Source: a virus. From it: 33,480 nt of DNA. Positions 1-33,480 of the stretch are shown here, piece by piece. The position numbers and the translations under genes are program-made. Location of the stretch: IMG/VR virus record IMGVR_UViG_3300005841_000066, positions 1 through 33,480 of that record, one strand, 5' to 3'. The notes beneath the pieces are model-generated. The model saw only the letters and a list, made by a program, of their open reading frames with translations. It was not told where the DNA came from and searched no databases. Each line of letters starts with the position of its first letter. The first letter of the stretch is position 1.

Positions 1-19
1 TTGGGGGGACATGCGCCGC

Positions 20-295
20 TTACGGAGTACGGGTGTCCCGATGCACCCGCACCCCAGAGCGGACCGTCGGCACCGGCCGCGGCCTGACGAGGTGGGGCCA
101 CTGACCCGCGGGGCTGTCCTGGGTCGGGTCAAACGCGCGGATCAAGAGATGCACTTGTCGACTCGAGATCAGGTGCGTGGCATGGGCCCGACAGAGGACG
201 CGCACAATCCGCCGGTGCCACCGCCGCGCGGTCGATCGCAGAATCAACGCATCGATCCAGTCCCGCCAGCGGTCTACCACTCGGTCGATCGCCAT
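20..295 (-). CDS. Small hypothetical protein
   Basis: A 91-residue protein that I do not recognise. It is rich in Arg and His, with a likely helical N-terminal half containing several Trp residues and an RRWHRRIVRVL stretch, and a proline-rich tail. The ATG lies one base beyond the stop codon of the helix-turn-helix gene just upstream on the same strand, so the two are probably co-transcribed leftward. The basic composition would suit nucleic-acid binding, but this is inference only. No signal peptide or membrane segment is visible. Confidence 0.5.
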   Translation of the reverse strand: MAIDRVVDRWRDWIDALILRSTARRWHRRIVRVLCRAHATHLISSRQVHLLIRAFDPTQDSPAGQWPHLVRPRPVPTVRSGVRVHRDTRTP

Positions 296-296
296 G

Positions 297-623
297 TCAG
301 GGGGACGGGCGCTTGTGCCGTGAGGCGAGTGTGGCCTTGGCCTGCCGCTTCTTCTCGACGCGCGGCGGGGGCGCGGGCGTACTCGCCGATCCTAGGAGTC
401 GGGTCCGCCCCATCGCCATCAAGAACGCGTCAAAGCGATCCGGATAAATGCGGTACGTATGCCGGCGGGTCCCCCGGATTGTCTCGGCCTCGAGCTTCAC
501 GCGCGCGCCGCCGGGCGCCGGCTTCCCTTCGGTGATCGCCTGACAGATCCAGTTGGCGCTGACGCCCATGAAGTGCGCGCACTCGCTCGCCCGCAAGGCC
601 GTGGGTGCTGAGAGCAGGGACAT
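297..623 (-). CDS. Helix-turn-helix DNA-binding protein
   Basis: The segment from about residue 8 to 75 has the shape of an excisionase or MerR-like helix-turn-helix domain: ALRASECAHFMGVSANWI would be the two helices with the turn at MGVS, followed by a basic wing ending in an RRHTYRIYPDRF strand. The C-terminal third is Pro, Lys and Arg rich and probably disordered. I chose the ATG at 623; a GTG at 641 would add six residues. It is the first gene of a leftward pair diverging from the packaging operon, so a regulator or directionality factor is possible. The exact family cannot be fixed by eye. Confidence 0.6.
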   Translation of the reverse strand: MSLLSAPTALRASECAHFMGVSANWICQAITEGKPAPGGARVKLEAETIRGTRRHTYRIYPDRFDAFLMAMGRTRLLGSASTPAPPPRVEKKRQAKATLASRHKRPSP

Positions 624-718
624 CCGCGCCCATGATCGCACAACGCCGTGCGGCCGAGACCCTCGCAGCAGTGCTCAGCGAGCGAACCGTGCCCCCGTCG
701 CACAAATCACTGTGCACA

Positions 719-1075
719 ATGCGGATCGTCGGCGGACCGCAGGCTGATACTTGGAGCGTGCCGCCGCGAGAGCCCCAAAAATCCGCGTTCCAACGCGGCT
801 ACACGAAAGCCTGGAGCAAAGCCGCGAAGGCGTTTCGGCTCAAGTATCCGTTGTGCGGCATGCGTCCCGATCATCAACCGCCGGTGATGAGCGAGTGCGA
901 TCAACTCGAACGCAGCACGCCAGCGACGCTCGTTGATCACGTCGTGCCGCATCGCGGCGATCACACGCGCTTCTGGGATGAGCAGGGGAATTGGCAATCG
1001 CTGTGTTTTCGCTGTCATACCCGGAAGACCGCGGCGGAAGACGCCGCGTTCGCGGAGGCGAATGTCAAGGGATAA
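719..1075 (+). CDS. HNH endonuclease
   Basis: A 118-residue HNH nuclease. The core VDHVVPHRGDHTRFWD supplies the DH pair, GNWQSLC supplies the Asn, and CFRCHTRKT supplies the last His. Four cysteines (PLCG, SECD and the CxxC of CFRC) could bind a structural zinc. Small HNH proteins next to terminase genes are known in HK97-like phages to assist terminase in cutting packaged DNA, and this one lies directly before the small terminase gene. The start is uncertain: ATG 719 keeps the conserved RGYTKAW region, while an upstream GTG at 605 would run into the divergent gene. No clear ribosome binding site precedes 719. Confidence 0.85.
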   Translation: MRIVGGPQADTWSVPPREPQKSAFQRGYTKAWSKAAKAFRLKYPLCGMRPDHQPPVMSECDQLERSTPATLVDHVVPHRGDHTRFWDEQGNWQSLCFRCHTRKTAAEDAAFAEANVKG

Positions 1076-1213
1076 CGCGCCGGTCGACGTCGCCCATCGA
1101 TCTGATCGTGCAGGCCAGGGGGGGATCAGTCTCTGGGACCTGGGCGCCGGGAGACACAGGCTGTCCTTCATACGCACAACGCCAGCGAATGAAATTCGCG
1201 GGGCGGCCTGACG

Positions 1214-1816
1214 ATGGCGGGGACGAGTCGTTCAGGCGGCCGGAACCGGAAGTCCTCCGCCCTCCATGCGGTCGAAGGGACCTTTCGCACCGGCCGCCAT
1301 AACGCCGCGGAGGTGACACTGGACCCCCCGAAGGGCCGGCCGGCCACGCCCCCGACGCTCGGCGGTCACGCCCTGGTGGAATGGGACCGGATGATCGCGC
1401 GCCTCGAGGAGCTCGGGACCCTGTCGGCCGTCGATGACGCCGCGCTGTATCAGTACGTGTGTTTGTTCGGCGAAACCGAGGATACGCAAGATCGCCGACG
1501 AGACACCGCGCTGCTGGTGACGACGCTGCAGGCCACGATCGCCCGTGAAGCCACGCGCATCACCAACGCGGCCGCGCCGGTCGCCGAGGACCTCGCGGCC
1601 ACCGCCGACGCCGTCGCGCAGATCCTCGCGCTGCAGCAAGTCATCGCGAAACAGACGACGCAGCTCCGGCAGGGACACATGGCCATCCGGCAGTACCTGG
1701 TCGAATTTGGGATGACGCCGGCGGCGCGGACCCGCGTGAGTGGGGGCCGACGAGAGGGCGATCACGCGCCCGTGAATCCGCTCGATCGGTTCACGCAGCC
1801 GAAGAAACTAGCATGA
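1214..1816 (+). CDS. Terminase small subunit, P27 family
   Basis: A 200-residue protein of the P27-type small terminase family, which binds the packaging site and helps load the large subunit. The N-terminal 35 residues are basic and probably disordered. The helical core runs from about residue 45 to 185, with WDRMIARLEELGTLSAVD and LVEFGMTPAARTRV matching the usual start and end of this family. It overlaps the next gene by four bases (ATGA), so translation with the large subunit is probably coupled. Family assignment rests on recognisable motifs and position. Confidence 0.8.
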   Translation: MAGTSRSGGRNRKSSALHAVEGTFRTGRHNAAEVTLDPPKGRPATPPTLGGHALVEWDRMIARLEELGTLSAVDDAALYQYVCLFGETEDTQDRRRDTALLVTTLQATIAREATRITNAAAPVAEDLAATADAVAQILALQQVIAKQTTQLRQGHMAIRQYLVEFGMTPAARTRVSGGRREGDHAPVNPLDRFTQPKKLA

Positions 1817-2997
1817 CGATCCCGGATGATCGGCGCCGCGATGCCGTGACCCGCTACGCGACCGACGTCGTCGCGCGGCAGATCGTCGCCGGGCGGAAAG
1901 TCCGCCTCGCGTGCGCGCGCCATCTCGACGACCTCGCGCACCAAACAGAGAAGGGGTTGCTCTGGGACGCGGCTGAGGCGCAGGAAGCGATCGATTTTTT
2001 CCCGACGTGCCTCTGCCTCCCGGAAGAAACCGACGCCGACGAGGACGTCGAAGCTTCGGACGATGTCAGCCCGGAGCACGGCACGCCGTTCGTCCTCTCG
2101 CCGCACCAGCAATTCATCGTGGGCAGCCTCCTGGGCTGGTTCTCGGTCCGCGTCAGTAAGAAGACCGGCGCGCGGCGCGTGCAGCAACGCTTCCGGATCG
2201 CGTTTTACCAGGGCGGGAAGGGCGACGGGAAGACGCCGCTCTTTGCCGGACTCCTGCTTCTCATGTTGGTCCGGCACGGCGTGCGAGGCGCGCAGCTGTT
2301 TTGTGCGGCCGTGACGAAAGAGCAGGCCAAAATCGCCTTCACCGACTGCGTGAAAATGGTCGAGGCCTCGCCGGCGTTGCAGAAACTGATCACGCACACC
2401 GGCAACAACCTCGCGGTCAAATCGACCGGCTCGTTCATTCGACCGATCTCCGCGGAGAAGCGCGGCCTCGACGGGAAGCGCGTCCAGGGCGCCGTCGTCG
2501 ACGAAATCCACGAAGCCCCCAGCAACGTCGTGTTGGTGAAACTGCGCGCCGGGATTAAGGGCCGGCCGAACGCGCTCATCATGATTCCCACCAACGCGGG
2601 CTTTGATCGGGAGACGGTGTGCTGGGAACTGGTCGAGTACTCGCGGCAGATCCTGGAGGGCACGCTCGTCAATGAGACTTTTTTTGCGTACGTGTGCGGA
2701 CTCGACGCCTGCGATCGCTGCCACGCCGCCGGCAAGCTCCAACCCTCCGACGATTGCCCGGACTGCGACGATTGGAAGGTTGAGGGTCCCCATTGGCTCA
2801 AGTCCGTGCCGAACCTCGGCGTTTCGCTGCCGTGGGAATACATGCGCGAGCAAGTCCGCGAGGCGATCGCGATCCCCTCGCTGCGGAATATGGTGCGGCG
2901 CTTGAATTTCTGCCAGTGGACCCAGCAGGCCACGGTCTGGATCACGGCGGAGCAGTGGGCCGCGTGTGCGTGTGACGCGCGGGAGGTCGCCGCATGA
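1813..2997 (+). CDS. Terminase large subunit, ATPase half
   Basis: A 394-residue protein carrying only the packaging motor of an HK97-type large terminase. The Walker A-like loop GGKGDGKT is at about residues 134-141, and the Walker B segment GAVVDEIHE places its Asp-Glu at 230-231. LIMIPTNAG is a plausible coupling motif. A cysteine-rich patch near 300-325 (CGLDACDRCH and CPDCDD) could bind zinc. It stops just after WITAEQW, which in intact family members is followed by the nuclease domain; here that domain is encoded by the next gene, starting within the stop codon (ATGA). The motor would hydrolyse ATP to drive DNA into the prohead. Confidence 0.85.
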   Translation: MTIPDDRRRDAVTRYATDVVARQIVAGRKVRLACARHLDDLAHQTEKGLLWDAAEAQEAIDFFPTCLCLPEETDADEDVEASDDVSPEHGTPFVLSPHQQFIVGSLLGWFSVRVSKKTGARRVQQRFRIAFYQGGKGDGKTPLFAGLLLLMLVRHGVRGAQLFCAAVTKEQAKIAFTDCVKMVEASPALQKLITHTGNNLAVKSTGSFIRPISAEKRGLDGKRVQGAVVDEIHEAPSNVVLVKLRAGIKGRPNALIMIPTNAGFDRETVCWELVEYSRQILEGTLVNETFFAYVCGLDACDRCHAAGKLQPSDDCPDCDDWKVEGPHWLKSVPNLGVSLPWEYMREQVREAIAIPSLRNMVRRLNFCQWTQQATVWITAEQWAACACDAREVAA

Positions 2998-3788
2998 TCA
3001 CGCGGCGCGGATTCATCGGCCTCCTCGGTGTGGCGGTGGCGGCGACGTTGTCGCCGGACGCGTTTCATACGTCGCTGCTCGGGCGGGAGTGTTTCCTCGG
3101 CATCGACCTCTCTGACAAAATCGATCTCTCGGCGGTCGTCGCTGTCTTCCCCCGCGCGATCGCGCGCGAGGATCGAGGCGAGGCGGCCGTCGAGAGCCTC
3201 GCCGACCCCACGAACCAGCCGACGATCGACCGCGCGATCGACGTGCGGCCGTTTTTTTGGATGCCTGAGAAGACGCTGGCGCGGCGGGCGCAGGAGGACA
3301 AAATCCCCTATCCCGACTGGGCGCGGGATGGCTACGTCTTCACAACCCCTGGCAGTCTCATCGACCACGACGCGATCGTGGAATTCATCATCAGTGGGCT
3401 CGCCGTGGACTACAAGATCCGCGGCATTGGCATCGACCAGGCGGGCGCGGCGGGCGTGGTCTCCAAGCTTCAGCGCCACTTCGGGGACGAGCTCGTCAAA
3501 GAAATCCCGCAAGGGTTCCGCCGGTTGTCGGAGCCGTCGAAGCTACTCGAAGCGCTCATCGTCACCAACAACCTGACGCACGACGGGAACCCCTGCCTGG
3601 CGTGGTGCATGGGGAATATGGGCACCGAGGAGAACGCCTGGCGCGAGATCCGGCCGGTGAAACTCAACCAGCGGAAACGGATTGACGGCGGCGTGGCGCT
3701 GGTGGACGCACTCGCGCAGATGACGGCGACGCCGGCGGCGCAACGCTCGGTGTATGCGACACGAGGAGTACGCACGCTTGGCGATTGA
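2994..3788 (+). CDS. Terminase large subunit, nuclease half, with Tat-like N-terminus
   Basis: A 264-residue protein corresponding to the RNase H-like nuclease domain of the large terminase. Three acidic residues expected to hold the metals are present: Asp38 in FLGIDLS, Asp148 in GIGIDQAG and Asp238 in ALVDAL. The first 25 residues do not resemble a terminase linker. They read MITRRGFIGLLG followed by a hydrophobic stretch ending near SPDAF, which fits a twin-arginine signal motif. The upstream continuation of this frame meets a stop at 2973, so it is not simply fused to the ATPase frame; the four-base overlap implies coupled translation. The two halves probably act as one packaging enzyme. 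Whether the leader is functional is unknown. Confidence 0.8.
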   Translation: MITRRGFIGLLGVAVAATLSPDAFHTSLLGRECFLGIDLSDKIDLSAVVAVFPRAIAREDRGEAAVESLADPTNQPTIDRAIDVRPFFWMPEKTLARRAQEDKIPYPDWARDGYVFTTPGSLIDHDAIVEFIISGLAVDYKIRGIGIDQAGAAGVVSKLQRHFGDELVKEIPQGFRRLSEPSKLLEALIVTNNLTHDGNPCLAWCMGNMGTEENAWREIRPVKLNQRKRIDGGVALVDALAQMTATPAAQRSVYATRGVRTLGD

Positions 3789-3969
3789 TCGACCGAAAGT
3801 GATCGCCGCCCTCGCGGAGAACGTGAACGGCCTCGCGGTCCTAGGGGGCGCGATCTGGCTCTACGTCGGCGTGCACGGCTTCTCGCCGGCGGCGGCGGAC
3901 ATCGTCGCAGGCGTGCTCCTGATCGCGATCGGGCTGCGGCCCTATCTCCAGGGATCGAGGCGCCCCTGA
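3754..3969 (+). CDS. Small membrane protein between terminase and portal
   Basis: A 71-residue protein with two hydrophobic segments: VNGLAVLGGAIWLYVGV, then a short GFSPAAAD turn and IVAGVLLIAIGL. It overlaps the end of the terminase nuclease gene. The ATG at 3754 is used here, but a TTG at 3778 is preceded at a good distance by GAGGAG and may be the true start, giving MAIDRPKVIAAL. Its function is unknown to me. A two-helix membrane protein could be holin-like, yet its place among head genes argues for another role. Confidence 0.65.
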   Translation: MRHEEYARLAIDRPKVIAALAENVNGLAVLGGAIWLYVGVHGFSPAAADIVAGVLLIAIGLRPYLQGSRRP

Positions 3970-5519
3970 TGGATCTCCTGGCGCGGCTCTTCGACGGCGA
4001 TCTCCACGCGGGCACACCGGGCCCAACCGATGACTTCTGGTATCAGCCGACCGCCGGCGGCGTGCTGACCGCGGCGGGGATGCGCGTCGACGAGGACGGC
4101 GCGCAAAAGCTCTCCGCGTGGTTCCGGGGACGGTTCATTCTCCAAATCGTGCTCGCGATGCTGCCGTTCCCGATCCTCCGACGGTTGCCCCACGATGGCG
4201 GCGCCGAGCTGGCGGTCGACCATCCGCTGTACGACGTCCTCCACGATCAGCCCAACGACGTCGACGACTCCTTTCAGTGGCGCTGCACCAAGATGGGGCA
4301 CCTCATCGACCACGGCCACGCCTATGACTGGATCGTGCCGGGTCCGCGCGGCTTCGCCCACCAACTCGTGCCGATTGCGCCGACCCTGGTCACCCCGAAA
4401 CAGCAGCGCGTGACCTTGGCGAACGGCGCGGTGATTCCCGGGCGGATGCTGTACGACGTGCGGAACGATCAGACCGGCCGGACGTCGACCTTCACGCAGG
4501 ACGACATCTTTCACCTCCGCGCGCCGGGCGGGCACGGCATCCTCGCGCATGCGCGCTCGAGCCTCGGGACGGCGCTGGCGACCGAGAGCTTCGCGGCCGC
4601 CACGTTTGGGCGGGGCTCGCTGAATGGCGGCGTCATTGAAAATCCCGGCGTCATGGACGAGGAGGCGTCGCGACGGATGGCGCGGTCCTTCATCACCGCG
4701 GCCGGCGATTGGCGCCTCCCGAAGGTGCTCGAGCAGGGCAGCACGTTCAAGGAAAGCACGCTGTCGCCAGAAGACTTCCAAATGCTCCTGAGTCGGAAGT
4801 TTTCGGTCGACGATGTGGCGCGCTGGTTGGGCGTGCCGCGCCAGATGCTCGAGAACAGCGATCCGAGCTTCGGGAATGCCGAGCAGTTCTGGCAGTCATT
4901 CCTGACGATCGGGATGGGCGGCTGGTTGTCGCTGTTTGAATTCGCGGTCAACAGCCAACTGATTCTCGCCCCGCAGACCTATTTCGCCCGGTTCACCCGG
5001 CAGGCGATCCAGCGCGCCAACTTCGCGGAACGCGTGGCCGGGCTCGTCGCCCTCAAGAACGCTGCGATCATCTCGGCCGATGAGGCGCGGGGCGTGGAGG
5101 ATATGAACAAGCGCGGCGGCCGCGCGGACGAACTCGTCGAATCGCAAAACATCACCGGCAAGCCTCCGACGGCGTCCGATGCCTCTGGGCATCGCCCGGC
5201 CACCGGCGCTCGAGCCGACGCGATTACGACCGAGTCCGCGGCACGGCTGCTCCGCAAGGAAGTCGCCGCGGTCGGGAAGGAAGCCGTGCGCCACGCGGGG
5301 CATCTCGACACGTTTCTCGCGGCGGTGACCACGTTCTACGCCGCCCACGCGCGGCTCGTGGCGCAGACGCTGCAGATCTCCGCGGCGCAGGCCGAGGCCT
5401 ACTGTGATCGGCAGGCCCACCAGGTGACCCGCGGCTGGGTGGAGGCCGTCGCGTTGTGGCAAACCGCCGCGTATGCCGCCGGCCTCGCGGCGCTGGCGCT
5501 GGAGGACCCTCCCCCATGA
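3969..5519 (+). CDS. Portal protein, HK97-type
   Basis: A 516-residue portal protein. Portals form the dodecameric ring at one vertex through which DNA enters and to which the tail attaches. The HK97/phage_portal-type core covers about residues 40-370, with recognisable stretches such as HPLYDVLHDQPN, a KMGHLIDHGHAYDWI helix, the strand containing DDIFHLRAPG, and SVDDVARWLGVPRQML. The C-terminal 110 residues form an extra Ala-rich helical region. It begins one base after the previous stop region and its stop overlaps the next ATG (ATGA). Position between terminase and protease supports the call. Confidence 0.9.
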   Translation: MDLLARLFDGDLHAGTPGPTDDFWYQPTAGGVLTAAGMRVDEDGAQKLSAWFRGRFILQIVLAMLPFPILRRLPHDGGAELAVDHPLYDVLHDQPNDVDDSFQWRCTKMGHLIDHGHAYDWIVPGPRGFAHQLVPIAPTLVTPKQQRVTLANGAVIPGRMLYDVRNDQTGRTSTFTQDDIFHLRAPGGHGILAHARSSLGTALATESFAAATFGRGSLNGGVIENPGVMDEEASRRMARSFITAAGDWRLPKVLEQGSTFKESTLSPEDFQMLLSRKFSVDDVARWLGVPRQMLENSDPSFGNAEQFWQSFLTIGMGGWLSLFEFAVNSQLILAPQTYFARFTRQAIQRANFAERVAGLVALKNAAIISADEARGVEDMNKRGGRADELVESQNITGKPPTASDASGHRPATGARADAITTESAARLLRKEVAAVGKEAVRHAGHLDTFLAAVTTFYAAHARLVAQTLQISAAQAEAYCDRQAHQVTRGWVEAVALWQTAAYAAGLAALALEDPPP

Positions 5520-5728
5520 ATGACCACGAGCCGATGCTGCAGTTCTTTTCGTTCGCGCATCTCCCGCCGCCACTCGCGGACGTCAGTCAACCGTTCTGCC
5601 TGCTCGCGGCACGCCTCGTCGACACACTGCCGCGCAATCCAGAGCGATCGGCCGCGCTGCGGAAACTGCTCGAAGCGAAGGATTGCGCCGTGCGCGCCGT
5701 GTTGTATCAAGCGGAGTCGCCACTATGA
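5516..5728 (+). CDS. Small conserved phage protein
   Basis: A 70-residue protein with the stretch LQFFSFAHLPPPLADVSQPF followed by LPRNPERSAALRKLLEAKDC. This pattern is familiar from many unrelated phages, where it is a short acidic-basic helical protein of unknown function. The start is fixed by ATGA overlaps at both ends, with portal upstream and protease downstream. No catalytic motif or membrane segment is visible. Its location in the head operon suggests a role in assembly, but that is inference. Confidence 0.8.
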   Translation: MNDHEPMLQFFSFAHLPPPLADVSQPFCLLAARLVDTLPRNPERSAALRKLLEAKDCAVRAVLYQAESPL

Positions 5729-6804
5729 AATACCAACGCCTCGTCGCGTACGTCGCCGACACGCTGTGGGCCTGTCACCCGAGCAAGCTGGCCGAGCTCC
5801 TGGCCGTGCTCGCCTTTCGATCCGCGGGACACGAGTACTCCGAGGCCGAAATCGCGGCGCGCATCGGGGATGCCGGGAACCGCGCGCCCGGGCCGACGAG
5901 TCGTGGCGCCGTGGCCGTGATTCCGGTTCGCGGCATGATCGCGCATCGGATCTCGGGCATGGAGGATACGAGCGGCGGCACCTCCTGTGAACGCATCAGC
6001 GCGCAGATCGACCGCGTCGTGGCCGAGGGGATCGGCACGATCGTGTACGACTTCGACACGCCCGGCGGCACCGTGCCGGGTATTCAGGAGCTGGCGGCGA
6101 AGATGTTCGCGCTGCGCGGGCAGGTCACCCAGATCGCGCAGATCAATTCGATGGCGGCGAGTGCCGGGTACTGGTTGGCGAGCCAGTGCGATGAACGGGT
6201 CTGCATGCCCAGCGGCTGGGCGGGATCGATCGGCGTGTATTCGGCGCATCAGGATCTCTCGAAGGCGCTCGAGCGGGAAGGCATTGACATCACGCTGATC
6301 TCGGCCGGGAAGTACAAGACGGAAGGCAGTCCGTTTGGCCCGCTCTCGCCCGACGCGTTGGCGGTGCGGCAGGCGACGGTCGATGCGACCTACGCGCTCT
6401 TCACCAAGGACGTGGCCCGCGGGCTCGGCGTCTCCGCGGCGGACGTCCGGTCCGGGTACGGGGAAGGGCGCGCGCTCGGGGCGAAGGACGCGAAGGCCGC
6501 CGGACTGATCGACCGGATCGCGACGATGGACGAGACGCTCGGGCGCCTGGTCGGACGGACGACCTCGAGCGGGGGGATGCGCGCCGCGGATCTCCGCGAT
6601 CCCTCCCCCGCGGGGCAGGCGCGGCGGGCGTATGTGGACGCGTTGACGGCGAGCGCGCGAGGCCTCCTGCACGCGGAAGGGGAACCGGCGGAGTTGGTCC
6701 CGCCGCTCCAACCGCACGAAGCGGATCCGGACGACCTCGATGATCTGGACGACTTGACGGCGTCCGCGGCCGTGCATCAGGCGCGACGACGGCGGTTGCT
6801 CTAA
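5725..6804 (+). CDS. Capsid maturation protease, S49 (SppA/ClpP-like) family
   Basis: A 359-residue serine peptidase of family S49, used by many phages to cleave scaffold and capsid proteins in the prohead. The nucleophile is Ser146 in SMAASAGYW and the probable general base is Lys198 in SAGKYKTEG. The 52-residue spacing matches bacterial SppA enzymes. An oxyanion-type loop DTPGG is at 111-115. The enzyme core ends near residue 275. The remaining tail contains a very acidic DPDDLDDLDDL segment and then a basic RRRR end, and may act as built-in scaffold. The ATG overlaps the previous stop (ATGA). No separate scaffold gene is seen. Confidence 0.9.
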   Translation: MKYQRLVAYVADTLWACHPSKLAELLAVLAFRSAGHEYSEAEIAARIGDAGNRAPGPTSRGAVAVIPVRGMIAHRISGMEDTSGGTSCERISAQIDRVVAEGIGTIVYDFDTPGGTVPGIQELAAKMFALRGQVTQIAQINSMAASAGYWLASQCDERVCMPSGWAGSIGVYSAHQDLSKALEREGIDITLISAGKYKTEGSPFGPLSPDALAVRQATVDATYALFTKDVARGLGVSAADVRSGYGEGRALGAKDAKAAGLIDRIATMDETLGRLVGRTTSSGGMRAADLRDPSPAGQARRAYVDALTASARGLLHAEGEPAELVPPLQPHEADPDDLDDLDDLTASAAVHQARRRRLL

Positions 6805-6990
6805 CATCCTGTGCAACGACCCTCCTGATCCGGCCGTAAGCTGGATCCCAAGATTCGCACCGCGGCTTCCGTTGAAGGCGCGTGTTGATCGAGACCCTGA
6901 GCCGTGCGGCCATCCGTACGCCCCGGGTTCTCGCTGAACACGCGCCTTTTTCGTTTGTGCGCCCGGCTTTTTTCAGGGAGTGAGACGCCC
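6805..6990 (+). ncRNA. Hairpin-rich leader upstream of major capsid gene
   Basis: This 186-nt gene-free interval folds on paper into two separate elements. Hairpin 1 spans 6827-6847, with arms GATCCGGC and GCTGGATC (one G-U pair) around a five-base loop. Element 2 spans 6875-6948. Its outer stem is a perfect 12-bp inverted repeat (AAGGCGCGTGTT with 6937-6948). Its middle stem is 8 bp with one bulged T (6890-6897 with 6925-6933). Its tip is a 7-bp stem with loop CCAT (6903-6920). Five T residues follow. It could be a terminator, an attenuator, a processing signal or a structured RNA. Confidence 0.55.
6875..6951 (+). terminator. Possible intrinsic terminator or attenuator before capsid gene
   Basis: The perfect 12-bp outer stem closes directly onto TTTTT at 6947-6951, the geometry of an intrinsic terminator, although the 50-base enclosed segment is unusually long. 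A second T-run follows at about 6968-6973. Read-through would still be needed for the capsid gene unless a promoter lies nearby. I saw no convincing promoter between here and the ATG at 6991. Confidence 0.4.
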
Positions 6991-8568
6991 ATGAGATTCG
7001 GGACCCTGCCGTTCCTGCTGGCGCTGGTCATCGCCATCGCGCAGACGCCGACGAACATCTATCAGATTTGCGCCTGGAACCATGGCACCGAAGCCACGGA
7101 GCCGTGGCGGCGGGCCGCAGGCGGGGCGACGACGGCCACCCTGCAGCGGATCGGCGCGCGCCTGCGGGCCTGGGTCGCCGACTGGGCGCCGCCCTCCGGC
7201 CTCCTGAGCGAGGTCGGCGCCGTCGGCAACATCAAGCAGTTGATTCAGAACGAGGCGGACCACAAGAAGGCGATCGCGACGCTCAAGAAAGAAGGCCGCG
7301 GCCTCACGGCGCTCGAGAAGCCGACCCCGGAGCAGGCCACGCGGCTCACTGCCGTGTTCGCCGAGCTCGACGGCCTCGATGAGCAGCTCGAGGCGAACGC
7401 GCTCGCGCTCACGCAGGCGCGCCGGCTCCAGGACGAGGAACGCGCGAGCCCGACGGGGATCGAGGTCGGCAAGGACCTCGCCGAGGCGAAGGCCTGGGGG
7501 CCGACGCTGCACAGCGACGCGACGCCGGCCATGAAACTGGAAGCGCGCCAGGCCGCTCTCGGCGAGTTCGCGATCGCGGTCCGCTCGTTGGTGAATGGCA
7601 CGGGCAGCGACCCGCGGCTCTTCGCGGCGGCGACCGGGATGGGCACGGCGGTCCCGTCCGATGGGGGCTTCGCGGTCCCGCAGGAAGTGGCCGCCGGCAT
7701 CGAGCGCGACATGTTCGCGGTCGGGGATCTCTTGAGCCGCGTGGACGCGCGCACGATCAGCGGCGACGCGATCGCCTACAACGTCATTGATGAGACCAGC
7801 CGGGCCGCCGGATCCCGTCAAGGCGGCGTCCAGGGCTATTGGGTCGACCAGGGCACGGCGCCGACGGCGTCGCAGACCAAGCTCGCCAGGGTCGAATTCA
7901 AGCTCCGCAAAGTCGGCGCGCTCGGCTACATGACCGACGAGCTCGTGGCGGACGCGGCCGGACTCGGCGGCGAACTGGAATCGATGTTCAGCGACGAGCT
8001 GGTCTTCCAGGTGGAAGATGCCATCACGGAAGGGGTCGGCGCCGGGCAGCCGCTGGGGTATCTCCTGGCCGCGTGTCTCGTGTCGGTCGCCAAGGAAACC
8101 GGGCAAGCGGCGGCCTCGATCGTCAACGACAACATCCTGAAGATGTGGGCGCGCATGCCGGCGCGGTCGAAGAAGACTGCCGTGTGGCTGGTCAACGGCG
8201 ACGCCGGCCCGCAGCTCGACACCTTGTCCCAGGCCATCGGCACGGCGGGGATTCCCTCGCGCGTCGTGACGTACAGCGCTGACGGCATCATCGCCATCAA
8301 AGGCCGGCCCGTCGTCGAAACGGAATACAACGCGACGCTGGGCACGGTCGGCGACCTCGTCTTGATCGACCTCTCGAAGTACCGCCTCATTCGTAAGGGC
8401 GGCGTCGAGCAGGCGTCTTCGATTCACGTGCGCTTCGCCCAGGGCGAACAAACCTTCCGCGCCTTCTACCGCTGTGACGGGCAGATGATGCCGCGTGCCC
8501 CCTTGACGCCGTTCAAAGGCGGCGCGAACACCCTCAGCCCCGTCGTTGTGCTCGCCACCCGCGCGTAA
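6991..8568 (+). CDS. Major capsid protein, HK97 fold
   Basis: A 525-residue major capsid protein. Residues about 75-155 form a charged coiled coil like the HK97 delta (scaffold) domain, normally removed by the protease. The capsid core starts near residue 205, where GGFAVPQEVAAGIERDM matches the usual start of mature HK97-type shells, and continues to about 515. ATG 6991 is chosen because CAGGGAGTGAG lies just upstream; the open frame extends back to 6904 inside the hairpin leader. An oddity is the very hydrophobic start (FGTLPFLLALVIAIAQ), which looks like a signal or membrane anchor and would lie on the cleaved scaffold side. Confidence 0.9.
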   Translation: MRFGTLPFLLALVIAIAQTPTNIYQICAWNHGTEATEPWRRAAGGATTATLQRIGARLRAWVADWAPPSGLLSEVGAVGNIKQLIQNEADHKKAIATLKKEGRGLTALEKPTPEQATRLTAVFAELDGLDEQLEANALALTQARRLQDEERASPTGIEVGKDLAEAKAWGPTLHSDATPAMKLEARQAALGEFAIAVRSLVNGTGSDPRLFAAATGMGTAVPSDGGFAVPQEVAAGIERDMFAVGDLLSRVDARTISGDAIAYNVIDETSRAAGSRQGGVQGYWVDQGTAPTASQTKLARVEFKLRKVGALGYMTDELVADAAGLGGELESMFSDELVFQVEDAITEGVGAGQPLGYLLAACLVSVAKETGQAAASIVNDNILKMWARMPARSKKTAVWLVNGDAGPQLDTLSQAIGTAGIPSRVVTYSADGIIAIKGRPVVETEYNATLGTVGDLVLIDLSKYRLIRKGGVEQASSIHVRFAQGEQTFRAFYRCDGQMMPRAPLTPFKGGANTLSPVVVLATRA

Positions 8569-8582
8569 AGGGAGAGCCGTCC

Positions 8583-9062
8583 ATGAGACTCAGCGAATCA
8601 CTCGTCTTTGTACCGCTCTTCGAACCCAAGGACGTCGCGGCCGGCGCCTACGTCAGCGATGCCGTGGATCTGGCCCAACTGAACGGGTTCAGCGCGATCC
8701 TCACCTTCGGCGCGATTACCGGCAACTCCGTGTTGACCGTCAACGGCGATAGCACGTCCGCGCTGGCGACGGCGTTGACCACGCCCATCGCCTTCAAGTA
8801 CCGGCTGGGCGCCGCGGATTACAAGGCCGCCCTCGCGGACCAGTTCGGCGATCCGATCGCGGTCGCGAGCACCGGTCTGACGCTGGTCGCGGCCACGTTT
8901 GATCATCGGACCATCGTGATCGAAATCGATCCGGACACGCTGCCCGCCGGCGCGCATTGGGTGACGTTCAATATCTCGGCGGTGGCGAATCCGGGGCTCG
9001 TGGCCGGCGTCGGCGTCGGCGCCGCGCGGATGCCAGGGCATCTGATCCCGTCGGTCCTGTAA
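8583..9062 (+). CDS. Probable head decoration or stabilising protein
   Basis: A 159-residue, beta-rich protein directly downstream of the capsid gene. FVPLFEPKDVAAGAYVSD, FGAITGNSVLTV and a C-terminal IVIEIDPDTLP segment resemble a family of conserved phage structural proteins found in this position. It has no signal peptide, membrane segment or catalytic motif. The start follows AAGGGAGAG at a normal distance. A role as an outer head protein is inferred from position and composition only. Confidence 0.65.
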   Translation: MRLSESLVFVPLFEPKDVAAGAYVSDAVDLAQLNGFSAILTFGAITGNSVLTVNGDSTSALATALTTPIAFKYRLGAADYKAALADQFGDPIAVASTGLTLVAATFDHRTIVIEIDPDTLPAGAHWVTFNISAVANPGLVAGVGVGAARMPGHLIPSVL

Positions 9063-9110
9063 ACGGCGGCGGATCCAGCGGCGCGGTGGACGCGCGGGAG
9101 TGAGATCAGC

Positions 9111-9611
9111 ATGTCAGCACCGAATGTCGTGGCGGAGTGGATCGGGGGCGACCTCGTCTACAAAGACAAAACCAAGACGGAGTTCGCGCGCTTCGATGGG
9201 ACCAACGGCGTACTCCAGGCCAAAGACCTAACGTTGTGTCGGCGCGTGCGGACGGCGATCGCCCAGGTGAACGCGGGCGCCACGCTGCTGCCGGCGCTGG
9301 GCGCGGGGTACGCCTATCGCCTGATCGACGCCTTCGCGATCGCCATCGGCGGCGCCGCGGCGGCCGTGACGACCGTTGACGTCATCGGCACGCTGAGTAC
9401 CGCGCGCAAACTCGTCGCGTTCGGCCAGGCGGCGCTGACCCAGAGCGCGCTCGTGCGAGCGGGCTCATCGGGCGGTGTCCTCCTGGCGGACGGCGCGTCC
9501 TTCACCGCGAATGATGCGAATACCGCGATCACGATTGGGGTCACCGGCAGCCCGCTGACGACCGCCACCCATATCGACGTCGTCCTCACCTACGCGATCG
9601 ATCGGGTGTAA
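9111..9611 (+). CDS. Hypothetical structural protein
   Basis: A 166-residue protein rich in Ala, Thr and Val with predicted beta strands and no charged catalytic cluster, typical of a capsid or tail accessory protein. The ATG follows GGGAGTGAG, the same ribosome binding sequence seen before the capsid gene, suggesting strong expression. Its C-terminal strand pattern (HIDVVLTYAIDRV) resembles the end of the next protein (AIVDVAITYALGA), so the two may be distant paralogues. Function is not known. Confidence 0.65.
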   Translation: MSAPNVVAEWIGGDLVYKDKTKTEFARFDGTNGVLQAKDLTLCRRVRTAIAQVNAGATLLPALGAGYAYRLIDAFAIAIGGAAAAVTTVDVIGTLSTARKLVAFGQAALTQSALVRAGSSGGVLLADGASFTANDANTAITIGVTGSPLTTATHIDVVLTYAIDRV

Positions 9612-10007
9612 ATGGCTGTTGGCACCGTCACGATCACGCACACGCGACAAGGATCCATTCGGACCCTCGCGGCGGCGTGTGTGGCGTCGTCGACCGATGG
9701 GAGTTTTCCCGCCACCGTGCTGCCCGCGTTCGAGGGGCGCCTGCTCGACCTCATCGTGAATCCGGGGGCCACGGCGCCGCAGGCGTTGTACGACCTGACG
9801 GTGATTGACCAATACGGGCACGACGTCCTCGAAGGGTTGGGGGCGAATCTGAGCGCCACGGTGACCTCGAAGGCGCCGATCGTCTACAGCGGGACCGGAC
9901 TGCATCCCGCGATCGACGAGGGCGACGTCCTGACCCTCACGCTCGTCAACAACAACGTGAACAGCGCGATCGTGGACGTGGCGATCACGTACGCGCTCGG
10001 GGCCTGA
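9612..10007 (+). CDS. Hypothetical structural protein, possible paralogue of upstream gene
   Basis: A 131-residue beta-rich protein starting immediately after the previous stop codon. Segments such as GTVTITHTRQGSIRTL and YDLTVIDQYGHDVLEGLGA look like small phage capsid or tail accessory proteins. The last strand resembles that of the preceding gene product. It has no membrane segment or known active site. A virion role is inferred from its location between head and connector genes. Confidence 0.6.
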   Translation: MAVGTVTITHTRQGSIRTLAAACVASSTDGSFPATVLPAFEGRLLDLIVNPGATAPQALYDLTVIDQYGHDVLEGLGANLSATVTSKAPIVYSGTGLHPAIDEGDVLTLTLVNNNVNSAIVDVAITYALGA

Positions 10008-10016
10008 GCGTGCGTC

Positions 10017-10610
10017 ATGAGTCTGTCCCTGGTCACGGCGCCGGCGACCGAGCCTGTCACGCTGGCGGCGGCCAAGACGCATCTCCGGGTCGATAGCGAC
10101 TACGACGACGAGCTGATCAGTTTTCTGATCGTGGCGGCGCGGGAATACGGCGAAGTCTTCACGCGCCGGGCCTTCATCACGCAATGCTGGGACGACCAGC
10201 GCCACGCGTTTCCGTGCGGCGGGGAGCCCATCTGGTTGGAGAAACCTCCGCTGCAGCTGGGGACCGACCTCGCGCCGACGCCGCCGGTCGTCACCTACGT
10301 CGATTCGGAGGGGGTGACGCAGACGTGGAGTGCCACCCGCTACACGATTGATGCGCCCGTCGGGCCCACCGCGCGTCGGGCCTGCCTGGTCCCCAACTAC
10401 GGCCAGGTCTATCCGTCGACGCGGGACGTCGTCGCTGCCGTGACGATTCGGTTCTGGGCCGGGTACGGCAACGCCGCCGCGGTGCCCAAGCTGCTCACGT
10501 TCTGCTTGAAAGAGCACATGCGCGCGGCGGAGCTCCGGAGCGACCCCGAGGCCTCGCAACAAATCCTGCGCTGGGTCAGTGCCCAACTCTGGCCGTTCAA
10601 GTCGTTTTGA
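10017..10610 (+). CDS. Head-tail connector protein (gp6-like)
   Basis: A 197-residue protein with the typical start of phage head-tail connectors of the HK97 gp6 / phiE125 gp8 group: PVTLAAAKTHLRVDSDYDDE followed by LISFLIVAAREYGEVFTRRA. These proteins form a ring under the portal. The middle part holds beta strands and the end is helical (LTFCLKEHMRAAEL). The next gene begins three bases after the stop. The family match is clear in the first 60 residues. Confidence 0.85.
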   Translation: MSLSLVTAPATEPVTLAAAKTHLRVDSDYDDELISFLIVAAREYGEVFTRRAFITQCWDDQRHAFPCGGEPIWLEKPPLQLGTDLAPTPPVVTYVDSEGVTQTWSATRYTIDAPVGPTARRACLVPNYGQVYPSTRDVVAAVTIRFWAGYGNAAAVPKLLTFCLKEHMRAAELRSDPEASQQILRWVSAQLWPFKSF

Positions 10611-10612
10611 CG

Positions 10613-11188
10613 ATGTCTGAGATTCGCCGTTTGTCCGAGCGCCTCACGATCCAGACGGATCGCCCCGCCGCGATCGCGGTGAGCGCGTTGACGTGGGCGG
10701 CCGGCCGCGTGTCCGCGGTGACCGTGACGCCGCACGGCTACACCACCGGCGACTTCGCCACCGTCGCTGGCGCGACGCCGAGCGGCTATACCGGCAAGGT
10801 GCAAGTCACGGTCACGAGCCCGACGACGTTCACCTATGCGGCGACCGGTCCCCTGACCACGCCGGCGACGGGCTCGATGACGGTGACGTACGCGGCGGAT
10901 ACGCATGGCGGGCGCGCGGGGCTGGCCTGGCGGGTGCTGGCGACGATCTCGGCCGAGTTCATGCCGCTGCGCACGTTCGAACGCTTGGACCGCGGCGCGG
11001 TCGAAGGCGGCCTCGCCTGTCGGTTTCGCGTGCGCGCGCGGGCGGATCTCCGGGCGGGGATGCGCGCGATCTGGCTGGCGGTGTGGCCGCCCGATGCGAC
11101 GCCGCGCACGCTGCTCGTGAAGGGCGTCGAGCCGGATGGCGTGGACCGCGAATACCTCCTGCTGCAGTGCGAAGAGGTGGCGGTCTGA
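10613..11188 (+). CDS. Head closure / head-tail joining protein with inserted beta domain
   Basis: A 191-residue protein whose start (EIRRLSERLTIQT) and second half (WRVLATISAEFMPLRTFERL through a GVEPDGVDREYLLLQCEE end) fit the small beta-barrel head-closure family of SPP1 gp16 type. Between about residues 25 and 90 sits an extra Thr/Val-rich unit, with HGYTTGDFATVAGATPSGYTG and a TFTYAATG strand, a module seen as a repeat or insert in other phage structural proteins. I use ATG 10613; a TTG at 10607 is possible. The stop overlaps the next ATG (TGATG). Confidence 0.7.
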   Translation: MSEIRRLSERLTIQTDRPAAIAVSALTWAAGRVSAVTVTPHGYTTGDFATVAGATPSGYTGKVQVTVTSPTTFTYAATGPLTTPATGSMTVTYAADTHGGRAGLAWRVLATISAEFMPLRTFERLDRGAVEGGLACRFRVRARADLRAGMRAIWLAVWPPDATPRTLLVKGVEPDGVDREYLLLQCEEVAV

Positions 11189-11736
11189 TGCCTGGACGGA
11201 CGAGTCGCGCGGCCGCGCTCGAGCTCACGGCGAGCTTGCCGGGGCTTGCGACGACCAGTACGCGACTCACGCGGCTCAATGCCAGCATCGCGGACTGGAC
11301 GCCGTTCTGGAATTTCTACTTTTCACCGCTCTTCTATCAGCACGAGACGGAGATCTTCGCCAGTGGCGGCGGCGGGAAGTGGAAGCCGTTGTCAGCGGCG
11401 TCGGCGAAGTGGAAGCTTCGGCACTTTCCGGGGCGCGGGCTCTTGGTGGCGACGGGCGCGCTGAAGACGTCGTTGACGCGGCCCTTTGCGGCGGGGGCGA
11501 TCTACAAAGCCTCGGCGCAGGGCTTGCTGATTGGGTCCTCGGTGCCCTATGCGCGGGCGCATTTCACGGGCACGCCCCCGCGGCCGATGACTTCGAAGAA
11601 CCGGTTGCCGAAACGCCGCGAGATCTGGGTGCCCTGGCAATTCCTGGCCGGGACCGCGCCCGTCCTCAAGAAGTGGATCCGGGACCAGGCGGCAAAGGAC
11701 CCGGCGCCTGGCATTGAGATCGCGGGGACGCCATGA
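11188..11736 (+). CDS. Tail completion / virion morphogenesis protein (gpG or gpS-like)
   Basis: A 182-residue protein resembling the phage virion morphogenesis family. The central region has the expected order: EIFASGGGGKWKPLS, then SAKWKLRHFPG, then LLVATGALKTSLTRP, and later a VPYARAHFTGTP segment before a basic C-terminus. Such proteins sit at the head-tail junction. It starts inside the stop of the previous gene (TGATG) and overlaps the next by four bases. Confidence is moderate because several related families share this pattern. Confidence 0.75.
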   Translation: MPGRTSRAAALELTASLPGLATTSTRLTRLNASIADWTPFWNFYFSPLFYQHETEIFASGGGGKWKPLSAASAKWKLRHFPGRGLLVATGALKTSLTRPFAAGAIYKASAQGLLIGSSVPYARAHFTGTPPRPMTSKNRLPKRREIWVPWQFLAGTAPVLKKWIRDQAAKDPAPGIEIAGTP

Positions 11737-12218
11737 GCGGCACCGGCGATCTCGAAGACGTGAAGCGCGCGATCGCGCAACGGCTCAGGAGCGCGCGGTT
11801 TCTCGAGATCCTCGCGGGCGTGGATGCCGAGAAGGCGGACGGATCGACGACGCCGGCGCCGGCCGAAGTGTCGGAAGGGGAGCGCGCCTTTGCGATCGGC
11901 CAGGCGTATCCGGTGGGCGCCGTGATTGGGGCCCGCACGGCGTACGCGAGCGAGGCGAACGTCGAGAAAGACGCGGCGCACGAGATCCAGGTGGTGTGGA
12001 CGGTGACCGGGGACGACGAGCTCCAGATCACGCGCTACCTCGAGCGGCTCGTGCGCGCGACGCGGGATCTGTTCTGGAACCAGTCGCTCGAGGAGCTCCA
12101 CACGCCCTGGGTGTTGGTGCGCGGCGACGAGTACAGCGCCCTGATGCCGACCGATGAACACCCGCCGTTTATCAAAGCGGCGTCGACGCAACTGTTGGTC
12201 ACGACGTATTCGCTCTAA
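11733..12218 (+). CDS. Probable tail terminator / minor tail protein
   Basis: A 161-residue protein of the size and position of tail terminator proteins, which cap the tail tube at the head side. It has a helical first part (DVKRAIAQRLRSARFLEILAG), an Ala/Pro-rich linker and a strand-helix-strand part (VVWTVTGDDELQITRYLERL). The four-base overlap with the virion morphogenesis gene supports a joint role. No specific motif makes the call certain. Confidence 0.55.
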   Translation: MSGTGDLEDVKRAIAQRLRSARFLEILAGVDAEKADGSTTPAPAEVSEGERAFAIGQAYPVGAVIGARTAYASEANVEKDAAHEIQVVWTVTGDDELQITRYLERLVRATRDLFWNQSLEELHTPWVLVRGDEYSALMPTDEHPPFIKAASTQLLVTTYSL

Positions 12219-12236
12219 CGCAAGGAGACAGCTGCT

Positions 12237-12596
12237 ATGGCAACACTCACCGCGACCAAGTTGGGGCCCGACACCGGGCTCGCGGATCTGGCCGCCTCGT
12301 CGGCCGTCGCCGCGGCCGTCGGCGGGGACGCCTTCCTCCTCCAGGGCCGCGAAATCCTCGTCGTCAACAACGCCGCCGTGTCGCCGATCACGGTCACGGT
12401 GGTGGCTGGGCCGGACAATTTCGGGATCACCAACGCGGCGCACGATCTCACCCGCACGGTCGGGGCCGGCAAGACGGCGGTCATCGGCCCGTTGAGTCCG
12501 GGTCGGTTCCGGGATGTGAACGGGCTCGCGCAAATCACCTACAGCGCGGTCGTCACCGTGACGGTCGGCTTGTTCGCGGTGGCCACGACCAGCTAA
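12237..12596 (+). CDS. Hypothetical structural protein
   Basis: A 119-residue protein composed mostly of Ala, Thr, Val and Gly with regular beta strands and almost no Lys or Arg clusters. ATG 12237 is preceded by AAGGAGA at proper spacing. In overall pattern it resembles the small beta proteins at 9111-10007. A decoration or tail accessory role is an inference from position just before the tail tube gene. Confidence 0.6.
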   Translation: MATLTATKLGPDTGLADLAASSAVAAAVGGDAFLLQGREILVVNNAAVSPITVTVVAGPDNFGITNAAHDLTRTVGAGKTAVIGPLSPGRFRDVNGLAQITYSAVVTVTVGLFAVATTS

Positions 12597-12635
12597 CGCG
12601 CGGGCCACCAGCGACCACCCGCAACAGGAGCGAGT

Positions 12636-12845
12636 ATGCCCACCTATCGCGTCACCGCCGGCCACGTGCTTCCGCACCAGGGCGCCGTCCTCGAGGCCGG
12701 CGCCGAACTCGAGCTCCCGGCGCATGTCGCCGCGGACCCGGAAATCGCCTATCGCATCGAGCCGGTGGCGGCCCCCGAGCCGCCGCGGCGCCGTCAGTCG
12801 GACCTCGTCGTCCCCCCCGGGCGTGAGCCCGACACACAGGAGTAG
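12636..12845 (+). CDS. Small hypothetical protein
   Basis: A 69-residue protein with a short beta-rich start (YRVTAGHVLPHQGAVLEAGA), where the phrase G-x-V-x-x-A-G-x-x-x-x-L is often seen in small phage proteins, and a Pro/Arg-rich tail likely to be disordered. ATG follows CAGGAG. It is encoded immediately before the tail tube gene with only six bases between. Function is not known. Confidence 0.6.
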   Translation: MPTYRVTAGHVLPHQGAVLEAGAELELPAHVAADPEIAYRIEPVAAPEPPRRRQSDLVVPPGREPDTQE

Positions 12846-12851
12846 ACCGCT

Positions 12852-13433
12852 ATGGCTTTCGATGTCACGCGAATTGAAGTCGGCCCCGCGCGCATCTTTC
12901 TCGGCGTCACGCTGCCGGCGAGCGGCGCTTTCCCCACACTGGTGACCCACACCGCCGGGGTGCCGTCCACGGGCACGGAGATCGGCCTCACGGAAGGCGA
13001 TACCGTCCTCGAGATCAAGTCGGAGAAGAAAGAGATCACGGCCGAGCAGTTCTACGCGCCCGTGGAAGTCTTTCTCACGATGCAATCGGCGAAGGCGAGC
13101 TTCACCGCGAAGGAATCGACGATCATCGGCCTCCGGGCGGCGTTGGACAACATCCTCCAGCAGACCACCGGCACCGAGGAAGCCTTTGCGTTCGGCAGCG
13201 GCTCCGGATCGTTCGCCGTGCTGAAGCAGTCGGTCTTTCTGTCCGCCCGTCGGCGGGACAACCCGGCCAAGTACATCGTCTGCCTGCTCTACAGCGCATA
13301 TGTGAGCAAGCCGCTGACCTACACCTTCAGCCGGACCAAAGAGGCGACGTACCCCGTGGAGTTGACGGGCCTGGCCGTCGTCACGCGGACACCGGGTGAT
13401 TGCATGGGGCAGTTCTATCGCGAGATCGGGTAA
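12852..13433 (+). CDS. Probable major tail tube protein
   Basis: A 193-residue beta-rich protein in the place expected for the tail tube subunit of a long non-contractile tail. A typical feature is the TEGDTVLEIKSEKKEITAEQ segment, followed by an EVFLTMQSAKASFTAKES strand pair and a C-terminal VELTGLAVVTRTPGD strand, as in many phage tube or tube-like proteins. It precedes the fibre-like gene and, further on, the tail chaperone and tape measure. The call rests on position and strand pattern, not on a unique motif. Confidence 0.7.
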   Translation: MAFDVTRIEVGPARIFLGVTLPASGAFPTLVTHTAGVPSTGTEIGLTEGDTVLEIKSEKKEITAEQFYAPVEVFLTMQSAKASFTAKESTIIGLRAALDNILQQTTGTEEAFAFGSGSGSFAVLKQSVFLSARRRDNPAKYIVCLLYSAYVSKPLTYTFSRTKEATYPVELTGLAVVTRTPGDCMGQFYREIG

Positions 13434-13442
13434 AGGCCTTCC

Positions 13443-16199
13443 GTGCCGCTGACCACGCGCTACGGCTTCGCGGAGGCGCCCACCAGCGCGATCGTCGGCG
13501 ATGGATCGCTGGCCTGGACGACGTCGACGGGCGCGCTGGCGGCGGCGGGCACGACGCTCGAAGTGGCCGCCTCGTCCGCGTTTCCCGCGGCGCTCGAATT
13601 CGACATCATCATCGGCGTGCGCGATCCCGCGACGGGCGTGTGGGCCTCCGCGGAAAACCGGCACGTCACCGTCGTCTCGGGCACGACCTGGACCGTCTCC
13701 GCCGGCAGTCTCGAGCACGTCAGCGGATCAGATATCGCGCACGCCCTGACGGCGACGGCCCTCAAACACAACCCCGGCGCGCTCACCGATCCCGGCGATC
13801 TGCCGTACCTGCTGGCCACGGGCCGCATGGGGCGACTCGCCGCGCCGGCCGATGGCGCGTACGCGGTCACCTGGGCGAGTGGGGTGCCGTCGTGGACGCC
13901 GGCGCCGGCGACGAGCGGGATTGCCTTCGCGGATCTCGCCACCCCGCCAGGCGGCACAGCACTGGGGTCTGTGCTCGCGCCCTTCGCCAGTCTCGTGGTG
14001 ACGGGCTATGCAAATCCGATCGTGTCAGCCGTCGCCACGCCCTCGGGCGGATCGACCTACGCGGAGTACTTCGTGGTGGCTGTTTTTGCCGACGGGACGA
14101 CGACCGGCGCCATCGGCGACGCGTTCGTGGAAGTGTTCGACGGTCCCGCCGTCCTCGATCTGACGCACTACATCGACGTGACGTGGACCGCCGTGGCCGA
14201 CGCGATCAGCTACCGGGTATATACGGACGAACGCGACGGGACGCCGTCCTCAGTGGGCCTCCTCGCGACGGTGTCCGCCCCGACGACGACCTGGCGCGAT
14301 ACCGGAGGCGCGGCGGACGGGACGGTCGTCTATCCCCGCAACACGACCGGGTCAGTGACGATCCCCTCTGTGCTGCACGTCAACGCGGGAAGCAGTGACG
14401 GCTTCCGAATCGACGGGCTACTCGGCGCCCGGTTCGTATCGTGCGGTCATAACTCGACCCTTATTGGGTCTAGTGCAGGGCCAGCCGACCTCTTAGATAC
14501 CCTCGACATTGTGGCGGTGGGCGCTGGCGCGCTCGTGAACCTGGGCGACGGGCTGGACGGGAACAGTTACTACAACCTCGCGGTCGGACGGCAATCGCTC
14601 GCGGGCGTCACGACCGGGAATGTCAATCTCGGTATCGGCAACGGCGCGTTCGGCTCCGTGGTGTCGGGATCCTTCAACCTTGGGATCGGCGCCGACGTCG
14701 GGAACTTCACCAGTGGCGCGGCGCTGGAGCCCACCACTACCGGGTCCTACAACATCATGATCGGCAGCGAGGCGGGCTTCACGGCCGGCTCCGCGCAGCT
14801 CAACAACACGCTCGTCATTGGGTACCAGGTCCGAGTCAGCGCCAGCAATCGCGCGGTGATCGGCGATGCGGCGATGACCGATGCGTACTTCGGATCGGAA
14901 ACCGGCGCGGCGACGCTGCATGCCGCGGGCTATGTGCTCTCGGGTGGCGGCACCCTCGCGACACAAGCCTGGGTCGGCCTCCAGGGCTACACGACCCCGG
15001 GGGCGGTCGTCACCTATGTCACGGGCTTGGGGTACACGACCCTGGCGGCCGTCGCGGGTGTTGGGTACGTGCCCGGCACGCGCACCGTGAATGGGCATGC
15101 GCTCTCAGCGAACGTGACGGTGACCGCGGCCGATCTCAGCCTCGGCAGTGTGGAGAACGCCGCCGCCTCGGGCCTCTACGTCCCACTCACCCGCACCGTC
15201 AACGGCCACGCGCTGAGCGGCAACGTGTCGGTGACCGCGTCAGACCTGTCCCTCGGATCGGTCGAGAACACGGCGCTGTCGACATGGGCGGGCACCGCGA
15301 ACCTGACGACGCTCGGGGCGATTGGTACGGGCAGTTGGAATGCGACGGCCATTCCGGTCACGAAGGGCGGGACGGGGAGTGCGTTCTTCACCGTCGCCGG
15401 CCCAACGGCCACCCGAATCTACACGTTCCCCGATGCGGCCGCGACGATCGCGCGCACCGACGCAGCCAACACGTTCACCGGCGTGCAGACGATGACCAGT
15501 CCGGCGCTCACGGGGCCGGTCACCGTGACTGAAGTCGCCGGGTCGTCGGGCCTCACGGTGACGGGCGCCACGCAAACGACGTCACAGCCCGCGTTGAATA
15601 TCACGCAAGGGTGGAACGCAAACCTGGCGTTTACCGCGATCAGGTTGAATGTCACCAAGACGCTCACGAACAACTCCGCACTGTTGATCGATTTACAGGT
15701 TGGGGCGGCGTCCAAGTTTTCGGTCAACGAGTTTGGCAACATGACGGTCGCGAGCGAGATCGCCGCCGGCACGTGGTTTTATTCGACGAGTAACGGCGCG
15801 ACCGTTGGCGCGTCCAACTACCTCGGGTTCGGCGCAGCCAATGCGAATGGAACGGCCGATACCATCTTCCGCCGTGACGCAGCCGACACGATGGCGCAAC
15901 GGCGTACCACCACCGCGCAAAAGTTCCGGGTCTATAACACCTTCACCACCGTGGACACGGCGGGCGAGTGGTTCGACATCGATTGGCGGACCACCGCGAA
16001 TACCTGCATCCTCTCGACCCGCAAGGGCAGCAGCACCGGCACGCTGCGCGGACTGATCGTCGCGGCGGATGGGACCGTGCCGCTTGGCTTCTATGGCGCC
16101 ACGCCGATCACGCGGGCGGTACTGGCCACCGGGACCAGCAAGACCGTGGATAACGTGATTACGGCCCTCCAAAACCTCGGCCTCGTGAGTCAAACCTAA
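13443..16199 (+). CDS. Tail fibre-like protein with trimeric adhesin-like segments
   Basis: A 918-residue, Gly/Ala/Thr-rich protein starting at GTG. The N-terminal 130 residues form beta strands, perhaps for particle attachment. Residues about 180-300 look like a fibronectin-type unit. Residues about 375-475 hold GNVNLGIGNGAFGS and GSYNIMIGSEAG phrases like the head repeats of trimeric adhesins. Two 37-residue repeats with RTVNGHALS follow near residues 547-613, a motif common in phage fibres. The end lacks a clear chaperone domain. A long fibre or receptor-binding role is likely. Its place between tail tube and tape measure is unusual. Confidence 0.75.
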   Translation: MPLTTRYGFAEAPTSAIVGDGSLAWTTSTGALAAAGTTLEVAASSAFPAALEFDIIIGVRDPATGVWASAENRHVTVVSGTTWTVSAGSLEHVSGSDIAHALTATALKHNPGALTDPGDLPYLLATGRMGRLAAPADGAYAVTWASGVPSWTPAPATSGIAFADLATPPGGTALGSVLAPFASLVVTGYANPIVSAVATPSGGSTYAEYFVVAVFADGTTTGAIGDAFVEVFDGPAVLDLTHYIDVTWTAVADAISYRVYTDERDGTPSSVGLLATVSAPTTTWRDTGGAADGTVVYPRNTTGSVTIPSVLHVNAGSSDGFRIDGLLGARFVSCGHNSTLIGSSAGPADLLDTLDIVAVGAGALVNLGDGLDGNSYYNLAVGRQSLAGVTTGNVNLGIGNGAFGSVVSGSFNLGIGADVGNFTSGAALEPTTTGSYNIMIGSEAGFTAGSAQLNNTLVIGYQVRVSASNRAVIGDAAMTDAYFGSETGAATLHAAGYVLSGGGTLATQAWVGLQGYTTPGAVVTYVTGLGYTTLAAVAGVGYVPGTRTVNGHALSANVTVTAADLSLGSVENAAASGLYVPLTRTVNGHALSGNVSVTASDLSLGSVENTALSTWAGTANLTTLGAIGTGSWNATAIPVTKGGTGSAFFTVAGPTATRIYTFPDAAATIARTDAANTFTGVQTMTSPALTGPVTVTEVAGSSGLTVTGATQTTSQPALNITQGWNANLAFTAIRLNVTKTLTNNSALLIDLQVGAASKFSVNEFGNMTVASEIAAGTWFYSTSNGATVGASNYLGFGAANANGTADTIFRRDAADTMAQRRTTTAQKFRVYNTFTTVDTAGEWFDIDWRTTANTCILSTRKGSSTGTLRGLIVAADGTVPLGFYGATPITRAVLATGTSKTVDNVITALQNLGLVSQT
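15081..15281 (+). repeat. Tandem 111-bp coding repeat in fibre gene
   Basis: Two copies begin at 15081 and 15192, exactly 111 bp (37 codons) apart. Each encodes RTVNGHALS, then NV and VTA, then DLSLGSVEN. The protein repeat is much better conserved than the DNA, whose third codon positions differ, so this is an old repeat kept by selection rather than a recent duplication. Confidence 0.85.
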
Positions 16200-16208
16200 C
16201 CGGACCCT

Positions 16209-16598
16209 ATGAAGACCCGCCTCTTTACCTTCACCCCCGACGCCGCCGGCCGCGCCGACTTCCGCCTGGCCTCAGAAACCCTGCGCAGCCGCGATCCCCA
16301 GAAGTGCACCGGCACCGAGCGCCAATGGATCGAGCAGTTGCAGAGGGCGTTGATCACCGTGAGTGAGCCGATTGGCGATCTCCCCGACGACGCCGAGATC
16401 GACGTGCGTCCGCGCAAGCTCCAAGACGGCGGCGGCACCATCACGATCACGCAGAAGGCGCACGAGAAGCTCGAGACGTATCTCGAAGAGGCGCCGTTTC
16501 AAGCGGCGTTTCTGATCGCGGCGGCGGACTTTCGGGATCGCTGGGGCCAGGCCGAGAAGAGCGAATCGGCCGAGCTGCCCGGGAAGGGGACCGCATGA
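16209..16598 (+). CDS. Hypothetical protein
   Basis: A 129-residue protein I do not recognise. It is mostly charged and helical, with a KLETYLEEAPFQAAFLIAAADF helix in the second half. It begins nine bases after the fibre gene and overlaps the next small gene by four bases, so it belongs to the tail operon. The position after a fibre gene would allow a fibre assembly role, but nothing in the sequence shows it. Confidence 0.6.
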   Translation: MKTRLFTFTPDAAGRADFRLASETLRSRDPQKCTGTERQWIEQLQRALITVSEPIGDLPDDAEIDVRPRKLQDGGGTITITQKAHEKLETYLEEAPFQAAFLIAAADFRDRWGQAEKSESAELPGKGTA

Positions 16599-16795
16599 GG
16601 ATCCTCGGGTCCCTGCGCGCGGTACTGGGGGCGATCACGGGTCGCTATGTGACGGGCGCCACCGGCACGCATCACGAGGTCGTGGCGTTCGACGCGGTCG
16701 TGCGACGCGCCGTCGGGCTGGATATGGCCGTCACACGGAACCTGGCCTTCGACGCCGCCATCCGACAAGCCGTCGCCACGGACGTGGAGCGCTGA
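16595..16795 (+). CDS. Small hypothetical protein with internal repeat
   Basis: A 66-residue protein starting in an ATGA overlap and ending where the next ATG begins. The phrases FDAVVRRAVGLD and FDAAIRQAVATD form an imperfect 18-residue repeat, which may be two short helices or strands. The N-terminus is mildly hydrophobic (ILGSLRAVLGAITG). Function is unknown. Confidence 0.55.
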   Translation: MRILGSLRAVLGAITGRYVTGATGTHHEVVAFDAVVRRAVGLDMAVTRNLAFDAAIRQAVATDVER

Positions 16796-17106
16796 TGGCG
16801 GCAGAAGTCCACATCGGGGATGTCGGCACGCTGTTTAAGCCCCGCTTCCTGGATGAAGACGGCGTGGTGATCAACATCGCCGCGGCGACGGTGAAGCAGG
16901 TGGTCTTCCAGAAGCCAGACGGCACCGTGCTCACCAAGACCGCCACGCTCTTCACGGATGGGACGGACGGCATCGCGCAGTACGTCTCGGTGGCCGGCGA
17001 TCTCGACGTCGCCGGCTTTTGGTCGATCGAAGGCTACGTGGAAATCCCGAGCGGGAAGTGGCATTCCGATATTCATCAATTCCCGGTCAAGGCGAACCTC
17101 GGCTGA
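16795..17106 (+). CDS. Small tail protein resembling BppU N-terminal domains
   Basis: A 103-residue beta-sandwich-like protein. The order VHIGDVGTLFKPRFLDEDG, then KQVVFQKPDGTVL, then TDGTDGIAQYVSVAGDLD and WSIEGYVEIPSGKWHSDIH is the pattern of a common small phage domain related to the N-terminal part of lactococcal upper baseplate proteins. Such domains often bind other tail parts or fibres. It lies close to the fibre gene, which fits. It is a complete short protein here rather than part of a longer fibre. Confidence 0.7.
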   Translation: MAAEVHIGDVGTLFKPRFLDEDGVVINIAAATVKQVVFQKPDGTVLTKTATLFTDGTDGIAQYVSVAGDLDVAGFWSIEGYVEIPSGKWHSDIHQFPVKANLG

Positions 17107-17144
17107 GGACGCCCCGCCCGTGACGTCTTGGAAGGGTCTTTTCT

Positions 17145-17654
17145 ATGGCTGATCCGCAACCGTTCTCCACCGCCGCGCAACTTCGGGCGCGGCCCATCAT
17201 CGTCACCGTGCCGAGCGAGGAGGATGAGCCGCCCGTGCGCATCAGTTGTCGCCGGCCCGATCCGCTCGTCCTCTTCACCAGCGACTTACTCCCGCTCGAG
17301 ATTTACGCGGCCGTCGCCGAGAAAGTGACCGGGCCGCTCCCCGAATTCTCGCGGGCGGCGTTCCAGAACCAGGGGCTCTACGGCGACTTCATGGATCGGT
17401 GGGTCTGTGCGGCGGCGGTCGACCCCGTCGTCGTCTTCACGGCGGAGGAGGCGTCCGACGCGGCGATCTGGGTTCAGGACCTGGCGCCGGAGATTCGCGT
17501 CGCGATCTTCATGCGGACCAACGATCGGTTGGCCAGTACGCGCGTGATTGCCGCGGTGACGGACTTTCGTCGCCACCAGTCCGTGGATCCCGACCCTGGA
17601 TCGGACGGCGCGCCGGTACGGGACCCGGCCGTCGAGTCTCTTGTCGGTGGCTGA
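17145..17654 (+). CDS. Tail assembly chaperone
   Basis: A 169-residue protein. The N-terminal part contains PVRISCRRPDPLVLFTSDLLP, a phrase typical of tail chaperones that bind the tape measure during tail assembly. A second helical part (IWVQDLAPEIRVAIFMRTND) and a disordered tail follow. It lies directly before the tape measure gene with a second short frame overlapping its end, the classical arrangement for the G/GT chaperone pair. The family is assigned by motif and context. Confidence 0.7.
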   Translation: MADPQPFSTAAQLRARPIIVTVPSEEDEPPVRISCRRPDPLVLFTSDLLPLEIYAAVAEKVTGPLPEFSRAAFQNQGLYGDFMDRWVCAAAVDPVVVFTAEEASDAAIWVQDLAPEIRVAIFMRTNDRLASTRVIAAVTDFRRHQSVDPDPGSDGAPVRDPAVESLVGG

Positions 17655-17796
17655 TCCCACCCTCGCGCTCGATCTCGATCTCGCCATCGCGCAGCGGTGC
17701 CACCAGGCTGAACAAGAGTCGCTCACGGCGCTTCTGGCGGATGACGACCAGGGCGGGTTTTTCTCGGCGGTGATCGCGCTCCTCAATCGACGCTAA
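17647..17796 (+). CDS. Short second tail-chaperone frame
   Basis: A 49-codon frame with GTG start, overlapping the end of the chaperone gene in the +1 frame. The peptide (ADPTLALDLDLAIAQRCHQ, then LLADDDQGGFFSAVIALLNRR) looks like real coding sequence, and it ends eight bases before the tape measure ATG. It could be translated by itself, or fused to the chaperone by +1 (or -2) slippage between 17560 and 17651, where both frames are open. I saw no clear slippery sequence and no good ribosome binding site. Confidence 0.55.
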   Translation: MADPTLALDLDLAIAQRCHQAEQESLTALLADDDQGGFFSAVIALLNRR

Positions 17797-17804
17797 CAGT
17801 CCTT

Positions 17805-20800
17805 ATGGCCAACGCACTCCAGGAACTCGTGCTCCGCATTGGCGGGGATTCAGAAGGCGGGCAACGAGCCGTCCGGGATCTCTCGAATGCGCTCGCGAAT
17901 TCACTCCAGAAGGCGCTGGTGGATACGGGCACGAAGGCGACCGAATCCGGGCAAAAGGTGTCGGGGTTCGCGAAGTATCTCGAGGACCTGACGCCGAAGG
18001 GGCAAAACGCGCAAGCCACCTTCCAAAGCCTCCAGCGCACCTTGACCGAGATGTGGGAGAACCCCACTGCGGGCGTCAAAGGCCTCGCGGGCGCGCTAGG
18101 GTCGGACCTCTCCGGTGCGCTCGCATCGACGGGAGGGTCGCTCGCGACAGTCGGGGTCGCGGCCGGCGGCGTGGTCGCTGTGCTGGGCGTGGCGGCGGTG
18201 GCGGCCTTTGAACTCGGCGATCGCGCGGCGAAGACGGGCGCGATGCTCCACGACCTCAGCGAAAAGACCGGGATCGCTGTCGGGCCGCTGTCGGTCCTGA
18301 GTAAGGCCGCGCAAGTCGCCGGCAGTGACATCACAACCCTCTCGAACGCCGTGTTCATGATGCAGAAGAACATGGGCGAGAACCCGGACAAATTCGAGAA
18401 GGGCCTCCAGCGGATCGGCCTCCAGTTTGCGGAATTCCGGCGATTGGCGCCGGAGGAGCAATTCAAAGCGATCGCGGCCGGGCTGAAGGCCACCGAAGAC
18501 CCGGTCGAGCGCAACACGGCCGGCTTCGAACTGATGGGTCGTCAGTTCCGCGACCTCGCGCCGACGATGATGAAGTTGAACGAGGCGCTCGCGCTGACCG
18601 CCGACTTCAAACCCTGGACCGAGGAACAGGCCCGGCTCGCCGAAGAGTACGAGATGCACATGGCGAGTATCCGCCTGCACCTCGAAGGCATCGTCAACGG
18701 AATGGGGAAACAACTGCTCCCGTACATGGAGCGGGTGGCGGAGATCCTCGACGAGATGTCGCGCTGGGCGCCTGGTGGGGCGATGACGATGTTGCTGCGG
18801 ATCGCAGGCGGGCCGCTCGGCCTCGTCGGCGGATTCGCGGGGCCGCTCGAGCGGGCGTACGGGGGCGCCGCGATCACCCTGGCCGCGCCCGGTGGCCTGT
18901 TCGCGGGACTCGGCGGAATGGTGCCCGCCGGCGGCGTGGGTGGGCTCACCCTGCCAACCTCGCCGCGGGTCCCGTATTCACAAGACGCCAAACTCCCGAC
19001 ACAGGCGGACGACAGCCGCATCGTCGGGACGACCGACCAGGAAATGTTCAAGCTCCTGGAGAGTCTCCAGGCCGAGCAAGAAAAAAGCGCCAAGGAGGCG
19101 CACAAACGCTACGTCGCGGAATGGCAACACACCGAGGACGAAATCCAAAAGATCTGGGGCGAGGCCTTCGTCGCACAGGAAGACACCGACAAGAAGAGCC
19201 TGGCGAGCCAACTCCGCGTCCTCGAGCAAAAACGCGTCAACGAGGAGCACGCGGCGATCCAGCACATCGCCGAGACCACGAAGTCGGAAGACCAACTCGC
19301 GCAGCTCGTGTTCGCGATTCGGGCGAAATACACGGCGCTCGAGCACAACGCCGAAGTGGCGGCCGCCGCGGAACACGAGAAGCTGCTCGCGAAGATCCAC
19401 GGGATCGAATCGGTGGGGATGGCCGCCGATCTCAAGGAATGGGAAAAGCTCGGCACGGCGGTCAAAGGGCAGCAAGCGACCTTCGAACAGTACGGGAAGT
19501 TGTACGCGCAGCTCGAAGATGCCATCGCCAAAGAGACGATGACGACCGCGGACTATCAGGTCAAGCGGATCGAAGAGTGGCGCGACAAGAGTATCGAGGC
19601 GCTCGACAAAACCACCGAAGGCTGGGAACGCAACGCCGCCAAGATTCGCGCGATCGCGACGCAGGAAATCACCGACATCCGGTACGCGCAGGAAAGTGTC
19701 GTCGCGATGCTGGCGCGGATTTCCGCGGAGGCCGATCGGTCGGTCCCGGACCTCAAGAAAGCGCAGCAGGCCGTCACCGAGCTCGGCCAGTCCTTTGTGC
19801 AGATGGCGCAGTTGGGCGGCGGCGCGTTCGGCGGGATTGTCAGCATGATCGGCCAGGTGATCATCGGCCTGGAACAAGCGAAGCGCGCCAAGGATCTCAT
19901 CGCCCAGAGTTCGTGGACGTCCACGGAGGGGGTTACCGGCAAGCTGCAAGGATATGCGGCGCTGTACGGCGGGGCGATTGCCTCGGGGGCCAATGCCAAG
20001 ACCGGCGGCACCGATGAACAAGGCCGGCCGACGACGTTCAGCGAGACGATGAATTCGGCGATGAACTGGAAAAGTGCGTCGACCTACACGGCCGCCGTCT
20101 CGACCTTGGGCATCAGTCTGGCCGTGCAAGCCGGCGTCGGCTACATCAAATATCTGTTTCGCGATCGGACCCTCGAGGACGCCGCCCGCGACGCCGGCGA
20201 GAAGTTCGGCACGACCTTCAGCAAGGCGACGATGGACGCGATCCAAAAGGCGAAGGACGCCGGGTATCGCGTGGTCACGGCCGAGATGCTGAACCTCGAC
20301 AAGATCATCACCGATGCCGGCGGCCTCACCGAGAAGAACGTGTCGACGTTCAATGCCCGGTTCCACGATCTGTTTTCCTTCATCGAGCTGGGCTGGATCA
20401 CGTCGACGGATGCGGCGAAGGTCTTCGAGCAGAACTTCGCGACCTTCCTGGCCGCCAACACCGACGCCAGCGGCCGCATCAGCGAGGACATGGCCCACAT
20501 CATCGACCTGGCCAACGATCCGCGGTTCGGCATGAATTCGGCGGCCGTGCGCGAGTGGATGACGGGCCAGGCGGCGACGATGGCCACCGGCCTCAACGAC
20601 CTCCTGACGCAGCCGATGGTGACGAGCGGCGCGGCCATCAAAAAAACGGTCGACGACGCGCAGGCGGCGCTGGATGCGCTGAAGGCCACCGGCAAGGCCA
20701 CGGCGGCCGAACTCACCGACGCGCAGGACAAGCTGACGGCCGCGCTCTCGACCCAGCATGGCGAAGCGGTCCGCAACAAGCAGGCGCTCGACGACCTGGC

Positions 20801-21869
20801 GACGACCGCGCTCACGACGTTCAACGCCGCGATCGCCAGCGGCCAGACGTTCGCGCAAGCCCTGTCGGGCATCGGCCCGTCCCTCGACGTCATCAAACAG
20901 GCCTTCGACAATCTCGGCCTCTCGATCGACGATGCGGCGGTCCGGGGCCTCGTGCTCGAGAACACGATCCTCAACGGCGTCGGCGGCACCGGCAAAGCCG
21001 TGAACGGGCTGCAGCAACTCGTCACGGCCGCGATGAACCTCGGGAAAGGCGTCGAAACGCCCGACGCCTTCGCGGCGCAGCAGCGGACCCTGGGCTCGGT
21101 CTACAACCAAACCCAGGCGGCGACGGCGACGGCGGGCGGCACGACCGTCAATGCACTCCTGCCGTTCCAGCAGACCCTGCACGAGATGGATGACTGGGCG
21201 AAAAAGAATCACCTCGAGCTCGACGCCAACACGCAGCAGATGATCGACCAGAGCCGCGAACTCGGGATCTGGAACGCGGACTTCAAGTCGGACAGCGAGA
21301 AGACGCGCGACTCGATCGCCACCCTCATCACGAGCAACGATGCGCTGGCGGCCGCCCTGGGCGGGCTGCCGCAAGCGTTGGCCGATGTGATCGCGCGGCG
21401 CACTCCGGCGGGCCCCACGTCGACTGACGGCGACGTGCATGGCGCCACGGGCGGCATGGTGACCCGGCATGGCCTCGTGCCCGCCTATCTCTCGTCGGGG
21501 GGCACGATCGGCGGACCGCGCGGGACCGACACCGTCAATGCGTGGTTGACGGTGGGTGAGCGCGTGCTGACGGTGGAAGAGGCCGCGGCCTACAACCTGG
21601 GTCAACGCCTGATGGCGGGCCTGGTGGCGTCACCGACGACCACAGCCTTCGAGAAGCCGGGCCTGTGGCCAGGCGGGGCCCCGTGGGTCGGGGGCGGCGG
21701 GGCCGGCCAGCCGATCACCAAGACGTACAACGTGTCGATCATCGCCCGCAACGACGACGCGGCCGAGCGGTGGCGCGATTGGCTGCGATCGGACGGCGTC
21801 GAGATCGCGGTCGAAGAACTCGAAGACGGGCGCTTTGTCTCGCGCGTCAATCGCGCGTTGGATCGCTGA
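17805..21869 (+). CDS. Tape measure protein
   Basis: A 1354-residue tail tape measure, which sets tail length and passes through the tube to the host membrane. By the known scale of about 0.15 nm per residue the tail would be near 200 nm. An amphipathic start (LQELVLRIGGDSEGG) leads to a hydrophobic segment near residues 105-140 (GVAAGGVVAVLGVAAVAAF). Gly-rich hydrophobic stretches follow near 330-385. A long coiled-coil region covers about 400-690, with a further hydrophobic patch near 665. The C-terminal motif GGMVTRHGLVPAYLSSGG is typical for this family. No lysozyme or peptidase motif is apparent. Confidence 0.9.
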   Translation: MANALQELVLRIGGDSEGGQRAVRDLSNALANSLQKALVDTGTKATESGQKVSGFAKYLEDLTPKGQNAQATFQSLQRTLTEMWENPTAGVKGLAGALGSDLSGALASTGGSLATVGVAAGGVVAVLGVAAVAAFELGDRAAKTGAMLHDLSEKTGIAVGPLSVLSKAAQVAGSDITTLSNAVFMMQKNMGENPDKFEKGLQRIGLQFAEFRRLAPEEQFKAIAAGLKATEDPVERNTAGFELMGRQFRDLAPTMMKLNEALALTADFKPWTEEQARLAEEYEMHMASIRLHLEGIVNGMGKQLLPYMERVAEILDEMSRWAPGGAMTMLLRIAGGPLGLVGGFAGPLERAYGGAAITLAAPGGLFAGLGGMVPAGGVGGLTLPTSPRVPYSQDAKLPTQADDSRIVGTTDQEMFKLLESLQAEQEKSAKEAHKRYVAEWQHTEDEIQKIWGEAFVAQEDTDKKSLASQLRVLEQKRVNEEHAAIQHIAETTKSEDQLAQLVFAIRAKYTALEHNAEVAAAAEHEKLLAKIHGIESVGMAADLKEWEKLGTAVKGQQATFEQYGKLYAQLEDAIAKETMTTADYQVKRIEEWRDKSIEALDKTTEGWERNAAKIRAIATQEITDIRYAQESVVAMLARISAEADRSVPDLKKAQQAVTELGQSFVQMAQLGGGAFGGIVSMIGQVIIGLEQAKRAKDLIAQSSWTSTEGVTGKLQGYAALYGGAIASGANAKTGGTDEQGRPTTFSETMNSAMNWKSASTYTAAVSTLGISLAVQAGVGYIKYLFRDRTLEDAARDAGEKFGTTFSKATMDAIQKAKDAGYRVVTAEMLNLDKIITDAGGLTEKNVSTFNARFHDLFSFIELGWITSTDAAKVFEQNFATFLAANTDASGRISEDMAHIIDLANDPRFGMNSAAVREWMTGQAATMATGLNDLLTQPMVTSGAAIKKTVDDAQAALDALKATGKATAAELTDAQDKLTAALSTQHGEAVRNKQALDDLATTALTTFNAAIASGQTFAQALSGIGPSLDVIKQAFDNLGLSIDDAAVRGLVLENTILNGVGGTGKAVNGLQQLVTAAMNLGKGVETPDAFAAQQRTLGSVYNQTQAATATAGGTTVNALLPFQQTLHEMDDWAKKNHLELDANTQQMIDQSRELGIWNADFKSDSEKTRDSIATLITSNDALAAALGGLPQALADVIARRTPAGPTSTDGDVHGATGGMVTRHGLVPAYLSSGGTIGGPRGTDTVNAWLTVGERVLTVEEAAAYNLGQRLMAGLVASPTTTAFEKPGLWPGGAPWVGGGGAGQPITKTYNVSIIARNDDAAERWRDWLRSDGVEIAVEELEDGRFVSRVNRALDR

Positions 21870-22672
21870 TGGCGGGCCCCCTGCTGCGCTATGCGAAAGT
21901 CTCCCAGGACGTCAGCCGGACGGCGACCTGGACGGTGACGGGCGGCACCGAGGATCCGGCGTATCCCGCCACGAAGTTGAACGGGCGCGATCCCACCGAC
22001 CCGGCGAAGCTGACGACGACGACCGGCAAGTGGCGCGCGGACCTCACCGCCTCGCCGCCGGCGATCGTGGGCGTCGCGCTGATCCACACCAACCTCCTGC
22101 CGGGGCTCGAGGTGCGGCTGCAGGGGAGTGCGGCCTCGGACTTCTCGAGCCTCAGCGTGAATAGTCTCATCACGATTCCCGCGCTGAAAAACAACTGGCC
22201 CGTCAACCCGGTGCTGATCTTCGCGGCGCAGACGTATCGCTACTGGCGGATCAACGTGGTCGGGACCAACACGGTCGCCGTCTCGATCGGGCACGTCGCG
22301 CTCTTGACGGCGGTGCAGTCCTTCGCGTGGGCGCAAGCCGAGATCCAGTGGACCGACACGATCCCGACCTGGGACGACGTCACCGAGCTCGACGTGCCGA
22401 TGAATCTGGATCTCCTGACGCAGCTCCGGGCCTGTCAGTTCGACACGATCAACGACGCGACGGCGCAAGCCGCCTTGGATGACTGGTGGTTCGATGCGCG
22501 CGGGATCAATCTGCCGTTCGTGTTCATCCCGAACGTCGACGTCAACGAGGCGTACTACATGACGTTCCAGGAGAAGACCAAAGAGGTCACGGTCAACAAG
22601 AGCATTCGGCTGCTGCGCGTGAAGCTCAAGGAATTCGGGCGTGGCATGCGGCCCACGCCGTGGTTGGTGTGA
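21869..22672 (+). CDS. Probable distal tail protein
   Basis: A 267-residue beta-rich protein starting within the tape measure stop codon (TGATG). This is the usual place of the distal tail protein, which forms the ring joining tube and tip. Segments such as YRYWRINVVGTNTVAVSIGH look like a discoidin-type sandwich, and the C-terminal half has the FVFIPNVDVNEAYYMTFQ strand pair common in minor tail proteins. The name is inferred from position and fold pattern. Confidence 0.6.
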   Translation: MAGPLLRYAKVSQDVSRTATWTVTGGTEDPAYPATKLNGRDPTDPAKLTTTTGKWRADLTASPPAIVGVALIHTNLLPGLEVRLQGSAASDFSSLSVNSLITIPALKNNWPVNPVLIFAAQTYRYWRINVVGTNTVAVSIGHVALLTAVQSFAWAQAEIQWTDTIPTWDDVTELDVPMNLDLLTQLRACQFDTINDATAQAALDDWWFDARGINLPFVFIPNVDVNEAYYMTFQEKTKEVTVNKSIRLLRVKLKEFGRGMRPTPWLV

Positions 22673-22681
22673 GAGGTTGTC

Positions 22682-25048
22682 GTGAGCACGCCCATCTATA
22701 GTCAGTCATTCTCCGTCGTCAAGCGCAATACGGGCGCGTTCCGCACCGATGACTACTGGAGTTCGACCGCTTACGAGTCCAGCGGCACGAGTGGGCCGGA
22801 CAGCGATTACCCCGCGATCGGCTCGACGGAGAACAACCAGGTCAGCGCCGCGCTGGGGCCGCACGGCGAGAACGTGCTCAATGACGATTCAACGACGGCG
22901 CTCTCGACGGGCGACCACTGGGCGTCCGGCGGGCTGGTCGCCTTTAATTTCGACACCGAGGAACAGCGACCCTCGAGTCCCTGGACGGGTGTGCACTACA
23001 CGGATGCGACGCCGAACTCGGCGAACGCCTTCGATGCCTCTCGGTGTCGGGCCTCGGTGGACTATCACTTTACGTCGGAGGCGTGGAGCGTTTACAACGC
23101 CTTCTACTATCCGGGCCTGCGGATCGAGAGCATGTCGCATCTATTGCTGGCCGTCAGCTTCAGCTTCGACAGCGGCGACAACGTCGGCGGCTTCCGGTCG
23201 GGCTTTCAAATCAACGTGCAATACCGGACCTGGTCCGGATCCGTGGATGCCTACGTGTGGGCCGATGGCTCGCTCGGCGTCGCTGCTGGGGCGCGCGTCT
23301 TCCCGATCGCCGACTTCGAGAACCAGTGGCACACGCTCAGCATCGAGTGGCAAGGCGGCACCGTCGTCGGTGCCTGGGACGACGTCCTCGCCGATGGGTT
23401 CGTGCGGATCTATCTCACGCCGGTCGATGCGACGAAGGTCTTGATCTACGACTCGGGGCCGATCGCGATCTATCTCAGTCAGTGGTTCGAGACGGACCAC
23501 CATCAGGCCGACGCGATTGTGTGCGGCTTCAACGGGCAATTCGGCTATCTGACGAATATCCTGCTGGAGCCGCTTGCCGCCGAAGTGGTGCCCGCGGAAG
23601 TGATCTTCGTCAACGACCGCATCCCGGGCCTCACCCACATTGAGATCGGGTGGTCAGGCCGCGGCGTGTCCACGCCGGCGACGACGCCGCAGACGCTGGC
23701 GGTCGCGACGGGCAGCGGGGCGGGCACTTATCTGCCGGGCACCGTGGTGCCGATTGTGGCGGCGGCCCCCGCGACGGGGGATGCGTTCTACCGCTGGACC
23801 GGCCCGGGCGTCGCGGCGCCCGACAGCGCGTCGACGACGATCACGATCCCGGCCGGGCCCACGACGGTGACGGCCACGTATCGGACTGTGGTGCCGCCGG
23901 TCTCGACCGATGCCGATTACTACGTGGCGACGACCGGCTCCGATGCCGCGGACGGATCCCTGGCGACGCCGTTCCGCACGATCCAGCACGCGCTCGCCGT
24001 GCTCGCCGGGGGACAAACGCTCTTTCTGCGCGCCGGCACCTATGACGAGATTCTGATCAACGCGGTGCCCTCCGGGAGCTCGTGGGCGGCGCCGACGCGG
24101 ATCGCCGCGTATCCCGGTGAGACGGTGTGGCTCAAGCCAACGGTGGGCGGCGCGAGCGATGCGGCCGGGTCCATCATCTATTTCAGCCGCGGCCAGCGCT
24201 ACATCGAGTTCACCGGGATCAACCTCGATGGGACGCTGCTGAGTGGCGGCACCTTGGTGTTCTTCGACAACCGCGTGGGGGCGACGGCGCCCGATCATGT
24301 GCGCGTCCAGGACGCCGAGATCATCAATGGCAGCGGGCCGGGCGGCGGCGGCGCCGCGGTGGCGGTGGGCGGGAGCTTCCACGAGTTCCTGCATCTGGTC
24401 GTGCATGGCACGGCGGGGCCGTATGCGTTCTACATCTCCGGCGACGACACCCTGGTCGATCACTGCGAGGTCTCCGACACGGCGCTCGCCGGGATTCAGA
24501 TTTATCACGGCGGCGGGAATCCGAGCCGGAACATCGTCCGCAACTGCCGCATTCACGATCTCACCGAGAGCTGGTTCTTCGGCGCGCCGGATGCGCGCCT
24601 CTACGGGATCATCGTCGTCGGCACCGACAACGAGGTCTACAACAATCTGATCTACGACCTCAGCTTCCCGTACCAGGGCGGCAACGCGGGGATCAACCTC
24701 TACACGAGCTCGGGGACGAAGGTCTTCAACAACACGGTCTACGGCAACACGACCGACGGGATCTATGTCGGCAGCAACGCCGTGGACGCCATCATCCGGA
24801 ACAACGTCGTGTATGGGTCGACCGGCACGGACCTCGTCGACAACGGCGTGCGCACGATCAAGGACCACAACGTCGTCGGCGTCGATCCGCTGGTCGTCAA
24901 TGCGGGGACGGGCGACTTCCACCTGCAGGCGGGCAGTCCGGCGCGGGCGTTCGGCGTGGACCTGTCGAGCACCGAGCCGGCGGTGGCGACGGATTTCGAG
25001 GACGTGACGCGCAGCGCGTGGGATGCGGGGGCGATTGAGTATCCGTAA
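22682..25048 (+). CDS. Tailspike with right-handed beta-helix
   Basis: A 788-residue protein beginning at GTG. Residues about 1-310 form an N-terminal beta-sandwich region, perhaps particle binding or lectin-like. Residues about 325-402 match an InlB B-repeat-like unit (GSGAGTYLPGTVVPIVAAAPATG without gaps in the protein is 23 residues, so only its start GSGAGTYLPGT is cited). A DUF1565-like start (ADYYVATTGSDAADG) leads into a parallel beta-helix from about 440 to 745 with repeated N-x-V/I-x-N-N turns. The end (GSPARAFGVD, then WDAGAIEYP) is the choice-of-anchor Q pattern. Such proteins bind or cut surface polysaccharide. Confidence 0.8.
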   Translation: MSTPIYSQSFSVVKRNTGAFRTDDYWSSTAYESSGTSGPDSDYPAIGSTENNQVSAALGPHGENVLNDDSTTALSTGDHWASGGLVAFNFDTEEQRPSSPWTGVHYTDATPNSANAFDASRCRASVDYHFTSEAWSVYNAFYYPGLRIESMSHLLLAVSFSFDSGDNVGGFRSGFQINVQYRTWSGSVDAYVWADGSLGVAAGARVFPIADFENQWHTLSIEWQGGTVVGAWDDVLADGFVRIYLTPVDATKVLIYDSGPIAIYLSQWFETDHHQADAIVCGFNGQFGYLTNILLEPLAAEVVPAEVIFVNDRIPGLTHIEIGWSGRGVSTPATTPQTLAVATGSGAGTYLPGTVVPIVAAAPATGDAFYRWTGPGVAAPDSASTTITIPAGPTTVTATYRTVVPPVSTDADYYVATTGSDAADGSLATPFRTIQHALAVLAGGQTLFLRAGTYDEILINAVPSGSSWAAPTRIAAYPGETVWLKPTVGGASDAAGSIIYFSRGQRYIEFTGINLDGTLLSGGTLVFFDNRVGATAPDHVRVQDAEIINGSGPGGGGAAVAVGGSFHEFLHLVVHGTAGPYAFYISGDDTLVDHCEVSDTALAGIQIYHGGGNPSRNIVRNCRIHDLTESWFFGAPDARLYGIIVVGTDNEVYNNLIYDLSFPYQGGNAGINLYTSSGTKVFNNTVYGNTTDGIYVGSNAVDAIIRNNVVYGSTGTDLVDNGVRTIKDHNVVGVDPLVVNAGTGDFHLQAGSPARAFGVDLSSTEPAVATDFEDVTRSAWDAGAIEYP

Positions 25049-25072
25049 CGCGGCGGCCGGGGAGGGAATCGC

Positions 25073-27214
25073 GTGAGTGACGAGACGGTCGAAACCTGGT
25101 CCGTCGTGCCGATGGACGATCCCGCGGCCTATGACCACGGCCGCAAAGACCCGCGGGTGCTGAGCTGGGGCGACATTCGCCGCGCCGGCTCGGACTTCTA
25201 TGGGACGGCGGTGGCGGCGGACTTCAAGTTCACCGTGCGCGACAAAGACCTGCACGTGCTCGGCTATCTGGGCGATCCCGCGAACACGTTCATCAACCGC
25301 TACACGGTGACGCGCAGCATCACGGACGCGGACCGGCGGCAGCAGCGGACGCGGCGGATCATCTTTCGCGGCCCGATTCGGAGCGTGGTGCCGCGCGCGG
25401 GCGCGACGCACGAATTCACGGTCAAAGACTATCTGCAGGAACGCTTCGGCCCGAACAGCGACATCCCCAATCTCCCGCGCCGCCACGTGCTGCGGGAAGA
25501 CTTCGATGGGTGCGAAACGACGCTCGTGCGCTCGAGCGCGGAACAGTACGTCGTCGACGGCGCGCTGGGGCTGACGCAGGTGATTGACGGCGTGACCGTC
25601 GACACGATGGTGATCGCCATCCGGGACGGGGTCGGGACGTTTGCCGCCGATCAGATCACGTTTGCCGGCCACGGGACGGTCTACACAGTGAGCCACAGTT
25701 CGCTCGATGACCCCGAAACGTCGATCACCATCAATCCGGCGTTGACGGCGACCGTGGCCGATGGGGAGGCGATTACGCAGGCCCCGACCCATGCGGTGCC
25801 GCCGGCCTGGCGCAAAGTGGTACCCGTGCGGGCGGGCCTGATCACGGACCAGCAGATCGTCGGGGGCCTCGACGCCGGCGATGGGCAAGGGAAGTCGCTC
25901 TATGTCGGCGACGAGGTCCTGGCCGATGGCTACACCTACGCGATCTTTGTGTGGGCGTGCCACGGCTGCTATAGCCCGGACGGAAAACCGATCCAGCAGC
26001 TTTATTTCTGGAACCAGGCGCTCGACAACCTCGCCGGCGGCAGCTTCTACGTCGACAGCGTCCTGATGCCGATGACCATCGGCGATCTCGCAACAGAAGC
26101 GGGCAGTGGCGGGCGGGTGCTGGTGCCCGGCTACGACAACTGGACCGACAACGGCTTCTCGACCAGCTACGTCGATCGGCACGGCCGCCGGTATGTGATC
26201 TACGGGCTCCGCGGGATCTTTCGCGATTGGGCGCTGGGGATTCGCGCGGCGCCGATGAACCTCGGCGGGATTCCGCACGCGCTGAATGGGTACGGGATGG
26301 ACAGCCTGTTGGACGGCACGGGCACGGAGGTCCGGGATCTCCACGATCAATTCGTGTTGACGTTCAATAACTTCGCCTGGGGCGATTACCAGAGCGGCGC
26401 GCCGTGGGCCGATCCACTGTTTCCCGATGAGGGGGCCCTCACGCTCCTGGACCTGGACAGCGTGGCGCGGGCGAAGGCGCACGGCGCGACGCTCGTCGCG
26501 GGGGGCTTTCGCGGCGATTGGAGTTTGGGCGTCGACGACGAACAGATCACGATGGCCGAACTCCTGAAGCGCTTCGTGCGCTGCCTGGGGGTCGAGCAGG
26601 GCTGGAATCGGAAGACGCAATGGTCGATCGACCGGCAAGTCTTCGATCAGGCGACGGCGATGACGGGGGCGCCGACGCTGACCGACGAGCGGGACATCAA
26701 GAAACTCTCGTTCGAGATCGATGAGGCGCCGTCCGAGCTCTTCACCGCCTTGCGCTTTGTGCATACCCGGGATGAGTGGGGACGCACCGCGGGCGGGTGG
26801 CGGTCGACGGTGGCGTCCTACAACGTGGCCCGGGGACAAACCGAGTTCGCGGACGGGGCGGCGATCGTCGCGAAATACAGTCCGAGCGGCGCCCCGCTCT
26901 ATGGCCAGTCGCTCGACTTCCATTTCCTGCGCGGGATGAATCGATCGACCGATGCCGCGGCGTATCAGCAGGGCAGTGACACCATCAACGCGATCCTGGC
27001 CTACAAGCTGGCGATGGCGAAGGTGCGGGTCTTCACGCTGACCACCTGGGGCAAGGGCTACTCCATTGAGCTGTTCGATCGGATCTGGATCACGCATCTG
27101 GCCAATGTGGGCGGGCGGACGCCGCGGCCGGCGCGCGTGATTGAGCACCGCGCGCAGCCGGACCGGTGGCGGGTCACGCTCCGCTGTTTTGATCTCGCCG
27201 GCATCTTCGCGTGA
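25073..27214 (+). CDS. Tail hub / tip-like protein
   Basis: A 713-residue protein starting at GTG after a good GGAGGGAAT ribosome binding site. It follows the tailspike and ends the structural module, where the hub or central tip protein usually lies. Visible pieces are an N-terminal strand region (DFKFTVRDKDLHVLGYLGD), a middle domain with a CHGCYSPDG loop, and a C-terminal part with KVRVFTLTTWGKGYSIELFD and LFDRIWITHL, as in phage tail proteins that define a surface-interacting ring. No peptidase or lysozyme motif was found. The hub role is inferred. Confidence 0.6.
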   Translation: MSDETVETWSVVPMDDPAAYDHGRKDPRVLSWGDIRRAGSDFYGTAVAADFKFTVRDKDLHVLGYLGDPANTFINRYTVTRSITDADRRQQRTRRIIFRGPIRSVVPRAGATHEFTVKDYLQERFGPNSDIPNLPRRHVLREDFDGCETTLVRSSAEQYVVDGALGLTQVIDGVTVDTMVIAIRDGVGTFAADQITFAGHGTVYTVSHSSLDDPETSITINPALTATVADGEAITQAPTHAVPPAWRKVVPVRAGLITDQQIVGGLDAGDGQGKSLYVGDEVLADGYTYAIFVWACHGCYSPDGKPIQQLYFWNQALDNLAGGSFYVDSVLMPMTIGDLATEAGSGGRVLVPGYDNWTDNGFSTSYVDRHGRRYVIYGLRGIFRDWALGIRAAPMNLGGIPHALNGYGMDSLLDGTGTEVRDLHDQFVLTFNNFAWGDYQSGAPWADPLFPDEGALTLLDLDSVARAKAHGATLVAGGFRGDWSLGVDDEQITMAELLKRFVRCLGVEQGWNRKTQWSIDRQVFDQATAMTGAPTLTDERDIKKLSFEIDEAPSELFTALRFVHTRDEWGRTAGGWRSTVASYNVARGQTEFADGAAIVAKYSPSGAPLYGQSLDFHFLRGMNRSTDAAAYQQGSDTINAILAYKLAMAKVRVFTLTTWGKGYSIELFDRIWITHLANVGGRTPRPARVIEHRAQPDRWRVTLRCFDLAGIFA

Positions 27215-27229
27215 AAGACGAGGCCAGAC

Positions 27230-27718
27230 ATGGATGAAGTCGATCGACAGTGGATCCAGCGGCGGATCGCGGTGATCCCGCGGGGCAACAACATCTCCTA
27301 CGTGATTGCGGTCATCGTGATGGCCAGCATTGGGATCCTGGCGGTCGCCGCGATCGCCATCCTCCGGCCCGAGAAGGACAATGCGGGCCTGTATCTCACC
27401 ATCGGGGGCTTCATTGCCACCACGACCGCCTCCGTCCTGGGGTTCATGAAGTCCGACGACACGCACAAGAGCGTCAACGGGCGCCTCGAAGAATTTCTCA
27501 ATGCGAGCGTGGTGGCCGCGCACGCGTCCGGCCTCGCGGCGGGGCGCCAGGCGGGGCGCGTGGCGGCCAACGCCCGCACCGATGCCCTCGCCGCCGCCGC
27601 CAGCCCGACGCCCGCGCCCGCGGCCCCCTCGTATACCGCCGCGTTCGCGGAGAGCCTGTCGAACATCGACGCCCACACCCGGGCGATCGAAAAGAACACC
27701 AACCCGGAGAAGGGCTGA
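27230..27718 (+). CDS. Holin-like membrane protein
   Basis: A 162-residue protein with two membrane segments: ISYVIAVIVMASIGILAVAA and, after a short charged turn (RPEKDN), LYLTIGGFIATTTASVLGFM. The remaining 90 residues are charged and Ala-rich, likely helical in the cytoplasm. Proteins with the phrase DTHKSVNGRLEEF after two membrane helices are common next to phage lysis genes, and a pore-forming role is likely though not proven. It is the first gene after the tail module and precedes a run of secreted or membrane proteins. Confidence 0.65.
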   Translation: MDEVDRQWIQRRIAVIPRGNNISYVIAVIVMASIGILAVAAIAILRPEKDNAGLYLTIGGFIATTTASVLGFMKSDDTHKSVNGRLEEFLNASVVAAHASGLAAGRQAGRVAANARTDALAAAASPTPAPAAPSYTAAFAESLSNIDAHTRAIEKNTNPEKG

Positions 27719-27724
27719 CCCCGC

Positions 27725-27868
27725 ATGGACCTCCTGATCGTGGTCTTGATCGTCGTCTGGCTGACCGGCGCCGGCCTCGCCATCGGCGGCAACACGATCC
27801 ATCTCCTCGGCGTGATCGTGCTGGTCCTTGTCGCGGTGCGCCTGGTGCAAGGGCGGGAGCTGCGATGA
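27725..27868 (+). CDS. 47-residue membrane protein resembling lmo0937/DUF5670 proteins
   Basis: A very short protein with two hydrophobic segments separated by a Gly-rich turn: LLIVVLIVVWLTGAGLAIGG and HLLGVIVLVLVAVRLVQGRE. This layout, with the ending V-R-L-V-Q-G-R, is that of the tiny bacterial lmo0937 family of membrane proteins of unknown function. It starts six bases after the holin-like gene and its stop overlaps the next ATG (ATGA). It may be a small holin partner or antiholin, which is inference. It was identified by translating the interval directly. Confidence 0.7.
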   Translation: MDLLIVVLIVVWLTGAGLAIGGNTIHLLGVIVLVLVAVRLVQGRELR

Positions 27869-28389
27869 CAAGACGCGTGGCCGCCCTCGTCGCGCTTGGT
27901 GTGCTTGGTGGCTTCGTGGGGCCGGCGCAGGCGCAAGTCGGCACCGAGCCGACCGCGTGGGCGCCCGAACATCGCGCCCTCGCCGGCCGACTCGGGGATG
28001 CCGCCGTCGTGGGGCAAGCCGCCGGCGCCGGGTGGACGGCGTACCAGGCGTGGCGTGCCGGCGATCACAAGGTGGCCTACCGCACCGGCTGCAGCCTCCT
28101 CGTCGCGCTGGCGACGACCGAGACGACCAAACGCCTCACGCATGAATGGCGGCCCGATGGCAGCGATCAACTCTCGCAACCCTCGGGACATTCCGCCGCG
28201 CTGGCCGCGTTGAGCGGCTGGAACTATTCCTTCGGGATTTCGATCGGGGTCTTTGGTGGGCTCTCGCGCGCGAACGCGAACAAACACCACTTGTGGAACA
28301 AGCAGCTCCTCTCCGACATTCCGCTCGGCTGGGGCATCGGCGCGCTCTCGCAGGCGGGCTGTCGGGCGCTGATTCGGGGTAACCCATGA
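27865..28389 (+). CDS. Secreted PAP2-type phosphatase, altered third motif
   Basis: A 174-residue protein. Residues 1-23 form a Sec signal peptide (RR start, hydrophobic core, cleavage likely after AQA). The PAP2 motifs are recognisable: motif 1 K-x6-RP at 89-97, PSGH at 106-109, and SR-x5-H at 134-141. In the third motif the partner Asp should follow the His after three residues. Here Asn145 stands there, and a later SD at 150-151 leads into the usual IPLGWGIG helix, as if about six residues were inserted. PAP2 enzymes remove phosphate from lipid phosphates such as undecaprenyl pyrophosphate. It may be active or degenerate. Confidence 0.7.
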   Translation: MTRRVAALVALGVLGGFVGPAQAQVGTEPTAWAPEHRALAGRLGDAAVVGQAAGAGWTAYQAWRAGDHKVAYRTGCSLLVALATTETTKRLTHEWRPDGSDQLSQPSGHSAALAALSGWNYSFGISIGVFGGLSRANANKHHLWNKQLLSDIPLGWGIGALSQAGCRALIRGNP

Positions 28390-28739
28390 TGATGGTGAAA
28401 GCGACGCGCGAAGGATTGGGCGGGAAGCAGACGTCGTCCGGCTATCTGGTTGATCCGATCGTGCCGTTCGTCGCGCTGCCGGATACCGCGGCCCTCCGGC
28501 AACGCGTCCGGGTGATCAATCCGCAGAACGGGAAATCGATCGAGGCGATCGTGCTCGACGTCGGCCCGTGGAACGAACACGACCATGCGTATGTCTTCGG
28601 CGGGCACCGGCCGGCCGCGGAAACCGGGATCGACACGCGCGGCCGCAAGACCAACGGCGCCGGCATCGACCTCGGCGAACGCGTGTGGGCGGCGCTCGAG
28701 ATGACCGGCAACGACCAGGTGTGGTGGGAGTTCATCTGA
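28386..28739 (+). CDS. Double-psi beta-barrel protein, RlpA-like
   Basis: A 117-residue single-domain protein. VLDVGPW with Asp58 and NGAGIDLGERVWAAL with Asp95 match the two signature segments of RlpA-type double-psi barrels (DRGPF and IDLS in the bacterial enzymes), which cleave denuded peptidoglycan strands. It lacks a signal peptide, so it would need a holin to reach the cell wall. Three ATG codons in a row begin the gene; the first overlaps the previous stop (ATGA). It is the best candidate for a wall-degrading enzyme in the cassette, since no standard endolysin was seen. Activity is inferred. Confidence 0.65.
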   Translation: MMMVKATREGLGGKQTSSGYLVDPIVPFVALPDTAALRQRVRVINPQNGKSIEAIVLDVGPWNEHDHAYVFGGHRPAAETGIDTRGRKTNGAGIDLGERVWAALEMTGNDQVWWEFI

Positions 28740-29326
28740 TGGGGGTGCCGAATCGACTGACCGACGTCCGCGCGCTCTGCGCCCAGCATCCGGAGGCCTT
28801 TCCCGCCGGCGAGGGCAACGATGCCGCACGGCTCCGCTTTCTCCAGACGATCCTCATTCCGGCGTTGAACCGGATCGACGATGGCGACTGGGGCTATATG
28901 ACCAAGACGGATCAGCACGACAAGGTGCCGTGTGATGTGCTGATATGGCGGCCGACGAACGCGGTGATTGATTGCCTGACGGGGACGGGCGCCTGTTGGA
29001 TCGCCCATGCGCCGCCGCCGCCCGAATGGATCTGGACCGCCGTCGAGCCGTTCGTCGCGCCGCCCGATCCTCCGCCGGCCGACGAGAGCCTCCCCGTGTA
29101 CTGGGGGCAGCTGGCCTGGATCGGCACGCTCGTGCCGCAGCCGCCCGGGCTCGTCGTGCTGATCAACGCGATCGGGGAAGTGGCGTCCCTCCAACCCGAT
29201 GGCCGTCTCGAATGGCGCCCGCCGGGCACGGTCGGCGCGTACGAGTTGGCGCGGCGCGTGGGGCCGAATCTCCTGCGATATGAGGGGACGGGCGCGGTGT
29301 ATGACCTGGCCGTGCAGAGCCGCTAA
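28739..29326 (+). CDS. Hypothetical protein with trefoil-like C-terminal module
   Basis: A 195-residue protein starting in a TGATG overlap. The first 90 residues contain DKVPCDVLIWRPTNAVIDCL, a pattern seen in phage proteins of unknown function encoded near lysis genes. After a proline-rich linker, residues about 135-195 form a beta-rich unit ending in VGPNLLRYEGTGAVYDLAVQ. The same unit makes up most of the next gene product. Such short G-x-x-L-R-Y repeats recall beta-trefoil or fascin-like binding modules, so ligand binding is possible. Confidence 0.6.
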   Translation: MGVPNRLTDVRALCAQHPEAFPAGEGNDAARLRFLQTILIPALNRIDDGDWGYMTKTDQHDKVPCDVLIWRPTNAVIDCLTGTGACWIAHAPPPPEWIWTAVEPFVAPPDPPPADESLPVYWGQLAWIGTLVPQPPGLVVLINAIGEVASLQPDGRLEWRPPGTVGAYELARRVGPNLLRYEGTGAVYDLAVQSR

Positions 29327-29328
29327 TC

Positions 29329-29616
29329 ATGGCCCCTGACCGCAAGGCTGCGCGCCCCGACGTCGCCCGGACGATCAGTCCCGTCGTGTATCGCCCGGAG
29401 ACGTTGCGCTTCACAGAAGGGACGGTCGTCCCGATCGGTGACGCGTGGGTCGCGTTGCAGCACACAGACGGCTGGTTCGTCAGTGTCGATCCGGAGGGGC
29501 GGGTGGGCACGTGCGACACGATCGGCCCGCGCGAACGGGCGACGCGGATCGGCGGCACCTTGCTGCGCTATGCGGAGACGGGCACGGACTACTACATTGT
29601 GGTACAGGCGCGGTGA
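29329..29616 (+). CDS. Small beta-rich protein paralogous to upstream C-terminus
   Basis: A 95-residue protein that starts two bases after the previous stop. Its region from WVALQHTDGWFVSVDPEGRV to the end (IGGTLLRYAETGTDYYIVVQ) aligns along its length with the C-terminal 58 residues of the upstream protein. It is therefore a stand-alone copy of that module. No catalytic residues are obvious. Two related modules from neighbouring genes could assemble together or bind the same sugar or peptide. This is inference. Confidence 0.6.
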   Translation: MAPDRKAARPDVARTISPVVYRPETLRFTEGTVVPIGDAWVALQHTDGWFVSVDPEGRVGTCDTIGPRERATRIGGTLLRYAETGTDYYIVVQAR

Positions 29617-29813
29617 CGCGACCCGCGGTCGACCCCCGTCCGGCCCGCCGCCGCCCACTCACCGCGGCCGAGGCGGCGCTACTGTGGCACTGGGTGGCCT
29701 ACCGCCATCCGGCGTGGCTGCGGCCCGCGCGCCCGCCCCTCACGCCATTCGAGGTGCTGACGATCCGGGTGGCGCAGCTCGAAGGGGAGGCTCCTCGGCG
29801 ATCTGGGTCTTGA
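29613..29813 (+). CDS. Small basic hypothetical protein
   Basis: A 66-residue protein with GTG start in a GTGA overlap with the previous gene. It is rich in Arg, Pro and Ala, with a helical middle (AAEAALLWHWVAYRHPAW). It is the last rightward gene before the convergent higBA operon, nine bases away. Its function is unknown. Confidence 0.5.
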   Translation: MTRPAVDPRPARRRPLTAAEAALLWHWVAYRHPAWLRPARPPLTPFEVLTIRVAQLEGEAPRRSGS

Positions 29814-29822
29814 CGCAGGCCA

Positions 29823-30134
29823 TCAGGAGGCCTTCGCGATCGGCTTGATCGAGCCCGCCTCGCCGCTGCTCTTCCGGTCGCGCTGCGCGTGCCATAGATC
29901 CCAGCCCGCCTGCAGGTTCATCCAAAATTCCGGGGAGACCGTGAACAGTTCCGACAGCCGGAGCGCGGTATCCGGCGTCATGCCGCGCTTCCCCTTGATC
30001 AACTCGTTCAGCCGGTTCACCGGCATTTTCAGCCGGCGGGCGACGTCGGCCTGCGACAACTGCAGCGGCTTGAGGAACTCCTCGAGCAGCATCACGCCCG
30101 GGTGGGTGGGCGGTCGATTCTTGGGCAGGGTCAT
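29823..30134 (-). CDS. higA: Antitoxin HigA
   Basis: A 103-residue HigA-type antitoxin. The start PPTHPGVMLLEEFLKPL is diagnostic of the family, followed by a helix-turn-helix (LSQADVARRLKMPVNRLNEL) and the FTVSPEFWMNLQAGWDLW segment. HigA neutralises HigB and represses its own operon by binding a palindromic operator. The gene is second in the operon and its ATG overlaps the higB stop (ATGA on the minus strand). The order toxin first, antitoxin second, is normal for higBA. Confidence 0.95.
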   Translation of the reverse strand: MTLPKNRPPTHPGVMLLEEFLKPLQLSQADVARRLKMPVNRLNELIKGKRGMTPDTALRLSELFTVSPEFWMNLQAGWDLWHAQRDRKSSGEAGSIKPIAKAS

Positions 30135-30424
30135 CAGTGGTAATCCCCGCAGCGCACGTCGTAGGCGTGGCCGCTCGCGAACCGAAAGATCAGCCGATAT
30201 TGGCGATTCACCCGAATACTGAACTGGCCGGCGAGATCGCGCGTGAGCGCTTCCAACTGGTTGCCCGGCACGTGCCGTAGATCCTCAAGATTCGGCGCGG
30301 CGTCCAGCGCGTCCAGCTTCCGACGGACCACCGGCCAAATCGCCTTCGGGATGCGCCGTGCGGCCTTGCTGTCGACGTCATCGTAGATGTCTTTCGTGGT
30401 GGCATCCGCGAAAGACTGAATCAC
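30134..30424 (-). CDS. higB: mRNA-interferase toxin HigB
   Basis: A 96-residue RelE-superfamily toxin of HigB type, which cleaves mRNA on the ribosome. The start MIQSFADATTKDIYD, the middle RRKLDALDAAPNLEDLRHVPG and the end NRQYRLIFRFASGHAYDVRC-GDYH follow the family closely. It begins with GTG at 30424. A strong promoter candidate lies so close that transcription would begin at about this codon, so the mRNA may be leaderless. In a phage such a pair can favour prophage maintenance or block competing phages. Confidence 0.93.
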   Translation of the reverse strand: MIQSFADATTKDIYDDVDSKAARRIPKAIWPVVRRKLDALDAAPNLEDLRHVPGNQLEALTRDLAGQFSIRVNRQYRLIFRFASGHAYDVRCGDYH

Positions 30425-30430
30425 TCCCTA

Positions 30431-30459
30431 ATAATACATGTATACACGGGAGATGTAAA
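30431..30459 (-). promoter_or_regulatory. Leftward promoter of higBA
   Basis: On the minus strand, TTTACA (30459-30454) is separated by exactly 17 bases from TATTAT (30436-30431). Both hexamers differ from the sigma70 consensus at one position. The expected transcription start, six to seven bases further, falls at 30424-30425, at the GTG start of higB. This lies in a strikingly AT-rich island within GC-rich DNA. Confidence 0.75.
30434..30443. promoter_or_regulatory. Candidate HigA operator
   Basis: The perfect 10-bp palindrome ATACATGTAT overlaps the -10 box of the higBA promoter and the -35 box of the rightward promoter candidate. HigA proteins bind short palindromes in their own promoters. 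Binding here could repress both directions. A smaller GTATAC palindrome overlaps its right end. Confidence 0.55.
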
Positions 30460-30469
30460 TAGATATACT
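30441..30469 (+). promoter_or_regulatory. Rightward promoter of accessory operon
   Basis: TATACA (30441-30446) and TATACT (30464-30469) are separated by 17 bases. The -10 box is close to consensus and the -35 box is weaker (four of six). Transcription would start near 30476, leaving a 137-nt leader before the ATG at 30613. It is back-to-back with the higBA promoter. Confidence 0.55.
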
Positions 30470-30475
30470 GGGTGG

Positions 30476-30612
30476 GTCAGAAGAACGAAGTCGGCGCCGC
30501 CCGGTGCTTGTAACACCGAACGACGCCTCACCCGTCAACCGAGGATGAGTCGGTCGCCGAGCTACCTACAGTCTAAGAGGGAGCTTTGCCACCCGGCAAT
30601 GAAGAGGCTCCC
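30476..30612 (+). ncRNA. Structured 5' leader of accessory operon
   Basis: Three hairpins can be drawn. The first pairs CGGTG (30502-30506) with CACCG (30514-30518) around seven bases, closed outside by GGCG (30493-30496) and CGCC (30524-30527). The second pairs ACCGA (30538-30542) with TCGGT (30550-30554), again with a seven-base loop. The third pairs GGGAGC (30579-30584) with GCTCCC (30607-30612), enclosing a smaller TTGCC/GGCAA hairpin and the ribosome binding site GAAGAGG. It ends at the base before the ATG. Control of translation or a phage small RNA is possible. Confidence 0.5.
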
Positions 30613-30771
30613 ATGCGATCCAGTTTCGAGTCCGCCGAGACGACCTTTCGGGAACGGCACGCCCTCGTGATCGTGGCCGTGATCGGCATCATCGGTGCAG
30701 CCCTGGTGTGGTGGACGACGGTCGCGCCGCTCCTGGCGCGGGTGAGTGCCAGTCTGGCGGGTGCCCTGTGA
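30613..30771 (+). CDS. Small single-span membrane protein
   Basis: A 52-residue protein with a charged N-terminus (SSFESAETTFRERH) and one hydrophobic helix (ALVIVAVIGIIGAALVWWTT), then a short weakly hydrophobic tail. ATG 30613 follows GAAGAGG at five bases. It is the first gene behind the structured leader and overlaps the next gene by four bases (GTGA). The function is unknown; a single-span membrane peptide next to a toxin-antitoxin pair could be an exclusion or membrane-stress protein, which is only a possibility. Confidence 0.6.
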   Translation: MRSSFESAETTFRERHALVIVAVIGIIGAALVWWTTVAPLLARVSASLAGAL

Positions 30772-30926
30772 GCTATCTCCTCCATGTGCGACAGGCGCCG
30801 GGGTTCAAGGGAACGGTCGCGTACACGATGAGCTTCCCGACTGATGCCGATCGCGCCCTCGTCGTGATCCTGCTCCGCGCGCTGCCGCTCGAACTCCGGC
30901 TAGAAGACGTCCCGGTGACGGCGTGA
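30768..30926 (+). CDS. Small hypothetical protein
   Basis: A 52-residue protein with GTG start in a GTGA overlap. It contains the strand-helix pattern SYLLHVRQAPGFKGTVAYTM followed by PTDADRALVVILLRAL, which resembles a small alpha-beta protein. It is joined by overlaps to both neighbours, supporting a real gene. I do not recognise a family. Confidence 0.55.
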   Translation: MSYLLHVRQAPGFKGTVAYTMSFPTDADRALVVILLRALPLELRLEDVPVTA

Positions 30927-31210
30927 GCCGCTTCGGCCTCGAGGAGGACGATCGGGAATTCGACGACCGGCAGCCGAATGCCACCTGCACCGACTGCGGG
31001 GTCGACTATGCACGGGGAGATGGTGACGCGGGCACCTGGTGCGACACGTGTTCCGATCAGCGCGACAGCTGGGTGTCCGCCCTCGAAGTCCGGATGGCGC
31101 AGGCCGGGGTGCCGACCGTCCTGACCCGCTTGCCGACGCTGTCGGCCGTCGCGGCGTCCCGGGCGGGGAAGCCGCTCCCCAAAAAGGCGAGTCGGAAGGC
31201 GGTCGCATGA
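30923..31210 (+). CDS. Zinc-ribbon protein
   Basis: A 95-residue protein with an acidic start and a putative zinc ribbon formed by CTDC (residues 22-25) and CDTC (40-43). The rest is helical and basic, ending in GKPLPKKASRKA. It starts with GTG in a GTGA overlap and ends in an ATGA overlap with the HNH gene. Zinc ribbons of this sort often contact DNA, RNA or other proteins. A partner role for the downstream nuclease is possible but unproven. Confidence 0.6.
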   Translation: MSRFGLEEDDREFDDRQPNATCTDCGVDYARGDGDAGTWCDTCSDQRDSWVSALEVRMAQAGVPTVLTRLPTLSAVAASRAGKPLPKKASRKAVA

Positions 31211-31818
31211 GCGCCGATCGCCTCCGGGCGCTCGCCGCGGCTGCACGGGATCTCGAGGGTGTGGCCGTGCGGGTCCAGCGGCTGGTGCACGATCCACAGC
31301 GATCCATGGATCCCGCGGTCGTCGACGTCGCGCTCGTGCCAGCGCCCGACCAGGTCGGGCCGATCGTGGATGTTGAGATCATTCCAGTCCGCGAACTGCG
31401 TCGGCTGCAGCAGCTCCGGACGCTGGCGGAGAGTCACGCGGTGCCGCGGGCGCAGCCGAAGCGCTACACCCGGCTCGAGCGCGCGATCGCGACGAAGGCC
31501 GCCCGGCTCCTGGATGCGAAGAAACTCCGCGAGTGGGCAACCGCCGTCAAAGATCGGGACCAGTGGACGGACCGGAAAACCGGCGTAAAGGTGCGAAGTA
31601 CTCGGCAGCTCGATCCCTTGCGCGCGGAAGCGCATCACATCGTGAGCAAGGACGATCACCTGGTCCGCTACGACATCCGCAACGGACTGTGCCTGTCGTT
31701 CGAAACCCACTTTCTCGTGGAGCATCACCGGTACCGGATCGAGGGGACGGTGTTCTTCTTTGAAGGCGGATGCCGCTACATCAATGGCCAGTACCCGGTG
31801 ATCTTCGTCCGGTTGTAG
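31207..31818 (+). CDS. HNH endonuclease-like protein
   Basis: A 203-residue protein. The C-terminal half is HNH-like: W-A-T-A-V-K-D-R-D, then EAHHIVSKDDHLVRYDIRNG with the HH pair and Asn, then LCLSFETHFLVEHHRY with the final His. The zinc-binding cysteines seen in many HNH enzymes are missing, and a basic strand pair (TDRKTGVKVRS) takes their place. The N-terminal 90 residues are charged and of unknown fold. It is distinct from the HNH gene at 719. It could be a homing or defence nuclease. Confidence 0.75.
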   Translation: MSADRLRALAAAARDLEGVAVRVQRLVHDPQRSMDPAVVDVALVPAPDQVGPIVDVEIIPVRELRRLQQLRTLAESHAVPRAQPKRYTRLERAIATKAARLLDAKKLREWATAVKDRDQWTDRKTGVKVRSTRQLDPLRAEAHHIVSKDDHLVRYDIRNGLCLSFETHFLVEHHRYRIEGTVFFFEGGCRYINGQYPVIFVRL

Positions 31819-31821
31819 ACT
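31816..31821 (+). promoter_or_regulatory. Possible -10 box, TAGACT
   Basis: TAGACT ends six bases before the ATG at 31828, so transcription from it would begin near that codon. No convincing -35 box was found. It resembles the TACACT boxes before 32129 and 33093. Confidence 0.3.
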
Positions 31822-31827
31822 CCAGGG

Positions 31828-32109
31828 ATGCAGGAACACTTGAAGCTGCTGGGGTTTCGCGTACGCGATGCGGTGACCGGCTTCGAGGGCGTGGTGGAGT
31901 CGGTCTCGTTCGATCTCTACGGCTGCGTCCAGGCGATCGTCAGGCCTGGGTTGGATGAGAAGGGACTCCCGCAGGATGGCCGCTGGTTCGACTTGAAGCG
32001 ACTGACAGCGACGGCGCCGGGCGACGGGCCCGTGATGGCCGTCCCGACGTTTGTGGTGGTGGCGGGTGGCGCCGAGAAGCCGGCATTTCCGTCGCCCCCC
32101 CTGCCATAG
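31828..32109 (+). CDS. Conserved phage protein of unknown function
   Basis: A 93-residue protein with the familiar phrase [20 protein letters not shown] followed by [20 protein letters not shown] and RWFDLKRL. This pattern occurs in many prophages and phages, with no assigned role. It looks like a small beta barrel. It stands ten bases behind the HNH gene but may have its own promoter. The Pro-rich end (PAFPSPPLP) is probably flexible. Confidence 0.75.
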
Positions 32110-32112
32110 CGG

Positions 32113-32118
32113 TACACT
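32113..32118 (+). promoter_or_regulatory. Possible -10 box, TACACT
   Basis: The sequence GGTACACT precedes the GTG at 32129 by ten bases. The same eight bases stand before the ATG at 33093. No good -35 box is visible. A near-leaderless transcript would result. Confidence 0.35.
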
Positions 32119-32128
32119 ACCCCGTGAC

Positions 32129-32380
32129 GTGATCCCCCGATCCACCGGCACGTCGGCCCTGCAGTGCCCGCATTGTCAGCAACAGGCCGGATCCGACGTC
32201 ACCGATAGCCGGGCCTCCGCGGACTACATTCGCCGCCGCCGCACTTGTGGCGCCTGCCAGCGGCGGTTCACCACCTACGAACTGATCGTCGATCCCCTGG
32301 TCTTTGAGCGCCAGCGTGGCCGCGCGAAAGCGGTCGCGGCCCAACTCCGGGAGATGGCCAGCACGTTAGAGGTGTGGTGA
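32129..32380 (+). CDS. Stand-alone NrdR-like zinc-ribbon protein
   Basis: An 83-residue protein with the DNA-binding zinc ribbon of the repressor NrdR: CPHC, then TDSRAS, then RRRRTCGAC and RRFTTYE. In NrdR this ribbon is followed by an ATP-cone domain of about 90 residues; here only a short basic helix follows ([14 protein letters not shown]). It may bind NrdR-like boxes of the host or phage without nucleotide control, or compete with host NrdR. The GTG at 32129 is used because upstream codons cross the -10-like box. Confidence 0.8.
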
Positions 32381-32393
32381 TCGTCGTCCTGGT

Positions 32394-32771
32394 GTGACCT
32401 GCCCTGTCACACGCAAGGACGCTTGCACACCGGATGCGGACGCGCGCAGGAAACCCCGGGACGGCGTGGTACCGTGCGGACCAGTGAGTCTGCCTGACGG
32501 CCCGTCCCCTGGTCCCCGGCTGCAACTCGCGACGACCGCGCTCACGACGCCCGCGCGGCCCGTCGCATCAAGTCCATTGACCCCCGCGCAGCGCGCTGAT
32601 ATCCAACTGCTCAGTGTGGACCGATCGCACTTCGCGCGGTACCCCATGCCGCGATGGTCCACCGAAGGGGAACGCGGGGATGCGTACGTGTCGCGGATCC
32701 ATCGCGAGACCACCATCAGTGAACGGATCGAGGCGTGGCGGGCGTTGTTTGCGAAGACCACGAAGAGCTGA
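32394..32771 (+). CDS. Hypothetical protein
   Basis: An open frame of 125 codons from GTG. The first 60 residues are Pro-rich and of low complexity. The last 50 look more convincing (DRSHFARYPMPRWSTEGER, then SRIHRETTISERIEAWRALF), so the true start may lie inside. No family is recognised. It lies between two recognised or plausible genes on the same strand or opposite strand. Confidence 0.45.
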   Translation: MTCPVTRKDACTPDADARRKPRDGVVPCGPVSLPDGPSPGPRLQLATTALTTPARPVASSPLTPAQRADIQLLSVDRSHFARYPMPRWSTEGERGDAYVSRIHRETTISERIEAWRALFAKTTKS

Positions 32772-32779
32772 CGATCCGC

Positions 32780-33106
32780 CTATCGTTCGCCGGTCGCCAT
32801 CTGGATCTGCAAGCGCGTCAGGGTGTCCACGTCGACTTCGATGCCGCTACTCAATCGGACCGCGCAGAAGACCGGGCAGGCTTTTAGGTGTTCCGTCAGG
32901 TCGAGGAGCGCCTCGCGCGCGGTGCGAGCCGCGGCCACCAGGGCGGCGCCAGTGCATCCGCGAATGGCGCTGGAGTCAGCATCGTCTGCACCGACTGTCG
33001 AAGGCGGCACCCGGGGGACTCTGGCCCGACCTGGTCGCTGCGGAACTGCTGAAGCAGGAGTCAGCGGGCTGAACAGGTACACTCCGTCGGTAATGGATGC
33101 CCTCAC
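32780..33106 (-). CDS. Hypothetical protein, minus strand, start uncertain
   Basis: The C-terminal half (ARTAREALLDLTEHLKACP, then FCAVRLSSGIEVDVDTL) looks like a real helix-strand protein, while the frames on the other strand are Arg/Ser-rich shadows. The listed start overlaps the next rightward gene; GTG codons at 33082 or 33010 are likely alternatives and the product would then be about 75-100 residues. It faces the gene at 32394. No function is recognised. Confidence 0.45.
   Translation of the reverse strand: MRASITDGVYLFSPLTPASAVPQRPGRARVPRVPPSTVGADDADSSAIRGCTGAALVAAARTAREALLDLTEHLKACPVFCAVRLSSGIEVDVDTLTRLQIQMATGER
33078..33083 (+). promoter_or_regulatory. Possible -10 box, TACACT
   Basis: GGTACACT ends nine bases before the ATG at 33093, repeating the arrangement at 32111-32118. 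No -35 box is clear, so the element may rely on an activator or be fortuitous. Confidence 0.35.
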
Positions 33107-33449
33107 CCTCGCCCAACAGATCGTCGGCGTGATTCAACAGTCCGGCCTGGACTACTCGCGCCGGTATCTCGCGCTCGACATCGCGCGGCGCCTCCTCGAG
33201 GACAGTAATTACGAGCCGTGTCAGCCGGCGTCGGACGTGGCGGCCTACATCGCGCCGCCCGCGTCAGAGACCGTCCCGGCTTCGATGCGCTTCGACCTGT
33301 CGACGATGACGACGGATCAACTCGCCATCCTCGCGGATTGTGTCGCCCGCCTGCTTGTCGAGCGCGTGGAAGACAATGATCGTGATCTCGGCGGGCGACT
33401 GCAGCGGGCGCTCCTCCGCGCGATGGACGCGCCGCACGTCGACGGCTGA
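33093..33449 (+). CDS. Hypothetical helical protein
   Basis: A 118-residue protein that I do not recognise. The first half is helical (LTLAQQIVGVIQQSGLDYS, then LALDIARRLLED). After a Pro-rich linker comes a second helical part (TTDQLAILADCVARLLVERV). No catalytic motif or membrane segment is seen. A TACACT box stands just before the ATG, and the next reading frame starts one base after the stop. Confidence 0.6.
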   Translation: MDALTLAQQIVGVIQQSGLDYSRRYLALDIARRLLEDSNYEPCQPASDVAAYIAPPASETVPASMRFDLSTMTTDQLAILADCVARLLVERVEDNDRDLGGRLQRALLRAMDAPHVDG

Positions 33450-33480
33450 ATGACGAGACCGACACTAAAGGTCGCCGGTC
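33450..33480 (+). CDS. Start of a gene cut by the window end
   Basis: An ATG at 33450 directly follows the previous stop and opens a frame reading MTRPTLKVAG to the end of the window. Only ten codons are visible, so the product cannot be named and the gene itself is only probable. Confidence 0.35.
   Translation, partial: MTRPTLKVAG

Follow-up and report, generated by a model that had tools for sequence, protein, structure and literature searches.

Phage lysis is usually described as the work of holins, endolysins and spanins, and a gene for a secreted protein with phosphatase motifs in the middle of a lysis operon raises the question of what this protein is and what it might do there. The locus lies in IMG/VR virus record IMGVR_UViG_3300005841_000066, of which positions 1 to 33,480 (33,480 nucleotides, hereafter the window) were analyzed. 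A previous sequence-only reading described a secreted PAP2-type phosphatase with a displaced catalytic Asp, encoded between holin-like and wall-enzyme-like genes. The genes concerned are the following.

27230–27718, + strand: 162-residue membrane protein, holin-like by position, with predicted transmembrane (TM) segments at about residues 18–49 and 52–74.
27725–27868, + strand: 47-residue two-TM protein of the DUF5670 / lmo0937 family; an ATGA contains both its stop codon and the PAP2 start codon.
27865–28389, + strand: PAP2-derived protein of 174 residues, predicted to be exported, recognized from the open reading frame (ORF), a sequence profile and the fold match of its model.
28386–28739, + strand: 117-residue RlpA/DPBB-like wall-associated protein; an ATGA overlap links its start codon to the end of the PAP2 gene.

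The ORF at 27865–28389 is real, on the + strand, and its 174 residues match those described earlier; its third-position GC of 0.81 fits a coding frame, given a genome GC content of 66.8%. Secretion, also claimed in that reading, is borne out by a predicted Sec-type signal peptide spanning approximately residues 1–23, with a hydrophobic stretch at 5–23 and AQA/Q cleavage, which gives a predicted mature protein of about 151 residues. The N-terminus alone exceeds the hydropathy threshold.

The window protein descends from PAP2 phosphatases, to judge by its sequence. A profile built from eight independent bacterial and viral PAP2 proteins, with the window protein and its closest relative excluded, scores it at 45.0 bits (E 6.9e-13), and the best of 1,000 shuffles reaches E 1.7. 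The Pfam PAP2 model (PF01569) gives 12.8 bits, under the gathering cut-off of 27.2, and 17.3 bits for the relative. A tblastn search retrieved secreted Bacteroidota PAP2 proteins that have an RPDGS-S-PSGH block in common with the window protein, and single-protein searches of INPHARED phages, IMG/VR patterns and PDB sequences returned no matches. An AlphaFold2 model computed from a seven-sequence alignment (pLDDT 68, pTM 0.61) places helices at residues 34–64, 68–92, 108–117, 121–137 and 147–170. The best 21 structural matches of this model, which depends on the PAP2 rows in its alignment, all belong to the PAP2 superfamily, led by LpxE (6ebu; Z 13.0, rmsd 3.8 over 135 residues) and followed by G6PC1 (Z 11.9), YodM (11.3), PgpB (10.4) and LPP1 (10.1), with vanadium haloperoxidases and PhoN at Z of about 8. 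A control model of the two phage proteins alone was poor (pLDDT 51.5), matched nothing coherent and did not retrieve PAP2; the fold evidence thus leans on the alignment, and the sequence profile is the main evidence.

A survey of 2.9 million viral contigs turned up a single close relative. This protein, at positions 3232–3744 of IMGVR_UViG_3300009101_000010 (L017), is 43% identical to the window protein over 170 residues. A degenerate DNA scan for RPDGx(D/N)-PS(G/E)H recovered only L017 and one more contig, L031, which was rejected as a chance match because no PAP2 ORF was seen in it. At BLASTP E<=1e-3, the ORFs common to both phages are PAP2 and an NrdR-like zinc ribbon only. The zinc-ribbon protein (window 32084–32380; L017 8005–8244) is 59% identical between the two. 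The catalytic elements of the window protein, all on the + strand, are arranged as follows.

28129–28155, +: C1 motif K89-x6-R96-P97 (KRLTHEWRP); K, R and P are the same in L017.
28180–28191, +: C2 motif PSGH (residues 106–109); PSEH in L017.
28264–28290, +: first part of C3, S134R135-ANANK-H141-H142; SRANAN(K/R)HH in the pair, with K/R the sole difference from L017.
28291–28311, +: loop 143–149 (LWNKQLL) with Asn145 at +4, the site of an insertion of ~6 residues according to profile and pairwise alignments.
28315–28317, +: Asp151, corresponding to the catalytic Asp of C3 and predicted to lie in the opening turns of the last helix (147–170).

The KX6RP, PSGH and SRX5H elements are therefore intact (K89-x6-R96P97, P106SGH109 and S134R135-x5-H141), as previously described, and this motif string was never produced in 200,000 shufflings of the sequence and has a single occurrence across all six reading frames of the window. 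The same reading noted that the position four residues after His141 holds Asn145 in place of Asp, and that the next SD follows further on; both observations stand, with S150-D151 lying so that the Asp is ten residues past His141 and six past Asn145. The canonical HX3D of C3 is replaced by HX9D. The intervening region reads SRANANRHHFVRDVLPAYALGAGVQAGC in L017 and SRANANKHHLWNKQLLSDIPLGWGIGALSQAGC in the window protein, and the two align without gaps on both flanks of the insertion; both His and Asp are therefore retained, five residues further apart in the window protein. Relative to canonical relatives, the profile gives six extra residues. The earlier claim of a displaced Asp is right: by these alignments the Asp is kept and pushed out by an insertion of 5–6 residues rather than substituted. 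Two early alignments preferred a different register, in which W-NKQ147-LLSD corresponds to NNKHWLSD and the nucleophile is lost to Gln147; this register was rejected on the evidence of L017, whose SRANANRHH and Asp are in register on both sides. A tandem duplication of 18 bp (NKHHLW/NKQLLS) as the source of the inserted residues is not supported: 11 of 18 bases are identical, a level matched by 5% of the gene's adjacent in-frame 18-mers.

The two phage proteins depart from the canonical pattern in other ways. The stretch from PSGH to SR measures 24 residues in the window protein and 25 in L017, compared with 32–41 in eight canonical relatives. The C3 motif of L017 is SR-x5-H-x4-D, or SR-x6-H-x3-D if the second His is the nucleophile, and the HH doublet is present in both proteins. 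Motif residues are identical in 10 of 11 cases between the pair, versus 41% of the other mature positions (P about 8e-4). Because HX3D is absent and the Pfam score falls under its cut-off, the window protein is not filed as a canonical PAP2 phosphatase; it is a divergent PAP2-derived protein.

The position of the gene was the other part of the earlier proposal. The order in the window is a tail gene, the 162-residue two-TM protein, the 47-residue DUF5670 protein, PAP2 and the DPBB-like protein, separated by short gaps or overlaps. The PAP2 gene is co-directional with both neighbors and overlaps each of them at an ATGA, which supports a lysis-operon location, as does the adjacent SleB endolysin in L017. 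No promoter-like sites were detected within 26.8–30.0 kb, and no relatives of the upstream tail protein were found. The 162-residue protein matches a protein of the L017 cassette (31% over 84 residues, E 7e-5 in a single comparison), with an RP(E/D)KDN stretch in common. The 47-residue protein scores 27.0 bits against one family model (cut-off 23.5) and 26.7 bits against the other (cut-off 30). The RlpA match of the 117-residue protein is weak (E 0.22); its DPBB-like domain recurs in eleven other viral loci (L006–L016), standalone or fused to Amidase_3, occurrences that support a wall role. The domain stands alone in the window (28386–28739) and follows an Amidase_3 domain in L012–L015. No PAP2 gene occurs near the DPBB gene in L006–L016, so PAP2 is not a general partner of the DPBB protein.

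The earlier reading suggested looking for the same synteny; in L017, PAP2 also lies in a lysis cassette, beside a SleB-type gene. The order there is a receiver-domain two-TM protein, small ORFs, the SleB-type hydrolase (Pfam Hydrolase_2, E 4e-17; endolysin in PHROGs) and PAP2. In the first of these, at L017 1511–2389, a holin-like stretch with two TM segments is joined to a response-regulator receiver domain (Pfam E 1.4e-13); the two-TM stretch is the part similar to the 162-residue window protein. Since the PAP2 gene also neighbors a SleB endolysin in a second phage, its location goes beyond coincidence. The structural genes of the two phages are unrelated, yet the gene keeps its place in the lysis cassette, which points to a role there. 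The suggestion that PAP2 sits where spanins usually lie is only loosely right: the gene precedes a wall-enzyme-like gene, and a simple regular-expression scan of both strands of the window detected no ORF with the lipobox typical of an o-spanin or u-spanin. The PAP2-derived protein itself lacks the spanin lipobox and has the Sec cleavage site instead. The lack of a lipobox ORF fits a spanin-less phage or a one-membrane host; no spanin and no known substitute were found in about 13% of surveyed phage genomes (PMC6139136). By position, the protein looks like a divergent exported component of a phage lysis operon. A lysis function is a good hypothesis based on that position.

Other features of the window were recorded alongside. 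The terminase large subunit is encoded by two overlapping ORFs (1813–2997 and 2994–3788) split inside the nuclease domain, the second of which starts with MITRRGFIGLLGVAVAATL, Tat-signal-like in appearance. The neighboring genes at 28739–29323 and 29329–29616 have a common C-terminal domain (40% over 67 residues) that resembles a duplicated module. A HigBA-like toxin-antitoxin pair (29823–30134 and 30134–30424) lies on the - strand, in the opposite orientation.

Whether such a protein could be an active enzyme can be judged against characterized PAP2 phosphatases. In E. coli PgpB, G162D abolishes activity in vivo and in vitro, D211A leaves about 0.1%, and H207A is inactive and binds phosphate more tightly (PMC7413402). 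A simple active-phosphatase reading is weakened by these mutants, since L017 has PSEH at the position where PgpB G162D is dead and loss of the Asp leaves PgpB D211A nearly inactive. Activity is favored by the conservation of the motif residues between the window protein and L017, and there is a precedent for activity without a canonical Asp: H. pylori LpxE lacks it but still complements the loss of C55-PP phosphatase in E. coli (PMC6581854). In LpxE, part of the active site comes from the N-terminus of the last helix, and a hydrogen bond joins the Asp to the His (PMC6581854). The predicted place of Asp151, at the start of its last helix, resembles this arrangement. Phosphatase activity has about even odds in the window protein and a lower probability in L017. 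As to the consequence once proposed, conversion of undecaprenyl pyrophosphate to the monophosphate is normal recycling and alone would not impair wall synthesis; for that, the remaining phosphate would have to be removed too, or the lipid sequestered.

The explanation that we tentatively prefer, at a little under an even chance, is a compact, Sec-exported derivative of the secreted PAP2 branch whose pocket binds an envelope lipid phosphate, most likely hydrolyzing it, and which serves as an accessory factor of the lysis operon. Its ancestry would lie among the secreted members of the PAP2 lipid/acid phosphatase superfamily, and the lysis operon would supply it late in the infection. In the periplasm, a pocket of Lys89, Arg96, Ser107, His109, Arg135, His141/142 and Asp151 would bind the phosphate group, most likely on a lipid of the envelope, with undecaprenyl (pyro)phosphate and lipid A as examples. 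Hydrolysis would most likely be retained, perhaps slow, with Asp151 delivered by the enlarged His-Asp loop, and the protein would act as an accessory envelope factor beside the holin-like and wall-enzyme-like proteins. Export is predicted; activity, substrate and lysis role are what we infer.

The strongest competitor, possible but somewhat less likely, is a pseudo-phosphatase whose pocket binds lipid phosphate without turnover, for example on lipid II or undecaprenyl pyrophosphate, and so sequesters the carrier or anchors lysis proteins. The catalytic pattern departs differently in the two phages, by the His-Asp insertion in the window protein and by the G to E change of PSGH in L017; in PgpB, mutation of these elements removes all or nearly all activity, with H207A binding phosphate more tightly (PMC7413402), and both proteins have the shortened PSGH-SR stretch. 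However, both proteins keep the Asp, the nucleophile His and the His of PSGH, none of which mere binding would require. A moron or lysogenic-conversion gene, an ordinary phosphatase that happens to sit in a late operon and may confer bacitracin tolerance, phosphate scavenging or a surface change against other phages, is improbable: secreted PAP2 genes are also found on plasmids of bacteria and, away from lysis cassettes, in other phages, and the window also contains the HigBA pair, but the gene overlaps both neighbors by four bases without a promoter-like site of its own and has the same cassette place in a second phage whose structural genes are unrelated, and no integrase was recognized among the genes tested. 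An unrelated protein with chance motifs, or a mis-registered motif with the nucleophile lost, is very improbable given the profile E-value, the shuffles and the L017 register, even with a Pfam score under threshold and the first two alignments placing NKQ147LLSD on NNKHWLSD.

More broadly, some phages without recognizable spanins could have recruited secreted PAP2 proteins as a new class of lysis effector that attacks or seizes envelope lipids at the end of infection, the targets of which may be the undecaprenyl carrier or lipid A; this broader proposal is speculative and, on balance, unlikely. If a PAP2-derived protein is fixed in the lysis operons of two otherwise unrelated phages, an envelope-lipid step would be added to lysis. 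The window protein is also a natural test of how much separation between His and Asp a PAP2 protein tolerates before catalysis fails. PAP2 genes in phages as such are already known, from Campylobacter phages. The earlier remark that a PAP2 lysis role is not established agrees with an open-literature search, which found no report of PAP2 in a lysis cassette, an absence that is no proof; in a spanin survey, both mentions of ‘PAP2’ are the name of a phage.

Among known systems, the L017 protein is the nearest counterpart. It has a signal peptide, the VGTEPxAWxPEHR start, SRANAN(K/R)HH with the Asp in register, the short PSGH-SR stretch and the lysis-cassette position in common with the window protein, and differs in having PSEH for PSGH and five fewer residues from His to Asp. 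The secreted Bacteroidota PAP2 proteins (Chitinophaga L001, Hymenobacter and Spirosoma plasmids) likewise have a signal peptide and an RPDGS(D/N)-xx-S-x-PSGH block, with up to 63% identity over 35 residues; in contrast, they have a canonical R-X5-H-X3-D, 35–36 residues between PSGH and SR, and a chromosomal or plasmid context. The lipid A 1-phosphatase LpxE (6ebu) and YodM/PgpB (5jki, 8bm3), which are among the best structural matches to the model of the window protein, have the same tripartite KX6RP / PSGH / SRX5H pattern, whereas they are integral membrane enzymes with HX3D and 13–17% identity. Other phage PAP2 proteins (L018, L022, L023; Campylobacter phages CP220/CPt10) are, like the window protein, phage-encoded and small, and the L018 type has a signal peptide only; those of L018, L022 and L023 have the canonical motif and lie outside a lysis cassette. 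Their genes form the order calcineurin-like phosphoesterase, small secreted PAP2, glycosyltransferase-like gene (L018 4936–6923, L022 3066–5564, L023 2838–5174), with a GT4 glycosyltransferase confirmed in L022 and L023, possibly a lipid or surface-modification cassette. LysB of mycobacteriophages has a fold unrelated to PAP2. LysB-type accessory enzymes (PMC5707550) offer the functional parallel, an extra envelope-directed protein in the lysis cassette, but LysB is an esterase that acts on mycolyl-arabinogalactan, an unrelated substrate.
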